Part shown: in pieces, positions 1-64,000 of the stretch
Numbering within the stretch: the stretch's first letter is position 1
Layout: each line of letters opens with the position of its first letter
Source of the DNA: Desulforapulum autotrophicum
GTDB lineage: Bacteria > Desulfobacterota > Desulfobacteria > Desulfobacterales > Desulfolunaceae
Assembly (NCBI GenBank): GCA_020723285.1
Contig: DYJE01000009.1
Coordinates: 1 to 64,000 of the forward strand
Direction: 5' to 3'
Length of the DNA stretch: 64,000 nucleotides
Notes under the pieces: model-generated
The model's input: the letters and a program-made list of their open reading frames with translations, nothing else
Database searches by the model: none
Told to the model about the DNA's origin: nothing
Program-made: the position numbers and the translations under genes

Positions 1-43
1 TATTACAATTATGTCCTTTGTTGAGCTCCTGACTTTTTACATG

Positions 44-64
44 GGCATCGATGTTCGACGTTCA
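44..64. repeat. Short heptamer array, 3 units
   Basis: Read on the minus strand, three 7-base units follow one another: TGAACGT, CGAACAT, CGATGCC. The same monomers occur in a longer array at 45082-45123 between ureG and ureF, where TGAACAT is followed by CGAACGT. The array sits just upstream of a terminator belonging to a gene outside the window. Function unknown. Confidence 0.45.
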
Positions 65-91
65 AGAATTTTTCATTCAGTACATCACACA

Positions 92-121
92 CCCCGTCCG
101 GTCACACCGGGCGGGGTTTTT
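92..121 (+). terminator. Rho-independent terminator of an upstream gene
   Basis: A 10-bp stem (92-101 with 107-116, one G-T wobble) closes a 5-base loop and is followed by a run of five T. No gene ends inside the window before it, so it most likely ends a plus-strand gene to the left. Confidence 0.8.
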
Positions 122-250
122 CATGGAACAAACCCAGAGGGATTTTGATCGGCCCGTCATCAAGCCTTGACTTCTCTTTCCATTCTTATTACGGTGTCAC
201 TTTCAAAAAATTTGAACACCATCAACCCGATGATTTTTATGGAGAAAAGC

Positions 251-670
251 ATGAGCAGCTGCGAGATTTCAGAACCCCAGGGCGATATGATCATCGCCAT
301 GACAAAGACCGGCTATTCCGAAAAAGCCGCCCGTTACTATTTCATGAAACCCAATATGGGGCGGATCGAGAATGCCGATCAGGTGGCCAATTTCGAGGGA
401 ACCTGCGGAGACACCATGACCATTTACCTGAAAATCAAGGACAACGTCATCGAAGACGCCAAATACGAGGTGATGGGATGCGCGGGAGCCATATCCGCCG
501 CCATGGCCGCCGTGGATATCATCAAGGGAAAAACCCTTGATTTTGCGAAAGATGTGAACGACGGAACCATTTTTCAGGTCCTCGAAGAAATTCCCGAAAA
601 GAAACACCACTGCATTCAGCTCGCCGTCAAAACCCTTCACAAGGCCCTCGACGAGTACGCATCGAAATAA
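251..670 (+). CDS. NifU/IscU-type iron-sulfur cluster scaffold protein
   Basis: 139 residues, the size of a stand-alone NifU N-terminal domain. The three cluster-ligand cysteines of the family are visible: C52 followed by G-D (the conserved Asp is D54), C77 in MGCAGA, and C121 in the HHC motif near the end. Such proteins assemble a transient Fe-S cluster from sulfide delivered by a cysteine desulfurase and pass it to apo-proteins in the cytoplasm. The start at 251 is chosen because GGAG lies 7-10 bases upstream; an in-frame ATG at 239 and a longer frame from 167 lack one. A cysteine desulfurase is encoded 1.5 kb away on the other strand (2175-3626) and is a plausible partner, although the two genes are not co-transcribed. 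Family assignment is firm; the client proteins are unknown. Confidence 0.88.
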   Translation: MSSCEISEPQGDMIIAMTKTGYSEKAARYYFMKPNMGRIENADQVANFEGTCGDTMTIYLKIKDNVIEDAKYEVMGCAGAISAAMAAVDIIKGKTLDFAKDVNDGTIFQVLEEIPEKKHHCIQLAVKTLHKALDEYASK

Positions 671-713
671 GCCGGAAAGCATCATGGGCGGGTCTTGTCC
701 CGCTCATTAGCAA

Positions 714-1127
714 TCAGAGTAGACGGACGTTGCAATCCGTTGCGGCACGGATTAATTGCTTGTCCTGGGTCGCGAGGGGCAGGCCCTTTTTCATGGCGAG
801 GTCCAGATAGGCGGCATCGTAGCTTGAAAGGCCATGATTTCTCGCCAGCATCACGATTCCACGGAGTGTTTGTTCAGGTGTTTCTTGAACAACGATGATG
901 GGCAATCTACTTAAAAGGGCAATAAAACGTGCTGTTTCAGCTTCGTTTATCCGTTTTCTTCTTTCGGCCACCAAAAGAACGTTACATACTTCAAGAGGCC
1001 ACAGTGATGGGGTATAGGCCGTGGCCGTTTCGAGTTTTTTTAAAATGGTGTCTGTTTTTTCGTAGCTTTCATCTTCAAAGCACCACGCCATGACGATGGA
1101 ATTGTCTACGACAAAATCACCGTTCAT
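714..1127 (-). CDS. PIN-domain toxin (VapC-like)
   Basis: 137 residues. PIN nucleases use a cluster of acidic residues with Mg2+ to cut RNA, often tRNA or rRNA. Here D8 (VVDNS), the mid-protein acidic residues, SYDAAYLDLA and a late TQDKQL segment match the PIN pattern. The ATG follows the antitoxin stop codon with no space (TAA then ATG), so the pair is translationally linked with the antitoxin first. The product belongs to the branch that has WPLEVCNVLL in the second helix. Toxicity and target cannot be read from sequence. It converges with the NifU-like gene; a short GC hairpin near 690-706 without a T-run lies between them. Confidence 0.85.
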   Translation of the reverse strand: MNGDFVVDNSIVMAWCFEDESYEKTDTILKKLETATAYTPSLWPLEVCNVLLVAERRKRINEAETARFIALLSRLPIIVVQETPEQTLRGIVMLARNHGLSSYDAAYLDLAMKKGLPLATQDKQLIRAATDCNVRLL

Positions 1128-1370
1128 TTATCGGCGTCCTTCATCGATCATCTCACGGATTGAAAGGCCATCAAGACGACAGTTTTTACGGAAATGACGA
1201 AGTTCCTCGATGGTTTCGCGGATATCGGATGTTTTGCACGAACCGGGAGGGGGCTGAAGAACCGCAACAGGAATACCATGCTTTGTGATGAGAATCTGTT
1301 CTCCCTTTATCACCCGTTCGATCAGTTTTGGTAAATGGGTTTTTGCTTCATACGCACCTATACAGTCCAT
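1128..1370 (-). CDS. Phd/YefM-family antitoxin
   Basis: 80 residues. The pattern IGAYEAKTHLPKLIERV, then GEQILITKHGIPVAVL, is the Phd/YefM fold: an N-terminal DNA-binding dimer domain followed by a flexible tail that wraps the toxin. The family both neutralises the toxin and represses its own operon. The start at 1370 is used because AGAGGGA lies four bases upstream; the frame is open further back to 1472 but without a ribosome site. The stop codon abuts the PIN toxin start. No clear operator palindrome was found upstream. Confidence 0.85.
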   Translation of the reverse strand: MDCIGAYEAKTHLPKLIERVIKGEQILITKHGIPVAVLQPPPGSCKTSDIRETIEELRHFRKNCRLDGLSIREMIDEGRR

Positions 1371-1468
1371 AAATCCCTCTCTGTTTATAAACCAGTCTGA
1401 TACAAGTCTAAAGTGACGCCGATTCATTGTCAACGGATTTGTTGCCCCTGGGACCGGCACAGGATCAC

Positions 1469-2161
1469 TCAACGCCGCATGGCCCGGATCTGGCGTTTGG
1501 TTTCCGGGGACACCCGCAGGGATTCGGTGATTTTCTGGAGGGATTTGTTGAAGGTGAAATCATCCAGGCGGCAGCGGTTGAGGTAGGTGAACGTTTTTTC
1601 AGGGTATTTTACGAAACAGATGGAAACGGCCCAGGCCACGGCCATGCGGACGTAATAGCCTTCGTGGCGGACAGTGTCCAGAAGCGGAAAGAGCCGGTCG
1701 ATCCAGACTTCGTCGATGTAATAGGAGAGAAGCATCACCACGGCGAAACGGATCGTGAATTCCTCATTGGATTCCAGAAAGGGTTGAAGGAATTCAAAGA
1801 CCGTTTCCCTGTTCTTTTTTGTGAAGGTCAGGCCGGTGCAGAAGCTGTCGCACAACGACCAGTTGGTGATGAAGGGGACGAACCGGGCCACAAGGGATAG
1901 TTTCTCTTCGGTGTCGGCTTTGGCGTACCCGATAACCATACCCAGAAGCATCACTTCTTCGAAACATCCTGTGGGCGCGGTGTTGACGTAAGCGCGCCAG
2001 TCTTTTTTCGCGATGTCCCTGGCGATTTTGCGGAGCAGTGGCAACCGCACACCCAGAATGGTGTCGCAACCTGGAAGAAGGGCGGCGGCAAAGGTTTTGT
2101 AGGATTCGTCGGCCAGCTGTTCCAGCTGTTCCCGGATTGACGGGATCCATGTGTCGCTCAT
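1469..2161 (-). CDS. AlkD-like DNA alkylation repair protein
   Basis: 230 residues. The sequence reads as helical HEAT-like repeats, with the family-typical start (IPSIREQLEQLADESYKTFAAALLPG, then LGVRLPLLRKIAKDI-like) and later VRMAVAWAVSICFVKYPEKT. AlkD-type proteins wrap damaged DNA and excise bulky or cationic N3/N7-alkylpurines without base flipping. Whether this paralogue keeps the glycosylase residues cannot be settled here, so a DNA-binding HEAT protein without activity is the alternative. It lies in the same direction as, and just upstream of, the toxin-antitoxin pair and downstream of the cysteine desulfurase; the ribosome site is weak. Confidence 0.75.
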   Translation of the reverse strand: MSDTWIPSIREQLEQLADESYKTFAAALLPGCDTILGVRLPLLRKIARDIAKKDWRAYVNTAPTGCFEEVMLLGMVIGYAKADTEEKLSLVARFVPFITNWSLCDSFCTGLTFTKKNRETVFEFLQPFLESNEEFTIRFAVVMLLSYYIDEVWIDRLFPLLDTVRHEGYYVRMAVAWAVSICFVKYPEKTFTYLNRCRLDDFTFNKSLQKITESLRVSPETKRQIRAMRR

Positions 2162-2174
2162 CTCATACCATCCA

Positions 2175-3626
2175 TCAGACCCGATGTTCCTTTCTGTCTT
2201 TCAACTGTTCGATGATTTCCGGCAGGTAGGTGAAAAGATAGTCGATGTCTTCTCTTGATGAATAGAGCCCGAAGCTGAAACGTAACGTGCCGTATTTTTC
2301 CGTGTCCACGCCGATGGCCTTGATGACCGGCGACGCTTCCTTGCTGCCCGCGCCGCAGGCCGATCCGCCGGAAACATAGACGCCGATCTGGTTCAGGCTG
2401 ATGAGAAGGGCTCCGCTGTCCACATGGGGAAAACCGATGTTCAGGTTTGTGGGAAGCCGCTGGTCCATGGAACCGTTGATGATGTAACCGGGCACATGGT
2501 GGTCCAGTTTTTTCAGGAAATAATCCCGAAGCTCGCCGATCCGTTTCATTTCAGAGACCATTTCCCTCTGGGCCAGTTCTGCGGCTTTTCCGAAGGCCAT
2601 GATGTGCCCGACGTTTTCCGTTCCGGCTCTGCGGTGAAATTCCTGTTCCCCTCCGTGGATGAGAGGGACGAGGTTGTAGCGGTCATCGATGTACAAAGCT
2701 CCGATTCCTTTGGGACCGTATATTTTATGGGCTGACATGGACAGGAACGTGATGCCCATGTCCTTGGGTTTCAGATCCATTTTGCCGAAGGCCTGGATGC
2801 CGTCCACCATGAAGGGAACTTCCGCCAGGGCGCACAACCGGCCGATGTCGGCAATGGGGTTCACAGTGCCGATTTCGTTGTTCACGGCCATGACCGAAAC
2901 AAGGAGGGTGTCGGAACGGAGGGCGTTCTGGATCTGGGTCGGGGTGACGAGGCCGTTTGAGTCCACATCGATGAACGTCACGTCGAAATTGAACATTCCC
3001 AGAAACTGGATGGGTTCTAAGACCGACGGATGTTCGATCTGGGTGGTGATGATGTGACCTTTGGATTTGGATAGGATATGCTTGAGGGCCACACCCTTGA
3101 TGGCCATGTTGTTGGCTTCGGACCCGTTACCGGTGAAAACGATTTCCTGGGGTTTGACGCCAAGGCACCGGGCGATGGTGGTTCGGGCTTTCAGGGTTTC
3201 TTCAAAGGCTTTTTTCCCGAGAAACGTGCTGCTGGAGGGGTTGCCATGACCTATGGCCCCTTGGGTGTATGCCGTGAGAACCTTCGCCACTTCCTTGCGG
3301 ATGGGTGTTGTGGCGTTGTAGTCCATATAGACCTGTCTGGGGTTTTCCACCTGGACCTGGGCGATGGGTTTGCACAGGTGATCCACCGAGTGGATGGGGA
3401 TACCCACCCAGGTGTAGACGGAATTGAGGCCGTGGGGGAAAAGATCCTCGATGTCCTCCCGTGTGGCACCGGTGTAGCGTTCGATATTGGCGTAAAGGGG
3501 CCCGACCCTGTGTTTTTCATAATAGCTGTAGGCGAATTCAAGAACGGTGCGGTGTTTTTCCGTCAGCGACGTCCCGGTTCGCCTGGCCATCTGATTGATG
3601 AACGTTTTGACATAGTTGTTCAGCAT
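2175..3626 (-). CDS. Cysteine desulfurase with N-terminal DsrC/TusE-like domain
   Basis: 483 residues, about 90 longer than NifS/IscS. Residues about 100-475 are the PLP fold: H199 in IEHP, D275 in MVDGIQAFG, the Schiff-base lysine K301 in SAHK, and the persulfide cysteine C424 in a GGSACGAGS loop. Such enzymes convert cysteine to alanine and hold the sulfur as a persulfide for Fe-S assembly or thiolation. Residues about 18-80 resemble DsrC/TusE, with LTEKHRTVLEFAYSYY, then GPLYANI and LFPHG. DsrC carries persulfide or trisulfide in sulfate reduction and TusE relays sulfur in tRNA thiolation. The two C-terminal cysteines of DsrC are not conserved; the nearest is C85. The ATG follows a modest GAG. 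The desulfurase call is firm; the relay domain is an inference from motif similarity. Confidence 0.88.
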   Translation of the reverse strand: MLNNYVKTFINQMARRTGTSLTEKHRTVLEFAYSYYEKHRVGPLYANIERYTGATREDIEDLFPHGLNSVYTWVGIPIHSVDHLCKPIAQVQVENPRQVYMDYNATTPIRKEVAKVLTAYTQGAIGHGNPSSSTFLGKKAFEETLKARTTIARCLGVKPQEIVFTGNGSEANNMAIKGVALKHILSKSKGHIITTQIEHPSVLEPIQFLGMFNFDVTFIDVDSNGLVTPTQIQNALRSDTLLVSVMAVNNEIGTVNPIADIGRLCALAEVPFMVDGIQAFGKMDLKPKDMGITFLSMSAHKIYGPKGIGALYIDDRYNLVPLIHGGEQEFHRRAGTENVGHIMAFGKAAELAQREMVSEMKRIGELRDYFLKKLDHHVPGYIINGSMDQRLPTNLNIGFPHVDSGALLISLNQIGVYVSGGSACGAGSKEASPVIKAIGVDTEKYGTLRFSFGLYSSREDIDYLFTYLPEIIEQLKDRKEHRV

Positions 3627-3647
3627 AATCTCGATATTTCCGTCTGA

Positions 3648-4532
3648 TCAGTATGTTGACGTGTTGTCGGCATCCGGGTAAAGGTGAAATGGAAAACCTG
3701 TGCGTGAATCCGCCATGCCGTTGATAACTTCGCAGAAATCGGTGTAGGGCATGCCGATGCCCATGCGGTTTCCTTCGTACTCGGCGATGAGCCGGGCTCC
3801 CAGGCAGTAGGTGGACACGTTGATGGAACCTGTGAGGTAAGGCCGTACAATCAGGTCGGAATTCACCACTCTCAGGCCACCCATGCTGGCCGTGACACGG
3901 CGTCCGGTGTTGAACTGATAGGCCTGGATGATCCGGGTGAGTTCCACAGGCCTGACGCTCAAAATCACCACATCCGGTTCAAGATCCATGGTGTCGTATT
4001 CGGCGGAATAGAAAAAAACGGCTTTTGTGTCGGCGGGTTCGATGGCTGTCATTTCGGAAACGGCCTGTTTCGCAAGTTCTGCGTTTCTGTAACGGCCACT
4101 GTCTTCTTTTCCGAAAAGGGCGAACTGGTCGCATCCCGAATCCTTGCAAGCGTATACGAGACCCTCGGTGAAATCCCTGGGCGACGGAGGCTGGAAGGCT
4201 TTGTCCTTGGCGGCCTGTTTTTCCATGAGATCCGTATAGACCCTGGAGCCTCCAAGGGGTTTGTCTTCGTTTTTATCCACCAGGCCGAAGGTGATGGCCG
4301 CGGCCACGCAGCCGATGTTTTGCCGGGTGAGGCAGACCGCGTCCCCGAGGGAGGCCTGTTTGGCGGCCTGACAGCTGGTGAGTGAGATGCCTTCGGGGGT
4401 GTAGCGTTTGACCGCATCGGGAATGGCCGCGTCGATTCCCCGGAAAAACTTCACAGCGGTCATGGGGATGACAAGCCCCGGAACACCCATATTCTGGATC
4501 ATGCTCTGGTATTGTTCTTTCAGTCTCGACAT
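3648..4532 (-). CDS. DUF169 family protein
   Basis: 294 residues, cytoplasmic, preceded by GAGGT at a good distance from the ATG. The C-terminal half contains the DUF169 signature region (EPDVVILSVRPVELTRIIQAYQF, then ASMGGLRVVNSD and later NVSTYCLGARLIAEY). Eight or so cysteines are spread through the chain, several of them (CLTRQNIGCVAAA, CLGAR) in segments that are conserved in the family. The biochemical role of DUF169 is not established; members are frequent in anaerobes including sulfate reducers and methanogens. It lies 21 bases upstream of the cysteine desulfurase on the same strand, so the two are probably one transcript. That makes a role linked to sulfur or Fe-S handling possible but unproven. 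Confidence 0.75.
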   Translation of the reverse strand: MSRLKEQYQSMIQNMGVPGLVIPMTAVKFFRGIDAAIPDAVKRYTPEGISLTSCQAAKQASLGDAVCLTRQNIGCVAAAITFGLVDKNEDKPLGGSRVYTDLMEKQAAKDKAFQPPSPRDFTEGLVYACKDSGCDQFALFGKEDSGRYRNAELAKQAVSEMTAIEPADTKAVFFYSAEYDTMDLEPDVVILSVRPVELTRIIQAYQFNTGRRVTASMGGLRVVNSDLIVRPYLTGSINVSTYCLGARLIAEYEGNRMGIGMPYTDFCEVINGMADSRTGFPFHLYPDADNTSTY

Positions 4533-4828
4533 GGTGACCTCAGGTATGAAAAGGTTCGGTTGAAACGCCCCTATGATAATGAATCAGACACGTTGGTTTG
4601 TCGTCGGTGTATCGTGTTAATGATCGTCGTGTAATGGATAATGATGATGGTTGATTCGAAAACCGTGAATTGTTGAGCCATTATAACGGCAGGACGTCAA
4701 TAATGCAACTGCTGACACGGTGATTCAGGAAAAAACAAGGGGATGCTTCTTAAGGGGTCCGGCCTGACCTTCAGAGGAATCGAGGATTATTCAAAATCTT
4801 AACTCGCTGAAAAAACGGAAGTAAACAA

Positions 4829-4857
4829 AAAAACACTGTAAAAACAGTGTTTATTGT
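4829..4857. terminator. AT-rich hairpin, possible bidirectional terminator
   Basis: A perfect 9-bp stem (4831-4839 with 4844-4852, loop AAAA) has an A-run on its left and a T-rich stretch on its right. It sits in the 490-base gap between the DUF169 gene and the small ORF at 5025. The rest of that gap (4533-4828 and 4858-5010) shows nothing I can identify beyond AT-rich sequence that may hold the DUF169 promoter. Confidence 0.45.
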
Positions 4858-5024
4858 TTTGAATGTGGATGACCACTTATAGTGAACCCTTGAAATGAAC
4901 TTGATTTTCATTCAGGCGAATGTTATGAACGTTCAGTTCATCTAACACAATTCTAACACCATTGCCGGGGGGCAGCGGATTGGCATTAAAAAACAAACCG
5001 TTGGAGTAGCAGGAGAGGTTCAGC

Positions 5025-5159
5025 ATGAAGCCTGAAAACAAGACTGGGAAAAGCGGAAAACAGAAAGAAAAGAAACAAAAAGGGTGTTATTGGAACTGGC
5101 TTGTTGAAACGGAAATCAAAACCTTCGAAGCCTGGAACAGCGACAGAAAAAAATCATGA
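5025..5159 (+). CDS. Small ORF, 44 residues, lysine-rich then aromatic
   Basis: A strong AGGAGAGG lies five to twelve bases before the ATG. The predicted peptide has a very basic first half (nine Lys in residues 2-19) and a second half CYWNWLVETEIKTFEAWNSD that could form an amphipathic helix. It is followed at once by a GC-rich hairpin (5162-5178). I recognise no family. The ribosome site and the sharp change of composition across the peptide favour a real small protein, but its shortness leaves doubt. It is isolated: neighbours are the DUF169 gene (opposite strand) and the second toxin-antitoxin pair. Confidence 0.5.
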   Translation: MKPENKTGKSGKQKEKKQKGCYWNWLVETEIKTFEAWNSDRKKS

Positions 5160-5161
5160 TA

Positions 5162-5178
5162 TGGCGGGAAACCCGCCA
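5162..5178 (+). other. GC-rich hairpin after the small ORF
   Basis: TGGCGGG, AAA, CCCGCCA form a perfect 7-bp stem with a 3-base loop three bases after the small ORF stop. No T-run follows directly, so it is more likely an mRNA 3'-end stabiliser than an intrinsic terminator. The remaining bases to 5383 hold nothing I can name. Confidence 0.4.
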
Positions 5179-5383
5179 GAATACATCCGGAACTCCTTGT
5201 TAATCCTGCACACCAGGAATCGTCTTTTTTTCTAAAAAATCAGATCAATATCAAAAAGTCAGCCCATCGCATGAGCCCGGACCGGGAAATGTGTGCTGTG
5301 ACACTTGCGGCCGTCCACAGCCGATCAGGCTGAACGTTGATGTTTTCGGGTGTTGGTTCACAGAATATGAATCGTGAACATGC

Positions 5384-5412
5384 TTGACGTTATTTTTGTT
5401 CGAGTTTATATT
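5384..5412 (+). promoter_or_regulatory. Sigma-70-type promoter of the second toxin-antitoxin pair
   Basis: TTGACG (5384-5389) and TATATT (5407-5412) are separated by exactly 17 bases, one mismatch each from consensus. Transcription would start near 5420, about 20 bases before the antitoxin ATG at 5442. Confidence 0.7.
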
Positions 5413-5426
5413 TAATAGTGTAAACT
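5403..5426. promoter_or_regulatory. Candidate operator overlapping the -10 element
   Basis: AGTTTA (5403-5408) and TAAACT (5421-5426) form a 6-bp inverted repeat that brackets the -10 box. Phd/YefM antitoxins repress their own promoters by binding such palindromes, so this is a likely binding site for the product at 5442. The repeat is short, so chance cannot be excluded. Confidence 0.4.
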
Positions 5427-5441
5427 TGAGGAGGTGGAACG

Positions 5442-5675
5442 ATGAGGGCAACAGCAAAAGATCTCAGATTTCATTCGAAAGAAATTCTGGATACAGTCAG
5501 TAGAGGTGAGGAAGTTGTTATTACATATCGAGGCAAGCCTTGTGCTAAGCTTGTGCCATACAGTGAAGCCAAAGATGCCGTGTCAAAAAACGAACTGTTT
5601 GGAATATGGAAAAACAATGATTCCACCCAAAGTGTTGATGAATATGTCAGAAACCTGAGAAAGGGCAGGTTCTAA
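5442..5675 (+). CDS. Phd/YefM-family antitoxin
   Basis: 77 residues with the same architecture as the antitoxin at 1128: TAKDLRFHSKEILDTVSRGEEVVITYRGKPCAKLVPY, then a charged tail expected to fold on the toxin. GAGGAGGTGG precedes the ATG. Its stop codon abuts the toxin ATG. A strong promoter and a possible operator lie immediately upstream, consistent with autoregulation by the toxin-antitoxin complex. Confidence 0.87.
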   Translation: MRATAKDLRFHSKEILDTVSRGEEVVITYRGKPCAKLVPYSEAKDAVSKNELFGIWKNNDSTQSVDEYVRNLRKGRF

Positions 5676-6056
5676 ATGGTTCTCATCGATACCGATGTTC
5701 TTGTATGGTATATGAGAGGCAATGAACAAGCTTATGATATTGTCGAGAATTCAAAAGGATTCTTTATCTCTGTTGTCACTTACATGGAACTCGTTCAGGG
5801 AATGAGAAACAAAAAAGAGTTAACAAGCCTGAGAAAAGCCTTTTATGGCTGGAATACTAAAATTCTCTATATTTCTGAGGATATATCGGCTAAAGCTATG
5901 TTCTTTGTTGAGCAGAATTTTTTGAGCCATTCTGTGGAATTGGCGGATGCGCTGATCGCGGCGACGGCAATGGCCCATGGCCTTCCAATTCTTACGGGAA
6001 ACGAGAAACACTACAGGGCAATGGGTGATATCATGATCCGTAAGTTTATGGCATGA
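5676..6056 (+). CDS. PIN-domain toxin (VapC-like)
   Basis: 126 residues. PIN signature: D5 in LIDTDVLVW, a mid-chain Glu in TYMELVQG, an Asp in ELADALIAATA and the late Asn/Glu in TGNEKHYR. Members are Mg2+-dependent endoribonucleases held inactive by the partner antitoxin. Translation is coupled to the antitoxin (TAAATG junction). It is of a different subfamily from the PIN protein at 714, so the two pairs are probably not recent duplicates. A short hairpin overlaps the stop codon. Confidence 0.87.
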   Translation: MVLIDTDVLVWYMRGNEQAYDIVENSKGFFISVVTYMELVQGMRNKKELTSLRKAFYGWNTKILYISEDISAKAMFFVEQNFLSHSVELADALIAATAMAHGLPILTGNEKHYRAMGDIMIRKFMA

Positions 6057-6102
6057 TGATGCCAGTGAACAGCCTGAACCCGTTGGGTCGTCTCCCTTAT
6101 CA

Positions 6103-7233
6103 CTATCCGGACGTCATGAACCGTTTGAACACGGCAAGTGTTTTTGCCGCCACGGAATTCCAGTCGTAAGCTTCCGAAATCCGGGCCATCTGGCCATTCT
6201 TTTCTTCAGGAGTTAGACCCTCTTCGTCCAGTGATTCAAGCTTTTCCAGAAGATGACGGGCATTCCCTGATTCGAAATAACGAGAGTCAGGCAGTTCCAT
6301 TTCCCTGCTGGCAGGAATATCCGACGCCAGAACCGGCAGGCCGTAACCCATGGCTTCGATCAGGGCGATGGGAAGACCTTCCTGACGCGAGGGCAGCACA
6401 AAGAGTCCGGCGTTTTCAAACAGCCACGCAAGGGGCTGGCCTGTAAGATATCCGGTCATGATGATCCTGGGATCGCGAACGATCTTTTCTTTCAGGCCCC
6501 TGCTGTATGAAGTTTCGTGGTCCGCATCCCCCGCAATGACGAGTTTCAATGACCCTTTGTATGATGAAAAAGCGTCCACAAGGATATCGAGCCCTTTTTC
6601 CGGTGAAAACCGCGCGGCGGCGAACAGGTAAGCGCCCGGCTGGATCCCCTGAAATCCCGGAGCATGGCAAGTTTTCGTGGATGCTATTATGGAAAGCCCG
6701 TTGGGGATGTGGGTCACACGTTTGCGATTTTTAAAAAGACCGAGCTGTTGCCTGGACACGACGATGATTTCATCGGCCCATCGTGCCACGAAACGTTCAC
6801 CGGCTTTCAGAACGATTTTGGCGGTCTTCCCCCATTTGTCGTGGGAATAATTGTCGCTGTGGTATGTCACCACGGTTTTAAGGCCCCCGATTTTAAGGAG
6901 AGGAAGGACCAGAGCAGGGCCTATGTTGTGGACATGCACAACGCCGGGCCGTTTGACAAGGCAGATCAAAGCGGCGAGAAATGAATGAACGAGGGTTTCA
7001 AAATATCTGTTTCTGATGGTCCAGAGATCCACAAACTGTATGGACGGCCCGGCAGAATGCGGCGCATTTTTTTTCACGTAGGGTTTCCGCCTGAACACCG
7101 TCCAGGTCACCTCAGGATCGCTGGCGGCCATGAGGGGATAAAGGACTTCGCAGTGTTTTTCAACCCCGCCTTGAATGCCCGGGAAGCCGCGTGTGCCGAT
7201 GACAGCTATTTGGATGATTTTATCCAGTTTCAT
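6103..7233 (-). CDS. GT4-family glycosyltransferase
   Basis: 376 residues, two-Rossmann GT-B fold. The N-terminal domain has the sugar-acceptor glycine-rich loop (VIGTRGFPGIQGGVEKHCE); the C-terminal domain has the GT4 nucleotide-sugar site with the EX7E motif (EGLPIALIEAMGYGLPVLASD). It should transfer a sugar from a nucleotide donor to a lipid-linked oligosaccharide at the inner face of the membrane. It is the last gene of the polysaccharide operon and follows the radical SAM gene after four bases. The donor and linkage cannot be predicted. Confidence 0.88.
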   Translation of the reverse strand: MKLDKIIQIAVIGTRGFPGIQGGVEKHCEVLYPLMAASDPEVTWTVFRRKPYVKKNAPHSAGPSIQFVDLWTIRNRYFETLVHSFLAALICLVKRPGVVHVHNIGPALVLPLLKIGGLKTVVTYHSDNYSHDKWGKTAKIVLKAGERFVARWADEIIVVSRQQLGLFKNRKRVTHIPNGLSIIASTKTCHAPGFQGIQPGAYLFAAARFSPEKGLDILVDAFSSYKGSLKLVIAGDADHETSYSRGLKEKIVRDPRIIMTGYLTGQPLAWLFENAGLFVLPSRQEGLPIALIEAMGYGLPVLASDIPASREMELPDSRYFESGNARHLLEKLESLDEEGLTPEEKNGQMARISEAYDWNSVAAKTLAVFKRFMTSG

Positions 7234-7237
7234 CAGA

Positions 7238-8248
7238 TTACCTGAAATCTGTTGGAATATTCAGTGCAAGCTTCCACTTGTTTTTGGCAATCCAGTATAG
7301 CGGCTTCCATGGTTTTCGAACCATATCATGCCGTTCGGTCACGATGAAGCAGCAGTCTTTTTCACAGGATTTCACCTTGTTCATGACGGTTTTTGCTTGT
7401 CTTGAATGCATGATGTCGTCGAATGAAGATTCGTTAAGATTCCCCATGATCCATTTTTCATCGGACCCGTTGCATGGGGTGACGTTGGCGAAAGGATCGA
7501 CAAAAAAGAAATCTGTTCCTGCTCCGCAGGGCGGCCTGTAGTTCGTGGTGTCCCCTTCAAGGCGTCGAAGTATGCTTCGATTGAAATATGCCCGTCCATA
7601 GTCCTTCAACCGTCCTTTGAAATCAGGTCTGGGAGATTTCAGGAGAGAAGTGATGAACGATTTTTCCATGGCCACGGCTGTGCTTCTGTCCTTGTCCACA
7701 TTGTCGAATTTATGGAAATACCACGAATTGTGCATCACCGAATTCCCGAGTTCGACCCCAAGATATGAGCAGAGTTCATGGAGCATCACCAGATCCTTGG
7801 CGTTTTTGTCACAGATGACCACTGAAAATCCGATATTTCGGCATTTTGTTTTTTTAAGTTCAAGGACGGTTCGAAGAGCTCTGTCAAAACCGTCCGGAAG
7901 CCCTCTTAAGCTGTCGTTCAGCTTGGGAAGCCCTTCGACACTGACCCTTATAAGAATGTCAGGATATTTTTCAGCAAGTTCGACGATTTTATCCGTATGA
8001 TAACCGTTGGTGCTCAATTCAAGCAGGTGGGACTTGGGGTAAAGAATGCGGAAAAAATCATCGATGTCTTTGCGGAGCGTGGGTTCCCCGCCAGTGATGT
8101 TGATCCTGAGTCCGCCCGGCAGTTTTTCCATGAGCGAGGGTTTGATTTCTTCGGAAGGGTTTGTGGGGTGTTCCCAGATATTGCACATATGGCATCTTGC
8201 ATTGCACCTGAAGGTGGTGATCACGCTTCCCTGAACGATATTTTTCAT
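7238..8248 (-). CDS. Radical SAM/SPASM enzyme in the polysaccharide operon
   Basis: 336 residues. The CX3CX2C cluster motif (CNARCHMC) lies at residues 15-22, followed by the SAM-binding GGEPTLR segment. The C-terminal third has a reduced cysteine set (PPCGAG, NVTPCNGS, CEKDCC) typical of SPASM or twitch auxiliary clusters. The fold is firm, the substrate is not known: enzymes of this type in surface-polysaccharide loci can modify sugars or peptides. It starts inside the stop codon of the upstream glycosyltransferase (ATGA overlap), so it belongs to the operon rather than being an insertion. Confidence 0.85.
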   Translation of the reverse strand: MKNIVQGSVITTFRCNARCHMCNIWEHPTNPSEEIKPSLMEKLPGGLRINITGGEPTLRKDIDDFFRILYPKSHLLELSTNGYHTDKIVELAEKYPDILIRVSVEGLPKLNDSLRGLPDGFDRALRTVLELKKTKCRNIGFSVVICDKNAKDLVMLHELCSYLGVELGNSVMHNSWYFHKFDNVDKDRSTAVAMEKSFITSLLKSPRPDFKGRLKDYGRAYFNRSILRRLEGDTTNYRPPCGAGTDFFFVDPFANVTPCNGSDEKWIMGNLNESSFDDIMHSRQAKTVMNKVKSCEKDCCFIVTERHDMVRKPWKPLYWIAKNKWKLALNIPTDFR

Positions 8249-9513
8249 CGGTCGGTCCTTGTTTTTTTTATATTTGATTGTTTTTTTTGATCAGCCGTAT
8301 CTATGGCCCGGTCATAAATGAGCATCAAATTGTTATAATGTTTTTCCCAGTTCAGTTCATTTTCGACGAATGCTCTGGCGTTTTTGCCCATGGCTGCAAG
8401 GGTATCGGTGTCACTGATTAAACGCTTGATTCCTGCGTTCAAATCGGTTGTATCTCCCGGAGTGAACGTCAGCCCCGTTATACCGTCCCTTACAAGTTCG
8501 GGAATCCCACCGATACGGGCTCCAAGGACCGGCTTGCCCAGCGAGAACGCTTCGATGACTGCTCGCGGGTTGTTTTCATACCATTCTGAAGGAATGACAA
8601 GAAACATCGATTTTTTGATTTCCTCGAACAGGTCGTGTCCATTGAGATAGCCAAAAAATTTAACATACGACAGATGCTCTTTCTGGCATTTGTGTTCAAG
8701 AGAGGCTTTTAACGGCCCATCGCCGATGATTTTCAAACGAAGTCCCGTCCCCTTGAAACCGTCGATCATTGTTTCAATCCCTTTTTCCGGAGACAGTCGG
8801 CCCACATATACGGCGCTTTTTTCTTCATGGCCGAATACCGGTGTAAAGGTTGAAATATCCACCGCGTTGGGTAACCAGACTACGTTACCATTGAATCCCA
8901 TGGATTTTACCTTGTTCATCATGAAACGACTCGGGGCAATGAACTGATCTATTGCATCATAGATATGGAGCACCCGGTGATGGAGAGTCATTTCTGCGAC
9001 GTTGATCATGCTTTTAAACAAAGAACCCTTGGTGCATCGGCGGATCGCGCATTGATGATATTTTTGGCCAGCGCATCGTTCACAGGGGCTGCCGTTGGAA
9101 AGCATGGAATACGATGGACAGACCATTTTGTAGTCGTGCATCGTCATGACTGCCGGAATGTGGTACTTACGTATTACGTCAAGGATAGACGGGCTGATCT
9201 GGTGGGCGAAATTGTTTAAATGGACCAGATCGGGCTTGAACCGTGAAAGGAACTCGGCTATTTTTTTTTGGGCGTTGATGGAATACAGGATGTTGACAGC
9301 GGCCCTTGCCTTTTCAGAAAAGCGTCTTTGTTCATTGTATTCCGTTTGTGGAACGAACGTGTCATCATGGAGAAATGCTGGGTTGTCAGGATGGGACATC
9401 CCCCAGAATGCAACCTGATGACCGTGTTTCTGAAGCAAGCGCCCCGTCATAAGAGTACTGATGGCGTCACCGCCCTTGGGGTACAAGAATTTATTGATCA
9501 ACAGGATTTTCAA
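8245..9513 (-). CDS. GT4-family glycosyltransferase
   Basis: About 422 residues. The start is taken as TTG at 9513, which has AGAGG five bases upstream and yields the usual MKILLINKFLYPKGGDAIS opening; a GTG at 9540 is the alternative. It has a donor-binding C-terminal domain with SPEKGIETMIDGF and a NPRAVIEAFSLGKPVLGARIGGIPELV segment. A cysteine-rich patch in the middle (CPSYSMLSNGSPCERC, then YHQCAIRRCTKGS) is common in one GT4 subgroup and may bind a metal. Overlaps the next gene by four bases. Expected to add a sugar during repeat-unit assembly. Confidence 0.85.
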   Translation of the reverse strand: MKILLINKFLYPKGGDAISTLMTGRLLQKHGHQVAFWGMSHPDNPAFLHDDTFVPQTEYNEQRRFSEKARAAVNILYSINAQKKIAEFLSRFKPDLVHLNNFAHQISPSILDVIRKYHIPAVMTMHDYKMVCPSYSMLSNGSPCERCAGQKYHQCAIRRCTKGSLFKSMINVAEMTLHHRVLHIYDAIDQFIAPSRFMMNKVKSMGFNGNVVWLPNAVDISTFTPVFGHEEKSAVYVGRLSPEKGIETMIDGFKGTGLRLKIIGDGPLKASLEHKCQKEHLSYVKFFGYLNGHDLFEEIKKSMFLVIPSEWYENNPRAVIEAFSLGKPVLGARIGGIPELVRDGITGLTFTPGDTTDLNAGIKRLISDTDTLAAMGKNARAFVENELNWEKHYNNLMLIYDRAIDTADQKKQSNIKKTRTDR

Positions 9514-9616
9514 ATAGGCCTCTTTTTTTTTATGGGTCACGAATTCATGACGTTGATGATGACGATCAGGGTGAGTAAACCATGGTCGTCATGCCGCTAT
9601 TTGCGTGGACGTTTCC

Positions 9617-10690
9617 TTATGCCCCGGCTATCGATAGATAAATCTCGGCCACCCGGTCAACATGGAAGTCCCGGGCACGTGTTTTAAGTGTTGCCGATGG
9701 AACAGGGTTTGATAGTTCCGCAAGAATCGCCTCGGCCATGGTTTTTGAGTCACTCATTGGGACAAGCCGCCCGTATCGTCCCTCTTCCAGTATGTCTTTT
9801 GGGCCACCGGGGCATCGTGTGGCAACAACCGGGACCCCCAAAGCCAGGGCTTCAACGATGACATTCCCGAATCCTTCGAAAATGGATGACAGAACAAACA
9901 ATGAAGCGTTTTTATATACCGGAAAAGGATTGGGCAGATATCCCGGTAGAAATACACGGTCCGTCAAATCCAGGTCCGTAACAAGTTTTTCAATCTTGAG
10001 CCGTTGAGGGCCGTCTCCCAGGATGACAAGGTTGCAATCCAACTTGTGTTTTATTACTGAAAAGGCTTGAATAAGTGTTGGAAAGTCTTTTTGATCAACA
10101 AATCGTCCCACTGCCAGGATATAAGATCGTTTTTCAATGCATGCAGGAAGGTGATCCCTGGCGTTCATTTCTATCCACTTAAGATCAACGGGATTATGTA
10201 CGACAGTGATCCGGTCCCGGCATGCATGAAACCGTTGGACAAGTTCTTCTTTAATATCTGAAGAGACAGCTATGGTTCCACCTACGATGCGGGTCAGAAT
10301 TGAGGCGAGATAGTATTTTAATTGTCCTCCAGGTCTTGATGAGGGGTTGAATACATTATGATAAGAAATGATGATAGAATTAAAAGACAAAACGCCTGTG
10401 ATAGCCAGAATTATTTTTATTGGGCTCAAACCGAGTCGTGCAAAAACGATGTCGGGGGAAATTCGTTTGATAATCTTTCTAAGAGCGATGACATCAGCGA
10501 TGTGGGTAGAATTACCAAGTTCATAAATAGAAATACCTTTACGAACAAGCTCGTGATTGGGGCCCGAGGCTTTGTCAGCAATGAGGTTGACGTCATGCCC
10601 TAATCGTTTAAATTGATTGGCGATGAGGACGGCGTTACGTTCGGCTCCGCCACCGGCAAAGGACGGCATGTATATGGCAATACGCTTCAT
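9617..10690 (-). CDS. GT4-family glycosyltransferase
   Basis: 357 residues, GT-B fold. The acceptor side begins IAIYMPSFAGGGAERNAVLIA, and the donor side has VGRFVDQKDFPTLIQAF, VILGDGPQ and SSIFEGFGNVIVEALALGVPVVATRCPGGPKDIL. This last pattern (EGFGN, PGGP) is typical of GT4 enzymes that use UDP-HexNAc or UDP-Gal, but that is not diagnostic. The ATG overlaps the flippase stop codon by four bases, so the two are co-translated. Acts in the cytoplasm on an undecaprenyl-linked intermediate (inference from context). Confidence 0.87.
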   Translation of the reverse strand: MKRIAIYMPSFAGGGAERNAVLIANQFKRLGHDVNLIADKASGPNHELVRKGISIYELGNSTHIADVIALRKIIKRISPDIVFARLGLSPIKIILAITGVLSFNSIIISYHNVFNPSSRPGGQLKYYLASILTRIVGGTIAVSSDIKEELVQRFHACRDRITVVHNPVDLKWIEMNARDHLPACIEKRSYILAVGRFVDQKDFPTLIQAFSVIKHKLDCNLVILGDGPQRLKIEKLVTDLDLTDRVFLPGYLPNPFPVYKNASLFVLSSIFEGFGNVIVEALALGVPVVATRCPGGPKDILEEGRYGRLVPMSDSKTMAEAILAELSNPVPSATLKTRARDFHVDRVAEIYLSIAGA

Positions 10691-12123
10691 GAATGATGGC
10701 TGCCTTTCTGCTTAGTAGAGTGACTGATAATCCCGAGGACACCGCTTTTCCAGCAAACTGTCAGATAGACGGCGCACGCGGCGGAGCAAGTGATGATGAG
10801 GTTTTCCGTTTCCGGATTTTTCTGAAAGACGTGGATCGTGATTCCCATAAGGGCTGTGGCTGTGAGTATCCAGAAAATATCCCGGACCGGCCACAAAATT
10901 TTCATGTACCTTCTTGAATAGATCAAGCTGAGAGATGCGGCGATAATATAACCCGAAACGCCTGCCCAGGCGGCTCCCACGGCACCGTACGATGGAATGA
11001 GAATGACGTTTAACAGAATGGTTAATGCAGCCGCAGGGAGAAGCGTAAGACTCTGGGCCATTGATTTCCGGTGCAGATGAAATATCTGATCAAAAATAAA
11101 ACTTTTAATTCCGGCGAAGAAAGCGCCCATGGCAACAAGTCTTATCACCCACGGTGCGCCATTCCGGTATTCTTCCCCCACCAGAATGGTGGAAAGAGGT
11201 TCTGCAAGTAAAATCAGGCCCATAAGCGTGGGAAGGCATAGAAACATGAGATAGGCAATCGTTTTGTTTAAAGCTTTCTGAGCCCCTGCCGCCCCTTCAA
11301 TATCGAACGTTTTGATGAGTCTGGGGAACTCCCCAAGGTTGACCACGTTGAAGAGGATTTCAACGACCGGTCGTGCAAGGGAATAACTGGCGGCATACAT
11401 ACCCACGGCCGATGGCCCTGACAGATAATTCAAAAAAAATCGATCCGAAGCCGTAATAAAATGAGTCCAGAAAAAAACAAGAAGAAGTGGAGCAGAATAT
11501 CGGACCATATCCATGAAGGCTTGCCGGTTACCTTGTTTCAGGCTGACCTTCCATACAACGGAAATCAAGAGAAATATTCCGAAGCAGGCGGTCACTCCGA
11601 ACAAGCCCTGGCTGAGCCTGATATAATTATGGCCCAGGGCATTCACCATTACCCAGGCAACTCCAAAACCCAATACCGGGCGAAGGACTTCGACAATAAC
11701 ATAGAACAGAAGCTGCTCTCTGGTCCTTAAAATATTCAATCCAAAATTGAGTAGCCCATTCCCCAAAAAATAAAGAAGGAGCAAAAGAAAAAAATCAGTG
11801 TTATGTGTGCTGGGCGAACTTGCCGATAATACCGCACTGGCAAGCCCACCCGTGATGAAGCCGGCGGCCAGGATCAGCAATGAGCCGGGCATGAGTCGGG
11901 TAAGGGAGTTTTCCTGTTTAGCCGAATAGAAACGCAGGAGACCCAGGCGGGACCAGTTCAGAAAAACTGCGTCAAGAAACCCGCCGTAAACGATGATCAA
12001 TGAATATAAACCAAACTGGGCAGGTTCAAGGATGCGTGTGAAAAAAACCACCACCATAAGAGAAACTGCCCTTGGAACAAGGATCGCAGGTGTATAACCG
12101 AAAATCTTAATAATCCGCATCAT
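10687..12123 (-). CDS. Polysaccharide flippase (Wzx/MOP superfamily)
   Basis: 478 residues, almost entirely hydrophobic, with about 12-14 membrane segments and short loops. The first segment (GYTPAILVPRAVSLMVVVFFTRIL, then PAQFGLYSLI) is the usual opening of MOP-superfamily oligosaccharide flippases. It should move lipid-linked repeat units across the inner membrane for polymerisation. It is preceded by a membrane polymerase and followed by a glycosyltransferase, each overlapping by four bases, which is the expected Wzx/Wzy arrangement. Lipid II flippase (MurJ) is excluded by context and by the lack of its motifs. Confidence 0.85.
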   Translation of the reverse strand: MMRIIKIFGYTPAILVPRAVSLMVVVFFTRILEPAQFGLYSLIIVYGGFLDAVFLNWSRLGLLRFYSAKQENSLTRLMPGSLLILAAGFITGGLASAVLSASSPSTHNTDFFLLLLLYFLGNGLLNFGLNILRTREQLLFYVIVEVLRPVLGFGVAWVMVNALGHNYIRLSQGLFGVTACFGIFLLISVVWKVSLKQGNRQAFMDMVRYSAPLLLVFFWTHFITASDRFFLNYLSGPSAVGMYAASYSLARPVVEILFNVVNLGEFPRLIKTFDIEGAAGAQKALNKTIAYLMFLCLPTLMGLILLAEPLSTILVGEEYRNGAPWVIRLVAMGAFFAGIKSFIFDQIFHLHRKSMAQSLTLLPAAALTILLNVILIPSYGAVGAAWAGVSGYIIAASLSLIYSRRYMKILWPVRDIFWILTATALMGITIHVFQKNPETENLIITCSAACAVYLTVCWKSGVLGIISHSTKQKGSHHS

Positions 12124-13376
12124 GATTTCGCGCCGTCTAACGGAAAAGAATGCGTTTGTTTTATCATTTCGCTGTCAAAAAGCCCTGTTCCAGTCATCAG
12201 GACAAGAAAAACTGCCAGGGAAACGGTTTTGGATGACAGGGAATTGTTCGTACTTGCGGCCAGTAAAAAAACGAACGAGATGACGATGTTAACCCAGCTT
12301 CCTTTTTTTGCGGATTGGTAGAGCAGATAGCTGAACGAGGCAATGAAAAGGATGAAAACCGGCAAGCCCAATCTGAGCAGCATGACGATCCAGAAGTTTT
12401 CAACAATGGTCACCACACCGGATTGACCAACAGTTGACAAGAATTCTTCGCTGCCGACGCCCCAGATGATCTCGGAACCACTGAAATGATCAAGTATCAG
12501 TAAAGAATTAAATCGCTCTTTGATAGACGAATCCATGTTCAGTCTGGATGAGATGGAGCTGCCGATGTCGGTATAAAAAATAAAAAGAACAAGACCCATG
12601 AAAACCACAACAAGCCCGAAATAATAGTAAAGAACGCCCCCAAGTTGAGTTTTTATGTCTGTCTTTTGCTCCATCCATGCGGCAAGAAACATATATGCAA
12701 AAATTCCGGCGCACAAAGCACCAAGGGAACCTCGGCCTCCAAAGGAGAAAAGGGCTGTGATCAGCAAACCGACGTAGACGGTTTTTACTGAGGATGACGC
12801 GGGTGTTTTTAGAAACGCGATTGCCGCTGTTGCCGTAATCAGAGAATTGGCCAACGGGTGTCCGAACAGGGCTGAAGATCTGAAAAAACCAAAATGGAAT
12901 TCCGGTTCAATGAGGTGGCTTTTCAGGGAAAATTCTCCAACGGCGATGATCGAGTTGAGGGCGATAAAAATAAAAACAAGCGCCGAAATTCTTTGTTTTT
13001 GTTTCGGTGAAAGGTAGGCCATCAGAAGGAGATACACCGCAGTGAAAGCAAAGGTATCCGCAATGTAGGCCGTCCCTTTCAATCCGGTGTTCATGACCGA
13101 TGCGGCGGCCATGATGAGAATCCCCCATGCAAACTGGAAAGCCGCGCTGTTTTCCCGTCGCTGTTCATGGAGAAAGGAGGCAGGTTCCCGAAGAAAAAAA
13201 ACGATGAAGAACAGAGCCATGAGCGCCATGGTGCCGGGGTGAATTTTCTGGTACCAGTGTCCGCCGGTAAGATCGTAAGGGTAGTGATGATTCAATAACG
13301 TGTTGGACAAACATAGCCTCAAAGCCATGGACACTATGAGGCCTTTGTAAATCAAGTTGGAAAGTTTGAAACTCAT
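12120..13376 (-). CDS. O-antigen/exopolysaccharide polymerase-like membrane protein (Wzy type)
   Basis: 418 residues with roughly ten to twelve hydrophobic segments and one larger periplasmic loop (about residues 255-300, FIFYTDIGSSISSRLNMDSSIKERF), the topology of Wzy/WaaL-type proteins. Wzy families share little sequence, so the call rests on topology and on its place next to the flippase. The first gene of the operon. The start at 13376 is preceded by GGGA; an in-frame ATG at 13391 lies inside a perfect palindrome (13388-13404) and has no ribosome site. Confidence 0.75.
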   Translation of the reverse strand: MSFKLSNLIYKGLIVSMALRLCLSNTLLNHHYPYDLTGGHWYQKIHPGTMALMALFFIVFFLREPASFLHEQRRENSAAFQFAWGILIMAAASVMNTGLKGTAYIADTFAFTAVYLLLMAYLSPKQKQRISALVFIFIALNSIIAVGEFSLKSHLIEPEFHFGFFRSSALFGHPLANSLITATAAIAFLKTPASSSVKTVYVGLLITALFSFGGRGSLGALCAGIFAYMFLAAWMEQKTDIKTQLGGVLYYYFGLVVVFMGLVLFIFYTDIGSSISSRLNMDSSIKERFNSLLILDHFSGSEIIWGVGSEEFLSTVGQSGVVTIVENFWIVMLLRLGLPVFILFIASFSYLLYQSAKKGSWVNIVISFVFLLAASTNNSLSSKTVSLAVFLVLMTGTGLFDSEMIKQTHSFPLDGAKS

Positions 13377-13387
13377 GGCTAATTCCC

Positions 13388-13404
13388 GCATGATTTAATC
13401 ATGC
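13388..13404. promoter_or_regulatory. Palindrome in the polysaccharide operon leader
   Basis: GCATGAT, TTA, ATCATGC: a perfect 7-bp inverted repeat with a 3-base centre, 12 bases upstream of the operon's first start codon. It could be an operator or an RNA hairpin near the ribosome site. The rest of the gap to 13721 (about 315 bases) holds divergent promoters at most; a 21-codon frame at 13501 is discussed under rejected items. Confidence 0.35.
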
Positions 13405-13721
13405 AGGCTGTTTTCCTCCATCCGTATGTTATCCAGTGTCCGGCGATCATACATAAACTTCGCCACAGGATGCAAGCGGCAATTCACTGTGAACGTGGAG
13501 ATGATTAAACTTAAGGAGAACGACATTGAACATATAGTCCTTGACCGCTTTCGCATCAATACGTAAAATACCCCATATTCATCTTCTTATCAGATCCGAG
13601 CATTTTCAGGAGTTCACGGAGTATCGAGTCATGATGTTTGAAACAGGCCTGTTTCAAACAGTTTTTCCAGCGAATTATTGCCGAAGCATATTTTTTATAA
13701 CGCGAATACAGGAATCCACCC

Positions 13722-15308
13722 ATGGCCTCTGATGATAAAACACGTGTCTACCAGGAACTGTCCGAGCTGACCATCGCCGGACTGAAAAAAATCGCCGAAG
13801 ACGGGCGAAAGCTGACCAGTGAAAACCTGGCTGTTTATTTGAAGAACGCCCCGAAGGTCCGGGCGATGATGGAAAAGGGGGGCGAGGCGGGAGCAGAGAA
13901 AAAGTCTCAGCCCGGCGAGCTTGAGCGCGTCAGAGCTCAGAAGGAGAAACTGGTGCGGCAGATGGGAGAGCTGGAAGATCGTCTGAACGAGTCGGAAAAG
14001 GTTTACAAGCGGGCGGTGCTTTTTTTGTCGGACTGGGTAAGGACGGAAAGCGGAGGCGCGCTGGACGAACAGATTGCCCATGTGAAGGAGGTCTTGAAAT
14101 TCCGGTCCAGCCCCGATGTGATTCAGGACGCGTTCCAGAAACTGAAGACGGCTGTGTTCCATGGCGATGTCACTCAAAAGGTTAACGACACCCGGAAAAA
14201 ATCGCTGATGTCCCGTCTGATGTCCAAGGAGGGCCCGGCCCTTCCGGACGAACGTGCCGTGGCTCAGTTCAGGACCACGTACCAGGAGATCCTCGATGAA
14301 CTGGGGCTGGATCTGGGGCTCGATTTTCTGCCCAAACTCCTCCAGATGGGCAAGCGGATCAGCAGCTCCGTCACTTACGAGGATTTTACGGAGCTGAGAA
14401 AGGATATCCTGGAGCTTCTCCACAGCTACATGGCCACCGTGGCGGAGGACCGGAGCACCGCTGCGGAGTTCATCAAGGATATCGGGCGGAAACTGGTGGA
14501 AGTGGAGATCGATCTGGTGAAGTTTTTCGATTTCACCGATGATGTGTTCACGTCGAACAGCAGGTTCGGGAATTCCCTGATCGATGACCTGAACGACCTT
14601 GAAACGTCGCTGGGATTTTCCCATAAAATCGATGAGCTGAAAGAGGTGGTGAACGCCAAGCTGGCCCTGATCAAAAAAGCGGTTCAGAAGAAAAACGAGA
14701 CGGACCAGGGGTTCAAGGCCAGTCTGGACAGCGATATCGGACGTCTCCGGGCTGAATTTGATCAAATGAAACAGGAGGCCATGGCTGCCACACAACGGGC
14801 GGAACGGTTCGAACAGGAGATGTTCACCGATCCCCTGACAGGTGCCAGCAACAGACGGTTTTACGACAAGTGCATCAAGGAGGAGTTTGAGCGCTTCCTT
14901 CGTTACAGGCGGACTTTTTCCACCATGATTCTCGATGTGGATCATTTCAAATCCGTGAACGACACTTACGGCCACGCCACGGGGGACACCTGTCTCAAGG
15001 AGATCATCAAACGCGTTTCGCCCCTGTTGAGGGGAAACGATACCCTGGCCCGGTTCGGGGGTGAGGAGTTTGTCATCATTCTTCCTGAAACGGACGCTGC
15101 AGGGGCCAGGGATGCCGGTGAAAAGTTACGGAAAGCCGTCGAGAAAATAGAATTTGTTCATCGTGAAGACACGTTCAGGATCACTATAAGCCTCGGGGTC
15201 ACAAGCACACTGCCGGAGGATAAAAGCCCGGCGGATCTTTTCAACCGGATGGATATGGCCCTGTACGATGCGAAAAAAGGAGGCCGGAACAGGGTTGTGA
15301 TTCGATGA
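13722..15308 (+). CDS. Diguanylate cyclase (GGDEF) with long helical N-terminus
   Basis: 528 residues, no membrane segment or signal peptide. The last 165 residues are a complete GGDEF domain: DPLTGASNRR, the active-site loop GGEEF, and an RGND sequence five residues before it that matches the RxxD product-inhibition site. It should make cyclic di-GMP from two GTP in the cytoplasm. Residues 1-360 are mostly charged helices; about 35-90 and 310-350 look like coiled coils, the latter joining directly to the GGDEF domain as a signalling helix. The sensory input of the N-terminal part is not recognisable. AGGAATC lies before the ATG. It is divergent from the polysaccharide operon, and c-di-GMP control of that operon is plausible but not shown. 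Confidence 0.9.
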   Translation: MASDDKTRVYQELSELTIAGLKKIAEDGRKLTSENLAVYLKNAPKVRAMMEKGGEAGAEKKSQPGELERVRAQKEKLVRQMGELEDRLNESEKVYKRAVLFLSDWVRTESGGALDEQIAHVKEVLKFRSSPDVIQDAFQKLKTAVFHGDVTQKVNDTRKKSLMSRLMSKEGPALPDERAVAQFRTTYQEILDELGLDLGLDFLPKLLQMGKRISSSVTYEDFTELRKDILELLHSYMATVAEDRSTAAEFIKDIGRKLVEVEIDLVKFFDFTDDVFTSNSRFGNSLIDDLNDLETSLGFSHKIDELKEVVNAKLALIKKAVQKKNETDQGFKASLDSDIGRLRAEFDQMKQEAMAATQRAERFEQEMFTDPLTGASNRRFYDKCIKEEFERFLRYRRTFSTMILDVDHFKSVNDTYGHATGDTCLKEIIKRVSPLLRGNDTLARFGGEEFVIILPETDAAGARDAGEKLRKAVEKIEFVHREDTFRITISLGVTSTLPEDKSPADLFNRMDMALYDAKKGGRNRVVIR

Positions 15309-15507
15309 GACGTGTTACGGGCGGATGAGCGTTGATTTATGATTGCTGCATGAACTCGATTGAACTTGCAACCCGCTCCAATGTTCTGCTATATCACCTC
15401 TATCTTTATTGAAGATTCACCATGTGTTTCGTTAAATATTAACCAGTAAAATAACCATGTTCGTTCCATAAGAACAGGTCTGTTTATTCATGTTCGGGGA
15501 GGAAGGT

Positions 15508-17625
15508 ATGTCGGAAGATCGGACGGTCAGCGTCGAAGAGCTGTTAAACCACAAGGATGTGTGTGGAATTATCGATGACGTGAGCCAGGAAATCAGGGAA
15601 AGAAGGGCGTTTGTCCCGCCGCTTTGCGATGTCTTTTTTACCCCCTTCACCGTTCTTGAAGACGATGACAGTTATGAATTCGAAATCGACAAGGAAACCC
15701 GCAAACAGCTTCCACACATCATCGGGAACAAAGTTCAGCAGGTGAAGGGTGTCGAATCCGGGGACCGGGCTGTCATCGAAGCCGTCAAACACAATTTTTC
15801 GCGGACACGGACCATCGGCATCGTGTTTTCAGGCGGACCGTCACCGGGAGGACACAATGTCATCGCAGGGCTTTACGACGCCGCGAAAAAAGCCAATCCA
15901 GCCAATAAAATCATCGGGTTTTACATGGGGCCCGACGGAATCATCGAGGGGGATTTCGTCACCATCACCCGTGAACTGGTGGACAAATACAGAAATGTGG
16001 GCGGTTTCTCCATGATAAAGACCGGCCGGACGAAAATCGACAGCACGGAAAAAATGACGCTGTCCAGGGAAACCTGCAAAAGCTTAGGGCTTGACGCCAT
16101 CGTGGTGGTCGGCGGCGACGATTCCAACACCAACGCGGCGTTCATGGCCCAGGCCATGTTCGAGGACGGGGTGCAGGTCATCGGCGTCCCCAAAACCATT
16201 GACGGCGATATCCAGGTGAAAGACGTCAACGGGCGGATTCTCTGCGCCATGTCCTTTGGTTTTCACACCGCGGCACGGTCCTATGCCAAAAATATCAGCG
16301 ATCTTTGTTCCGACGGAAGTTCGGACGTGAAATACTGGCATGTCTGCAAGGTCATGGGGCGGGTGGCCAGCCATCTGGCCCTGGAGGTGGCCCTCCAGAC
16401 CCATGCCAACATGACACTCATCGGCGAAGATCTGTGCAACTACATCGACAAGGAAAAACTCGATAAATCAAGGGCCGAAGGCACGGTGGACTACTCGGCC
16501 TACGGCATGACTCTCCGTCATCTTTCGCGGGTGATCTGCAAAGCCATCATGAAGCGGGCGGCTGTGGGGAAAAACTACGGCGTCATCGTGATTCCCGAAG
16601 GGCTTCTGGAATTCATCGACGAAGTCCAGGTGTTCATCATTAAACTGAACTCCATTATCGCGGAGTACAACGAACTGCACGACACGGATTTCCACACGGC
16701 CTTTCCTTTTCTTGAAGACAAACGGGAATACCTTCGGCGGCTGGTCCGGGGAATCCGTGACACACGGGCCGCAGCGATCTGGAACGCCAGGGATGACGAG
16801 CTTTTCAGCGACATTCCTGAATTTTTTCAGGAAGGACTTCTGATGGAGAGGGACAGCCACGGCAACTTCCAGTTCTCTCAGGTGAAAACCGAGACGCTCC
16901 TGATGCAGATGGTGGAGGATTACCTGGAGATTCTCAAGGAAAAAGGGCAGTACAAGATCGGGATTGACAAGGAGTATTTCAAAAAAACCATGACCAAGGC
17001 GGGGCTTGATCCGGAAGTCATCGGGACGGCCATTTTCAGGAATTACTGCAATGACCCGTTCTGCCTGGTGAAAGAGGATATCTTCACGCAGAAAACGTTG
17101 AAAAAGGCACTGGCCAAAGCGCGGGTTATCGGCGAAGACGATAAAATTCCCGCAGCCATCGCAAAGATCTACAGCAAGTCGGTGCCCAAGCTGAAAGTCC
17201 AGACGTATTTCTACGGCTATGACGGCCGGGGTGGCGACCCCACACGGTTCGACTGCATGTACACCTACAATCTGGGCATGACGGTGTTCAGTCTCGTGGC
17301 CAACGGCGCGACGGGCCAGATGGCCGCCATCCGAAACCTGGAAAAACACTTCTCCCACTGGGAGCCCATCGGCATTCCCATTGCCCCCTTGATGCACCTC
17401 GAAGAACGGGGAGGAAAAATGTCCCTGGTTCTTGAAAAAAGCGTGGTGGACATGGAATCCAACGCCTTCCGTGTGGTCAAGTCCATGCGCGATGCCTGGC
17501 TTGCAGCGAATACCGGTGAAGACCGTTACAGAAAGCCCGGCCCCATCCGTTTCACCGGCAAAAGCGAAGAGGAACGGCCCATGACGCTGGTGCTGAACTC
17601 CATCAGCCGGGAGGATTTAGCTTAA
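15508..17625 (+). CDS. pfp: Diphosphate-dependent 6-phosphofructokinase (long clade)
   Basis: 705 residues, about twice the bacterial PfkA length and typical of the PPi-dependent long group. It interconverts fructose 6-phosphate and fructose 1,6-bisphosphate using pyrophosphate, a reversible step of glycolysis and gluconeogenesis. Visible motifs: FSGGPSPGGHNVI near residue 105, GGDDSNTN (the second Asp is the mark of PPi rather than ATP use), PKTIDGDIQ with the catalytic Asp, and MGRVASHLALEVA. The start at 15508 follows GGGGAGGAAGG closely; the frame extends to 15490. Use of PPi fits an energy-limited anaerobe, because PPi is abundant from sulfate activation. The gene stands alone. Confidence 0.92.
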   Translation: MSEDRTVSVEELLNHKDVCGIIDDVSQEIRERRAFVPPLCDVFFTPFTVLEDDDSYEFEIDKETRKQLPHIIGNKVQQVKGVESGDRAVIEAVKHNFSRTRTIGIVFSGGPSPGGHNVIAGLYDAAKKANPANKIIGFYMGPDGIIEGDFVTITRELVDKYRNVGGFSMIKTGRTKIDSTEKMTLSRETCKSLGLDAIVVVGGDDSNTNAAFMAQAMFEDGVQVIGVPKTIDGDIQVKDVNGRILCAMSFGFHTAARSYAKNISDLCSDGSSDVKYWHVCKVMGRVASHLALEVALQTHANMTLIGEDLCNYIDKEKLDKSRAEGTVDYSAYGMTLRHLSRVICKAIMKRAAVGKNYGVIVIPEGLLEFIDEVQVFIIKLNSIIAEYNELHDTDFHTAFPFLEDKREYLRRLVRGIRDTRAAAIWNARDDELFSDIPEFFQEGLLMERDSHGNFQFSQVKTETLLMQMVEDYLEILKEKGQYKIGIDKEYFKKTMTKAGLDPEVIGTAIFRNYCNDPFCLVKEDIFTQKTLKKALAKARVIGEDDKIPAAIAKIYSKSVPKLKVQTYFYGYDGRGGDPTRFDCMYTYNLGMTVFSLVANGATGQMAAIRNLEKHFSHWEPIGIPIAPLMHLEERGGKMSLVLEKSVVDMESNAFRVVKSMRDAWLAANTGEDRYRKPGPIRFTGKSEEERPMTLVLNSISREDLA

Positions 17626-17813
17626 AAAAAAAGTGGTTATTGTGTGAGCTGCCCATAGTCGGCCATGCCGGTCAATCATAACCGCTTTAAAATCACTCCG
17701 GTTTAGGGGATTTTAAGATTGACAGGCATGAGGCTAAGGTATAAGCCTTTAATATCTCAGGATGTCCGAAATCAAAATCGCAATACGAAAACTGAATGCA
17801 AACATGAAGTGTT

Positions 17814-17963
17814 GATGGACTCGTAAAAAGTCGCCCGATGGCTATGGAAAAAGGCCCAGAGGCAAGGCATCGTGTTTGGCCGGGCGTGAAGGCGTACATG
17901 GAGTACGTCGAACGTCCGGCCAAACACTATAACGCCGCATATGGGCCTTTTTACGACGCCATC
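17814..17963. mobile_element. MITE-like non-coding element, 150 bp, with target duplication
   Basis: The ends form an imperfect terminal inverted repeat (GATGGACTCGTAAAAAG at the left; GATGGCGTCGTAAAAAG at the right on the other strand, two differences). Both flanks carry the same six bases AGTGTT (17808-17813 and 17964-17969), as expected of a target-site duplication. Inside, a perfect 12-bp inverted repeat (17872-17883 with 17916-17927) surrounds a smaller hairpin, so the whole element can fold into a long cruciform. There is no coding capacity; a frame open through it is the false N-terminal extension of the next gene. The rest of the 17626-18068 gap holds a weak inverted repeat near 17632-17690 and the promoter region of the nucleotidase. 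Confidence 0.75.
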
Positions 17964-18068
17964 AGTGTTGATCGCCACCATGATGGTCTAAGAACGCCTG
18001 CTTTTTTTAAGCTGTTCCACGGGAAGCGGGCGAGGTTGTTATTTGCCAATTTAACAGGGGGATATTCA

Positions 18069-20075
18069 ATGCGTAAACACGTGTTATCGTATGTTTTGTC
18101 GTTTGTCTTTTTGCTTGCCATGTCGGCCTGTTCACCAAGTGACAATAACGGTACCCTGACGTTAAAGGAAGGCGAAACCGTCAAATTCACACTTCTTCAG
18201 ACGACGGATGTCCACCATCACGTTGTGGGAACCGGCCCTTCAGCCACGTATGGTACTGAAAACGACGCCACCAAAGGGGGCTATGCGAGGCTTGCCCGCA
18301 GGATTCAGTATATCAAGGGGGAACAGGCTGCGGCAGGCTCTCCGACTGTTCTTGTGGATTCCGGAGACTTCCTGATGGGTACGGTGTACGATCTGTCTTT
18401 GGGCTCCAACCCTGCGGCGCTTGCTTTTTTTAAAACCATCGGCTACAGCGCCATCACCATCGGTAACCACGAACTGGACTACGGTCCCACACCGTTGGCC
18501 AATTTTTTCAATCTGCCCCTTGTAAACGGCCTGCCGTCAGTGTTCAAAGTGCCTGTGGTGGTTTCGAACATGCAGACCAACGGCCACACCGGCATAAACG
18601 CCCTGAAAACAGCCGGGGTCTTTAAAGAATCCCATATCATCACCCTGGATAATGGTCTTAAAGTGGGGCTTCTCGGGTTTATGGGGGCCAACGCCGCTGC
18701 TGACGCTCCGGTGAAAGCTCCTGTCACCTTTGATAACGATTTGACCGATCCCGATGTGGTTGAAGCGTTTCAGGCCAAAGTGGACGCCATCCGTGAAGCT
18801 GGTGCCCATGTGGTGGTGGTCCTTTCCCATTCGGGCATCACCGATCCCAACAGTGATGACCCGGGCGGCGACGATGTGGAGCTGGCCACTGCCGTGGAGG
18901 GTATTGACATCATCGCTTCAGGGCATGAACACCAGATGACCGCGGATGTGGTCACGGTCAACGGAACGCGGATCATCTGTGCCGGGCGTTACGGTGAAAG
19001 CCTGGCACAGCTCAATGCCACCGTGAAAATTGGAACGGGAGTCATCCAGGCATCCTACACCAATAACTGCATCGGGAACTGTGATGACGGAGACGATTAT
19101 TTTGAGGAAAACCAGGCCATCAAAGTGAAACTTGTCGGTGGGCTTGATACGGCCATCAACGCCAGTCTTGAAGCAAGCGGTCTGCCAGACGTGAATGAAA
19201 TAGTGGCGGGCACCAATTCAAGCAATCTTGCCATTCCTAACCAGCCCGGTGAGACGGGCATAGGAAATCTGGCGGCCGATTCCCTGCGGTATCTTCTGGC
19301 TGGAGCGGGCGGCAATCCCTCCATGTCCATCGTGGCCAACGGAGTTATAAGAAACGGTTATACCCTTGGCCAGCAGGTCAGTTTTGCCGATATCTATAAC
19401 ACACTGCCCTTGGGAATGACCCTCGATCCGGCGAACCAGAACATCCCTGGCTATCCTCTGGTAATGATTTATATGGACAACACCAGTATTCTGAATCTGT
19501 GCAAGCTCGCCGCTTACACCATCGGTGCTCAGGATGGGGCCTTCATGGCCTATCTGCTGGCAAACAGTCCGACAATGTATATGGCTCTGTCCAATCTGAA
19601 ACCGGATTATTATTTGAATTTTTCTGGAGTACGTTACACTTACGGCGCGGGCTATGCTGTGACCGCTGATAATGTGGCCTTGTATGGCGCCACGGATTTT
19701 TCCTGCCAGAGCGCACCTACCATCCCCTCCATCAGTCTGCTTGGAACCAACAGGATTCCCTGTGTCCTTGACCTTTACACGGCCCTGATGTTTCTGGATG
19801 CGGATATGCAGTCCCTTCTTACGGTGGCTGGCTTGCCGATCGTGCCCTACACCGGAGTTACGGGAAGCACGGTGCTGTCTGCGGACAATGTGTTGAACTC
19901 ACGTCTTGACCGGGATACGTCGACCGCGGGGGTTCAGGAAGTCAAAGAATGGATGGCTCTCCTGCAGTTTGTGACCAAGCCCACGGCTCAGGCGGGTTTG
20001 AACAACATGATTGCCGATTCCAAATACGGCAGCACAGCCCTTGGCAGCGGTAATGCTAGTCGGGTGAATCCCTAA
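18069..20075 (+). CDS. 5'-nucleotidase/bifunctional metallophosphatase lipoprotein
   Basis: 668 residues. A signal peptide ends in the lipobox LAMSAC, so the mature protein is an acylated envelope lipoprotein. The metallophosphatase domain shows the expected metal ligands in order: TTDVHHH, VDSGDFLMG, GNHELDYG, VLSHSG and SGHEHQ. The C-terminal 5'-nucleotidase domain starts near ETGIGNLAADSLRY. UshA-like enzymes hydrolyse nucleotides or UDP-sugars outside the cytoplasm to scavenge nucleosides and phosphate. The start at 18069 is preceded by AGGGGG; the longer open frame upstream runs through the MITE-like element and is not coding. It ends at a shared terminator. Confidence 0.88.
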   Translation: MRKHVLSYVLSFVFLLAMSACSPSDNNGTLTLKEGETVKFTLLQTTDVHHHVVGTGPSATYGTENDATKGGYARLARRIQYIKGEQAAAGSPTVLVDSGDFLMGTVYDLSLGSNPAALAFFKTIGYSAITIGNHELDYGPTPLANFFNLPLVNGLPSVFKVPVVVSNMQTNGHTGINALKTAGVFKESHIITLDNGLKVGLLGFMGANAAADAPVKAPVTFDNDLTDPDVVEAFQAKVDAIREAGAHVVVVLSHSGITDPNSDDPGGDDVELATAVEGIDIIASGHEHQMTADVVTVNGTRIICAGRYGESLAQLNATVKIGTGVIQASYTNNCIGNCDDGDDYFEENQAIKVKLVGGLDTAINASLEASGLPDVNEIVAGTNSSNLAIPNQPGETGIGNLAADSLRYLLAGAGGNPSMSIVANGVIRNGYTLGQQVSFADIYNTLPLGMTLDPANQNIPGYPLVMIYMDNTSILNLCKLAAYTIGAQDGAFMAYLLANSPTMYMALSNLKPDYYLNFSGVRYTYGAGYAVTADNVALYGATDFSCQSAPTIPSISLLGTNRIPCVLDLYTALMFLDADMQSLLTVAGLPIVPYTGVTGSTVLSADNVLNSRLDRDTSTAGVQEVKEWMALLQFVTKPTAQAGLNNMIADSKYGSTALGSGNASRVNP

Positions 20076-20094
20076 TACCTTACTAAAGTGAATC

Positions 20095-20130
20095 AAAAAG
20101 CCCTGCCGGGTATCCGGCAGGGCTTTTTTT
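20095..20130. terminator. Bidirectional rho-independent terminator
   Basis: A perfect 15-bp stem (20095-20109 with 20114-20128) with a 4-base loop, an A-run on the left and seven T on the right. It separates the convergent nucleotidase and ahbD genes and should stop transcription from both. Confidence 0.9.
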
Positions 20131-20156
20131 GTTTTGAATCTTTACCGGGTGACCGG

Positions 20157-21254
20157 TCAGCGTATGGACTGGGGAACGTAGGTGCAGAGGGGTTCTTCGG
20201 CCAGAAAGTCTCCGGTGGCTTCAAAGGCCCTGGCCCGGCATCCTCCGCAGACCCGCTTGTATTCGCAGGGGCCGCATTTTCCGGTCAGAAGGTCGTAGTT
20301 TCTCAAGGCCAGGAATTTTTTCGAGCTTGTCCAGATTTCATCGAAGGGTTTTTCCGTGACATTGCCACAGTCGGTGTGGAGATAACCACAGGGCTGTACC
20401 ACGCCGGTGTGTGAGATGAAACAGAAACCGATGCCGCCCAGGCAGCCCCTTGTCACCGCGTCGAGGCCGTGGGTGTCGAAGGTGATGGTTTTGCCTTCGG
20501 CCCTGGCCCGCTGCCTTAGAATCCGGTAATAATGGGGCGCACAGGTGGCTTTGAGCTGGAGACTGGTCTTATCCCGCTGGTCGTAAAACCAGTTCAGAGT
20601 GTCTTCATACTCCCTGGCGGTGATGGCCTGGTCTTCAATGTCCTTGGCCCTGCCCGTGGGCACCAGCAGAAAGATGTGATGGGCCGCGGCCCCGATGTTT
20701 TCCGCCATTTCCAGGATTTTCGGAATCTGCGTGAGGTTCGCCTTGGTGATGGTGGTGTTGATCTGAAATTCCAATCCAGCGTCCTTGGCGTTTCGTATTC
20801 CTTCCATGGCTCCGTCGAAGGCTCCTGGAACACCCCGGAACGTGTCGTGGAATTCACTGCCCGAGCCGTCCAGGCTCACGCTGATCCGCTTGATGCCCGA
20901 GTCCACCATTTTTCGCGCGATGTCCGGTGTGACCAGGGTGCCGTTCACGGCCATGACCATGCGAAGGCCGATGTTCGTGCCGTACTGGGCAATGTCAAAA
21001 ATATCCGGCCTTAACAGGGGCTCGCCTCCGGTGAGAATGATGATGGGGCTTCCCACGTTTTTGATCTGATCAAGAAGTTTGAACGACGCTTCGGTTGAAA
21101 GTTCGCCTTCATAAGGTCCGTTGTCTGCCGAAGCCCGGCAGTGGGCGCAGGTGAGGTTGCAGCTCCGGGTGGTTTCCCAGGCCACGAGGCGCAACGTTGC
21201 TCCGTGTTTTTCTCCGTTTGGATGGCCGTGGCCTTTGGTGTGGGGGTGGGTCAT
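20157..21254 (-). CDS. ahbD: Haem b synthase AhbD (radical SAM/SPASM)
   Basis: 365 residues. Last step of the siroheme-dependent haem pathway: oxidative decarboxylation of two propionates of iron-coproporphyrin III to vinyls. The radical SAM CX3CX2C motif (CNLTCAHC) is near residue 32, with GGEPLL after it. The C-terminal SPASM region has the ligands GCLGGIGFC, QPCGY, DCGN and CGPCEYKRVCGGCRARA for auxiliary clusters. A histidine-rich start (HPHTKGHGHPNGEKH) is seen in AhbD proteins. It lies downstream of hemB in the same direction, after a 213-base leader that carries two inverted hairpin repeats; the SD (AAGGA) is about 12 bases from the ATG. Confidence 0.88.
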   Translation of the reverse strand: MTHPHTKGHGHPNGEKHGATLRLVAWETTRSCNLTCAHCRASADNGPYEGELSTEASFKLLDQIKNVGSPIIILTGGEPLLRPDIFDIAQYGTNIGLRMVMAVNGTLVTPDIARKMVDSGIKRISVSLDGSGSEFHDTFRGVPGAFDGAMEGIRNAKDAGLEFQINTTITKANLTQIPKILEMAENIGAAAHHIFLLVPTGRAKDIEDQAITAREYEDTLNWFYDQRDKTSLQLKATCAPHYYRILRQRARAEGKTITFDTHGLDAVTRGCLGGIGFCFISHTGVVQPCGYLHTDCGNVTEKPFDEIWTSSKKFLALRNYDLLTGKCGPCEYKRVCGGCRARAFEATGDFLAEEPLCTYVPQSIR

Positions 21255-21278
21255 AATGACAGATTGTCCTTTTTTGTG

Positions 21279-21320
21279 CCTCCGGCGGCCCTCCCGGGGG
21301 GCCAGATTTTAAAAATCTGG
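21279..21320 (-). repeat. Palindrome-GGCCCCC repeat, copy 1
   Basis: On the minus strand: a 9-bp palindrome (CCAGATTTT with AAAATCTGG) runs into a GC block GGCCCCCCGGGAGGGCCGCC followed by GGAGG. The GC block is repeated in inverse orientation at 21423-21447 with one substitution and one base fewer. The copy ends about 25 bases before the ahbD start codon, so it is in the ahbD mRNA leader. Confidence 0.6.
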
Positions 21321-21387
21321 ACAAATGTTTTTGGATTAATCTATGTGGGACCGGGTTAGATCACCAAACCATAACCCGTTTGTCAAA

Positions 21388-21447
21388 CTTTTCAAAAGCC
21401 TGCCCCAGCGAAGAGAGGGGTTTGGCCCCCGGCAGGGCCGCCGGAGG
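21388..21447 (+). repeat. Palindrome-GGCCCCC repeat, copy 2
   Basis: On the plus strand: CTTTTCAAAAG (21388-21398), a small CCCC/GGGG hairpin, then the GC block from 21423 to 21447. Its GC block pairs with copy 1, so the hemB-ahbD spacer RNA could form a stem of about 25 bp with a long loop. A third, more degenerate member is at 49323-49360. Confidence 0.6.
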
Positions 21448-21467
21448 TAAAATTCTTTTTTATTGAT

Positions 21468-22442
21468 CTAACCTCTCAAAATTTTCGCCGCATCCAGAGC
21501 CGAGTAAGTGAGGATTATGTCCGCGCCGGCCCGTTTGATGGAGGTGAGGGTTTCCATCATCACCTTTGCGCCGTCAATCCAGCCCATTTTTTCGGCGGCC
21601 TTGATCATGGCGTACTCGCCGCTGACGTTGTAGGCGGCGATGGGAAGATCGATTTCATCTTTCACCCGGCAGATGATGTCGAGGTAGGAAAGGGCCGGTT
21701 TCACCATGATGATGTCCGCGCCTTCCTCCACGTCCATGGTGGCTTCGCGTATGGCTTCAAGGGCATTGCCGGGGTCCATCTGATACGTGCGCCGGTCTCC
21801 GAATTTCGGGGCCGAGTGGGCGGCGGCCCTGAAGGGCCCATAGTAGGCCGAGCAGTATTTTACGGCGTAGCTCATGATGGGGATGTGGGGCAGCTCGTTT
21901 TCGTCCAGGGCTTCGCGGATTTCCGCCACGCGACCGTCCATCATGTCCGAAGGGGCCACCATGTCGGCTCCGGCTTTTGCGTGTGACACGGCGATCCGGG
22001 CCAGAAGGTCCAGGCTGGCGTCGTTGTCGATGATGTTTTTATCCACCATGCCGCAGTGGCCGTGGTCCGTGTACTGGCAGAGGCAGACATCGGTGATCAC
22101 TGCAAGACCGGGCACGGCGTTCTTCACTTCCTTCACCGCCTGCTGGACAATGCCGTTTTTGGCGTAGGCCTGGGTGCCCAGTGGGTCTTTCGTCTCGGGA
22201 ATGCCGAACAGCATCACGGCGGGAATGCCCAGGTCAAAAGCTTCCTTCGCCACTTTTTTCAGGTTGTCCGTAGACAGCTGATAATGGCCCGGCATGCTTT
22301 CAATGGGATTTTTCACGTTCTTTCCCCCGATGGCGAAAAGGGGAAGAATCAGGTCGTCGGTGGTCAGAACCGTTTCACGGATCATGCGCCGGAAGGCGTC
22401 GCTGGATCTCATTCGGCGGGCTCTGTATTCTGGGAACAGCAT
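21468..22442 (-). CDS. hemB: Porphobilinogen synthase (5-aminolevulinate dehydratase)
   Basis: 324 residues, normal HemB length. It condenses two 5-aminolevulinates to porphobilinogen, the common pyrrole precursor of siroheme, haem and cobalamin. The two active-site lysines are in YAVKYCSAYYGPF and MVKPALSYLDII. DVCLCQYTDHGHCG supplies the three cysteines of the zinc-dependent class, so this is a Zn-type enzyme. AGGAG precedes the ATG. It lies between ahbC and ahbD, all on the minus strand, which makes one locus for the first and last steps of the alternative haem pathway. Confidence 0.96.
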   Translation of the reverse strand: MLFPEYRARRMRSSDAFRRMIRETVLTTDDLILPLFAIGGKNVKNPIESMPGHYQLSTDNLKKVAKEAFDLGIPAVMLFGIPETKDPLGTQAYAKNGIVQQAVKEVKNAVPGLAVITDVCLCQYTDHGHCGMVDKNIIDNDASLDLLARIAVSHAKAGADMVAPSDMMDGRVAEIREALDENELPHIPIMSYAVKYCSAYYGPFRAAAHSAPKFGDRRTYQMDPGNALEAIREATMDVEEGADIIMVKPALSYLDIICRVKDEIDLPIAAYNVSGEYAMIKAAEKMGWIDGAKVMMETLTSIKRAGADIILTYSALDAAKILRG

Positions 22443-22459
22443 GAGGGGCTCCTTTTCGG

Positions 22460-23644
22460 TCAGGGCTTGGCGATTTCTTCAGCGGTCAGGTAGCAGGCCG
22501 GATCTTCGGCCCAGACATCGTCGGTCAGGGCTTCGGCCCGGACCCGGAAATTTCCGGCGCAGATGTCCAGCCAACGGCAGGTGGCGCATCGGCCGCCCAC
22601 ATGTTTCTTTTTTTCCTTGAGTTGAAGAAGAAGCGGATCTTCGGGGTTGGTCCAGATCTGGGAAAACGGGCGCTGCCGCACATTGCCGAAACTTTTGTGA
22701 CGCCAGAACTGATCGGCGTGGACATCGCCGTTCCAGCTTACGCATCCGATGCCGTGGCCGGAGCTGTTGCCTTCGTTCATCTGGAGAAGTTCGAGCACTT
22801 CTCTGGCCCGTTCGGGATCTTCTTTCAGGAGGCGGAGGTAGACCAAAGGCCCGTCGGCGTGGTTGTCGACAGTGAGCACTTCCTTGGGCTTTCCGATGTC
22901 GTGGAGGCGTTTTGTCTCATCCATGATCATGTTCACCACTTCCCGTGTCCTTGCGTGGGACAGATCCTCTTCCACCAGCTTAGAACCCCTTCCGGCGTAG
23001 ACGAGGTGGTAGAAACAGATCCGGGGCACGTTCATGTCTTCGAGAAGTTTGAACACGGCAGGGATGTCGTTTACGTTGATGTTGTTCATGGTGAAACGGA
23101 GCCCCACCTTGATACCCGCAGCCTGGCAGTTCCGGATTCCGTCAAGGGACGCTTGAAAGGCACCTTTCTGTCCACGGAATCGGTCGTGAATCTCTTCCAT
23201 GCCGTCCATGCTGATGCCCACGTAGGAAAGGCCGATGGCTTTCAGTGTTTTCGCCATTTCGGATGTAATCAGGGTCCCGTTGGTGGAAATCACCGCCCGC
23301 ATGCCTTTGGATACGGCGTATTCCGCCAGTTCCGGCAGATCTTCCCGCATCAGGGGTTCACCACCTGAAAAAAGGATGACCGGTGCACCGAAAGCTGCGA
23401 GGTCGTCAATAAGGGCCTTGCCCTCCGCCGTGCTGAGTTCGTCACTGTCAGCCATGGTTTTTGCGTGGGCGTAACAGTGGATGCAGGTAAGATTGCATCG
23501 CCTTGTCATGTTCCACACCACCACCGGTTTTTTGTCGATGGAAAACTGGAGAAGGTGGGAGGGAAGACTGCCGGAGTGGCGTCCGTATCGCAGGGCGTCG
23601 GAAGGTTCCACCGTGCCGCAGTAAAGTTTGGATATACCGATCAT
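22460..23644 (-). CDS. ahbC: 12,18-didecarboxysiroheme deacetylase AhbC (radical SAM/SPASM)
   Basis: 394 residues. AhbC removes the two acetate side chains of 12,18-didecarboxysiroheme to give iron-coproporphyrin III, the substrate of AhbD. Diagnostic features: the conserved start (MIGISKLYCGTVEPSDALRYGR), the radical SAM motif CNLTCIHC near residue 50, GGEPLMRED, and a C-terminal SPASM set (GCVSWNGDVHADQFWRH, GGRCATCRWLDICAGNFRVRAE, ACYL). Relatives are NirJ of haem d1 synthesis; the start and the hemB/ahbD context favour AhbC. The gene is 17 bases upstream of hemB. ahbA/ahbB and siroheme genes are not in the window. Confidence 0.9.
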   Translation of the reverse strand: MIGISKLYCGTVEPSDALRYGRHSGSLPSHLLQFSIDKKPVVVWNMTRRCNLTCIHCYAHAKTMADSDELSTAEGKALIDDLAAFGAPVILFSGGEPLMREDLPELAEYAVSKGMRAVISTNGTLITSEMAKTLKAIGLSYVGISMDGMEEIHDRFRGQKGAFQASLDGIRNCQAAGIKVGLRFTMNNINVNDIPAVFKLLEDMNVPRICFYHLVYAGRGSKLVEEDLSHARTREVVNMIMDETKRLHDIGKPKEVLTVDNHADGPLVYLRLLKEDPERAREVLELLQMNEGNSSGHGIGCVSWNGDVHADQFWRHKSFGNVRQRPFSQIWTNPEDPLLLQLKEKKKHVGGRCATCRWLDICAGNFRVRAEALTDDVWAEDPACYLTAEEIAKP

Positions 23645-23673
23645 AGAGTCAGGGTCACTTTCAGTCTAAAGGG

Positions 23674-25452
23674 TTACGAGCCGTCGGGAAGGGATTTGTG
23701 ATCGTCCTGACGGCTGAGTTCTCTTTTTATCAGATTGCTTAAAAACACTTCGGAATCCGTGAGGGCGTCACGGGAAATGAAGAACCGGCTTCGGCCGGTT
23801 TTTTCCTGGATCAGTTTGAGGCCCAGTTCGAAATCGCTCACGAATTTGGCGTAGATCTCCTCAAAACGGCATCCCGGATCGATGAAACCGCCGATGAGAA
23901 AATCCACGGCGTCTTCTTCAAATATGATGTTGATGTCGTGCTCGCTGAAAAACGTCATTTCCAGCTTTTTTACCTCGTCGTAGTAAGATTTGATCTTGTC
24001 CACGGCGTTGCCGATGCTGGTGATGTTTTTGCAGTAGAAATGGGCCACATGGTCGATGCGGTACTGGGTGAGGGTCAGGTTGTGCCTCAGGGAAAGCTGC
24101 TTCCAGCTTGCATCCACAAAACGGCGGATATCTTCCCGTTCCTGATGTTCGATTTTTTTAAACAGCTCTTCCCAGGTGCTGTCGCTGCCGTGGGAGCACA
24201 GGGATTCAATGGCGTCTGAAGGGTGGTTCACCACATCGAGGGTGATGGGGAAATACCGGACGTTTTCCGTGGGCAGCCTTGTCTCAAAAGGCAGAAGAAG
24301 TTCTTCGATGGCGTTGACAAGCCCCCTGGCCCCCGTGTTTTCCGCATAGGCGTTTTTGGCGATGAGCCGAAGCGTTTCATCGGTGAACTTGGCCGAGATG
24401 CCGTAGGACGCGAAGTCGAGTTTCTTGCCCAGAATCACCGGGTTGTTGGGGTTTTTCAGGATCGAGAACAGATCGTCTTCCGTCAGCCGCTCAAGCACGG
24501 CCCTGACCGGGAGACGCCCCACGAACTCGGATTCGAAGCCGAAGGCCACCAGATCTTCCGTTCTCATTTTTGAAAGCAGGCTGTACGACAGGTCGCTGGT
24601 CACGATTTCGGAACCGAAACCGATGGACTGCTTCGCGGTGCGTTTTTTGATGATTTCGGGAAGTCCGCCGAAGGCTCCGCTCATGATGAACAGGATGTTG
24701 GCGGTGTTCACCACCTGCTTGTCTTTTTTGCCCGTTTTCTGGTAACGCTCCATTTCCTGAAGCATGGACACCGGATCATGGGGGACTTTCAGCTCCACAT
24801 CGGTGTCTTCCATGGGTTTAAGGAGGGCTCTCTGGACACCCGTGCGGGATATATCGGCCCCGATGATGTTGTGGGCCGAAGCGATTTTGTCGATTTCATC
24901 GATATACACGATGCCGTACTGGGCCAGTTCGATGTCGTCGTCGGCTTCGCGCACCAGGTCACGGACAAGGTCCTCCACATTGCCACCCACGTAGCCGGTT
25001 TCCGTGAACTTGGTGGCGTCCCCTTTGACAAAAGGGACCCCGAGTTTCTTGGCGATCAGCTTGACCATGTAGGTTTTGCCGACGCCTGTGGGGCCGGCCA
25101 TGAGGATGTTGCTCTTGATACCGCCCACCATGATGTCCCGGCTCTCACCTGACGCCTCGATGTGTTTGATGCGGTTGAAATGGGTGCAGATTTTGGTGGC
25201 AAGAATGGCTTTGGCCTTGTCCTGCTTGATGATGTACTGGTCGAGATAGGCGATGAGCTCTTCGGGCTTCAGGTCGAAGTGGATGTCACGCTTTTTTCCT
25301 GATTCTTTGTAAGCCTTGCCCTCGGGAGGTTTGCGGGCAAGAACGCCTGGAGAAATGATTTTCACGTTTCCACCGAATTTTTTATTTAAAAACTCGCCCA
25401 GCTCTTTTTCAATTTCTTTGGGATCGGGTATTTTTTCGTTGTTATCGCTCAT
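23674..25452 (-). CDS. ClpX-like AAA+ unfoldase with C-terminal extension
   Basis: 592 residues versus about 420 for ClpX. The AAA+ core is ClpX-like: GPTGVGKT at residues 120-127, TETGYVGGNVEDLVRDL, Walker B IVYIDEIDKIA, and an SIGFGSE segment at the place of the IGF loop with which ClpX docks on ClpP. The N-terminal zinc finger of ClpX is missing (no cysteines in the first 85 residues except one later in the AAA part). After the AAA core there is an extra helical region of about 150 residues ending in EKTGRSRFFISRDALTDSEVFLSNLIKREL. It should be a cytoplasmic ATP-driven unfoldase; partner protease and substrates are unknown. It precedes ahbC by 29 bases on the same strand and may be in the same transcript. 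Confidence 0.82.
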   Translation of the reverse strand: MSDNNEKIPDPKEIEKELGEFLNKKFGGNVKIISPGVLARKPPEGKAYKESGKKRDIHFDLKPEELIAYLDQYIIKQDKAKAILATKICTHFNRIKHIEASGESRDIMVGGIKSNILMAGPTGVGKTYMVKLIAKKLGVPFVKGDATKFTETGYVGGNVEDLVRDLVREADDDIELAQYGIVYIDEIDKIASAHNIIGADISRTGVQRALLKPMEDTDVELKVPHDPVSMLQEMERYQKTGKKDKQVVNTANILFIMSGAFGGLPEIIKKRTAKQSIGFGSEIVTSDLSYSLLSKMRTEDLVAFGFESEFVGRLPVRAVLERLTEDDLFSILKNPNNPVILGKKLDFASYGISAKFTDETLRLIAKNAYAENTGARGLVNAIEELLLPFETRLPTENVRYFPITLDVVNHPSDAIESLCSHGSDSTWEELFKKIEHQEREDIRRFVDASWKQLSLRHNLTLTQYRIDHVAHFYCKNITSIGNAVDKIKSYYDEVKKLEMTFFSEHDINIIFEEDAVDFLIGGFIDPGCRFEEIYAKFVSDFELGLKLIQEKTGRSRFFISRDALTDSEVFLSNLIKRELSRQDDHKSLPDGS

Positions 25453-25729
25453 AATCGGTTAATATAAACACAGGGATTTCAAATTGCAAGGCTTGTCCTT
25501 GTCGTGCATTCATTCTGATTCCTCATGGCCGTACCTTGCGTGCTCCGGCGTCTTGGCCGGGGTCTACGGCACTTTATCATCAAATAATGTGTAAAGCCTG
25601 AACGCCCTTAAGCCGATAAACAAAATAAAAAACACCTCGAAAGGATGTATGGACCGTCACTCATATCAACCATAATCATGTAGAATATTTCCAGGATGCA
25701 CACCCCGGAATTCGTGAAGGAGAGGCCGG

Positions 25730-27436
25730 ATGTCCGAACCCGGAATTCATATTTTAATGGTCGACGACAATCCTTCGGCGCTGCGCCTGATGTCCGCCAT
25801 GCTGGCCAGGCAAGGGTACGGGATTGTGATGGCCCTTTCCGGAAAAGAGGCTTTCGAAGCGGTGCTGAGGCAGGATTTCGCGCTGATCCTCATGGATGTG
25901 ATGATGAGTGAAAAGAACGGATTTGAAACGGCGGAAAAGATCAGAGCCCATGCTATGAAAAGCCATATCCCCATTATATTCGTCACAGGGATTGAAAAGG
26001 ACCTGGCCTGGGAATTCAAAGGATACGAAGCCGGTGCCGTGGATTTTATATACAAACCCGTCAATCCCATGATCCTTCAAAGCAAGGTCCGTGTTTTCGC
26101 GGATCTTTATAATCGGGAAAAAAAATTGAAAGATGTGAACCGCAACCTCCAGGAAACTCTGGACGCTCTTCAGCAGGAATCGGAGGTGCGGCGGCGGATG
26201 GAAGAGGACCTCCAGCGGGTTGAGGAACAGTACAAATGCCTCCGGGATACCAGCAAGGATCTGGAGTGTCAGCTGAGGCAGGCACAGAAAATGGAGGCCG
26301 TGGGAACGTTGGCTGGCGGTATCGCCCATGATTTCAACAATATTCTGGCTGCCATCATGGGATATATCGAGCTGATCATGTTCGATGTGCCTGAAACAGG
26401 CTCCATCCGGCACAGTCTCGATCAGGTGCTTAAAGCGTCCCATCGGGCCAAGAAACTGGTGGGCCACATTCTTTCGTTCAGCAGGAGAAACAGCCATGAG
26501 AAAAAACCCGTCTACATTCAGCATATTCTGAAAGAATCCATCGAACTTCTGAGAGCCTCCATTCCAAGCACCGTGGCCATTCGGCAGGACATCTGCCCCC
26601 CGGTGAAATGCATCAAGGCCGATTCCACCCAGATTCACCAGATTATCATGAATCTATGCACCAACGCCTGTCATGCCATGGATGGCGATAACGGTACGGT
26701 GACCATCACCCTTGAACCCGTAAGTTTGGGTGAACTCAAACACCAGGCGATGATGGGCCTTGCCCCCGGTGATTACCTGAAACTGGGGGTGTCCGACACG
26801 GGACGGGGGATGGAGCCTCATGTGCTGAATCGCGTTTTCGAGCCGTATTTCACGACCAAACCCATCGGTGAGGGGACAGGCATGGGACTCGCTGTGGTTC
26901 ACGGCATTGTGAAAGCCCATGGAGGAACCATCGAAGTGGTCAGTGAGATGGGAAAGGGCAGCACATTTTCGCTGTATTTCCCTGTGGTGAATATGGATGC
27001 CGAAATGAGCGGGGAGGCTTGCGCGTCCATTCCCCAGGGGTCCGAGCGGGTCCTGCTGGTGGATGACGAGGAAGCCCTGACCGATATCGGTGCCAAAATG
27101 CTCAGGCGACTGGGATACCGTGTGGAGGCTGAAACGAAAAGTCTTGATGCCTACGAGAAATTCAGGAATGATCCTTCATCGTTCGACCTGGTGGTGACCG
27201 ACATGACCATGCCGGACCTTACCGGGCTCCAGCTGGCCCGGAAAATTCGGATGATCGCTCCGGATATCCCCATTGTGCTCTGCACGGGGTACCACAAGGA
27301 CATCAACATGTCCATCATCAAAGGATTCGGCATCGACCACCTGATGTTCAAGCCTTTAAAAATATCCGAACTGGCGGGTGTCATCCGCCGTCTGCTGGAC
27401 GAAAAGCCTCCGGAAAAGAGGTGCAGTCATGGATGA
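25730..27436 (+). CDS. Hybrid histidine kinase, REC-HK-REC
   Basis: 568 residues, soluble. An N-terminal receiver (phosphoacceptor Asp in ILMDVMM, residues about 8-125) is joined by a coiled coil to a HisKA domain with AGGIAHDFNNILAA, an HATPase (N box LCTNACHAM, GRGM, GEGTGMGLAVVHGI) and a C-terminal receiver (Asp in VVTDMTMPDLTG). It probably takes phosphate or a signal from another kinase at the first receiver and passes it to a partner via the second. AAGGAGAGG precedes the ATG. The next gene starts eight bases before its stop codon, so the two are translationally coupled. No cognate output regulator lies nearby. Confidence 0.92.
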   Translation: MSEPGIHILMVDDNPSALRLMSAMLARQGYGIVMALSGKEAFEAVLRQDFALILMDVMMSEKNGFETAEKIRAHAMKSHIPIIFVTGIEKDLAWEFKGYEAGAVDFIYKPVNPMILQSKVRVFADLYNREKKLKDVNRNLQETLDALQQESEVRRRMEEDLQRVEEQYKCLRDTSKDLECQLRQAQKMEAVGTLAGGIAHDFNNILAAIMGYIELIMFDVPETGSIRHSLDQVLKASHRAKKLVGHILSFSRRNSHEKKPVYIQHILKESIELLRASIPSTVAIRQDICPPVKCIKADSTQIHQIIMNLCTNACHAMDGDNGTVTITLEPVSLGELKHQAMMGLAPGDYLKLGVSDTGRGMEPHVLNRVFEPYFTTKPIGEGTGMGLAVVHGIVKAHGGTIEVVSEMGKGSTFSLYFPVVNMDAEMSGEACASIPQGSERVLLVDDEEALTDIGAKMLRRLGYRVEAETKSLDAYEKFRNDPSSFDLVVTDMTMPDLTGLQLARKIRMIAPDIPIVLCTGYHKDINMSIIKGFGIDHLMFKPLKISELAGVIRRLLDEKPPEKRCSHG

Positions 27437-27959
27437 GTGTTTTGTCAGAATGACCACATGCGTGCTGTGTTTGACGTTTCTTCTTGCTGGCCCTGCAAGC
27501 CATGGTCATTGCGAGAACACTCACCTTCGGAATGCAGCCTGGGGCATGAGCCGTTTCGATGTCATGGCCGGTGAGGATTTATCGCCGGAAACCTATGACG
27601 CCTATCATGTGCACTACAAAACCGAGCTGGATGGCCGCGAACAGGATCTGATATACGGTTTTTTCGAAAATATGCTGGTGGATGCGGTGTATGTTCTTAC
27701 TCTCGTCCAAAAAGGTGAGCAGGATGTTTTCAGAAAAAAACTTGAAAAAAAATACGGAAAGCCCCAAGGGGCGGAAAACGATGGAAAAGGCCTTTATCAC
27801 TACGTCTGGGAGACCAGAGACACCCGGATTGTCATGCGTCCGGGACGTCTTAAAGAGTGCAGAATAGAATACATCAGTAAAAAATACAGTTATCTGAAAG
27901 AACGGGAAGCCCGCACGGCCAGGGAACATGAGGAAAAAATCCAACGCTGGTCCTATTGA
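27429..27959 (+). CDS. Exported protein of unknown function
   Basis: 176 residues with a signal peptide (MTTCVLCLTFLLAGPASHGHC). The mature part has AWGMSRFDVMAGE, ELDGREQDLIYGFFENMLVDAVYVL, and KKYGKPQG, a pattern seen in small secreted proteins of deltaproteobacteria in which a W-G-M-S segment is followed by a beta-rich domain. No function is known. The ATG lies eight bases inside the end of the hybrid kinase gene, with AGAGGTG upstream, so both are expressed together; a periplasmic role in sensing is possible but speculative. Confidence 0.7.
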   Translation: MDECFVRMTTCVLCLTFLLAGPASHGHCENTHLRNAAWGMSRFDVMAGEDLSPETYDAYHVHYKTELDGREQDLIYGFFENMLVDAVYVLTLVQKGEQDVFRKKLEKKYGKPQGAENDGKGLYHYVWETRDTRIVMRPGRLKECRIEYISKKYSYLKEREARTAREHEEKIQRWSY

Positions 27960-28135
27960 TCTTGTCTCTCAGTTGCTTGCGAAAACAATGTTTAAATCTG
28001 TAAATTCTCATAAAAACACAGAAAAAGATTTGCACTTCGCTTTGAACATGTTAAGGGAAATATAACATGAAAATGTTCCATTCCATACTAACAGTTGGTT
28101 GTCTGCTGTTTTTTCAAAACAAAAAGGAGAGGGGT

Positions 28136-28579
28136 ATGAGGAAAAAGTGTTTGGTGGGATTTTTGTTTCTGGCCATAGCCGGAATGGTTCTGTCCATTTC
28201 AGGACCCGCACTGGCGGGCGATCTTGTCATTATCGCCAACCGGAGCGTTCCCGTTTCGGAGATGTCGAAGACAGACATTCAGAACATCTACCTCGGTAAG
28301 AAGAAAGTCTGGGACAACGGGATGAAAGTTGTGGTGACTGCTTTGTCTGACGGTGATGTGGCGGACGCGTTCCTGAAAGACTATGTCAAGAAGAACTCCA
28401 ACACGTTCAACACCTACTGGAAGAAACAGGTGTTCACCGGTGGTGGAAAACCTCCGGAATCTTTCCAGAAGGAAAAGGATCTCGCGGAATATGTATCGAC
28501 GACCAAAGGTGCTGTGGGGTATGTTTCATCACAGTCGGTTTCGGACAATGTCAAAATCATACTGGTCAGCGGTGAGTAG
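28136..28579 (+). CDS. Phosphate ABC transporter substrate-binding-like protein (short)
   Basis: 147 residues: a signal peptide (cleavage probably after SGPALA) and a single PBP-like domain (LVIIANRSVPVSEMSKTDIQNIYLGKK, then GAVGYVSSQS). It is about half the length of PstS and corresponds to one lobe. Such short proteins are usually encoded next to a porin, as here, and are thought to bind phosphate or a similar anion in the periplasm. AAGGAGAGG precedes the ATG at 28136; the longer frame from 28067 is unsupported. No pst permease genes are nearby. Confidence 0.8.
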   Translation: MRKKCLVGFLFLAIAGMVLSISGPALAGDLVIIANRSVPVSEMSKTDIQNIYLGKKKVWDNGMKVVVTALSDGDVADAFLKDYVKKNSNTFNTYWKKQVFTGGGKPPESFQKEKDLAEYVSTTKGAVGYVSSQSVSDNVKIILVSGE

Positions 28580-28657
28580 AAAAAGGGATAATAAAAACGA
28601 GTCAACCCAAAAACAGCCCAACGGATCGAATTTAGGATCGTTTATACAGGAGGTCAA

Positions 28658-29971
28658 ATGATGAATAGAAAGCTTGCTACTCTGATGGTTTTGCTCCTTG
28701 GCATGGCTTTATCCGGAAATGTCGGCGCCATTGAATTGAGCCAGACAGGAAAAGTCGACATTCATGGTTTTATCACGCAGGGATATCTGATGTCTGACGA
28801 GAACAATTTCCTTGCGGATACGGAAGGAAACGGAACATTTCAGTACAACGAGGCCGGCGTGAACTTCGCCAGTGACGTCAGCGAGCGTCTGAGACTCGGT
28901 GTTCAGTTCATCGCCCGCGATCTTGGTAAAGCGGGAAACAAGGAAGTCACCATCGACTGGGCCGTCGCGGACTACAGTGTGGCGGACTGGCTGAACGTGA
29001 GGGCCGGTAAATGCAAAATCTCACATGGTCTGTACAACTACGAACGTGACGTGGACATGCTCCGTACTTTCGTATTCCTTCCCCAGAGCGTTTACACCGA
29101 AGGCTGGCGGGATTCTGTCAACGCGCTGAACAGCGTGGGTGCCTACGGTTACGTGCCTATGGGTTTCGCCGGTAATCTGACCTATCATCTTGACCTTGGA
29201 AACTCCGGTATCAAAGTGGACGGCGGTGAAGTGCGACAACTCGAAGACACCATGCCCAAAGCCCTTGGTCTTGAGGTTACCGAAGTCGACACCGGAACAA
29301 CGTTTGGAAGCCAGCTTGCCTGGGATACAATCTTTGGTATAGATGGTCTTCGGGTTGCAGCAGGCGGGTTCAATTTCGAAATGGATGCAACATCGGATAT
29401 TTATGATGGAACAGGCGTTCCTCTCTACGATTCTTACGGGAACCAGAGTGGCACATTCAAGAACAAGGAAAGCCAGGTTTTCAACATGAAACTGCTCTCA
29501 ACCACAGGCTCCCTTGAATACGCTCGCGGTAATTTTATTTTCGCCGCTGAATACATGAACAACAATTACGAAATGAAACTCCCCACGACTGTCGCAGGGA
29601 CGATTCATAAAAAATTCGACGCCATCGGTTATTATGCCAGCATGGCATACCGATTCACCGACTGGCTGGAACTGGGAACATATTATTCAGAATATTACAG
29701 GGATAAAGACGACAAGGACGGTAAAAAAGCCGTTCAGGGCGGTGCCATGGCCCTCCTCCCCGCAGGCCAGGAACACGCCATGTGGCTCAAGGACCTCTGT
29801 CTGACCGCCCGTTTTGACATCACTCCCAACTGGATTTTCAAGATGGAAGGCCACATGATGGACGGCGCGGCCCTCATGTACACCAGTGACAACAACACCA
29901 ACGCCGCAGGTGCCGCGGATTACGAAAAAGACTGGTTCCTGTTCGCCGGAAAGGTGTCATACAGCTTCTAA
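28658..29971 (+). CDS. Outer-membrane porin-like beta-barrel protein
   Basis: 437 residues. A signal peptide (MMNRKLATLMVLLLGMALSGNVGA) is followed by ELSQTGKVDIHGFITQGYLMSDENNF and alternating polar/aromatic strands, ending in FAGKVSYSF with the C-terminal Phe of outer-membrane barrels. It should form a trimeric or monomeric channel; the substrate is unknown. ACAGGAGGTC precedes the start. It follows the short phosphate-binding-like protein and they are probably one operon. A strong terminator lies 24 bases after the stop. Confidence 0.82.
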   Translation: MMNRKLATLMVLLLGMALSGNVGAIELSQTGKVDIHGFITQGYLMSDENNFLADTEGNGTFQYNEAGVNFASDVSERLRLGVQFIARDLGKAGNKEVTIDWAVADYSVADWLNVRAGKCKISHGLYNYERDVDMLRTFVFLPQSVYTEGWRDSVNALNSVGAYGYVPMGFAGNLTYHLDLGNSGIKVDGGEVRQLEDTMPKALGLEVTEVDTGTTFGSQLAWDTIFGIDGLRVAAGGFNFEMDATSDIYDGTGVPLYDSYGNQSGTFKNKESQVFNMKLLSTTGSLEYARGNFIFAAEYMNNNYEMKLPTTVAGTIHKKFDAIGYYASMAYRFTDWLELGTYYSEYYRDKDDKDGKKAVQGGAMALLPAGQEHAMWLKDLCLTARFDITPNWIFKMEGHMMDGAALMYTSDNNTNAAGAADYEKDWFLFAGKVSYSF

Positions 29972-29994
29972 GAATTGCCGGATGATATCCACAG

Positions 29995-30025
29995 CGGCGC
30001 ATGATTAAGTCATGCGCCGTTTTTT
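29995..30025 (+). terminator. Rho-independent terminator of the porin operon
   Basis: A perfect 10-bp stem (29995-30004 with 30010-30019), a 5-base loop and six T. Confidence 0.9.
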
Positions 30026-30156
30026 CGTTGCGTTTGAATTGTCGGGTTGATGTTCATGACTCCATTCATAGGAAGATGAAGAAAGATCTGGAGTGACCGG
30101 GAAGGAAATGTGTCACAACCCGTAATTGCCAATTATTACAAGCAGGGGGAAGTAAT

Positions 30157-31305
30157 ATGCAGAAAAAGGCTTTTTTTTCCATGTTCGCCGTGATCGCTGT
30201 GGTGATACTCGCTGTATCCGGAACAGCATCGGCCAAAGAGGTGAAAAGCTATGACGACCTTTACAAACAGCTGCCGGGGGGCAGCCCGAACAATGCCGGG
30301 GTCATTGACAGGGCCTTGACCAGCATGTCCAAAGTGCAGCAGATGCGTGAGGGCAAGATGGTGACCGTTGAAAAACCGAGAGATCTTCTTCTGATCAATC
30401 CACGTTTCCTTTCCATATCCTTTGACGCCGGTGTCCGTCCAAAAGGCGTGAGCGCCAAGGCCAAACCCACTCCGGCGGTATACGCCCTGCTGTTCGAGAA
30501 GGACACTAAAAATGAACTGACGTTTTACAAAAGCATATACCTTGTGTTTCAGGGTGACGAGGGGCTTGAGGAATACCGCACCATCACCCCTGAAAAAATC
30601 TGTGAGTATTACCGGGAAAAAGGGGCGGAATATGTGTTTCTGGACAAAAAATCCGAAGCGGCCAAACCCGAGGAAATCGTGCTGAACGGTTCTCATATCA
30701 AGTCGGGTATGATCGCCGAGCAGTTCATCGACAGTTCCATCACACGGGACAGTGAAATGAAAGAAGCCCTTGAAGGGTACGTGAAAAAGGAAGTGGAAAA
30801 AGTCAAGACGCCCGATGAAGCCATCAGGATCCAGCAGCTTGAAGCCCGAATCAAGAAACTGGAAAACCTTCTCGATAACGTGACACGCAAAGGCAACGAC
30901 ATCGTTTTCAGCAATGTCAACGTCATGATCAACAACGGATCAGGCACTGTGGCCCGGACAAACGGTACGGGCAACCTGGTGGTGGGTTACGATGATCCGG
31001 GGTCGGGGTCTCACAACGTGATCGTGGGCAGCAAAAACAGGTGCAGCTCCTACGGCGGCATTGTTTCAGGTTCAGGCAATTCGGTTTCGGGGAGTTACTC
31101 TGCGGTCGTGGGCGGCCAGGGCAACTCGGCGTCAGGTGACGGCAGCACTGTATTGGGTGGCCGGAACAACAGTGCAAGCGGTGCCTATTCCAGTGTCATG
31201 GGCGGAAGTGACAACAAAGCCAAGGGGGATTACACCGGGATCAACAGTCAGCGTGGCCGGACCAAGGTCAACGAAGGCGACAACAAGCATTTCCAGAACG
31301 ATTGA
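30157..31305 (+). CDS. Secreted protein with coiled coil and YadA-head-like repeats
   Basis: 382 residues with a signal peptide ending near SGTASA. Residues 30-200 form a domain I do not recognise; 195-245 are a predicted coiled coil (EALEGYVKKEVEKV, LEARIKKLENLLDNV). From about 270 to 360 there are four repeats with a strict 15-residue spacing (N308, N323, N338, N353), of the form NSxSGxxSxVxGG, as in the trimeric left-handed beta-roll head of YadA-type adhesins. Unlike a trimeric autotransporter the order is stalk then head, and there is no C-terminal membrane anchor. It may be a secreted or surface-attached trimer. A Gly/Ser-rich CDS of its own operon with the next gene, which starts 27 bases later. 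Confidence 0.8.
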   Translation: MQKKAFFSMFAVIAVVILAVSGTASAKEVKSYDDLYKQLPGGSPNNAGVIDRALTSMSKVQQMREGKMVTVEKPRDLLLINPRFLSISFDAGVRPKGVSAKAKPTPAVYALLFEKDTKNELTFYKSIYLVFQGDEGLEEYRTITPEKICEYYREKGAEYVFLDKKSEAAKPEEIVLNGSHIKSGMIAEQFIDSSITRDSEMKEALEGYVKKEVEKVKTPDEAIRIQQLEARIKKLENLLDNVTRKGNDIVFSNVNVMINNGSGTVARTNGTGNLVVGYDDPGSGSHNVIVGSKNRCSSYGGIVSGSGNSVSGSYSAVVGGQGNSASGDGSTVLGGRNNSASGAYSSVMGGSDNKAKGDYTGINSQRGRTKVNEGDNKHFQND

Positions 31306-31331
31306 TATCAAGGATCAAAGGATACACGGTT

Positions 31332-33464
31332 ATGTCGAAAAAATGTTTTTCAGCCATGAGTGTGGCGTTATTGTTTTGTGCTGTCATGGCCCAAACAGTT
31401 TTTGGCGAAGAGAAAAAGATCGGGGATATGGATCACCGCAGCGGCAAGCTCGGATCGTTTCATGCCCTGATCATTGGGATCGATACCTACAAAGACGGCA
31501 AGATTCCCGATGTTAAAAATGCCACCCGCGACGCGGCGGAATTCGGAGCCGTTCTTAAACGGAATTATGGTTTTTCCACCCAGATGCTCTTCAATGGCAA
31601 GGCGACCAAAGACGCCATCGGCAACGCCATCAAATCTGTCGGTTCACGTGCCGGAAGAAACGGTTCGGTGGTCATCTTTTTTGCGGGACAGGGGATGACC
31701 GACGCCTCAGGTGCCAGGGGATTCTGGTATCCCTACGACGCCAAGGCAGGGGATGAAACGACGTATCTTGCCAATGAAGCCGTACAGGCCATGGTGGCGG
31801 AAATGAAAACCCGGTCCGTGCTGGTCATTTCGGATTCGGCTTACGCCGATACCTATTTCGGTTCGGTGCACAAACTGCCCGACGAGATTGACGAGCGTTA
31901 CTATCTGGGTATCTATAAAAAACAGGGCCGGTGGGGGTTCTCTTCGGGGAACGATTCTCCCCGGAACAGGTTCACCGATGTGATAACAACGGCTCTTGCT
32001 GAAAACGAACAGCCCCAGATTTCCCTTCAGGAGCTTTACGAAAAAGTGAAGCCCGGTATTTCCGCCGGGGCCAGAAAACCTCCCCGGTGCCGGTCGTTGC
32101 GGAACGCAGGGGATCAGGGTGGACTTCCGGTGTTTGTCCTGGTTCCGGCCATCCTCAAAAAAATTGAGGACAAGAAACTCCTGGAAGCTAAAAAGGACGG
32201 GTTTCTCAATGCGCCCCTGGAAGAAGGAAATGTCATCTCCCTGGTGGTGAATGTGGCCGACGCCCTGATTGTTTTCGACGGTGCGGTCATGGGCAAGGGC
32301 GGTGTGGTCAAGATTGCCGCCATGCCGGGCAACCATCTCATTGAAGTGAAAAAGGAGGGTTACGAACCGTTCAAGCGGGCTGTTTTTCTGAAAAAAGAGA
32401 CACCGCTCGCAGTGACCGCCGATCTGAAAAAAATCGTGATCAAACCCACCAAAGGAACGCTGACCCTCACTGTCCAGCCCGCCAATGCTGAAATCCGTTT
32501 TACAGGTATCCAGGTGCCCTACACACCCGGCATGTCCCTGGAAGGCGGCACGTATCAGGTGGAGGTTTCCGCGCCGTTTTATGAAAATGAAACCCGTGAC
32601 ATCTCGGTCAAAGTGAGCGAAAACAATGTCCATACGTTCAGTCTCAATCCGCTTAAGGTCATTCATCACAAGACTCTCGGGAATTTCATTCTGGTGAATC
32701 CCGGTTCCTTTATCATGGGAAGTCCTGACAAAGAATCGGCCATGCGGAACGTGAACGAAAAACAGCATACCGTCACACTGACCAGGCCTTTCTACCTCCA
32801 GGAACACGAGATGACCGTGGCACAGTGGAGCTGGTTCGTGAAGTCTGCGAATTTCAAATCCGAAGCCGAAGCGGGTGACGGATCGTTCGTTCTGGTGGAT
32901 TACAACTGGGAAAAGGATTCGGAGTATAACTGGCGTGTGCCTGGTTTTACGCAGAACGACAAGCATCCGGTAACCTGTGTGTCCTGGAATGACACCCAGG
33001 CCTTTGTCAAGTGGATCAACAAGAATGAAAAAGGCGTGTACACCTTCCGCCTTCCCACGGAAGCGGAATGGGAGTATGTCTGCCGGGCCGGTTCAAAGGA
33101 TCGATTTTCTTTCGGCCCGTGCCTGTTGAAAACCCAGGCCAACTTTGACGGCAACTCGAAATGGGAAAACTGCCCCTTGGGTGAAAGCAGCAAAGGCACC
33201 GTGGAAATCGGAAAATATCCGGCCAACGCCTGGGGTTTCTTCGACATGCACGGAAACGTCATGGAATGGTGTCAGGACTGGCTGGGCAATTACCCCGACG
33301 GCACGGTCCAGGACCCCGTTGGCCCCCAGACCGGAACGAGCCGGGTGATAAGAGGCGGCGGCTGGACAAGTTACGCCTACAATTCCCGTTCGGCGAAACG
33401 CTATAGCCGCAGTCCCAACGAAAGCTACAGCGATACGGGGTTCAGGCTGGTTATCGAACCCTGA
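31332..33464 (+). CDS. Exported pseudo-caspase / PEGA / FGE-fold protein
   Basis: 710 residues with a signal peptide (MSVALLFCAVMAQTVFG). Residues 40-250: caspase-like (peptidase C14) fold beginning FHALIIGIDTYKD. In the usual FFAGHG motif the catalytic His is replaced by Gln (FFAGQG, Q120), and in SDSCYSG the catalytic Cys is replaced by Ala (SDSAYAD, A170), so protease activity is not expected. Residues about 300-440: two PEGA-like beta domains. Residues 450-710: formylglycine-generating-enzyme/SUMF fold (FILVNPGSFIMGS, LPTEAEWEYVCRAGS, HGNVMEWCQDW, RVIRGGGW), also without the active-site cysteines of true FGE. AAAGGA lies before the start. A binding or scaffold protein of the envelope is more likely than an enzyme. 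Confidence 0.85.
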   Translation: MSKKCFSAMSVALLFCAVMAQTVFGEEKKIGDMDHRSGKLGSFHALIIGIDTYKDGKIPDVKNATRDAAEFGAVLKRNYGFSTQMLFNGKATKDAIGNAIKSVGSRAGRNGSVVIFFAGQGMTDASGARGFWYPYDAKAGDETTYLANEAVQAMVAEMKTRSVLVISDSAYADTYFGSVHKLPDEIDERYYLGIYKKQGRWGFSSGNDSPRNRFTDVITTALAENEQPQISLQELYEKVKPGISAGARKPPRCRSLRNAGDQGGLPVFVLVPAILKKIEDKKLLEAKKDGFLNAPLEEGNVISLVVNVADALIVFDGAVMGKGGVVKIAAMPGNHLIEVKKEGYEPFKRAVFLKKETPLAVTADLKKIVIKPTKGTLTLTVQPANAEIRFTGIQVPYTPGMSLEGGTYQVEVSAPFYENETRDISVKVSENNVHTFSLNPLKVIHHKTLGNFILVNPGSFIMGSPDKESAMRNVNEKQHTVTLTRPFYLQEHEMTVAQWSWFVKSANFKSEAEAGDGSFVLVDYNWEKDSEYNWRVPGFTQNDKHPVTCVSWNDTQAFVKWINKNEKGVYTFRLPTEAEWEYVCRAGSKDRFSFGPCLLKTQANFDGNSKWENCPLGESSKGTVEIGKYPANAWGFFDMHGNVMEWCQDWLGNYPDGTVQDPVGPQTGTSRVIRGGGWTSYAYNSRSAKRYSRSPNESYSDTGFRLVIEP

Positions 33465-33490
33465 TTTCAGGGATGAGTGTGGTATCATTG

Positions 33491-33525
33491 AAGCCCCCCG
33501 GATGAACGTCCGGGGGGCTTTTTTT
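33491..33525 (+). terminator. Rho-independent terminator
   Basis: A perfect 12-bp GC-rich stem (33491-33502 with 33509-33520), a 6-base loop and a run of seven T counted from the stem end. It ends the operon of the YadA-head and pseudo-caspase proteins, 27 bases after the stop. Confidence 0.92.
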
Positions 33526-33564
33526 ATTGGCCCGGCAATTTGATTCCCATATAGGGGCTGTCGA

Positions 33565-33954
33565 TTATTCCATGACGGTTGCAGCAAGGGGGACAATGGC
33601 CAAGGTCAGCCCTGTTACAAAAAAAACGGTCATTTGAATGGATGCTTTTCCGTGAAAACCGATGAATATTTTCTGCATCACCAGCCGGGCGATCCAGAAC
33701 ACGACAAAAGACGCCAATAGGGTTTTGCCTAAGGCCGTGCCTACAAGTTCATGGGCAAACACAAGGGAAATAAAGCTGAAAAGTGCGAACAAGACAAGCA
33801 GGCAAAGGCTCATGATTTGAATAGCAGCCCGGTTTTGCTCGCTCATTTTTGGAAGATCGTGTTTCCAATCCAGCATTTTGGGAAAAAACACATGGAATAC
33901 CGAACAAATCAGGTAAAAAATGCCTCCGAGATAAACCGATGTTAGTGCAATCAT
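33565..33954 (-). CDS. Small integral membrane protein of unknown function
   Basis: 129 residues with four hydrophobic segments (TSVYLGGIFYLICSVFHVFF; SLCLLVLFALFSFISLVF; TLLASFVVFWIARLVM; TVFFVTGLTLAIVPL). I recognise no family. The start at 33954 has AGGAGG six bases upstream; a TTG at 33960 overlaps the stop codon of the preceding gene. Coupling of the two genes suggests that their products act together. Confidence 0.65.
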   Translation of the reverse strand: MIALTSVYLGGIFYLICSVFHVFFPKMLDWKHDLPKMSEQNRAAIQIMSLCLLVLFALFSFISLVFAHELVGTALGKTLLASFVVFWIARLVMQKIFIGFHGKASIQMTVFFVTGLTLAIVPLAATVME

Positions 33955-33956
33955 GC

Positions 33957-34577
33957 TCAACCTCCTGTTTGGGTTTTAAAGTAATGGAATTGTGAATCCA
34001 GCTGCTTGAAATGGTCCAAGGTGCCTTCGACATCCAAATAATAAGCCGGTTCCGTGCGGGTGTTGCTGATCCGTGAAAGAATTTCCGAACCTGAGGCATC
34101 CACGCCGATGTAGTTCCGGCTGTTCACCGCCTGTTCCTCAATGGCCAGGAGTTCCTCCAGAATTATACGGATATGGCCGGTGAACGCTGACAGGTGGGGG
34201 GCGGTTTCCTGAAAGGCCGTCAGCGAGGCCAGCATCTGGTGGGCGAGAAGCCGCAAAACTGACAAGCTTTCAGTGCGGCGTTCAAGAGATTTTTCAGCGA
34301 TCATGCCGAAAAGGAACGGTGCAAGTTCGATGACGCTGCTCTGGGTGACGCCATACTGATCCGCCGCGTTTTTAATTAAGAGTTGGGAAAGGCCTGAAAT
34401 GCTGTAGGACATTTTCTTTTTTCCCGATGGTTCAGGGGTGTTTTCCAGAAGTTTTTTGAGGTTTTCTGAAAGGGTCTCAAGGTCGGCCTTTGTGGGGCGT
34501 GGTTCGTTTGAAAATCCGTCGTATTTGGTCAGCTCGCCATCATTCTTATCAAACAGGTTTGAATCATTTTTGCTCAT
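33957..34577 (-). CDS. Unknown cytoplasmic helical protein
   Basis: 206 residues. The first 55 are charged and probably disordered; the rest is helical (GLSQLLIKNAADQYGVTQSSVIELAPFLFGMIAEKSLERR, then LRLLAHQMLASL). I do not recognise it. The N-terminal half of the helical part looks like a DNA- or protein-binding helical bundle, but no helix-turn-helix is evident. The start at 34577 follows AAGAGG; the frame is open for 75 more codons through AT-rich repeat DNA that is clearly not protein-like. It ends a few bases before the small membrane protein. Confidence 0.6.
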   Translation of the reverse strand: MSKNDSNLFDKNDGELTKYDGFSNEPRPTKADLETLSENLKKLLENTPEPSGKKKMSYSISGLSQLLIKNAADQYGVTQSSVIELAPFLFGMIAEKSLERRTESLSVLRLLAHQMLASLTAFQETAPHLSAFTGHIRIILEELLAIEEQAVNSRNYIGVDASGSEILSRISNTRTEPAYYLDVEGTLDHFKQLDSQFHYFKTQTGG

Positions 34578-34738
34578 GGATGTGCCTCTTGTGATGAATT
34601 CGTATTGTGTTGTGTTCATGATAAAATACACAAAAACAATATGATGTAATGTATAAAAAGTCAAAAAAATAAAATAAGGTGAGATAAAAAAGTCATAAAA
34701 AATATAATAGGTGTGACGAAAACGATAATAAATATGAT

Positions 34739-34783
34739 AATGGTGGTATTTATAACGGTGGTATTCGCAATGGTGGGGTTCGT
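34739..34783. repeat. Imperfect tandem repeat, three 15-bp units
   Basis: AATGGTGGTATTTAT, AACGGTGGTATTCGC and AATGGTGGGGTTCGT follow one another. They lie in the AT-rich 365-base gap upstream of the unknown gene at 33957-34577. The gap otherwise holds A/T-rich low-complexity DNA (34630-34738) and nothing I can identify. Confidence 0.5.
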
Positions 34784-34942
34784 AGAGATGAATGATGAGC
34801 AAATATAAAACGTCACAAGAGGTTTTTTTGCTGGGTTGTTAAAGGAATGGGTGTCAGGATATTCCATCGCCGAGTCGGAAGCGTGCAACGATAGGGAAAT
34901 CCATCTTGCCGTGTTGATTGCAATTTGGATCTATGACAATCC

Positions 34943-36679
34943 CTAATATTTCCCGAACTCCTGATCGTCCAGCCGGATGATTTGACTGGGTTTCACAGGT
35001 CGGACCGTCGGACCTTCGATGGGACCATGGTTCATTTTTTTGGGGGGAGGGGCGAAAGGAATTTCAGGTCGAGGTTTTTTGAACGACTGCAAGGACTGAC
35101 CGGGCCGTTTGTCGGGGTCGGGTTTCAATATAAAGGTCCCCAGGATGTTTCGGACATGACGGGCCTGGGTGGACAGTTCTTCGGCGGCGGAGGATGTTTC
35201 TTCGGCATGGGCTGTGTTGTGCCGGGTGCTTTCGTCGATGTAGGTCAGGCTTTTGTTGACCTGGGATATGCTCTGGGCCTGCTCGTTACTGGCTTCGGCG
35301 ATTTCTCCCACAAGGCCTGCGACGGTGGTGACGGCTTCATTCATTTCCATCAGAGCTTCGGCGGTCTGCTGGGCGATGAGACTGCCGCCTTCCACCCGTT
35401 TCACCGAGTTTTCGATGAGCAGGCTGGTGTCCTGGGCCGCTTTTGCGCTCAAGGCCGCCAGATTCCGCACTTCCTGGGCCACCACGGCGAAACCTTTGCC
35501 GTGCTTTCCGGCACGCGCCGCTTCCACGGCAGCGTTCAAGGCCAGAAGGTTGGTCTGGAAAGCGATGGAGTCGATGGTCTGGATGATTTTTGAAATTTCC
35601 CGGCTCGATTCGGTGATGGAGTTCATGGCCTGGATCATCCGGTCCATTTTTTCAACACCGTTCTGGCTGGAGCTCCTGGCCGAGTTGGCGATAACCTTGG
35701 CTTCCGACGCATTCTGGGCGTTGGCCCGGGTCTGGGCTCCGATCTGAGCCATGGTGGCCACAGTTTCCTCGATGGACGCCGCCTGATTGGAGGTGCTTTC
35801 CGAAAGGGACAGGCTTGACGAGAGGACCTGGCTGGACCCCGCATCCACCTGCTCCGCCGATGCCAGGAGATTTCCCACGATGGCGTTAAGGCTGCTGATC
35901 ATCAGAGAGAGAGACGACCCCAGAGTATCTTTGTCGGACATCAGGGTGATGTCTGTTCCGAGATTGCCCTGCGCGATTTCGGATGCGGCACCGGCTTTGA
36001 CCCGAAGTTCATCGGCCATGGCGTTCAGGGCGGCGCTCATCCGCCCGATTTCGTCGTTCCCCTCTTCGAGTCGCGACGAAAGATCGCCTTTTTTCAGAAC
36101 GGAGGCGTAATCGGCGATACGGTTCACGGGTTGGATGATGTAACGGTTCATGCTCAGGAAAAGGGCAAGAAGGAGAAACACGTTGGTAATTATGTTGGCG
36201 ATGATGATTTTCGCAAGGGTCTGTCTCAGTTCTTCCTTGACCAGAGCCGTGCTTGTGTATATTTCCACGATGCCAAGGATCGTGTTGTCGTGGATGATTT
36301 CAGCTCGATCAACCAGGTAATCCCCGGTCACAGGAGCGTCGCAGGGGGTCACACGCCATTCGGCGTCCCTTTTTTTCCCCAGGAGGATATTTTTTTTGAG
36401 GGGATCCCTGACGATGACGGCGAAAATGCTCTGCTCTCCCATTTCCGAGATGATGACATCCTGAAGTTGTTTTTCGTCATAATCCCAGAGGGGCGTGGAC
36501 ATGAGGCCCGAGATCCGTTCAGCGGTTTTCGCGGAAAGGGATTTCAAGGCCTGTGTTTTATTCCGGCTGTCAAGGGTGTATTGGGCCGCTCCATACACGA
36601 TCATGATGATGGATGTGACGCCGATGAGGATAAGCCCCAGTTTGATTCGGATACTGTGATGCCACTTGACTTTTATCAT
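34943..36679 (-). CDS. Methyl-accepting chemotaxis protein
   Basis: 578 residues. Two membrane segments (LGLILIGVTSIIMIVYGAA and IIANIITNVFLLLALFL) flank a periplasmic domain of about 130 residues; the second is followed by HAMP (NRYIIQPVNRIADYASVLKKGDLSSRLEE). The cytoplasmic hairpin has the CheA/CheW tip IDSIAFQTNLLALNAAVEAARAGKHGKGFAVVAQEVRNLA. It senses an unknown ligand and controls flagellar or other motility through CheA. The proline-rich tail (RPEIPFAPPPKKMNHGP) has no CheR pentapeptide. The gene stands alone, with no che genes in the window. Confidence 0.92.
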   Translation of the reverse strand: MIKVKWHHSIRIKLGLILIGVTSIIMIVYGAAQYTLDSRNKTQALKSLSAKTAERISGLMSTPLWDYDEKQLQDVIISEMGEQSIFAVIVRDPLKKNILLGKKRDAEWRVTPCDAPVTGDYLVDRAEIIHDNTILGIVEIYTSTALVKEELRQTLAKIIIANIITNVFLLLALFLSMNRYIIQPVNRIADYASVLKKGDLSSRLEEGNDEIGRMSAALNAMADELRVKAGAASEIAQGNLGTDITLMSDKDTLGSSLSLMISSLNAIVGNLLASAEQVDAGSSQVLSSSLSLSESTSNQAASIEETVATMAQIGAQTRANAQNASEAKVIANSARSSSQNGVEKMDRMIQAMNSITESSREISKIIQTIDSIAFQTNLLALNAAVEAARAGKHGKGFAVVAQEVRNLAALSAKAAQDTSLLIENSVKRVEGGSLIAQQTAEALMEMNEAVTTVAGLVGEIAEASNEQAQSISQVNKSLTYIDESTRHNTAHAEETSSAAEELSTQARHVRNILGTFILKPDPDKRPGQSLQSFKKPRPEIPFAPPPKKMNHGPIEGPTVRPVKPSQIIRLDDQEFGKY

Positions 36680-36870
36680 ATCATCCGTGTGGTTCGTTGA
36701 ATTTTGGTTTGCGACCTGGCAGAGAAAACGAGGGTGCCTTCATTTGAAAATCTGCCGCATTGTTTTGAAGATTGTTATATAACGTGATGAAAACACTGTG
36801 ATAACACTATACAGAATTCAGCCGGGCATGTCAATCATCGTCCAGAGCCGATGTGTGATAGGCCGGTTTT

Positions 36871-38730
36871 TTATTTCAGGAAACCGGGGATGGCTGTTTC
36901 CCCGCGCATCTGTTTTGTCCATGATGCGGCGTATCTGCCGTTCGCGTCAACAAGCTGGGTGTGGGTTCCCGATTCCACCACGCGGCCCTGGTCCATCACA
37001 TGGATGATGTCGGCCTGCATGGCCGTGGTGAAACGATGGGTGATGATCAGCGCGGTCCTTCCCGCCACCAGCTGGCGGAACCGGGCAAGCCAGTCCGCCT
37101 CGGCCCAGGAGTCCATGGCGCTGGTGGGTTCGTCCAGGATGATCAGTTCCGCCTGTCTCAGAAACGCTCTGGCCAGGGCCAGCCGCTGCCATTCGCCGCC
37201 GCTGAGTTCGGCACCCCCGAACCATTTGCCCAGCATGGCAGAGTAGCCTGACGGCAGTCGGTTTACGGGCACGTCGGCGCCCGAGGCTTGGGCCGCCGCT
37301 TCAACCCTTTCGGCGTCGGGCGAACCGTCGATGTCTCCAAAGGCGATGTTGTTGAAAACCGTATCGTGATAACGGACAGGCTCCTGAAACAGGACCGTGA
37401 TCCGTCGCCTGATTTCTTCCTGGCAAAGATTTCGAAGATTTATGTGATCGATGAGGACCTCGCCTTCCGCCGGATCGTAGAACCGGCAGAGCAGCTTGAT
37501 CAGTGTGGTTTTTCCCGCTCCGTTCTCCCCCACCAGGGCCGTGATCTTTCCGGCCGGAATGTCCAGATTGAAACGGTTGAGGGCCACCCTGTCGCTGCCG
37601 GGGTATCGGAAGGTGACGTTACGGAACTGAAGCCCCACATGAAGGCCGGGATGGGCAAGGGGGCGCTCCTGCTCCGCGATTGCAGGCTGAAGTTCAAGAA
37701 ACTCGAAGAGGTTTTCCAGAAACATGATGTTCCGGTAAATTTCTCTGGCGTTGCCGAGAAGGGATCGCATCATGCGCTGGCCCTGGAAAAAGGCCTGGAT
37801 AAACAGGGCCAGATCCCCCAGGGTGAGAAATCCGAGAGAGGCTCGGTAGCCCATCCAGATCATGGCGGCCCCGATGCAGACAAGGCCAAGGAGCGATGCC
37901 GCAGCGTTGGCCAGCGTTTCGCTTCGGGCCAGCATCAGTTTCCCCTCGCGAAGCTCCTTTCGAAGGTCTGTGAACTTGTCTCGGAAATGGGGGCCGAGTT
38001 GGAATAAACGCATTTCCGCCACGGATTCTCGGGCTGAGATCATCATGTCGTAGTAATGGGTTTTCCGTGTGGTCTGTGTGCTTGCCATGCGCCAGCGATG
38101 GAATCGGATGGTGTGCCGCAGAACGACGGCAAGGGCCGGCAAGGTACTTAAGATCAACAGAAGGGGAATCCAGAAACCAAACGTCATCAGAACCCCGGCC
38201 ATGGCGATGAGGGTGATGAAATTCTGAAGAAGCGAACCCGCGTTTTCAAGAAGGGCCGACGGACGTGAAATCGCGTCCACACGGGCCCTGTGCAGCTGAT
38301 CGTAGAACCCGGGGTTGTCGTAGAAGGACATGTCAAGGCCCATGGCTTTGTCGTGGATCCGCTGATGAATGAAATCCTGGATTTGTTCCGATTGGGCGGT
38401 TTTTACCCAGCCGCCGATCCCCTGCAGAATTTCCGTTGAGATCAGGATGACGGCCATGGCCGCGGCCGCAGGCCACAGCTGGATCATCTCCTGCCAGCCC
38501 TTGCCAGCGCTGACGGTGCGGGCCATGCCGTCCACCAGGATTTTGGAAAGGAAAACCGTGGCTGTCGGCATCAGTCCCTGGATCAGGAGAAGGGTGAGCC
38601 ATGCCAGGGTCAGTCCTCCAGCGGCACTGTAAACCAGAGAGAACGCCTGGGGAAGATAGGGCAGCTGGGACCTGAACAGTCCCGCTTCAGCATGGAACCG
38701 CCCGAATGTTTTTCCGAGTTTTTTTATCAT
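36871..38730 (-). CDS. ABC exporter, fused membrane and ATPase domains
   Basis: About 619 residues. Six membrane segments in the first 330 residues are followed by an ATPase with Walker A GENGAGKTTLIKLL, the signature LSGGEWQRLALARA, Walker B LIILDEPTSAMD and an H-loop ITHRF. The segment DMSFYDNPGFYDQLHRARVDA at the first coupling helix is typical of exporters of modified peptides, more than of MsbA-type lipid flippases. The start at 38730 is an ATG with a weak GG upstream; a TTG at 38799 would add 23 residues. It is divergent from waaA-kdsB, so lipid A or LPS export is another possibility. Substrate not predictable. Confidence 0.85.
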   Translation of the reverse strand: MIKKLGKTFGRFHAEAGLFRSQLPYLPQAFSLVYSAAGGLTLAWLTLLLIQGLMPTATVFLSKILVDGMARTVSAGKGWQEMIQLWPAAAAMAVILISTEILQGIGGWVKTAQSEQIQDFIHQRIHDKAMGLDMSFYDNPGFYDQLHRARVDAISRPSALLENAGSLLQNFITLIAMAGVLMTFGFWIPLLLILSTLPALAVVLRHTIRFHRWRMASTQTTRKTHYYDMMISARESVAEMRLFQLGPHFRDKFTDLRKELREGKLMLARSETLANAAASLLGLVCIGAAMIWMGYRASLGFLTLGDLALFIQAFFQGQRMMRSLLGNAREIYRNIMFLENLFEFLELQPAIAEQERPLAHPGLHVGLQFRNVTFRYPGSDRVALNRFNLDIPAGKITALVGENGAGKTTLIKLLCRFYDPAEGEVLIDHINLRNLCQEEIRRRITVLFQEPVRYHDTVFNNIAFGDIDGSPDAERVEAAAQASGADVPVNRLPSGYSAMLGKWFGGAELSGGEWQRLALARAFLRQAELIILDEPTSAMDSWAEADWLARFRQLVAGRTALIITHRFTTAMQADIIHVMDQGRVVESGTHTQLVDANGRYAASWTKQMRGETAIPGFLK

Positions 38731-38886
38731 GATCCGGTATTTTTTATTGGGTTCATCAACGTGCCGTTTCAATGTACAGAGATCTTCATCGAGTTTCAAC
38801 CTGTTCTTGTTAAAAATGCCGGAACTCTCAAGGGATTAGACATTGACATCAGGGCGGTTTTGCCGATACATAGCCCACTGACGATT

Positions 38887-40167
38887 ATGAAAACACGCCT
38901 TCCCATGAAAACCTTATTCTCTCTTTACAGCCTGGGCTGGACTGCGGCCATGCCCCTGATGCGCCGGAACGCCCGTATCGCCGACGGTTTTGGCCAGAGA
39001 ACCCTTAAAGACGGTATGCTTCCGGCTGCGGATCTCTGGATTCAGAGCGCGTCCGCCGGGGAGGCGCTTTTAACGGCGGAAATCTTGAAAAATCTGGATG
39101 CACCGGAATCGTCCGCAATCCTGACCACGGCCAACACCCGCCAGGGTCTTGAAATTCTGGAAAAAACAGCCGTAGGAATCGGCGGCGACAGGCCATTTTC
39201 CGTGACAGCACGTTTTTCACCGTTTGACCGTCCGGACCTGATGAAAAAGGCCGTAAGCCATGTCCGGCCGAAACTGATGGTCCTGGTGGAACTGGAAATC
39301 TGGCCGGGGCTTCTTCTGGCGCTCAAGGAAAAAGGATGCCCGGTCCTGATCGTGAACGGTCGTTTGACGGAGCGCAGCCTGAAACGGTACATGCTGGCAC
39401 CGGAGTTGTGGAAACGTCTCGCCCCGTCAACGGTTTTCGCCATGTCGGACCCGGACGCCGACCGGTTCAGGATTCTTTTTCCCCAAAGCCGGGTTGAGAC
39501 GGTGCCCAACATCAAGTTCGACCGGGTGCCGATGTGCTCTCTCGAAACGCCGGATAGGGTTTCCAACCCCCTTGCCACCCTTGCCGGGCCGGATGCGCCG
39601 TTGATCGTTCTCGGGTCGGTTCGGGAGGAGGAGGAAGATGCCGTGGCCCGGATGATCGGGAAAATCATGGCCTCTATCCCTGACGCCAGGATTTTTTTGT
39701 TTCCCCGGCACATGCATAGGCTGGATGCCTGGAAGGCCCGACTTTCGGAGATGAACGCCGGTTTTTCTTTAAGGTCGGCCAGGGTGTCGGAGCGCCCGCG
39801 AATCGTTCTGTGGGATGTGTTCGGCGAACTCGCCCATGCTTACAATCTGGCGGACGCCGTGTTCGTGGGCGGCAGTCTGGCCCCCCTGGGAGGTCAGAAC
39901 TTTCTCGAATCCCTGGCCGCCGGGGTGATTCCCGCCATCGGCCCGTCATGGGAGAATTTTACCTGGGTGGGGCAGGGCATGGTTGAAAGAGGACTGCTCG
40001 ATGTGGGCCGTGACTGGGTTGAGGTCGCGGAAATGTTGATTTTTCGAGCGAAAAACCCCATGGACCGGGACAAGGTCAGAACGCTCACCGACGATTACAT
40101 CCAGCCCTTGCGGGGCGGAACCCGGCGGGTCTGCGACGAGATCCGGCGGATGCTGTCCGAACCCTAA
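38887..40167 (+). CDS. waaA: 3-deoxy-D-manno-octulosonic acid (Kdo) transferase
   Basis: About 426 residues, GT30 family. It transfers one or more Kdo from CMP-Kdo to lipid A precursor at the inner face of the inner membrane. The conserved N-terminal catalytic motif IQSASAGE and the later [38 protein letters not shown] and [10 protein letters not shown] match WaaA. The start is uncertain: ATG 38887 or 38905, neither with a clear ribosome site; the open frame runs further upstream to 38692, overlapping the divergent transporter gene. kdsB, which makes its substrate CMP-Kdo, follows directly. Confidence 0.93.
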
Positions 40168-40192
40168 GCTTCGGTTGAACAGGAGACATACG

Positions 40193-40939
40193 ATGCCACA
40201 TCCCTTTGAATGCCACGGAATCATACCCTGCCGTTTCGCGTCCACCCGGTTTCCGGGAAAGCCCCTTGCCCCCATCCTGGGCGAACCCATGTTTTACCAT
40301 GTCTACCGCCGGGTCATGGAATCGGGCGTCTTCCAATCCGTGACTGTGGCCACCGACGATGAACGGATTTTTGCGGCGGCGAAAGACAAAAACGTTCCGG
40401 TGGTGATGACTCGCAACGATCACGAAAGCGGAACGGACCGCATTCTTGAAGCGGCCCTGACGCTAAACCTTCCTGAAAACGCCGTGGTGGTGAATGTCCA
40501 GGGTGACGAACCGGCATTGAACCCCGCCATTCTCGCCGAACTCATCGCGCCGTTCAACGCCCCCGAAACACAGGTGACCACACCGGCCGCAGTCATTTCA
40601 TCGGACGAGGCAAAGTCACCCGATCTGGTGAAAGTGGTGTTCGGAAGGAACATGAACGCTCTCTATTTTTCGCGTTCCCGGATTCCCTATGACCGGGACG
40701 GCAGCTCCCCTTTGTATCACGGTCACATCGGCCTTTACGCTTTTCGCATGAAAACCCTTCAGCAATTTGTCCGCCTGGGCAAAAGCCGCCTGGAAGATAT
40801 TGAAAAACTGGAACAGCTCCGGCTTCTCGAAAGCGGCATTCCCATTCGCATGGTGGTCACCACACACCGTACCGTGGGCGTGGACCGGCCCGGCGATGTG
40901 AAAAAAGTGGAGGCCCTGCTGAGGGATGCTGACAAATGA
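40193..40939 (+). CDS. kdsB: CMP-Kdo synthetase (3-deoxy-manno-octulosonate cytidylyltransferase)
   Basis: 248 residues. It activates Kdo with CTP to CMP-Kdo, the donor for waaA immediately upstream. The nucleotide-binding loop [16 protein letters not shown], then [26 protein letters not shown] and HIGLYAFR are all KdsB motifs. The start at 40193 follows AGGAG; a TTG at 40175 is in frame but has no ribosome site. waaA and kdsB form a two-gene lipopolysaccharide unit, consistent with a Gram-negative outer membrane. Confidence 0.96.
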
Positions 40940-41130
40940 GAAGCTGAGAAATACCGGCCCACCGCCTATCTGATAAAAAAACAAACGATTAACGAAAATT
41001 TCTTCAACAAATTCCTACACATGTTAAGGGGATCTGCCGATTATTTTTATGCAGAACTCCGGGCTATCCATCATGATCAACAAGTCCGACAAAGCAGCCT
41101 AAAAACCATCCGAACAATCATGGAGGCTAT

Positions 41131-43833
41131 ATGCCAAACACGGCCAACACCTGTCATGGTATGGACTCGAACGTAAAAACAAAACCTGGATGCGGCATGT
41201 TTTTCTTTAGGGCCACAGTCCTTGTGGTCGCGTTATTCGCAGGATCGTGCTCCGGCGGGGGCAAGGGGAAAGGGGCGGATGCGTCCACAGACCAGACGAT
41301 GACGCTGACGGTCAGGGAACAGGCCGGGGTCGCCCGGACGAAAGAAGTGGTGGCCAACGGAATTCCGGTTCCAAGGGATCTGGACATCCGGGACACCGCC
41401 AGTCTCAAGCTCACGGACAGTTCGGGACACGAGGTTCCGGCCCAGTTCGAGGCGCTGTCCCGCTGGGGGGGCGGAAAGGACGGGAACAATCCGGTTCAGT
41501 GGTTGTTCGTAGCCTTTCCCGCGTCCGTGGATGCCGGGGGGGAAGCGGAATACACCCTGGTGGACACGGCGGGATCGATTGAACCTGAAGAACGTGTCTC
41601 GGTGATCGACGGAGCAGAAAACGTAACGGTCGACACCGGCCCCGCTGTTTTTGTCCTGCCCAAACATTCGCCGGGTATCATCGGTTCTGTCACGGCGGGA
41701 GATTCGGATGTGGCGGGGGGAACCGGCTCCATGACCCTTCAGGTGGACAGCGCGCCCGCCATGACCGCCCTTACGCCGGACAACGTCATTGTGGAACGTC
41801 CGGGGCCGATGTATGGTGTGGTCAAGATCGAGGGACGGTTCGATCATCCGCCCTATGCGGACGTTGACTGGCGCTATGTGGTCAGGGCCATGTTCAAGGC
41901 CGGGTCGCCCGTGGTCACGCTGGACGTGGTTTTCATTTTTCCCGGCAATAAGGAGGGGTCCGGAAAATGGTATGTGGACACCGGTGAGGGCGGTGCCGAC
42001 GAGGATGAGCTGGTTACGGTCCACGACCTCACCTGGACGATTCCCCACCATCTCACCGGCGCACTCGGGGCCTTTGTGTCCGCTACGGGAAGCCAGTCCC
42101 TTTCCGGCACCCTCGGTTCAGGGGAATCGGCGCGGATCATTCAGAAAGGGCGGAACGCCATGACCGAGGCCCCCTCGTTCCAGGCGGACCTGGGTGGAGA
42201 AAGTGTCACAGGATCCTTGGCGGATCAGGCATTTCTCGGTGTGAAAGGGGGAAACGGCCTACTTGCGCTGGCCATCGAACGGATGCGGTATTACGAGCCC
42301 CAGGCCCTTGAGGCCGACGGATTGTCCCTCAAAGTGAAAATCGTGGCGGACCGCATTCCCATGGGGCCGTTCATGGGTGCCTTCGCCCGGATTGCCCTGG
42401 GGGCGTTCAGTCCCGAAAGCGGATGGACCGATGTGAGGGGCCGGGTTCTGTCGGAACTTGAAAACGGCCTCATGGCCTGGCCGTCGGCACAGGACGCCGC
42501 CCGAAGCGGGGTTTTCATGGAACTGTGGGACGGCCATGACGATGAAACCGGTGAGCTTTACGCTGAAAAACTCGCAGATGTCAGCGACAACACCCTCGCC
42601 GCCTTTGTCGGCTTCAAAACCTACGGATTCATGACCTGCGGCCTGCCGGTGCGCTACTGGGACCCCTATTATCAGGAATTCGGCGACACCTCGTTGTGGA
42701 ACGGATATTTCAGGGGCGGAACGTTCACCGACTACCATCACGCCATGTCCAATCCGGTCCGGGATTTCGCACGGACCGGGGATGCAACACTCCTTCGCGG
42801 ACTTTCCTTTCCGGCGGCCCGGCGCATGCTGAACACCATGATCATCCAGGCTGATACGGAAGGCCCTGCCGGAGCCTACGCCGGATGGGCCCCGGCCGGA
42901 TACGGGGGCTACCGCACCGACCCCAACAGCAGCCATTCGTATTTCGAAAATCTTTTTTTCTATTATTACCTCACCGGAGACCGGCGTGTGCTGGACGTTC
43001 TCGCCCCTGGCGGCGACAGACTGAGAAAAGGCTATGCCAGGAATACGGACGGAAGCCTGGTGGACTCCCAATCCCCCGCCCTGAACAGCTGGCGGGGTTC
43101 CACGGACCGCGTGGCCTCCCAGGCCGCGGCCATATACTGGTTTTTGGGTCATGCGGGTGACGACCCCGGCTTTCTGGACGATTTCAGGAACCAGATGGAC
43201 CGTGCGGTGGACCGTTATACCGCGATCCTCACCCATAACGGAACGGAGTACGCGTTCATATCGGAAGAAGATCTCGAAGCCGCCGGTGGAACCCACATGA
43301 ATACAGGCCAGGCGTGGATGCTCGGTTTCTACCCCCTTGAAAACGTCTGGCGGCTCCGCCAGGAATATGGCGACGTGGCGCTGGGCCATGCCGGTGTTTC
43401 CGTGGACCGCTTGTTCGAAGCGGCGGCCAGGGCCCTGATCGATTACAACGCGATGAACTATCCCGGTGACGACAGCTCGCCTTCGGGAAACGGATCGGTT
43501 TCCGGGAGCTGGACCACGGTGGAAGACGTGACCTGGAGCGGCGACCGCATCGGCGGCTCCATTGTATCGGTTCAGGCGGAAACAGATCCCTCCATAGCCC
43601 CGGAACCCCGGCTGTGGCTCACGGGCAAAGCCGCCCTGTGTGCGTTCCTGGCCCGGGCCGGGGATCTTTCGGGAGACGCAGGAATTTCGTCCACAGCTTC
43701 GGATCTGGCCCTTTACGTTCTTCAAACCACCGTCACCACGAACATGTACTGGGGCAAAGAGGCGGGCCTCACCTGGACGCGCCTCCACCCGGCCATCGCC
43801 AGGATCACCGGCTGGGAGGACTTTTTTCCCTGA
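41131..43833 (+). CDS. Large lipoprotein with YetA/PL26-like N-terminal barrel
   Basis: 900 residues. GGAGG lies four bases before the ATG. A long N-terminus ends in a lipobox (LFAGSC, C40), then a Gly/Lys linker. The opening of the mature protein (TMTLTVREQAGVARTKEVVANGIPVPRDLDI) resembles the RIFT-barrel domain of PcRGLX/YetA-type exo-rhamnogalacturonan lyases (PL26), and the total length also fits that family. The last 350 residues look like an alpha/alpha toroid (repeated WxGSTDRVASQAAAIYWFLGHAG-like helices). If the assignment is right, it would act on an uronate-containing polysaccharide at the cell surface. The match is from pattern memory, and catalytic residues were not verified. Confidence 0.55.
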   Translation: MPNTANTCHGMDSNVKTKPGCGMFFFRATVLVVALFAGSCSGGGKGKGADASTDQTMTLTVREQAGVARTKEVVANGIPVPRDLDIRDTASLKLTDSSGHEVPAQFEALSRWGGGKDGNNPVQWLFVAFPASVDAGGEAEYTLVDTAGSIEPEERVSVIDGAENVTVDTGPAVFVLPKHSPGIIGSVTAGDSDVAGGTGSMTLQVDSAPAMTALTPDNVIVERPGPMYGVVKIEGRFDHPPYADVDWRYVVRAMFKAGSPVVTLDVVFIFPGNKEGSGKWYVDTGEGGADEDELVTVHDLTWTIPHHLTGALGAFVSATGSQSLSGTLGSGESARIIQKGRNAMTEAPSFQADLGGESVTGSLADQAFLGVKGGNGLLALAIERMRYYEPQALEADGLSLKVKIVADRIPMGPFMGAFARIALGAFSPESGWTDVRGRVLSELENGLMAWPSAQDAARSGVFMELWDGHDDETGELYAEKLADVSDNTLAAFVGFKTYGFMTCGLPVRYWDPYYQEFGDTSLWNGYFRGGTFTDYHHAMSNPVRDFARTGDATLLRGLSFPAARRMLNTMIIQADTEGPAGAYAGWAPAGYGGYRTDPNSSHSYFENLFFYYYLTGDRRVLDVLAPGGDRLRKGYARNTDGSLVDSQSPALNSWRGSTDRVASQAAAIYWFLGHAGDDPGFLDDFRNQMDRAVDRYTAILTHNGTEYAFISEEDLEAAGGTHMNTGQAWMLGFYPLENVWRLRQEYGDVALGHAGVSVDRLFEAAARALIDYNAMNYPGDDSSPSGNGSVSGSWTTVEDVTWSGDRIGGSIVSVQAETDPSIAPEPRLWLTGKAALCAFLARAGDLSGDAGISSTASDLALYVLQTTVTTNMYWGKEAGLTWTRLHPAIARITGWEDFFP

Positions 43834-43931
43834 TGCCGTCCGGTCGGGATGCTGGACGAACGCGGCGGATTCGTGTATGGATTCCATGAAATGAAAACCT
43901 GTGGCGACAACGATCAGGACGGAAGGAAACC

Positions 43932-44426
43932 ATGACATTGATTAATAAACTCAGTGCCGCCCCGGCCAAATGGAACAGACGGAGCAGGGAGGAACGGCTG
44001 CTTCTCCTTGAAGCCTTTGCGTTGCTTGGCATGGCCCGGCTGATGGTCCTCCTCACCCCGTTCCGGTTTCTGGCCCGGACGTTGGGAAAACACATGGCGG
44101 AAACGCCTGCTGCGGTGGACTCTGCCTCATCCCGGTCCGCGAATCTTGTGGGCCAGGCTGTCCGATCCGCCGCAGGCAACACCCCCTGGCAGAGTGTCTG
44201 CCTTCCCCAGGCCGTCACGGGACAGTGGATGCTCAAACGCCGGAACATCCCGGCAACCCTTTATCTGGGTGTGAAAAAATCCCCGGAATCCCCTGACAAA
44301 CTCGCCGCCCACGCCTGGCTCCGATGCGGCGGGAAAATCCTCACCGGAGCCGAGGGCCACCGTCAGTTTACGGTGGTTTCTACCTTTGCGACGAATAAAC
44401 GCGGCATAGCCCCCTCTCCTCGATAA
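43932..44426 (+). CDS. Lasso-peptide B2-type (McjB C-terminal) protease homologue
   Basis: 164 residues. The transglutaminase-like cysteine-protease fold of lasso-peptide B2 proteins is recognisable by [30 protein letters not shown] (Cys C90) and [11 protein letters not shown] (His H127). In lasso synthesis this protein cleaves the leader peptide, together with a B1 leader-binding protein and a cyclase. None of these (B1/PqqD-like, asparagine-synthetase-like C protein, short precursor) is seen nearby, so this is an orphan; the peptide-exporter-like ABC protein is 5 kb away on the other strand. GGAAGGAAACC precedes the ATG. The 3' end overlaps ureG on the opposite strand by 47 bases. Confidence 0.82.
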
Positions 44427-45027
44427 ACCGGATCACGCCGGATAAGCCTTCGCCTGATTTCAGGTTGGTGAAAAGAAAAGGCCGGTCCTGCCTCATGGTC
44501 CGGCTGTCACGGTCCATGACATCGAGAGAGGCCCCGACCAGGGGCGCGAGATCGATTTTGTTGATGATGAGGAGATCGGAGCGCGTGATGCCGGGACCTC
44601 CTTTCCGGGGGATTTTGTCTCCGGCGGACACGTCGATGACGAAAAGGGTGAGGTCCGACAGCTCGGGGCTGAAGGTGGCGGCCAGGTTGTCTCCGCCGCT
44701 TTCGATGAACACCATGTCAAGGTCCGGGAACCGCCGGGTCAGGCGGTCCACCGCTTCCAGGTTGATGCTGGCGTCTTCACGGATGGCCGTGTGGGGGCAC
44801 CCGCCGGTTTCCACCCCCAGAATCCGATCCGGCGTCAGGGCTTCATGGGTCACGAGAAAACGGGCGTCTTCCGCCGTGTAGATGTCGTTGGTTACGGCGG
44901 CGATGCTGAAACGGTCCCGGAATGCCCGGCAAAGGGACAGGGTGAGGGCCGTTTTTCCCGACCCCACCGGTCCGCCGATGCCGATACGCAAAGGTCCGCG
45001 CGGTGAATGGGAGAGCGTCTGTTTCAT
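44380..45027 (-). CDS. ureG: Urease accessory GTPase UreG
   Basis: 215 residues. SIMIBI-class GTPase that delivers nickel to apo-urease with UreF and UreD. Motifs: P-loop GPVGSGKT near residue 18, the nickel-binding CPH in [28 protein letters not shown], and [13 protein letters not shown]. The start at 45027 follows AAGGA and gives the family-typical N-terminus; the frame extends to 45099 without support. It is the last gene of the urea island and is separated from ureF by 114 bases that hold a heptamer repeat array. Confidence 0.96.
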
Positions 45028-45081
45028 GGTGATTTCCTTATTAGAGTGATAGCCATACGTTCGTTCCCAATGGAAAATTTT

Positions 45082-45123
45082 TGAACATCGAACGTCCAAC
45101 GCCCAACATCCAACATTGAATGA
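45082..45123. repeat. Heptamer array between ureF and ureG
   Basis: Six contiguous 7-base units: TGAACAT, CGAACGT, CCAACGC, CCAACAT, CCAACAT, TGAATGA (consensus NNAACRY). A shorter array with near-identical monomers is at 44-64. It lies in the ureF-ureG spacer, just before the ureG leader. Confidence 0.6.
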
Positions 45124-45141
45124 AGGAATACTCCATAACGA

Positions 45142-45816
45142 TTATGACCGGTACAGTCTGGAATACTGGGTTTCATGACGGCAGCAGGCGATGGCGAACC
45201 CCGGCGCGCCGTTGCTCCATTCCGATTCGGGAAGCGTCATGGCCGTTTCAGCCAGGGCCGGAATCCGCGGGCCCAGTTGCGCCAGGATGCATTGCCCCGC
45301 CGTCTGCCCCAGGGGCACGGTTTTCACCGCCGTGACCACCTGGTTTTCACACCAGCTGTACAGGTAGCCGGTGACGGTGGCAAGGCAGGGTATGGACCAT
45401 GCCGCCGCAAGGGCCGCGAAAACCGTGGGAAAGGCGGGTTCCGGTTCTGTTTCAAGCTGTTCAGGCAACGACGCGTCCGGGAGGGCCTGAAAAAGCCGTT
45501 TGAGAGAATACCCCATCTGAAGGGTTTCCGCCCGGAGTTCCGACGTTTCCCGGCTGGCGAGGTATTCCCGGTTGAGCCGTTCCGCTTCTCGTGTATCATC
45601 GGCCTGCCATGCCCGGTAAAGGCCGGCCAGGACCGGAGCCTCGAAACCGGCCACGGGGCCGTGAAGAAGGCTTTTGATCCAGGCCATGGCCGAGGTTTCG
45701 TCGCTCACGATGTTTTCCCACACCACCAGTTCAAGCCCCTGGGAATAGGTGTAGGCCCCCACGGGAAGCATCGGGCTTGCGAGCTGCATCAAGCGGATGA
45801 GGGCGAGGGTTTCCAT
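45142..45816 (-). CDS. ureF: Urease accessory protein UreF
   Basis: 224 residues, all-helical. UreF bridges UreD and UreG and works as the fidelity factor for nickel insertion. Typical segments: LIRLMQLASPMLPVGAYTYSQGLE at the N-terminus, then ETSELRAETLQMGYSLKRL and LFSWCENQVVTAVKTVPLGQTAGQ-like near the end. Its ATG overlaps the ureE stop by one base (TGATG), so translation is coupled. Confidence 0.95.
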   Translation of the reverse strand: METLALIRLMQLASPMLPVGAYTYSQGLELVVWENIVSDETSAMAWIKSLLHGPVAGFEAPVLAGLYRAWQADDTREAERLNREYLASRETSELRAETLQMGYSLKRLFQALPDASLPEQLETEPEPAFPTVFAALAAAWSIPCLATVTGYLYSWCENQVVTAVKTVPLGQTAGQCILAQLGPRIPALAETAMTLPESEWSNGAPGFAIACCRHETQYSRLYRS

Positions 45817-46307
45817 CAGCCGAACTCGTGGATGGTGGCGGTCGGTTTATTGTGGGAATGGCCGTGGCCGCCGTAGGCCCCGCTTTCGGGCCTGAACGGG
45901 GCGCAGACCGGGGTGAGCCGAAGTCCAAGACCTTCCAGCATGGCTTCAAGCACATGGTCGTGCTTCAGCCTCAGAATGAAAACCTCACCGTCAGTTCGGA
46001 TGTCCAGCGCCACATGGCGGTTGCCTAGATGATAGGCGGCCCGCGCCGCGAGAAGGCCGTCGCGTTCCCGGATTTCCGTCAGATGTTCATCGGCGTCCAG
46101 GATTTCAATGACCCGCCGGGATGACGTGGTTTCAGCGAGGAGTTTATCGCCCTGTTTGAGGGCCGTGCCTTTGGGCAGGTCGATGAAAAGCGCGGCCCCG
46201 CAGGGCAGGACAACGTCTGACCGGCTGCGCGCCCGTTCTTCGTGGGTCAGGGAGAGACGATCCGTCACCGTGTCATGGTGCTGGGCGAAGTGGTGTGCGA
46301 CAAACAT
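45816..46307 (-). CDS. ureE: Urease accessory nickel chaperone UreE
   Basis: 163 residues. UreE hands Ni2+ to UreG. The N-terminal peptide-binding domain (LSLTHEERARSRSDVVLPCGAALFIDLPKGTAL) and the metal-binding domain (YHLGNRHVALDI) are intact, and the C-terminus carries a short His cluster HGHSH. The start at 46307 has AGGAGG four bases before it; the frame to 46325 has none. Its first codons and its leader are tandemly duplicated upstream (46573-46893). Confidence 0.95.
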   Translation of the reverse strand: MFVAHHFAQHHDTVTDRLSLTHEERARSRSDVVLPCGAALFIDLPKGTALKQGDKLLAETTSSRRVIEILDADEHLTEIRERDGLLAARAAYHLGNRHVALDIRTDGEVFILRLKHDHVLEAMLEGLGLRLTPVCAPFRPESGAYGGHGHSHNKPTATIHEFG

Positions 46308-46360
46308 TAATCCTCCTATCTGCATTGCAAAAGTGAGCTGTCAAATAACCGGTACCCTAA

Positions 46361-46537
46361 CGTAGGTCGGCTTCTCGGCACGAAAGCCGACAAATGGCCC
46401 CATCCTTATGAATCGGCAGCCTCGAATATTTAAAACCGTAACGCCGGGTTTAGGGAATTCGAGTATCGTTGTGCTTCAACCGCCCGATTATTAAAAGGAT
46501 CGGGTCACTTGTCGGGTTTTTTAGAACCCGACCTACG
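46361..46537. mobile_element. Palindromic TIR element, 177 bp, copy 1
   Basis: The left end CGTAGGTCGGCTTCT and, on the other strand, the right end CGTAGGTCGGGTTCT are near-identical, and the similarity extends about 45-50 bases inward (CCGACAA, then TG, CCC, ATCCTT, AATCGG with interruptions). Each end can itself form a short hairpin. Non-coding, MITE- or BIME-like. Confidence 0.6.
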
Positions 46538-46556
46538 ATGGATTGCCGTTGTTTGC

Positions 46557-46652
46557 TCACCTACTCAGTCTTCGAGCCCGTTCTTCGTAAGCCAGGGAAA
46601 GACGATCCGTCACCGTGTCATGGTGCTGGGCGAAGTGGTGTGCGACAAACAT
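46557..46652 (-). pseudogene. ureE 5' fragment left by the duplication
   Basis: A full ribosome site and ATG are followed by 31 codons. The first 20 residues are identical to UreE; then the frame reads AYEERARRLSR and stops. The fragment lies upstream of the real ureE on the same mRNA and would be translated as a short, probably useless peptide. Confidence 0.88.
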
Positions 46653-46705
46653 TAATCCTCCTATCTGCATTGCAAAAGTGAGCTGTCAAATAACCGGTAC
46701 CCTAA

Positions 46706-46882
46706 CGTAGGTCGGCTTCTCGGCACGAAAGCCGACAAATGGCCCCATCCTTATGAATCGGCAGCCTCGAATATTTAAAACCGTAACGCCGGGTTTAGGG
46801 AATTCGAGTATCGTTGTGCTTCAACCGCCCGATTATTAAAAGGATCGGGTCACTTGTCGGGTTTTTTAGAACCCGACCTACG
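46706..46882. mobile_element. Palindromic TIR element, 177 bp, copy 2
   Basis: Identical to 46361-46537, carried along in the 345-bp duplication rather than inserted independently. Confidence 0.6.
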
Positions 46883-46916
46883 ATGGATTGCCGATGTTTC
46901 TCACCCATTCCGCCCA

Positions 46917-48620
46917 TCAAAACAAAAAGTATCTCTGCGTAAGAGGCAGCACCGATGCCGGTTCACACACCAGAAGCTCACCGTCGGCCCGCACCGCATA
47001 AGTTTCCGGGTCCACGTCGATCACCGGCATGGTGCCGTTGCGGACCATGTCCGTTTTCTGGAGATTCCGGGTCCCGGCGACGGCGACCAGCGGCTTCATC
47101 AGCCCAAGCTCTGAAACAGCGCCGTGCTCAAGGGCCGCCCGGGACACAAAGGTCACCGAACTTTTCAGCGCCCGGCCGAAGGCTCCGAACATGGGCCTCA
47201 TGTGAACCGGCTGGGGCGTGGGGATGGACGCGCCGGGGTCGCCCATGGCCGCGCAGGCGATGACGCCGCCTTTGAGGATCAGGCTGGGCTTTACGCCGAA
47301 AAAGGCCGGGCTCCAGAGCACCAGGTCCGCCAGTTTTCCGGGTTCCACAGACCCCACCGCATGGGCGATGCCGTGGGTCAGGGCCGGGTTTACCGTGTAT
47401 TTGGCGATGTAACGCTTCACCCGTTCATTGTCGTTACGCTCCGAATCGCCTGTGAGGCTTCCCCGCTGCTTTTTCATTTTATGGGCCGTCTGCCAGGTTC
47501 GCACGATCACTTCCCCCACACGGCCCATGGCCTGGGAATCGGAGGACATCATGGAAAAGGCTCCGATGTCGTGGAGAATGTCTTCGGCGGCGATGGTTTC
47601 CCTGCGGATGCGGGATTCGGCAAAGGCGATGTCCTCGGCAATGGAAGGGTCCAGGTGATGGCAGACCATCAGCATGTCCAGATGCTCGTCGATGGTGTTC
47701 ACCGTGTAGGGCATGGTGGGGTTGGTGGACGAGGGCAGCACGTTGGGGAGGGACACGGCCCGGATGATGTCCGGGGAATGGCCGCCGCCCGCCCCTTCGG
47801 TGTGGAAGGTGTGGATGGTCCGTCCTTTGAACGCCGCAAGGGTCGTTTCCACAAAACCCGATTCGTTCAGCGTGTCGGTGTGGATGGCGGTCTGGACATC
47901 CAGTTCGTCGGCCACGGACAGGCAGGCGTCAATGGCGGACGGGGTGGTGCCCCAGTCTTCATGAAGCTTGAGCCCCATGGCTCCGGCCAGGACCTGTTCG
48001 CGGAGCGGATCCGGCTGGCTGGCGTTGCCTTTGCCGAAAAAACCCAGGTTCATGGGAAAAGCGTCTGCGGCTTCCAGCATCCGGGCCAGATGCCAGGGTC
48101 CCGGCGTGCAGGTGGTGGCGAAGGTGCCGGTGGCGGGTCCCGTGCCGCCGCCCAGCATGGTGGTGATGCCCGATGACAGGGCCTCTTCGATCTGCTGGGG
48201 GCAGATGAAATGGATGTGGGAATCGATGCCCCCGGCGGTGACGATCCGGCCTTCACCCGCGATGATTTCCGTTCCCGCGCCGATAGGAAGGGTGACGCCG
48301 GGCTGGATGTCCGGGTTTCCGGCTTTGCCGATGCCCCAGATTTTTCCGTCCTTGATGCCGATGTCCGCTTTTACGATACCCCAGTGGTCGATGATCACCG
48401 CATTGGTGATGACGGTGTCCGCCACGAACGCCGCGCAGAATTGTCCCTGCCCCATGCCGTCCCGGATGACCTTGCCGCCGCCGAATTTCACTTCCTCGCC
48501 GTAAACGGTGTGGTCCGTTTCGATTTCGATGATGAGATCCGTGTCCGCCAGGCGGAGACGGTCGCCTGTGGTGGGGCCGAACATCTCGGCGTAAGCCTGT
48601 TTTGATATCACTGTGCTCAT
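46917..48620 (-). CDS. ureC: Urease alpha subunit
   Basis: 567 residues, full length. Catalytic subunit that hydrolyses urea to ammonia and carbamate with a di-nickel centre. Ni ligands and catalytic residues are present: HIHFICPQQ, the carbamylated lysine in [19 protein letters not shown], and the flap [10 protein letters not shown] with the mobile-flap Cys and the general-acid His. Start ATG overlaps the ureB stop by four bases. Confidence 0.98.
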
Positions 48621-48925
48621 CCCAATCCCCCTTGTATTTTTCCCTGGAAACCGAATACCTGCCGGGAGCCGTCAAAGGCCACGAGGCGGACGGTTCGTTT
48701 CTGGCCCGGTTCGAAGCGGACCGCCGTTCCGGCGGCGATGTCCAGCCGGAATCCTTTGGCGCTGCCGCGGTCAAAACGCAGGGCGTCGTTGGTTTCGTAA
48801 AAATGGTAATGGGAGCCCACCTGGATGGGGCGGTCTCCGGTGTTGGCCACCTCAAGGGTCCGGGTTTCGCGACCCCGGTTGAGGACGATGTCTCCGGATT
48901 CGATGATGCATTCACCTGGAATCAT
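48617..48925 (-). CDS. ureB: Urease beta subunit
   Basis: 102 residues, the usual stand-alone beta subunit ([43 protein letters not shown]). Structural, forms the beta-barrel face of the (abc)3 trimer. It lies 23 bases after ureA. Confidence 0.97.
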
Positions 48926-48948
48926 GGGATTTGCTCCTTTTATTTGTT

Positions 48949-49251
48949 TTACACGATGGGCCGGTGAACGGTGACCAGCTTGGTGCCGTCCGGGAATGTG
49001 GCTTCCACCTGGATTTCGCCGATCATCTCCGGCACCCCGTCCATCACATCATCCCGTGTAAGCACGGTGGTTCCGAAACTCATGAGTTCCGCCACGGTTT
49101 TTCCGTCCCTGGCAGCTTCCATGACAGCGGCGGTGATGTAGGCCACCGCTTCGGGATAGTTCAGTCTGAGCCCCCTGTTTTTCCGCCGCTCCGCAAGGAG
49201 GGCCGCCGTGAAGATCAGCAGTTTGTCTTTGTCTCGCGGTGTCAGTTCCAT
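48949..49251 (-). CDS. ureA: Urease gamma subunit
   Basis: 100 residues, stand-alone gamma subunit ([48 protein letters not shown]). Structural partner of UreC. First gene of ureABC; the 290-base spacer to ureD upstream holds two repeat elements. Confidence 0.97.
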
Positions 49252-49322
49252 GTATTCTCCCGTTGGTTTTTGTGCTTTTTTGCCTTTTTATTTGAGGCAT
49301 ACGCTCCCAATTCGTTTGTACG

Positions 49323-49360
49323 GCTTTTCAAAAGCTGGCCCCCCTGAAGGGCCGTTGGAG
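49323..49360 (+). repeat. Palindrome-GGCCCCC repeat, degenerate copy 3
   Basis: GCTTTTCAAAAGC (49323-49335) is followed by TGGCCCCCC, TGAAGGGCCG, TTGGAG. The order and spacing match copies 1 and 2 in the hemB-ahbD spacer, with several substitutions. Confidence 0.5.
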
Positions 49361-49379
49361 CAATGCTGTTGGCTTAAGA

Positions 49380-49468
49380 GATGGGCACGGCTTCGCCTTT
49401 GCCCATCCTACGGGCTACGGCAACAGACCGGAATCATGTAGGATGGGCAAAGCGTCAGCGTGCCCATC
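49380..49468. mobile_element. Small TIR element, 89 bp, in the ureD-ureA spacer
   Basis: The left end GATGGGCACGGCTTCGCC and the right end (other strand) GATGGGCACGCTGACGC match, and both continue into TTTGCCCATCCTAC. Each end can fold as an 8-bp hairpin (GATGGGCA with TGCCCATC). AGA flanks it on both sides, a possible 3-base target duplication. The end sequence is a type found in many proteobacterial intergenic regions. Confidence 0.6.
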
Positions 49469-49542
49469 AGATACAAACATGCTTAAACCATCACCATTGG
49501 GCCGCCGGAGGCCCAGCAACCGGCCTCCGATTCATCATCCCC

Positions 49543-50376
49543 TTACGTGTTCCACACCCTTGGCACCGCCTTGGCCCGTCCCGCAAGGACCGGCCGGACC
49601 ACGGACCAGGCATGAATCAGCCAGCGCCGCACGGGTTCGGCCCCACGGCCAAGACACCGCCCCACGAGAACGCCGGTGGGGAGAAAGGAATAGCCGCAAC
49701 GGAGGTCTTTTTCCTCCGGCAGGGTCCGGCAGGCGTCAAGAACCCCACTGTCAAGTCCGTGCCCTGCGGCCAGGAACGTGGATGCGTAGGCGAAGCCGGC
49801 CATGCCCGGTGCGGAATGGAGCAGCTGATCACCGCCGGTCATCCGGAACCGGTCGCACCAGATCGGGCCTTCACAGGTTTCGATCCGGGTGGTCATGCTG
49901 ATGCGGCCCCGGCCAAACGTTTCCCCCGCTTCCACCCGGCCCATGCAAAACGTCTCGCAACCGATATATGACGCGCCTTGATCCAGGCATACCGTCAGGT
50001 CCAGCGTGGCCTCGGTTCCGTCAAAAAAAATCGTTTCCAGGGGCAGCCATTCCAGCACGCTGTTTTTTTCAAGGGTGAGGGTCACGGTCTGGAACGCCGG
50101 TTTTCCGCCGGACCTGTACCATTTCCCGGCTCCCGGCGTGGTGATCAGGGCCTGGGCGTTTTCGCCGGTCCGGACCGACACGGTGAGGGCATCGCCACCG
50201 GCCACGCCGCCGGGCGGATGAAGAAGTACCGCGTGACTCACGTCCGGGCCTTCGGGGTACAACGCCTTCTGGACCCGCAAGGGACCCCGGTGGGCATTTT
50301 GGGCCAGCACGGTTGTTCCGTTCCTGATTTCAAAACCAAGATTAAGGGACGCGGCCCATGATCCGCGATGATCCAT
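49543..50376 (-). CDS. ureD: Urease accessory protein UreD
   Basis: 277 residues. UreD (UreH) binds apo-urease and, with UreF and UreG, channels nickel to the active site. Family features: RNGTTVLAQNAHRGPLRVQKALYPEG, then LLHPPGGVAGGDALTV, TPGAGKWYRS and WLPLETIFFDG. The ATG at 50376 has AAAGG five bases upstream; a GTG at 50391 overlapping the urtE stop is the alternative. It is the link between the urt and ure gene blocks. Confidence 0.95.
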   Translation of the reverse strand: MDHRGSWAASLNLGFEIRNGTTVLAQNAHRGPLRVQKALYPEGPDVSHAVLLHPPGGVAGGDALTVSVRTGENAQALITTPGAGKWYRSGGKPAFQTVTLTLEKNSVLEWLPLETIFFDGTEATLDLTVCLDQGASYIGCETFCMGRVEAGETFGRGRISMTTRIETCEGPIWCDRFRMTGGDQLLHSAPGMAGFAYASTFLAAGHGLDSGVLDACRTLPEEKDLRCGYSFLPTGVLVGRCLGRGAEPVRRWLIHAWSVVRPVLAGRAKAVPRVWNT

Positions 50377-50387
50377 GAGTGCCTTTC

Positions 50388-51080
50388 TCACACCGATAAA
50401 ATGTCCCGGACTCCGTCAAGGTCCATGTCGGCACCTTTGCCGCGGTGCACCATTTCGCCCCGTTCCATCACCAGATATTCGTCAGCCAGGCTTCGGGCGA
50501 AGTCGTAGTACTGCTCCACCAGGAGAATGGCCATGTCCCCCTCGGCGGAGAGCAGACGGATCGCCCGCTCGATGTCCTTGATGATGGACGGCTGGATGCC
50601 TTCGGTGGGTTCGTCGAGGATCAGAAGCCGGGGCTTCATGGCCAAAGCCCTTCCGATGGCCAGCTGCTGCTGCTGGCCGCCGGAAAGATCTCCCCCCTTT
50701 CGTTTAAGCATGTCTGAAAGAACAGGGAACAGCTCGAAGATCCGCTCGGGGATTTTTTCGTTGCCCGGCTGGGAGGCCATGCCCATGAGCAGGTTTTCGT
50801 AAACCGTGAGCCGGGGGAAGATATCCCGGCCCTGGGGAACATACCCGAGCCCGGCCCTGGCCCTTCGGGGCGTGGTCGCCCGGGTGATGTCGGCGTCCAT
50901 GAACGTCACGGTGCCCGACGCCGCAGGCACAAGACCCATCAGGCATTTGAGAAGGGTGGTCTTGCCCACGCCGTTCCGGCCCAGGATCACCGTCACTTTG
51001 CCGGGCATCGCATCAAAGGAGATATCCCTCAGGATATGACTACCGCCGTAATACTGATTGAGTTTCGAAATCGAAAGCAT
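50388..51080 (-). CDS. urtE: Urea ABC transporter ATP-binding protein UrtE
   Basis: 230 residues, LivF-type ATPase. Walker A GRNGVGKTTLLKC, signature LSGGQQQQLAIGRAL, Walker B LLILDEPTEGIQPSI. The start at 51080 has GGGGAGG upstream; GTG/ATG codons six and three bases earlier are possible. Its start region overlaps the urtD stop. Its stop touches the ureD start region. Confidence 0.94.
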   Translation of the reverse strand: MLSISKLNQYYGGSHILRDISFDAMPGKVTVILGRNGVGKTTLLKCLMGLVPAASGTVTFMDADITRATTPRRARAGLGYVPQGRDIFPRLTVYENLLMGMASQPGNEKIPERIFELFPVLSDMLKRKGGDLSGGQQQQLAIGRALAMKPRLLILDEPTEGIQPSIIKDIERAIRLLSAEGDMAILLVEQYYDFARSLADEYLVMERGEMVHRGKGADMDLDGVRDILSV

Positions 51081-51082
51081 CA

Positions 51083-51919
51083 TCACCTCCCCAGATACAC
51101 GTCAATGACGCGCTGATCGTTTTGAACCTTGTCAAGGGGGCCCTCGGCCAGGACGCTGCCTTCGTGGAGCACCGTGACTTTGCCACCCAGCTTCCGGATG
51201 AAGGCCATGTCGTGCTCCACCACCATCAGGGAGTGTCTTCCTGCAAGGGACAGGAACAGTTCCGCTGTGCGTTCGGTTTCCTCGTCGGTCATTCCCGCCA
51301 CGGGCTCGTCCAGGAGCAGCAGCTTGGGTTCCTGGACCAGCAGCATGCCGATTTCAAGCCACTGCTTCTGGCCGTGAGACAAAAGGCCCGCCGGTCTGCT
51401 TTCCTGACCGTCAAGCCGGATCAGGCGGAGAGTCTGGGCGATCCGGTCAGTGTCCTCGCTGTTCAATTGCGCGAAGAGGGTTTTCCATACCCGTTTATCC
51501 GTTTTAAGGGCCAGCTCCATGTTTTCGAATACGGTGTGGTTTTCGAACACCGTGGGTTTCTGAAATTTCCGTCCCACCCCGGCATGGGCGATTTCAGGTT
51601 CGCTGAGCCGTGTGAGATCCAGGCTCTGGCCCAGAAAGGCGCTGCCCGAATCCGGTCTGCTTTTGCCGGTGATCACATCCATCATGGTGGTTTTTCCGGC
51701 CCCGTTGGGTCCGATGATGCAGCGCAGCTCCCCCACGTCGATGAAGAGGGACAGGTCGTTAAGAGCCTTGAACCCGTCGAAACTCACCGAAATGTGTTCA
51801 AGGTACACGATCACCCGGGTGCTGGTGTCGAGGTCGCCTTCTTTGACCTGATGTCCGAAACTGACGCCCAGGGCGTTTCCCCCTCTGGCGTATCCGGCTC
51901 TGAGGATCGCGGGTGTCAT
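51083..51919 (-). CDS. urtD: Urea ABC transporter ATP-binding protein UrtD
   Basis: 278 residues, LivG-type ATPase. Walker A GPNGAGKTTMMDVI, signature LSHGQKQWLEIGMLL (the H for G change is typical of UrtD), Walker B LLLLDEPVAGMT. The start at 51919 overlaps the urtC stop by four bases; a longer open frame to 52129 is only the urtC shadow. Confidence 0.94.
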   Translation of the reverse strand: MTPAILRAGYARGGNALGVSFGHQVKEGDLDTSTRVIVYLEHISVSFDGFKALNDLSLFIDVGELRCIIGPNGAGKTTMMDVITGKSRPDSGSAFLGQSLDLTRLSEPEIAHAGVGRKFQKPTVFENHTVFENMELALKTDKRVWKTLFAQLNSEDTDRIAQTLRLIRLDGQESRPAGLLSHGQKQWLEIGMLLVQEPKLLLLDEPVAGMTDEETERTAELFLSLAGRHSLMVVEHDMAFIRKLGGKVTVLHEGSVLAEGPLDKVQNDQRVIDVYLGR

Positions 51920-53076
51920 GATGCACCGCCTTTTGTCAGGGTTTTTATTTTTTTGAAGAGCCCGACCACGCCATGGGGCAAAAGGAGGGTGACGATGACG
52001 AAAACGGCTCCAAGGAAAAACAGCCAGTATTCGGGGAACGACACGGTGAACCAGCTTTTGGCGAGGTTCACGAGAAAAGCGCCGACCACGGGGCCGATAA
52101 GGGTACCCCGGCCGCCCACGGCCACCCACACCACCATTTCGATGGAATTCGACGGACTCATTTCGCCGGGGTTGATGATGCCCACCTGGGGCACGTACAA
52201 GGCACCGGCCACAGCGCAGATCACGGCGGAAAGGGTCCAGATGAACAGTTTGTAATACAGCGGGTTGTAGCCGATGAACATCAGCCGGGATTCGGCGTCG
52301 CGGATGGCGGTGAGGATTCGTCCGAATTTCGAGGCTGTGAGGCGTCTGGCAAGGTACAGCGTGCCAAGGAGAAGGGCCCCGGACAGGGCGAACAGAACGA
52401 TGCGGGTTCCCGGTGCCGTGATGGAACAGCCGAGGATCCGTTTGAAATCCGTGAAGCCGTTGTTGCCGCCGAAGCCTGTTTCATTTCGAAAAAAAAGAAG
52501 CATGAACGCCACGGTCATGGCCTGGGTGATGATGGAAAAGTAAACCCCTTTGATCCGTGACCGGAAGGCGAAATATCCGAAAACCAGAGCAAGGAGACCG
52601 GGGACGGCCACCACGAGAAACACGGCCCAGAGGATATGGCCGGTGCCCAGCCAGTACCAGGGCAGTTCCTTCCAGTCCAGGAACACCATGAAATCGGGGA
52701 GATGGCTGTGATAGCTTCCGTCAAGGCCGATGCCACGCATCAGGTACATGCCGAAGGCGTAGCCGCCCAGGGCGAAGAAAACCCCATGCCCCAGAGACAG
52801 GATGCCGGTGTAGCCCCAGACCAGGTCCAGAGCCACGGCCACCGCGGCATAGCAGAGGATTTTACCCAGGAGGGTCACCAGGTAATCCGACGCGTGAAGC
52901 CCGTGGCTTTCAGGAACAGCCAGATGGGCCAGGGGGATCAGTACGAAAACAAGCCCGGCGTAGATTCCTGTGGCGGCTCGGATCGTCTGTCCATGGATGT
53001 GTGAAGGGGGCGCGGAGGCTTGAGTGTCAGCGACTTCGGCCTCTTCGGCTGCCAATAAAGATTCGGTGTGTGTCAT
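51916..53076 (-). CDS. urtC: Urea ABC transporter permease UrtC
   Basis: 386 residues, LivM-type permease with about nine to ten membrane segments (GILSLGHGVFFALGGYAFGMYLM is the conserved central motif). The hydrophilic first 30 residues are specific to this protein. ATG overlaps the urtB stop by four bases; the apparent extension to 53493 is not coding. Confidence 0.93.
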   Translation of the reverse strand: MTHTESLLAAEEAEVADTQASAPPSHIHGQTIRAATGIYAGLVFVLIPLAHLAVPESHGLHASDYLVTLLGKILCYAAVAVALDLVWGYTGILSLGHGVFFALGGYAFGMYLMRGIGLDGSYHSHLPDFMVFLDWKELPWYWLGTGHILWAVFLVVAVPGLLALVFGYFAFRSRIKGVYFSIITQAMTVAFMLLFFRNETGFGGNNGFTDFKRILGCSITAPGTRIVLFALSGALLLGTLYLARRLTASKFGRILTAIRDAESRLMFIGYNPLYYKLFIWTLSAVICAVAGALYVPQVGIINPGEMSPSNSIEMVVWVAVGGRGTLIGPVVGAFLVNLAKSWFTVSFPEYWLFFLGAVFVIVTLLLPHGVVGLFKKIKTLTKGGAS

Positions 53077-54695
53077 GATCCGCTCTCCACGGTCCGGCCT
53101 TTCAGGGCGAACATGCCCTGGGGCCTTTTTTGAATGAACACGATAACAAAGACAAGGACCAGGATTTTTGCGATCACCGCGCCGGCCCAGCCTTCCAGGA
53201 ATTTGCTCACCACGCCGAGGCCCAGTGCGGCCCATACGGCACCGGCCAGCTGCCCCACGCCTCCCAGAACCACCACCATGAACGAGTCGATGATGTAATT
53301 CTGGCCCATGTCCGGGCCCACGTTGGACACCTGGGAAAGGGCCACTCCCCCTATGCCTGCGATTCCGGCACCCAGTCCGAAGGCCAGGGTGTCCACGCGG
53401 CCGGTGAGAACCCCCACGCATCCGCTCATGGCCCTGTTCTGGGTCACGGCACGGACGAAAAGTCCCAGCCGGGTGAGGTTCAATATGGCCCACATGGCGG
53501 CCAGGACCGCGATGGAAAATCCGATGATGACTATGCGGTTCCAGGGCAGGATCAGGTTGGGAAGCACGGCCACGCCGCCGGACATCCAGGCCGGGTTCGC
53601 CACTTCCACGTTCTGTGCGCCGAAAAGGGTTCGGACGGCCTGGATCAGGATCAGGGACAGTCCCCAGGTGGCCAGCAGGGTTTCAAGGGGACGGCCGTAA
53701 AGGAAACGGATCACCGTCCGTTCAAGGATCATGCCCGTCAGCGCCGCTGCGAGAAATCCCGCCGGAAGGGCTGCCAGCAGGTAGGCGTCCTGGTATTCCG
53801 GGAAACGGCTTCTGAAAACACTCTGGACCGCGAAGGCGGCATAGGCCCCGATCATTAGAAATTCACCGTGGGCCATGTTGATGACGCCCATGACACCATA
53901 GGTGATGGCAAGCCCCATGGCCGTGAGCAGAAGGAGGGAGCCCAGGGAGAGTCCCGTGAAAATCTGGCCGAGTGTGTCACCGACGGCCAGCTGTCGGTCG
54001 ATGGATCGCAGGGATTCGGCGGCGGCGGCCTGGACGTCGGGGTCCGGCTCCATGAAATCATCGCCGTTTTTGAGCAGCAGGCCGGCAAGGAGCTGCCGTG
54101 TGGACGGCGTGGGATTGTCGGCAAGGGCCCGTGCCGCTTTGATGCGCAGCGTCGGATCGCTGGCGGCAAGGAGGATTTTGTTTCGGGCCACATGAAGTTT
54201 GACGGTGATTTCGGAGTCCTTTTCGGCGGAAAGAGCTTTTTCGATGATGGAAAGGCTTTCCGGCGCAGGGTTTTCTGAGAGATCGGCGGCGGACGTCATC
54301 CGTGCGTCCCTGTCTTTGGAGAAAAGGTTCAAGGCCGACAGGCATTCGGCGATTTTCGAACGGACACGGTTGTTCACCGTGATGGCCTCCGGATTATCAG
54401 GGGCCGGATCGAGGGTTTCCCCGCTCACCGCATCGGTGGCTGTATCCCCGTCCATGATCACCAGCCGTCCATCCGCAATGGAAAGGGAGTCATCCGCCAT
54501 GGCTGTGAGCACGGGAAGGGCCTGGTCCGGCATGTCCCGGACAAGCCGGTTGATGGCTTCGATCTTGGCGTCGGAATCTTCTCCCGCCAGGGTTTCGATG
54601 ATGCCCGGACTCACGGCCCGTCCTGACCATGCGGGGCCCGTTGTTCCGAGAAGCGCTGCGGCCAGCAGGAAGAAAGAGAACATCCGTTTGATCAT
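53073..54695 (-). CDS. urtB: Urea ABC transporter permease UrtB
   Basis: 540 residues. A signal peptide (MFSFFLLAAALLGTTGPAWS) and about 200 residues of helical repeats precede the LivH-type permease, which begins near GLSLGSLLLLTAMGLAITYGVMGVINMAHGEFLMIGAYAA. This exported N-terminal domain is normal for UrtB. The start at 54695 follows GGAG. Two large hairpins separate it from urtA. Confidence 0.93.
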   Translation of the reverse strand: MIKRMFSFFLLAAALLGTTGPAWSGRAVSPGIIETLAGEDSDAKIEAINRLVRDMPDQALPVLTAMADDSLSIADGRLVIMDGDTATDAVSGETLDPAPDNPEAITVNNRVRSKIAECLSALNLFSKDRDARMTSAADLSENPAPESLSIIEKALSAEKDSEITVKLHVARNKILLAASDPTLRIKAARALADNPTPSTRQLLAGLLLKNGDDFMEPDPDVQAAAAESLRSIDRQLAVGDTLGQIFTGLSLGSLLLLTAMGLAITYGVMGVINMAHGEFLMIGAYAAFAVQSVFRSRFPEYQDAYLLAALPAGFLAAALTGMILERTVIRFLYGRPLETLLATWGLSLILIQAVRTLFGAQNVEVANPAWMSGGVAVLPNLILPWNRIVIIGFSIAVLAAMWAILNLTRLGLFVRAVTQNRAMSGCVGVLTGRVDTLAFGLGAGIAGIGGVALSQVSNVGPDMGQNYIIDSFMVVVLGGVGQLAGAVWAALGLGVVSKFLEGWAGAVIAKILVLVFVIVFIQKRPQGMFALKGRTVESGS

Positions 54696-54764
54696 GGTTT
54701 TTCTCCAGACTGTTGATATGAACGTGACATGGCGAAACGAACACCATCGTTCATCATTCGTTGT

Positions 54765-54789
54765 GGCCACCCTCGTCAGCAGGGTGGCC
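54765..54789 (-). other. Hairpin in the urtA-urtB spacer, proximal to urtB
   Basis: Perfect 9-bp stem (54765-54773 with 54781-54789), 7-base loop, no T-run. Together with the next hairpin it fills the spacer between urtA and urtB. Confidence 0.6.
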
Positions 54790-54804
54790 CATGGCCGTTA
54801 TTTG

Positions 54805-54836
54805 GTCTTCGCCTCCCGGAGCCGGGAGGCGAAGAC
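54805..54836 (-). other. Long hairpin directly after urtA
   Basis: Perfect 15-bp stem (54805-54819 with 54822-54836), with only two unpaired bases between the arms, starting seven bases after the urtA stop. No T-run follows. Such structures after the binding-protein gene of ABC transporter operons protect the upstream mRNA and lower expression of downstream genes. Confidence 0.75.
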
Positions 54837-54843
54837 ACGGTTT

Positions 54844-56097
54844 CTACATGGGCTCATCTTTTTTTGAACTGTTGCCCGGGATGAACGGGCTCCAGGGCTG
54901 GGCCTTGACGGGACCGGATGTTTTCCAGACCACGTTGAACTGGCCGTCGGCTCTCACTTCGCCGATGAACACGGGTTTGTGGAGGTGGTGGTTTTTCTTG
55001 TCCATGGTCACGGTGAAGCCGGAAGGCGCTTTCACGGTCTGGCCGGCCATGGCGGCGATGACCTTGTCCACGTCGGTGCTTTTGGCTTTTTCAACGGCCT
55101 GTTTCCACATGTGGATGCCGATATAGGTCGCTTCCATGGGGTCGTTGGTCACCACTTTGGCGGCGTTGGGCAGTTTCTGTTTTTTTGCCCAGGCTTTGTA
55201 CATGCTGATGAAGGCGGTGTTCTGGGGATTCTTGACGGACATGAAGTAGTTCCATGCCGCCAGGTGACCCACCAGGGGTTTGGTGTCCACGCCGCGAAGT
55301 TCCTCTTCACCCACAGAGAAGGCCACCACCGGCACGTCGGTGGCTTTGAGGCCCGCGTTGCCCAGCTCTTTGTAGAAGGGGACGTTGGAATCGCCGTTGA
55401 TGGTGGAGATCACGCAGGTTCTTTTGCCTGTCCCGGCGAATTTTTTGATTTTGGCGATGATGGTCTGGTAATCGCTGTGGCCGAAGGGGGTGTACTCTTC
55501 CATGATGTCCGCTTCAGCCACGCCTTTGGATTTCAGGAAAGCCCGGAGGATTTTGTTGGTGGTCCGGGGGTAGACGTAGTCGGTTCCCAGGAGCACGAAA
55601 CGTTTGGCGGTACCGCCGTCCTTGCTCATCAGGTATTCCACGGCCGGAATGGCCTGCTGGTTGGGGGCAGCGCCGGTGTAGAACACGTTTTTCTCCAGTT
55701 CTTCACCCTCGTACTGGACCGGGTAGAACAGAAGTCCGTTCAGTTCCTTGAAGACCGGCAGCACGGATTTCCGGGACACGGATGTCCAGCAGCCGAACAC
55801 CACGGCCACCTTGTCCTTGCTTAGAAGCTGGCGGGATTTTTCGGCGAACAGGGGCCAGTTGGAGGCGGGGTCCACCACCACCGGCTCCAGTTTTTTACCC
55901 ATGACGCCGCCTTTGGCGTTGATGTCGGCGATGGTCATCAGAGCCGTTTCCTTGAGGGCTGTTTCGGAAATGGCCATGGTTCCGGACAGGGAATGGAGAA
56001 TTCCCACCTTGATGGTGTCTGCGGCATGGGTTGTGACGGAGAAGACGGTTATCACCGCCAGGGACAAGAGAAGGCTTTTCAACGTTCGTTTTGGCAT
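54844..56097 (-). CDS. urtA: Urea ABC transporter substrate-binding protein UrtA
   Basis: 417 residues. Signal peptide MPKRTLKSLLLSLAVITVFSVTTHAADTIKVGILHSLSGTMAISETALKE; the mature fold is a type I periplasmic binding protein (Leu/Ile/Val-binding family, UrtA branch). It captures urea in the periplasm. AAAGGA lies before the ATG. First gene of the island; the 257-base region upstream is AT-rich and carries a sigma-54-like site. Confidence 0.95.
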   Translation of the reverse strand: MPKRTLKSLLLSLAVITVFSVTTHAADTIKVGILHSLSGTMAISETALKETALMTIADINAKGGVMGKKLEPVVVDPASNWPLFAEKSRQLLSKDKVAVVFGCWTSVSRKSVLPVFKELNGLLFYPVQYEGEELEKNVFYTGAAPNQQAIPAVEYLMSKDGGTAKRFVLLGTDYVYPRTTNKILRAFLKSKGVAEADIMEEYTPFGHSDYQTIIAKIKKFAGTGKRTCVISTINGDSNVPFYKELGNAGLKATDVPVVAFSVGEEELRGVDTKPLVGHLAAWNYFMSVKNPQNTAFISMYKAWAKKQKLPNAAKVVTNDPMEATYIGIHMWKQAVEKAKSTDVDKVIAAMAGQTVKAPSGFTVTMDKKNHHLHKPVFIGEVRADGQFNVVWKTSGPVKAQPWSPFIPGNSSKKDEPM

Positions 56098-56182
56098 GTC
56101 TGGATTCCTTTCGAAAATGGGTTATGGTGCAAGCCCGCAATGGCCGGGCAGTCTACCGTTCATTTTTTTTGTTTCATGAATT

Positions 56183-56198
56183 ATCAAATGGTGTGCCA
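56183..56198 (-). promoter_or_regulatory. Sigma-54-like promoter of the urea island
   Basis: On the minus strand: TGGCAC, five bases, TTGAT. The -24 half is perfect; the -12 half has GA in place of GC, with the correct ten-base spacing between GG and GA. Transcription would start about 75 bases before urtA. Nitrogen control through NtrC is a natural inference, but I found no NtrC site. Confidence 0.5.
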
Positions 56199-56354
56199 TA
56201 GTGGTCATTAAAGTAAAATCTATTTAATAATGAGATATAACAATACTATAAATTATATATTAATTGATTTAAAATAATTCAAAGCGATTAGCGATTTTCA
56301 TAAATGTAATGTCAAAAACGGATAATTTCATTAATGTAGATTGTTGATGGTTTA

Positions 56355-59075
56355 TTACCGGGATTGATGATCGAGGGTCATGCGGATTCTGGCGGCCAGA
56401 TCTTTCAGGGCAAAGGGTTTCTGGATGAAATTCACGCCCTGGTCAAGAACGCCGTGGTGGGCAATGACGTCGGCGGTGTAGCCGGACATGAACAGGCACT
56501 TAAGGCCAGGATGTGTTTTGAGCAGCTGGGCGGCCAGATCCCTTCCGTTCATTTCGGGCATGACCACATCGGTGAGGAGCAGGTGGAATCCCTCGGTTTG
56601 GTTTTTTATTAGGTCCAGGGCTTCACTGGGCCGGCTTGCGCTAAAGACCTTGTAGCCGAGATACTCCAGCATCATCACGGTCATTTCACGGATCATGGAT
56701 TCATCCTCCACCAGCAGAACCGTCTCCGCCCCGCCGTTTGTTTTTCCGGCCTCTTCATCGGCTGTTTTGTCCGATGGCCCCAGGTGCGCAGGAAAAAAAA
56801 TCTTGAACAGGGAGCCCAGGCCGGGTTCGCTGTACACATCGATGAAGCCGTTGTTCTGGACGACGATGCCGTAAACCGTGGCAAGACCCAAACCGGTTCC
56901 AAGGCCGTTTCGCTTGGTGGTGAAAAAAGGCTCGAAAAGTTTTTCCTGGACGTCCTTGTCCATGCCGCAGCCGTTGTCGCTCACGGACAGAACCACGTAT
57001 TGACCGGCAGGAATGCCCATGATGCAGGCGCTCTGGGCTTCATCGATGTCCGCCGTGTCCGTTTCAATGGTGACTTTGCCCACGCTTTCGATGGCGTCAC
57101 GGGCGTTGACGCAGAGGTTGGCGAGAATCTGGTCGAGCTGGCTGGGGTCCATTTTCACCTTGGGGAGATTGGCAGTCGGCAGCCAGGCCAGATCGATGTC
57201 TTCTCCAATCAGACGCTGAAGCATCTTGAGCATGCTTTCCACCATGGTGTTCAGATCGATGATTTTCGGGGCCACGGTCTGTTTTCGGGCAAAGGCCAGA
57301 AGCTGACGGGTGAGGTCAGAGGATCGTTCGGCGGCCTTCCGGATTTCAGTCAGATCACGATAGAGGGGATGGCCGGGCTCGGCGTGCATGAGGCCGATCT
57401 CCGTCCGCCCAAGGATGACGCCCAGCATGTTGTTGAAGTCATGGGCCACGCCGCCTGCGAGTCTGCCCACGGAATCCAGTTTCTGGACCTGATTCAGCTG
57501 ATTCTGGAGCCGTTCACGCTCCTCTTCGGTCTGTCTGCGTTCGGTGATGTCACGGACGATGCCCCGGAATCCCGACGGTTGATCGTCTTTGTCTTTGAGA
57601 AGGGACGCCGACAGTTCGAAGGTCCTTTTTGCACCGTCTTCCTGATTGATCTCCCATTCGAAGCTTTGCAAAGGAAAGCCGGTGCGGAACATGCGGTTGT
57701 AGGCGTCGTAGATTTTTCCGGCAATGTCCTGCTCCGGCGTGCATGCTTCAGAATCCGTGTTCAAGCGCCCGTTTCGGGTGTATCCGAAAATTCGCTGGAA
57801 AGCTTCGTTGTAGAAGGTCAGTTTGCCCTCAAGGTCCACTTCAAGATAGCCCACTTCCATATCATCCAGTATGGTCCGGAACCGTTCTTCGCTTTTCTTA
57901 AGGGAATCTTCGGCCAGAACCCTGTCATTGATGTCGTGAACGGAAATGATCCCCGCCGGTTTTCCGCCAAGGAGGGTGGTGGCACCGGACAGATAGAGCC
58001 ATTTGACCTGGCCTGCTTTGGTGATGATCTTGAATTCGTAGCGGGTTACGGCATCCTGGTTCCTCTGCCGCCTCATGCCCCTTTCCCGGATCATGGCCTT
58101 GTCGTCTGGATGGACGATGTCCCAGAAGTCCATGGACCGGAATTCCTCCATGGAGAATCCGGTGATTTCCGTGGCGGCGTTGTTGACATACACCCATTTG
58201 TTGTTCTGATACAGCATGATGGCCGCAGGAGAGGATTCGGTGAGAATGCGGAATTTTTCCTCGCTTTCCTTGAGGTCCTGTTCCATTTTCTTTCTTTGGG
58301 AGATGTCTCGCAGGGAACCGGCGACGCCGCAGATGCGGCCGTCCGGATCTCTGACAAGATGGGCTGCCAGCGAAACCCAGGACTTTGTTCCGTCTTTTTT
58401 GACAAGCCGGAGTTCATAATCTTTCAAAAACCCTTGTTCAAGCACGGCTTTGAGAAGAAGCTGCCGGGTGTCCGGATCGTCGTAGACTTTAGTCACGGGC
58501 TGGCCGACGATCTCATCCGGGGTCCAGCCTGAAAGCCGGAATACAGACGGCGAAATCATGGTGACGATGCCTTCAGGATCGGTCTGGTAGTGGATGTCGT
58601 CAAAGGTTTCGAAAATGGCTTTCAGGCTGTTTTCACGGCCCAGAAGCTCTCTGTTGCGGTTTTCAAGATTCGTGTTCGCACAAAGGAGGTGTTTCTCTTT
58701 GAGAGCCCGGGAGCAGCGATTCACAAGATAGGCCGGGTCAACAGGTTTTCTCAGGCAGTCCGCAGCCCCCTTCTGAACGAAAGCCAGGGAATGATCCGGT
58801 AATCGTGGGTCTGTCAGGAGCACAAGGACACAGTCGGGATCAGCCTCCTTGAAATCGGCCATGAGTTTTTCTGTTGACGGCGAGTCCCCGGTGTCGTCGA
58901 TGACAACAATGGGACCGGGTATTTTGGGGTGTAAATGGAGGGCCTCTTCCGGGGAACGGGCGAGATACACCGAATACCCGGCGGTCTGAAATGCCTGCCG
59001 GAAATCCATGGAACCATCGTCATCGCCGAGAACGATCAGGACACAGGGAAAATTCAGCTCACCCTCACTCACCAC
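56355..59075 (-). CDS. Multi-PAS hybrid histidine kinase, REC-PAS3-HK-REC
   Basis: 906 residues. Receiver-like domain (1-125), then three PAS domains each followed by a PAC motif (about 145-265, 275-395, 400-520), HisKA with [16 protein letters not shown], an HATPase ([35 protein letters not shown]) and a receiver (Asp in [12 protein letters not shown]). Cytoplasmic. GTG start with TGGAGG four bases upstream; a second GTG follows at once. Signals of the PAS domains are unknown. It lies next to a PAS-LuxR gene on the same strand that could be its output. Confidence 0.9.
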
Positions 59076-59320
59076 GAAACCTCCAGGTTTGAGATGTGAA
59101 AATCTTCTAGTTTTCTATGGTAATCCGGGTTTTCCAGGGATAGATATGAACTGAACAAGAAACGATACCGGTGCAAGCCCCAATTGCAGACGGCGTGTGA
59201 CGGACTCGAAGAACATCACGAACAATTTCTTGAACATTACATTGAAAATATTATACTCAATGAACAGTGTTATGCAACCGAATTATCAAAACCCGTTGTT
59301 TTAAAGAGAGCCATCGAAGT

Positions 59321-60610
59321 TCACGGTTCGGAAAGCAGATGGGTTCTCAGGCTCTGTTTTTTGTTTTTAATGCCGATTTTATTGCGGATATTGTCGCGAT
59401 GGAACTCCACGGTTCTCGGCGACACCCCCAGAAACCCGGCGATCTGTTTGGACGATTTGTTCTGCTTCACCAGGTTCAGGATCTGGATTTCCGTCGGTGT
59501 GAGTTTTCTCAGGCTTTCGGCCAGGATCTGCATGAACGGCGAGCAGATTTCAGCGAAATTCTGCTCCAGCGTTTCAACGTACATGGCCTGACGGCTGTCC
59601 AGCGCTGTTTTTTTCAGAAGCTCGATGTGGGGGGCGATCATTTCCTTGATGCTGAAGATCACCCGGTCCTCCAGGGATTTTTTGTCGTTTTCCCGTTTTT
59701 TGAGAAGGACTTCAAGGGCTGTGTTGATGTCCTGTAGCTCCTTGGTGCGCTCCACCACTTTGGCTTCCAGAGCCTCCTGCATCTTCAGCATTTCCGCCTC
59801 GGCCCGCTTTTCGGCGGTGACGTCCCGGCAGTAGCTTCGGAATCCCACCTTGCGGCCCTTTTCATCGGTCTTGAGATTGGAACGGACCTCATAATAATGA
59901 AGGGAGCCGTCTTTCATCCGCCCCCGGATCAAAAGGCCGCTGGCGGGTTTCCCGGTTTTGAGGATTCCGGCATAAAAATCCACCACCCTGTCCCAGTCTT
60001 CGGGAAGGATATAGTCCCTGAAGTTCATCGTACCCAGTTCCTCCCGGCTGAATCCCGAGTGGCGGACCATGGCCTCGTTGAAAAACACGAAACCGCCTTC
60101 GATGCTCTGCTCGAAAAAAAACTCCTCGATGTTTTCCACCAGCAGCCTGTATTTTTTTTCGCTTTCCGCCAGTTCGGAACCTGTTTTTTTATGGGCGGAG
60201 ATATCCATGGCCGTGACCACCCGGCAGGCTTTCCCTTTTTCCGTTCTCACCCCCATCACGTGGACTTCCGCCGTTCGGGTGCAACCGTCCGGCCGCTTGA
60301 ATTCCAGCACCCGGACATCTGAGCGGCCAGGGTCCCTTTGGTCGGTCAGAAATTCCCGGATGTTTTTTTCATCATCTCCGGCCAGGAGCTCCAGGATGGT
60401 TTTGCCAGGAAGGTCTTCGAGGGGGTGGCCCGACAACGCTTCAAAGGCACGGTTGGCGTATATGATAACCGATAACTCATCGATGATGACCAAGCCTGAA
60501 ACGCCATGGTCCATGATCAGACGGCACAGAGACTGCGGCGGTCCCGGATTATGAGAGCCCACGACGTCCATCCAGCCTTTTTCATTCAGGCAATCCTCAT
60601 TTGCGTCCAT
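59321..60610 (-). CDS. PAS-LuxR transcriptional regulator
   Basis: 429 residues. Two PAS domains (about 25-145 and 150-275), a coiled coil (EALEAKVVERTKELQDIN) and a LuxR-type helix-turn-helix at the C-terminus (LTPTEIQILNLVKQNKSSKQIAGFLGVSPRTVEFHRDNIRNKIGI). It has no receiver domain, so it responds to its PAS ligands directly. GGAG precedes the ATG. Divergent from an acyl-CoA dehydrogenase gene with a 303-base spacer, which makes that gene a candidate target. The spacer itself (60611-60913) is AT-rich near 60640-60730 and holds no other feature I can identify. Confidence 0.9.
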   Translation of the reverse strand: MDANEDCLNEKGWMDVVGSHNPGPPQSLCRLIMDHGVSGLVIIDELSVIIYANRAFEALSGHPLEDLPGKTILELLAGDDEKNIREFLTDQRDPGRSDVRVLEFKRPDGCTRTAEVHVMGVRTEKGKACRVVTAMDISAHKKTGSELAESEKKYRLLVENIEEFFFEQSIEGGFVFFNEAMVRHSGFSREELGTMNFRDYILPEDWDRVVDFYAGILKTGKPASGLLIRGRMKDGSLHYYEVRSNLKTDEKGRKVGFRSYCRDVTAEKRAEAEMLKMQEALEAKVVERTKELQDINTALEVLLKKRENDKKSLEDRVIFSIKEMIAPHIELLKKTALDSRQAMYVETLEQNFAEICSPFMQILAESLRKLTPTEIQILNLVKQNKSSKQIAGFLGVSPRTVEFHRDNIRNKIGIKNKKQSLRTHLLSEP

Positions 60611-60913
60611 GGGCGGCTCCAGGCTATACGGGATTCCTATCCGTATAACGGTTTATTGGATAATGGGTGTATGAAATAAAAAACAAAACAATATCAAATA
60701 AATATATTATTGAATAAATACGTCGTGGCCCCATGGTAAAAAAATACCTGGAAAAACCCCGTAATAATACCGATAAAAAACAGGGATTGTCAACAGGCGC
60801 GTTCACCCCTAATCTTGATGTTTGCATTCGGCGGATCAACCGCCAATGGGACAACGACAAAAAGATGCCGGACAGGAGTCCTGAAACGGCCGAACCACGA
60901 AGGAGAACGATTC

Positions 60914-62608
60914 ATGCTGCTCAACCCGAAAAAACTGAACAAAACCTGGCCCGACAAGGAAACCGAAGACATTATGCGGAAAACCATCGATTTCTTCGAA
61001 AATCTGGGGCTTGCCAAATGCAAGGAAGACTACCATTCGGCGCGCTGGTACACCGAATTCATCGAGTTCATGAAAAAAGAAAACATCATGGCCAGACTTC
61101 TCACGCCTTCGGGGTATGCTGACAACGCCCGCTGGGATACGTCCCGGATCGTGGAATTCGCCGAAATCCTTGGCTTTTACGGGCTGACCTACTGGTACTG
61201 CTTCCAGGTTTCAGCCCTGGGCCTTGGCCCTATCTGGATCGGCTGCAACGAAGAAGTGAAACACAAGGCGGCGAAGCTTTTGAAAGAAGGGGCGATATTC
61301 GGTTTCGGGCTTTCCGAGAAAGAACACGGTGCCGACATTTATTCCTCGGACATGATGCTGTACCCCAAAGGTGACGGAACCTACACCGCCGCAGGTGACA
61401 AATACTACATCGGCAACGGCAACGAGGCGGCCCTGGTGTCCACCTTCGGAAAAATCGCCGGGACGTCGGACTATGTGTTTTTCGTGGTGAATTCCAAACA
61501 CGAGAAATACGAATGCGTGAAAAACGTGATCTTCAACCAGGACTACGTGGCGGAATACGTGCTTCACGACTACCCCATCACCGAAGCCGACATCACTGAC
61601 AAGGGTCAGGCCGCCTGGGATGCATCGCTCAACACCATCAACATCATGAAGTTCAATCTGGGCTGGGCCTCCATCGGCATCTGCGAACACGCGCTCTACG
61701 AAGCCATGGACCACGCGGCCAACCGGAATCTTTTCGGAAAGTTCGTCACGGATTTTACCCACATCCGTCAGCTTTTCGTGGACGCCTACTGTCGTCTTTA
61801 CGCCATGAAGGCTTTCGCCCTCCGTGCCACGGACTACATGCGCTCCGCTTCGGAAACCGACCGCCGATACCTGTTGTACAACCCCATGGTGAAAATGAAA
61901 GTCACCACCCAGGGCGAGGAAGTGATCAACAACCTCTGGGACATTATCGCCGCCAAAGGGTTTGAAAAAGACACGTATTTTTCCAACGCCGTCCTCGACA
62001 TCAGGGCCCTGCCCAAGCTCGAAGGCACAGTGCATGTGAACATGGCTCTGATCATCAAGTTCATGCCCAATTTCTTTTTCAATCCGGCAGAATATCCCGA
62101 AATTCCGCGCCGCGACGACGCCAAAAACGATGACTTCCTGTTCCGTCAGGGTGCCACCAAAGGCCTGGGTCAGACCCAGTTCCATGATTACAACATCGCC
62201 TATTCCAAATACGATCTGCCCAACATCCGGATTTTCCGTGAACAGATCGAGGCGTTCAAGGAGTTCATGATGGTGTCACTGGCATCGATGAAATCCCAGA
62301 GCGACGACATCGATTTCCTCCTCAACGTGGGCGAGCTGTTCACTCTGGTGGCTTACGGCCAGCTTATCCTCGAAAACAAGGGGATTTACGCCATTGAAGA
62401 CGACATCACCGAGCAGATCTTCGATTTCATTATCCGGGATTTCTCCAAATTCGCCCTTCAGATCTACAGCAAGAAAATCGCCACCGAAGAACAGCAGGCC
62501 ATGTGCATGAAAATGATCCGGCGGCCGGTGGTGGACGACGCCCGCTACAACCGGGTCTGGGAAAACCATGTCTATGCCGTGAAAGGAACCTATGCCATGA
62601 ATCCCTGA
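60914..62608 (+). CDS. Acyl-CoA dehydrogenase
   Basis: 564 residues, longer than the usual 380-400. FAD-dependent alpha-beta dehydrogenation of an acyl-CoA or related thioester. The middle domain motif FGLSEKEHGADIYSS replaces the common LTEPGAGSD; the C-terminal helical domain has FGKFVTDFTHIRQLFVDAYCRLYAMKAFAL and LPKLEGTVHVN, where the Glu matches the EGT position of the catalytic base in long-chain enzymes. A C-terminal extension of about 100 residues resembles the ACAD9/VLCAD type. AGGAG precedes the ATG at 60914. No electron-transfer flavoprotein gene is nearby. Substrate unknown. Confidence 0.9.
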   Translation: MLLNPKKLNKTWPDKETEDIMRKTIDFFENLGLAKCKEDYHSARWYTEFIEFMKKENIMARLLTPSGYADNARWDTSRIVEFAEILGFYGLTYWYCFQVSALGLGPIWIGCNEEVKHKAAKLLKEGAIFGFGLSEKEHGADIYSSDMMLYPKGDGTYTAAGDKYYIGNGNEAALVSTFGKIAGTSDYVFFVVNSKHEKYECVKNVIFNQDYVAEYVLHDYPITEADITDKGQAAWDASLNTINIMKFNLGWASIGICEHALYEAMDHAANRNLFGKFVTDFTHIRQLFVDAYCRLYAMKAFALRATDYMRSASETDRRYLLYNPMVKMKVTTQGEEVINNLWDIIAAKGFEKDTYFSNAVLDIRALPKLEGTVHVNMALIIKFMPNFFFNPAEYPEIPRRDDAKNDDFLFRQGATKGLGQTQFHDYNIAYSKYDLPNIRIFREQIEAFKEFMMVSLASMKSQSDDIDFLLNVGELFTLVAYGQLILENKGIYAIEDDITEQIFDFIIRDFSKFALQIYSKKIATEEQQAMCMKMIRRPVVDDARYNRVWENHVYAVKGTYAMNP

Positions 62609-62634
62609 GGGTTCGTGACACAGGCTGAAAAATG

Positions 62635-62670
62635 AAAAAGGCGGTCGTCGTAGGGGGCGACCGCCTTTTT
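62635..62670. terminator. Bidirectional rho-independent terminator
   Basis: A perfect 13-bp stem (62635-62647 with 62658-62670) with A-run and T-run at its two feet. It separates the acyl-CoA dehydrogenase from the convergent toxin-antitoxin pair. Confidence 0.88.
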
Positions 62671-62674
62671 GACG

Positions 62675-62911
62675 TTACAGTCTGTCTTTTTCTTCCGGCT
62701 CGGTATCGGGAACCTTGTTGAGGACCGTCAGAAACCGGTGAACATCCCCTCGCTTCGCCCGTTGGGCAAGATAGCTTTCCGTCATCAATGCCGCCATTTT
62801 TTCCGCCGCAGCGGAAGCGATGAACTGATTGATGGACATTCCTTCTTCTTTTGTCAGCTGCCTGATTTTTTCATGAAGAGAATTTGGCAGGCGCAAACTG
62901 AGAGTACTCAT
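62675..62911 (-). CDS. Ribbon-helix-helix antitoxin-like protein
   Basis: 78 residues. The first 50 are a ribbon-helix-helix DNA-binding domain (LSLRLPNSLHEKIRQLTKEEGMSINQFIASAAAEKMAAL), as in HicB- or CopG-type antitoxins; the tail should bind the toxin. Its ATG overlaps the upstream toxin stop by four bases. This order, toxin first, differs from the two other pairs of the window. Confidence 0.8.
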   Translation of the reverse strand: MSTLSLRLPNSLHEKIRQLTKEEGMSINQFIASAAAEKMAALMTESYLAQRAKRGDVHRFLTVLNKVPDTEPEEKDRL

Positions 62912-63327
62912 GACAAGATCCCCATTTCGATTAAAAATTCCCTTGGATCCAAGAGCTTTAAGCCGAATCGGTCGATGCCCTTGAAATCACTTTTGTTGTA
63001 TGTGATGATTGCATCACAGGCCGAAGCCACGGCGGCTTCAAGGATATGATCATCAAACGGATCCGGCAAAAATGGACGCCATAAATAATAAATATCCTGA
63101 TGCTCCGATGCTTCGCAAAAATAATCAATCACATCATCGATATCATCCGGTGTTATCGCCGCAGGTAAGACCATCCGTTTTAAGACAGCTTCGTATTCCA
63201 CCACCAGCGGCACTGAAACAACAGGGGTGAAATATTTTTGAGGAAGCATTGAAATCAGCTTAAATGAGGCCCCTCGCCGTGATTTCAAGGCGGAAACCAG
63301 AACATTGGTATCGATGATGATCTTCAT
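62908..63327 (-). CDS. PIN-domain toxin
   Basis: 139 residues with the PIN start IIIDTNVLVSALKSRRGASF and acidic residues later (PFDDHILEAAVASACDAIITYNKSDF). Family of putative toxins with the label PIN_3. The start is ATG 63327; an in-frame ATG at 63339 is equally possible, and neither has a clear ribosome site. Pairs with the ribbon-helix-helix gene by a four-base overlap. Confidence 0.82.
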   Translation of the reverse strand: MKIIIDTNVLVSALKSRRGASFKLISMLPQKYFTPVVSVPLVVEYEAVLKRMVLPAAITPDDIDDVIDYFCEASEHQDIYYLWRPFLPDPFDDHILEAAVASACDAIITYNKSDFKGIDRFGLKLLDPREFLIEMGILS

Positions 63328-63525
63328 ACGGTATTGCATATCATACCATTATTGTTTTCGTCAAAACAATTTCTGATTTGTAATCTTATGGAAAATGGTT
63401 TATAACGCGCGAAAAATGGGGCTTTTCGCAAGACCAGTTCACCAGGGGATACCGGGATTGAAAACCGTCGAAAAAAACATGAAATCCGTCAATGCCGAAC
63501 GAAAAACACCGTCGGGGGCCTTCCC

Positions 63526-64000
63526 ATGGTGAAAGGGTTTAAATGGGCGGCCATCATCGCGGTTCTCGCTGTTTGTGCCGACATCCTGGTCACTTTCGTA
63601 TATCCCGATGTCTCCTTGTTGAAGAAACACAACCCCCGGACCACGGCGTTTATGGAGTACAGGAAAAAACAGTGGGCCGAAGAGGGGCTCTCCAAAACCA
63701 TCGACCATAGGTGGGTCCGGCTGAAACGCGTGTCACCGTATCTGGTGAAGGCGGTGATCATTGGCGAGGACGACAAGTTCTGGAAACACGAGGGGTTTGA
63801 TTTCGACGCCATGAAAAAAGCCCTGGAAAAAGACATTGCCGAGGGGAAGCTTAAAGCCGGGGGCTCGTCCATCAGCCAGCAGCTGGCAAAAAACCTGTAC
63901 CTTTCCCCGTCGAAAAATCCTTTGCGGAAAATCAAGGAAGCGATTCTCACCTGGAGGATCGAAAAGGCCCTTTCAAAAAAACGGATCATGGAGATCTACA
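63526..64000 (+). CDS. mtgA: Monofunctional peptidoglycan transglycosylase, 5' part
   Basis: Partial, cut by the window edge after 158 codons. A single N-terminal membrane segment (FKWAAIIAVLAVCADILVTFV) is followed by the GT51 domain with EDDKFWKHEGFDFDA (catalytic Glu) and GGSSISQQLAKNLYLSPSKNPLRKIKEA. It should polymerise lipid II into glycan strands at the outer face of the inner membrane. The short N-terminus favours a monofunctional enzyme over a class A PBP, but the C-terminus is outside the window. Confidence 0.85.
   Translation, partial: MVKGFKWAAIIAVLAVCADILVTFVYPDVSLLKKHNPRTTAFMEYRKKQWAEEGLSKTIDHRWVRLKRVSPYLVKAVIIGEDDKFWKHEGFDFDAMKKALEKDIAEGKLKAGGSSISQQLAKNLYLSPSKNPLRKIKEAILTWRIEKALSKKRIMEIY

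Follow-up and report, generated by a model that had tools for sequence, protein, structure and literature searches.

The stretch of DNA analysed here (the window) corresponds to positions 1 to 64,000 of contig DYJE01000009.1 of Desulforapulum autotrophicum, read on the forward strand. Two adjacent genes are encoded on its minus strand, the first for a DUF169 protein and the second for a chain in which an N-terminal DsrC-like domain continues into a class I cysteine desulfurase (Table 1). A scan of the locus for promoters and terminators performed no better than on shuffles.

Table 1. Features of the DUF169/fusion locus and of a nearby scaffold gene (window coordinates)
Feature	Position	Strand	Evidence
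CDS, DsrC-like domain + class I cysteine desulfurase, 483 aa from ATG	2175..3626	-	ORF call; homologous loci
DsrC/TusE-superfamily domain, residues 3-68, helical core + LFPxG motif	3423..3620	-	PF04358, hhalign, AF2 model
Class I cysteine desulfurase domain (Aminotran_5), residues 99-464	2235..3332	-	PF00266; TIGR03402; Foldseek
K301, predicted PLP-binding lysine	2724..2726	-	invariant 20/20; SxHK motif aligned with solved desulfurases
C424, predicted catalytic persulfide cysteine, mobile loop	2355..2357	-	invariant 20/20; loop 422-429 of low pLDDT
C85, arm cysteine after GIP, proposed sulfur acceptor	3372..3374	-	invariant 20/20; MAFFT column in common with canonical DsrC
DUF169 partner, 294 aa, first gene of the two-gene unit	3648..4532	-	PF02596, 111.5 bits; directly upstream in 22/22
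NifU/IscU-type scaffold gene	167-670	+	PF01592, 90 bits; 1.5 kb off the fusion, opposite strand

Domains of the fusion protein

That a DsrC/TusE-like domain is here fused to a complete desulfurase was the central claim of the initial annotation, made from the sequence alone, and homology searches bear it out. The N-terminal 98 residues match PF04358 (Pfam DsrC) significantly over residues 3-68 (30.5 bits, E=5.1e-7, against a gathering score of 24.9 bits), and the same model is matched by 20/20 homologous N-domains, each by itself. A profile of the fused N-domains aligns with canonical DsrC at an hhalign probability of 98.0% (E=2.5e-13), and the only meaningful matches of this part of the protein in the PDB are DsrC proteins (2xsj, 2v4j and others), the match rising to E=3e-9 with a 20-sequence N-domain profile. 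The score against TIGR03342, the NCBIfam model for DsrC/TusE proper, is 23.4 bits, below its cut-off of 53.5. Because the DEDGF N-terminal segment and the free C-terminus have been lost, the N-terminal part is classified by its sequence as a domain of the DsrC superfamily, being neither DsrC nor TusE proper. In the AF2 model, residues 4-73 form mostly confident helices (4-17, 23-39, 45-52, 56-62 and 67-73), and the domain is present in each full-length homologue; the region is thus neither disordered nor absent, as had been considered possible. Conservation is equal for the N-domain and for the whole protein, the mean column identity among fusion homologues being 64% in both cases.

Residues 99-464 match PF00266 (Aminotran_5) at E=9.3e-72, their predicted fold resembles Nfs1/IscS (Foldseek E=8e-41), and the catalytic set K301, H199, D275, Q278 and C424 is invariant in 20/20 aligned fusions, K301 and C424 being the two residues named in the initial annotation. 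These residues comprise what appears to be a complete class I cysteine desulfurase, whose activity is predicted from the intact catalytic residues. It has in common with IscS, NifS and Nfs1 the complete catalytic domain and its residues, with 31-38% identity to solved structures; it differs from them in its N-terminal DsrC-like domain, in forming a separate clade and in scoring below the equivalog cut-offs of NifS (TIGR03402, 401.5 against 530.75 bits) and IscS (TIGR02006, 335.1 against 643.2 bits). The model is of low confidence at residues 79-84 of the arm and in the loop bearing C424, and the C85-C424 distance is therefore not readable from it; a low pLDDT at residues 422-429 would be expected of a mobile cysteine loop.

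Another desulfurase fusion is the eukaryotic Moco sulfurase, in which a NifS-like domain is joined to MOSC. Both proteins tie the donor domain to a client or acceptor domain, although the partner domain differs. As a separate observation, a genome of Candidatus Scalindua (G485) contains a 1130-aa ORF (L150:3739-7131, minus strand) which combines a molybdopterin oxidoreductase with a NifS-type cysteine desulfurase, and which perhaps serves the sulfur loading of the Mo cofactor.

The cysteines of the DsrC-like arm

According to the initial annotation, both redox cysteines of DsrC are missing from the fusion. This stands for one of them only: the place of CysB is taken by Y71/T72, but C85 occupies the same MAFFT column as the penultimate cysteine of real DsrC proteins, after a 3-residue insertion, and sits 3 residues farther from the GLP/GIP motif than its DsrC counterpart. 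Four cysteines are found in the window copy, and solely C85 and C424 are invariant (20/20); C85 is kept also in L104, in L105 and in L052, a further copy interrupted by a contig edge. Invariant on the arm like C85 are W73, I76, P77 and K86. C85 is not penultimate on a free C-terminus, for the chain runs on into the desulfurase domain, which leaves the tethered arm without a loose end. The DEDGF segment, a beta-hairpin in DsrC/TusE, is missing from the fusion in the alignment, and no N-terminal strands appear in the AF2 model.

The penultimate cysteine of DsrC is strictly conserved and is the sole sulfur-binding cysteine of the arm, while the second arm cysteine is almost confined to DsrAB-bearing organisms and is lost in TusE-type proteins (PMC3397948). 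Since C85 is invariant and lies in the column of the sulfur-binding penultimate cysteine, a TusE-like single-cysteine arm would suit the alignment better than a domain devoid of an active cysteine; most likely, the functional, sulfur-binding type of DsrC cysteine has been retained as C85, only the second one having been lost.

With DsrC/DsvC the fusion shares the helical core, the YY...P...LFPxG motif and the conserved cysteine on the arm that follows. DsrC/DsvC is, however, a free small protein that carries CysB besides the penultimate cysteine and acts as partner of DsrAB, whereas the fusion has neither CysB, nor the DEDGF segment, nor a free C-terminus, and is found in genomes without any other DsrC match. 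With TusE of the IscS-TusA-TusBCD-TusE-MnmA relay it shares the single-cysteine arm and a proposed relay role downstream of a class I cysteine desulfurase; yet TusE is a separate protein, fed via TusA and TusBCD, with MnmA as its client, whereas the fusion holds donor and acceptor in one chain and has DUF169 as its constant partner. A further arrangement of the superfamily was seen in genome G480, which encodes, in addition to a canonical DsrC, ORFs of 260-283 aa with two tandem DsrC domains (G480:C3:19552-20292 and G480:C45:121201-121938).

Partner, spread and neighbourhood of the fusion

The DUF169 gene is found directly upstream of the fusion, on the same strand, at 22/22 full-length loci, namely 19 loci in named genomes, two close relatives and the window. 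The two genes are 21 bp apart in the window; among the 19 named loci the median distance is 17 bp, with the genes overlapping in some and separated by an outlying 283 bp in one. A linkage to DUF169 had already been noted from the window; it proves constant in at least eight phyla, and stronger than could have been known from one locus. The partner is a Pfam member (its PF02596 score compares with a cut-off of 27), but within DUF169 / COG2043 at large it belongs to a clearly separate subfamily associated with the fusion, scoring 447-521 bits with its own profile against at most 28 for the other DUF169 proteins of such genomes. C54, C75 and C243 are invariant in this subfamily, and the positions of C54 and C75 are occupied by cysteine in most other DUF169 proteins too. 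The partner is modelled with confidence (pLDDT 89), and a fold search returned no PDB match with E<=0.001, the best VIA Z being 3.2; the partner may nonetheless adopt a known fold.

As to what DUF169 proteins do, one is encoded in the Desulfovibrio 'nitrate cluster', whose loss makes cells resistant to nitrate and for which the authors of that study suspect a function in thiosulfate uptake (PMC4001038); for another, a link to YedE, a transporter of sulfur/selenium, has been described (PMC5322559). The fusion is always accompanied by the module DUF169, while the converse is false, because 5/395 genomes of the phylum sample contain the subfamily without the fusion. The view that DUF169 strictly requires the fusion was accordingly rejected, the fusion being absent from 5/8 phylum-sample genomes with the module DUF169, and DUF169 would not always need the fusion as donor. 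L146:4739-7864 contains three consecutive genes, for a second DUF169 protein, a TPR protein and a DUF169 of the module type, and no desulfurase fusion; a region of L147 looks similar.

The hosts of the fusion belong to Thermodesulfobacteriota, Nitrospirota, Chloroflexota, Planctomycetota, Pseudomonadota, Gemmatimonadota, Myxococcota and Ignavibacteriota, one being unclassified. Since there are 21 full-length homologues beyond the window, in at least eight bacterial phyla, the fusion is not an artefact. It is nonetheless rare and patchy, occurring in 3/395 genomes of the phylum sample and in 4/96 relatives, the genome of the window being included in both counts; no relative was found on viral contigs. 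When the desulfurase domains of 23 fusions were placed in a tree with 17 other class I desulfurases, mostly from fusion-bearing genomes, they grouped together as a single clade (support 100/100). A single origin with later loss or transfer would be the simplest reading of this pattern. An ordinary class I desulfurase, with 31-43% identity to the fusion, is also encoded in 12/12 fusion genomes examined, and the fusion is therefore an extra copy. The genome of the window likewise encodes an ordinary class I desulfurase and a separate canonical DsrC. Because 9/21 fusion-bearing assemblies (drafts, for most of which completeness is not given) show no other DsrC/TusE match, the DsrC-like domain appears to be independent of the sulfite-reductase pathway, and DsrAB-type sulfite metabolism was rejected as a general role.

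Signalling genes lie near about half of the fusion loci; the window belongs to the other half. A gene combining CheY, NMT1_2 and CheW adjoins the DUF169/fusion pair co-directionally in L038 and L051, a co-directional NMT1_2 neighbour is found in L045, and an MCP together with CheY-NMT1_2-CheW in L052. Co-directional PAS kinases occur in L033-L036 and L039, and cNMP-binding proteins in L047-L048. In genome G015 a CheY-NMT1_2-CheW gene has a member of the module DUF169 subfamily as its neighbour, and the fusion is absent. A link of the pair to signalling is suggestive only. The NMT1_2 signalling protein itself was rejected as a marker of the module for want of specificity, homologues being present in 25/92 relatives that lack the fusion.

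Single proteins that unite CheY and CheW with a substrate-binding domain of the NMT1_2 type are an observation in their own right: this architecture was checked with Pfam at L038:5205-7115 and L148:5036-6985, and recognised by similarity at L051:5036-7063, L040:10560-12479 and L052:3016-4905, these genes all adjoining or lying near DUF169/DsrC-desulfurase genes. In Scalindua (L039:2434-9437) the pair comes after genes for a formate-dehydrogenase/NasC-like molybdoenzyme and a hybrid histidine kinase on the same strand. Within the window, the NifU/IscU-like gene of Table 1 and an AlkD-like gene (1469-2161) were both rejected as members of the unit, neither having a counterpart close to any full-length fusion. 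A PhdYefM/PIN toxin-antitoxin pair is encoded at 714-1472 (minus strand; Pfam), and a second pair, alike by reading only, at 5442-6056 (plus strand); such pairs on both flanks of the module may hint at mobility.

A candidate sulfur relay and its alternatives

The constant pairing at 22/22 loci makes a dedicated sulfur-transfer module, as the initial annotation had suggested, the best reading, one drawn from genomic context, with the transfer itself remaining inferred. The pair would act as a two-gene sulfur-delivery unit, DUF169 being followed by the DsrC-desulfurase fusion. Judging from the intact and invariant catalytic residues, the PLP-dependent desulfurase domain would move the sulfur of L-cysteine onto C424 as a persulfide; C85, on the arm connecting the two domains of the fusion, would receive it next and hand it on to the co-encoded DUF169 protein with its three invariant cysteines. 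The N-terminal segment of class I desulfurases forms part of the small domain that carries the cysteine loop, and an acceptor domain at the N-terminus is therefore sensibly placed. The fusion would thereby constitute a private relay for which a separate TusA/TusBCD/TusE chain is not needed, and its desulfurase would serve one client, in contrast to the general IscS/NifS pool also present in these genomes. Points against it are the 3 extra residues between the GLP/GIP motif and C85, the double tether of the arm and the 5/395 genomes in which the DUF169 subfamily does without the fusion. I consider the chances about even that a relay from cysteine through C424 and C85 to DUF169 explains the unit.

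The loss of CysB, of the DEDGF segment and of the free C-terminus is also what one might expect if the DsrC-like domain merely docked, bringing the C424 persulfide to DUF169 or to another client, with C85 structural and the sulfur leaving straight from C424. A guiding role of this kind had been proposed in the initial annotation, and the invariance of W73, I76, P77 and K86, which equals that of C85, fits a binding surface. Against it, of the four cysteines none but C85 and C424 is invariant, and C85 falls in the alignment column of a known sulfur-binding cysteine; docking without transfer through C85 seems rather doubtful. A different reading, compatible with the relay, is that the delivered sulfur sets the state of DUF169, as a persulfide or an Fe-S cluster, which DUF169 then reports to a kinase or to a chemotaxis-type protein. 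Co-directional signalling neighbours in independent lineages speak for such a circuit, as does G015, where a DUF169 gene of this subfamily has a CheY-NMT1_2-CheW neighbour without the fusion; yet about half of the loci, the window included, have no signalling neighbour and NMT1_2 homologues are common without the fusion (25/92 relatives), and the circuit is deemed unlikely.

The superfamily contains a member, TusE, that hands sulfur to MnmA (PMC5372717), DUF169 is present in some archaeal SepRS clusters (PMC8762117), and nine fusion genomes (drafts) have no other TusE/DsrC match; together, these points might suggest a short-cut in tRNA 2-thiouridine synthesis, in which the desulfurase and its TusE-like domain feed MnmA directly. 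No mnmA was recognised beside the pair in the loci examined, however, the constant partner is DUF169, and the patchiness of the module (3/395 and 4/96 genomes) is unlike a general need of tRNA, all of which renders the short-cut very improbable. The desulfurase also scores high on the PADLOC models for SspA (420.7 bits) and DndA (415.1 bits), as might be anticipated for a desulfurase of the DndA/SspA type in a DNA phosphorothioation system. Such scores are to be expected of any class I desulfurase; the fusion reaches only 322.9 bits against a cut-off of 480 for TIGR03235 (DndA), neither DUF169 nor the neighbouring AlkD-like gene matches any PADLOC model, and no dndBCDE or sspBCD was recognised among the neighbours looked at, so that a role in phosphorothioation can practically be discounted.

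To return to the relay, the neighbours suggest that the product or the sensing function of DUF169 is tied to signalling or to sulfur-anion metabolism. A broader view, speculative and on balance improbable in its entirety, is that of a widely transferred sulfur-trafficking system in which a built-in DsrC-type arm loads DUF169, and the loaded protein, as a sensor of sulfur status or an enzyme that inserts sulfur, is coupled to signalling through kinases or through chemotaxis-like proteins (CheY-NMT1_2-CheW).

The open-access literature searched yielded no account of the fusion, of its tethered arm or of the fixed DUF169 partner. Neither domain is new in itself, nor is the principle of relaying sulfur; the new elements would be the fusion, the tethered arm and the constancy of the DUF169 partner. 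Usual desulfurases supply many clients via separate carriers, whereas here donor and proposed acceptor are one protein tied to one partner. A DsrC-type arm would thus have a use beyond sulfite reduction and beyond the Tus relay as known, and the role of this DUF169 subfamily, as a candidate sulfur acceptor, becomes directly testable.

Follow-up and report, generated by a model that had tools for sequence, protein, structure and literature searches.

A Pseudocaspase-PEGA-FGE-like Protein of Desulfobacterales Linked to a Conserved Gene Cluster

Introduction

In the parts of a published survey that deal with pseudo-orthocaspases, 858 of 9,994 bacterial orthocaspases are assigned to this group, with 90% from Alphaproteobacteria or Cyanobacteria (Front Plant Sci 2019, PMC6426788). 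The same parts describe one architecture for each type of substitution and an Asp pair of the S1 pocket that is kept (PMC6426788). Fusions of metacaspase and FGE-sulfatase domains have also been reported, and the main text of that report counts FGE in 33 sequences, or 4.9% (PLoS One 2012, PMC3501461). Bacterial pseudocaspases are numerous, but only for a few does the gene neighborhood hint at what they do.

Here we describe a predicted pseudocaspase encoded in a stretch of 64,000 nucleotides from Desulforapulum autotrophicum (GCA_020723285.1, contig DYJE01000009.1, positions 1 to 64,000 of the forward strand), referred to as the window. The original prediction, made from the sequence alone, had read it as an exported three-domain protein in which both enzymatic folds are inactive and had proposed a selected, non-catalytic role. 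It had missed the conserved gene cluster in which the protein is encoded, which is the strongest evidence that we present.

Results

Domain Organization and Predicted Fold

The pseudocaspase-PEGA-FGE-like protein (31332..33464, + strand; 710 residues), delineated from its open reading frame, domain matches and structural model, is presumably exported. Its reading frame starts with the ATG at 31332, and an in-frame TTG is also found at 31302. A putative N-terminal export signal at residues 1–25 (31332..31406, +) was read by eye, and the model has a helix at residues 2–24. Following this are a caspase-fold domain whose dyad is lost (residues 40–271; 31449..32144, +), a PEGA domain located by Pfam (residues 307–367; 32250..32432, +), a second β sandwich at approximately residues 374–437 (32451..32642, +), which appears in the model and gives a weak CarboxypepD_reg match below the cut-off, and an FGE/C-type-lectin-like domain without the copper-site Cys (residues 451–707; 32682..33452, +). 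Pfam matches Peptidase_C14 at residues 44–188 (8.3e-12), PEGA in two stretches (8.6e-14; 51.6 bits versus a gathering cut-off of 20.8) and FGE-sulfatase at residues 451–707 (1.6e-50).

The AlphaFold model of the 710-residue protein has a mean pLDDT of 70, with most of the caspase core at 80–95, and predicts that the caspase fold is intact. The best solved-structure match of residues 40–271 is the MALT1 paracaspase, a caspase plus Ig protein (Z 21.8, rmsd 2.4, 182 residues, 16% identity), and in both proteins a β sandwich comes after the caspase domain. MALT1 keeps its dyad, unlike the window protein. Residues 439–710 of the model match PvdO (Z 25.5, rmsd 3.1, 240 residues). Together, the Pfam and structural matches identify a caspase fold, PEGA and an FGE fold within one protein, and the three-domain make-up of the original prediction is borne out.

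At the C terminus, the copper-site cysteine pair of FGE is missing although the FGE fold is present (Pfam; Z 22): in the alignment, the stretch RGGGW...GFRL has no Cys where bacterial FGE carries its pair. The closest structural matches of this end include non-FGE proteins, namely PvdO, T. denticola variable protein 1 and PorK (PorK/GldK), all with the same FGE/C-type-lectin fold (Z 22–25), and the missing cysteines are therefore less telling than the original prediction took them to be. PvdO and PorK/GldK are not equivalogs of the window protein, as its NCBIfam scores fall below the cut-offs (124 versus 500 bits for PvdO and 92 versus 350 bits for GldK). The original prediction is supported in that both enzyme signatures are absent. 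The FGE domain is better conserved than the caspase domain, with a mean identity of 0.50 versus 0.36 and 50/270 versus 12/232 invariant positions. This lectin-like domain is the likelier candidate binder of the two.

The Catalytic Dyad and the S1 Pocket

Alignment with active homologues puts Q120 (CAG; 31689..31691, +) in the catalytic His column and A170 (GCT; 31839..31841, +) in the catalytic Cys column, as the original prediction had it. Structural comparison confirmed the caspase and FGE folds, and the placement of the two residues comes from the sequence alignment and the strand order of the model. On this alignment, the catalytic His and Cys of active orthocaspases are absent, and the substituted p20 dyad classes the window protein as a pseudo-orthocaspase. 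Chance or a sequencing error is excluded because the orthologues likewise lack the dyad; a paralogue in the same genome keeps it (GHG, DSCYSG). An alternative His/Cys pair was sought in the sequence of the caspase domain of the window protein, where the only such residues are H44, H180 and C253, none of them at the dyad positions. C253 was considered as a substitute catalytic residue and is probably not one, as it is also present in active relatives (e.g., L116, L117, L126).

In the 13 copies of the gene that adjoin a β-roll gene (see below), the His/Cys columns hold S/A in four copies, Y/S and A/P in two each, and R/T, Q/A, S/S, K/gap and A/V in one each. A/V is also seen in a fourteenth linked copy, which came from the family search alone. 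In L124 the Cys loop is deleted. The S1 residues D67 and D168, located from the metacaspase pocket as given in the relevant part of PMC6426788 and from our own alignment, are both present in the window protein. Among 11 orthologues, D67 is kept in five and lost in six, and D168 is kept in eight. The drift of the residues at the dyad positions and in the S1 pocket argues against a conserved binding site there, and the pseudo-active site is probably not a shared ligand pocket. The expectation that Q and A would be conserved in homologues therefore fails, with an S1 pocket that is not clade-wide either, and the notion that the altered active site is itself meaningful is unsupported, since its residues are not conserved.

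Distribution and Phylogeny

The family search gave a match in 7 of 8 genomes. At the class level, no more than four candidates were scored in any one genome, and 84 of 389 genomes matched a caspase-plus-PEGA model with an E value of 1e-30 or lower; the β-roll gene, searched independently, was found in 22 of the 389. Of the match rows, 130 were read, and seven partial matches were left out (G375:C232, G233:C46, G148:C263:15309, G148:C94, G042:C246, G372:C133:1986, G044:C250:3127). His and Cys are both in place in 106 of the 130 matches and not in 24, 13 of which adjoin the β-roll gene. Indeed, both dyad residues are gone in all 13 β-roll-adjacent caspases of the 389 genomes, whereas among the 117 unlinked caspases the dyad is kept in 106 and both residues are lost in 3. 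A Fisher test of dyad loss in linked versus unlinked copies gives p of about 2e-15, a value that does not reflect independent losses because the 13 linked copies form one clade.

In a FastTree analysis of 129 caspase domains, the 13 linked copies form a clade with low node support (0.268), and these copies and 16 active relatives are grouped at 0.994. IQ-TREE (38 sequences, 349 columns including PEGA) places 13/13 in one clade (96.5/97) and gives 94.7/88 for the 16 active relatives, with a weak node (45.3/67) joining these to the 13 dead copies. The trees are most simply read as a single loss of the dyad in a common ancestor. A first scan of viral contigs returned zero caspase relatives, and further viral-contig scans returned 71 loci, with 12 ORFs fitting the caspase model. 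L362 and L365 (IMGVR_UViG_2509601030_000018, classed viral) carry a caspase with intact GHG/DSC fused to an FGE-type start.

A second pseudocaspase family of the same order is independent of the β-roll-linked clade. At its 11 unlinked loci the Cys is lost in 11/11 and the His kept in 8/11, and in the FastTree analysis it forms its own clade (0.999). The 10 loci that were read (set L397–L406; for example L397:4151-6880 and L401:4860-7568) encode proteins of ~830–910 aa that combine a caspase domain with long Ig-like repeats. A C-terminal Lcl_C domain, which we take to be DUF1566-type, is found in two of three proteins scanned and is absent from L405. At L397, the one locus scanned for neighbors, the gene adjoins those of a PP2C phosphatase and of a Ser/Thr kinase that carries an FGE domain, and like neighbors are seen by similarity at most other loci of this family.

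A Conserved Cluster of Four Genes

The cluster has the order short PstS-like (PBP-like), porin, β-roll, pseudocaspase. In the window, the genes preceding the pseudocaspase encode a short PstS-like (PBP_like_2) protein, predicted to be periplasmic (28136..28579, +, with a longer ORF from 28067), a porin-like protein, named as an outer-membrane barrel from its sequence character (28658..29971, +), and a β-roll partner with an export signal read by eye and a coiled coil followed by GxxNxxSG-type repeats (30157..31305, +). Across 14 loci compared, the β-roll gene is present in 14/14, the pseudocaspase in 13/14, and the PBP-like and porin genes in 13/14, the misses falling at contig ends (L181, L119). 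The genes flanking the cluster vary by family: a hybrid histidine kinase/response regulator (25730..27436, +) and a small, putatively exported protein (27426..27959, +) are neighbors solely in the window's own family, and in other families the flanking genes, named from sequence character, presumably encode a PurC-like protein, a GTPase resembling MglA or a periplasmic binding protein. The cluster is therefore not mere long-range synteny. In several families (L123, L124, L191, L192, L181), the genes near the cluster include those of the putative MglA-like GTPase, of a small companion protein and of the putative periplasmic binding protein. No partner genes were found at the six active loci of the same architecture that were read, several of which lie on short contigs (L116, L117, L120, L122, L125, L126).

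A terminator-like hairpin lies between the porin and β-roll genes (29993..30021, +; 13 pairs, T tail), and another lies 3′ of the pseudocaspase gene (33490..33521, +; 14 pairs, T tail). The porin/β-roll hairpin is present in 6 of 11 loci tested, and the gap between the PstS-like and porin genes has no terminator in the six loci tested. The four genes may therefore be two transcription units, and a simple four-gene operon is weakened as a description; the cluster may give two transcripts or one that is attenuated, with the hairpin as a possible attenuator. Comparison of the porin-like protein with Pfam, NCBIfam and PDB sequences gave no match, and porin relatives alone are common, occurring in 38 of 146 genomes of the order. 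The PstS-like protein gives a fragment-sized PstS match (NCBIfam 22.3 bits versus a cut-off of 206.6).

The β-roll protein ends in a conserved N[PK]HF C-terminal tail in 10/10 β-roll rows, with a conserved Arg ahead of this motif, and the tail (31280-31305 in the window) is a possible recognition signal. The AF2 model of the β-roll protein is too poor for use (mean pLDDT 36.9). The β-roll family also occurs without the pseudocaspase (L177, L178, L179, L183, L184, L187), and the pseudocaspase partner is therefore not required. HEAT-repeat proteins adjoin the β-roll relatives at L179, L184 and L187, and at L183 the relative lies beside a LamG-like protein in a locus that also has porin and PstS-like genes. 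The same porin type is found next to the alternative β-roll pair at L183 and L187, which suggests an interchangeable partner slot. At the phylum level, β-roll matches outside the order cover mainly the repeat part, with two same-order genomes as exceptions.

Selection on the Two Domains

Purifying selection acts on the caspase domain, as comparisons of close relatives show. Its dN/dS is 0.098, 0.089, 0.090 and 0.059 in four overlapping pairs from a single genus, and a fifth pair (L123/L191) gives 0.256, a weaker constraint, while the FGE domain gives 0.121, 0.105, 0.142, 0.120 and 0.089 across the five pairs; dS is near saturation in some of them. Thus, the fold is retained even as the dyad drifts, together with part of the S1 pocket. 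The 13 linked copies represent six families of the order, and none of these copies contains an internal stop codon. The absence of the enzyme signatures and the purifying selection together make a selected, non-catalytic role of the caspase domain likely, and to this extent the role originally proposed is supported.

Discussion

We favor, with a probability of roughly 0.45, the interpretation that the conserved four-gene cluster encodes an exported assembly of the envelope, of which the protein is a non-catalytic subunit. An exported and probably active caspase-PEGA-FGE protein would have come to lie beside the β-roll gene product in the genome, and the ancestor of the linked clade would have lost both catalytic residues. 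Since then the caspase fold would have served as a structural or docking module, most probably for its cluster partner, with the PEGA sandwiches as spacers and the FGE/C-type-lectin-like domain presenting a conserved ligand-binding face. The cluster products would presumably contact one another at the outer membrane. These considerations suggest that a protease fold has been put to use as a structural component of an assembly at the outer surface.

Of the other explanations, a porin-linked unit for nutrient uptake (e.g., phosphate or another anion), in which the β-roll protein and the pseudocaspase would be accessory binders near the pore, appears the least improbable, and we still consider it doubtful. 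The adjacency of the PstS-like and porin genes, uninterrupted by a terminator, and the recurrence of this pair with another binding-type protein, the LamG-like one, are consistent with it, but the PBP-like protein resembles PstS only over a fragment, at a score far below the cut-off, and the porin matches no named family. Slightly less credible to us is a pseudo-active site that serves as a decoy or peptide-binding groove, recognizing basic substrates without cutting them. The window protein does keep D67 and D168, as do the published pseudo-orthocaspases in the parts of the survey that treat this pair (PMC6426788), and the β-roll tail, with its conserved Arg ahead of N[PK]HF, is a conceivable basic ligand. 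Such a groove is hard to reconcile with the patchy retention of these two Asp residues among the orthologues, with the unrelated residues at the His and Cys positions, and with L124, which lacks the Cys loop.

That same deletion, the drifting active site and the lower identity of the caspase half could instead indicate a decaying relic, tolerated since the FGE-like domain does the work. This is improbable and largely refuted by the measured constraint: dN/dS is 0.059–0.256, stop codons are absent throughout the linked copies, and the fold is predicted to be intact. The FGE/C-type-lectin fold and the match to T. denticola variable protein 1 also brought to mind the target of a diversity-generating retroelement, with a hypervariable C-terminal face. 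We rejected this explanation as extremely improbable: no template repeat was found in the window at 25–45 kb or in its own genome (97% complete), and the stretch that would have to vary is almost unchanged in a 60%-identical orthologue (L051). Furthermore, the one reverse-transcriptase match in this genome is split and lies on another contig (G000:C28:40133-40503; L001, L002).

The subunit interpretation can be extended, more tentatively, to a previously undescribed modular envelope machine made of a short PstS-like protein, a porin, a β-roll fiber and an interchangeable scaffold, in which a protease fold would have been converted once into a permanent structural part. The scaffold slot would be filled in other genomes by HEAT-repeat or LamG-like proteins. 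Within the order, a second caspase fold would have been disabled independently and fused to Ig-like repeats and a C-terminal Lcl_C domain, beside a Ser/Thr kinase and PP2C, and caspase folds would then be repeatedly reused as scaffolds for lectin-like sensors. With a dyad loss that maps to one clade, constant partners and active relatives of the same architecture, the role of a dead caspase becomes directly testable here, and if the subunit interpretation is true, a protease fold has been reused in the cell envelope.

A search for literature on this gene cluster found none among open-licence PMC papers, a scope within which absence from print is not shown. The closest described proteins are the pseudo-orthocaspases, with which the window clade shares a p20 caspase fold, a substituted His-Cys dyad with one or both residues lost, and the formation of clades (described in part of PMC6426788). 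Unlike those published there, it combines one architecture with eight dyad types, does not keep the S1 Asp pair clade-wide, looks exported and sits in a fixed cluster of putative envelope genes. The metacaspase-FGE-sulfatase fusions resemble it in having caspase and FGE domains within one bacterial protein; unlike them, as far as the main text of that report goes, the window clade has lost the dyad and has fixed partner genes, and PEGA has 0 occurrences in that text (PMC3501461). Pseudo-orthocaspases and caspase-FGE fusions are thus already known from these sources, and what is new here is the lineage, a PEGA architecture that lacks the dyad, a pocket that drifts and the conserved cluster of predicted envelope genes.
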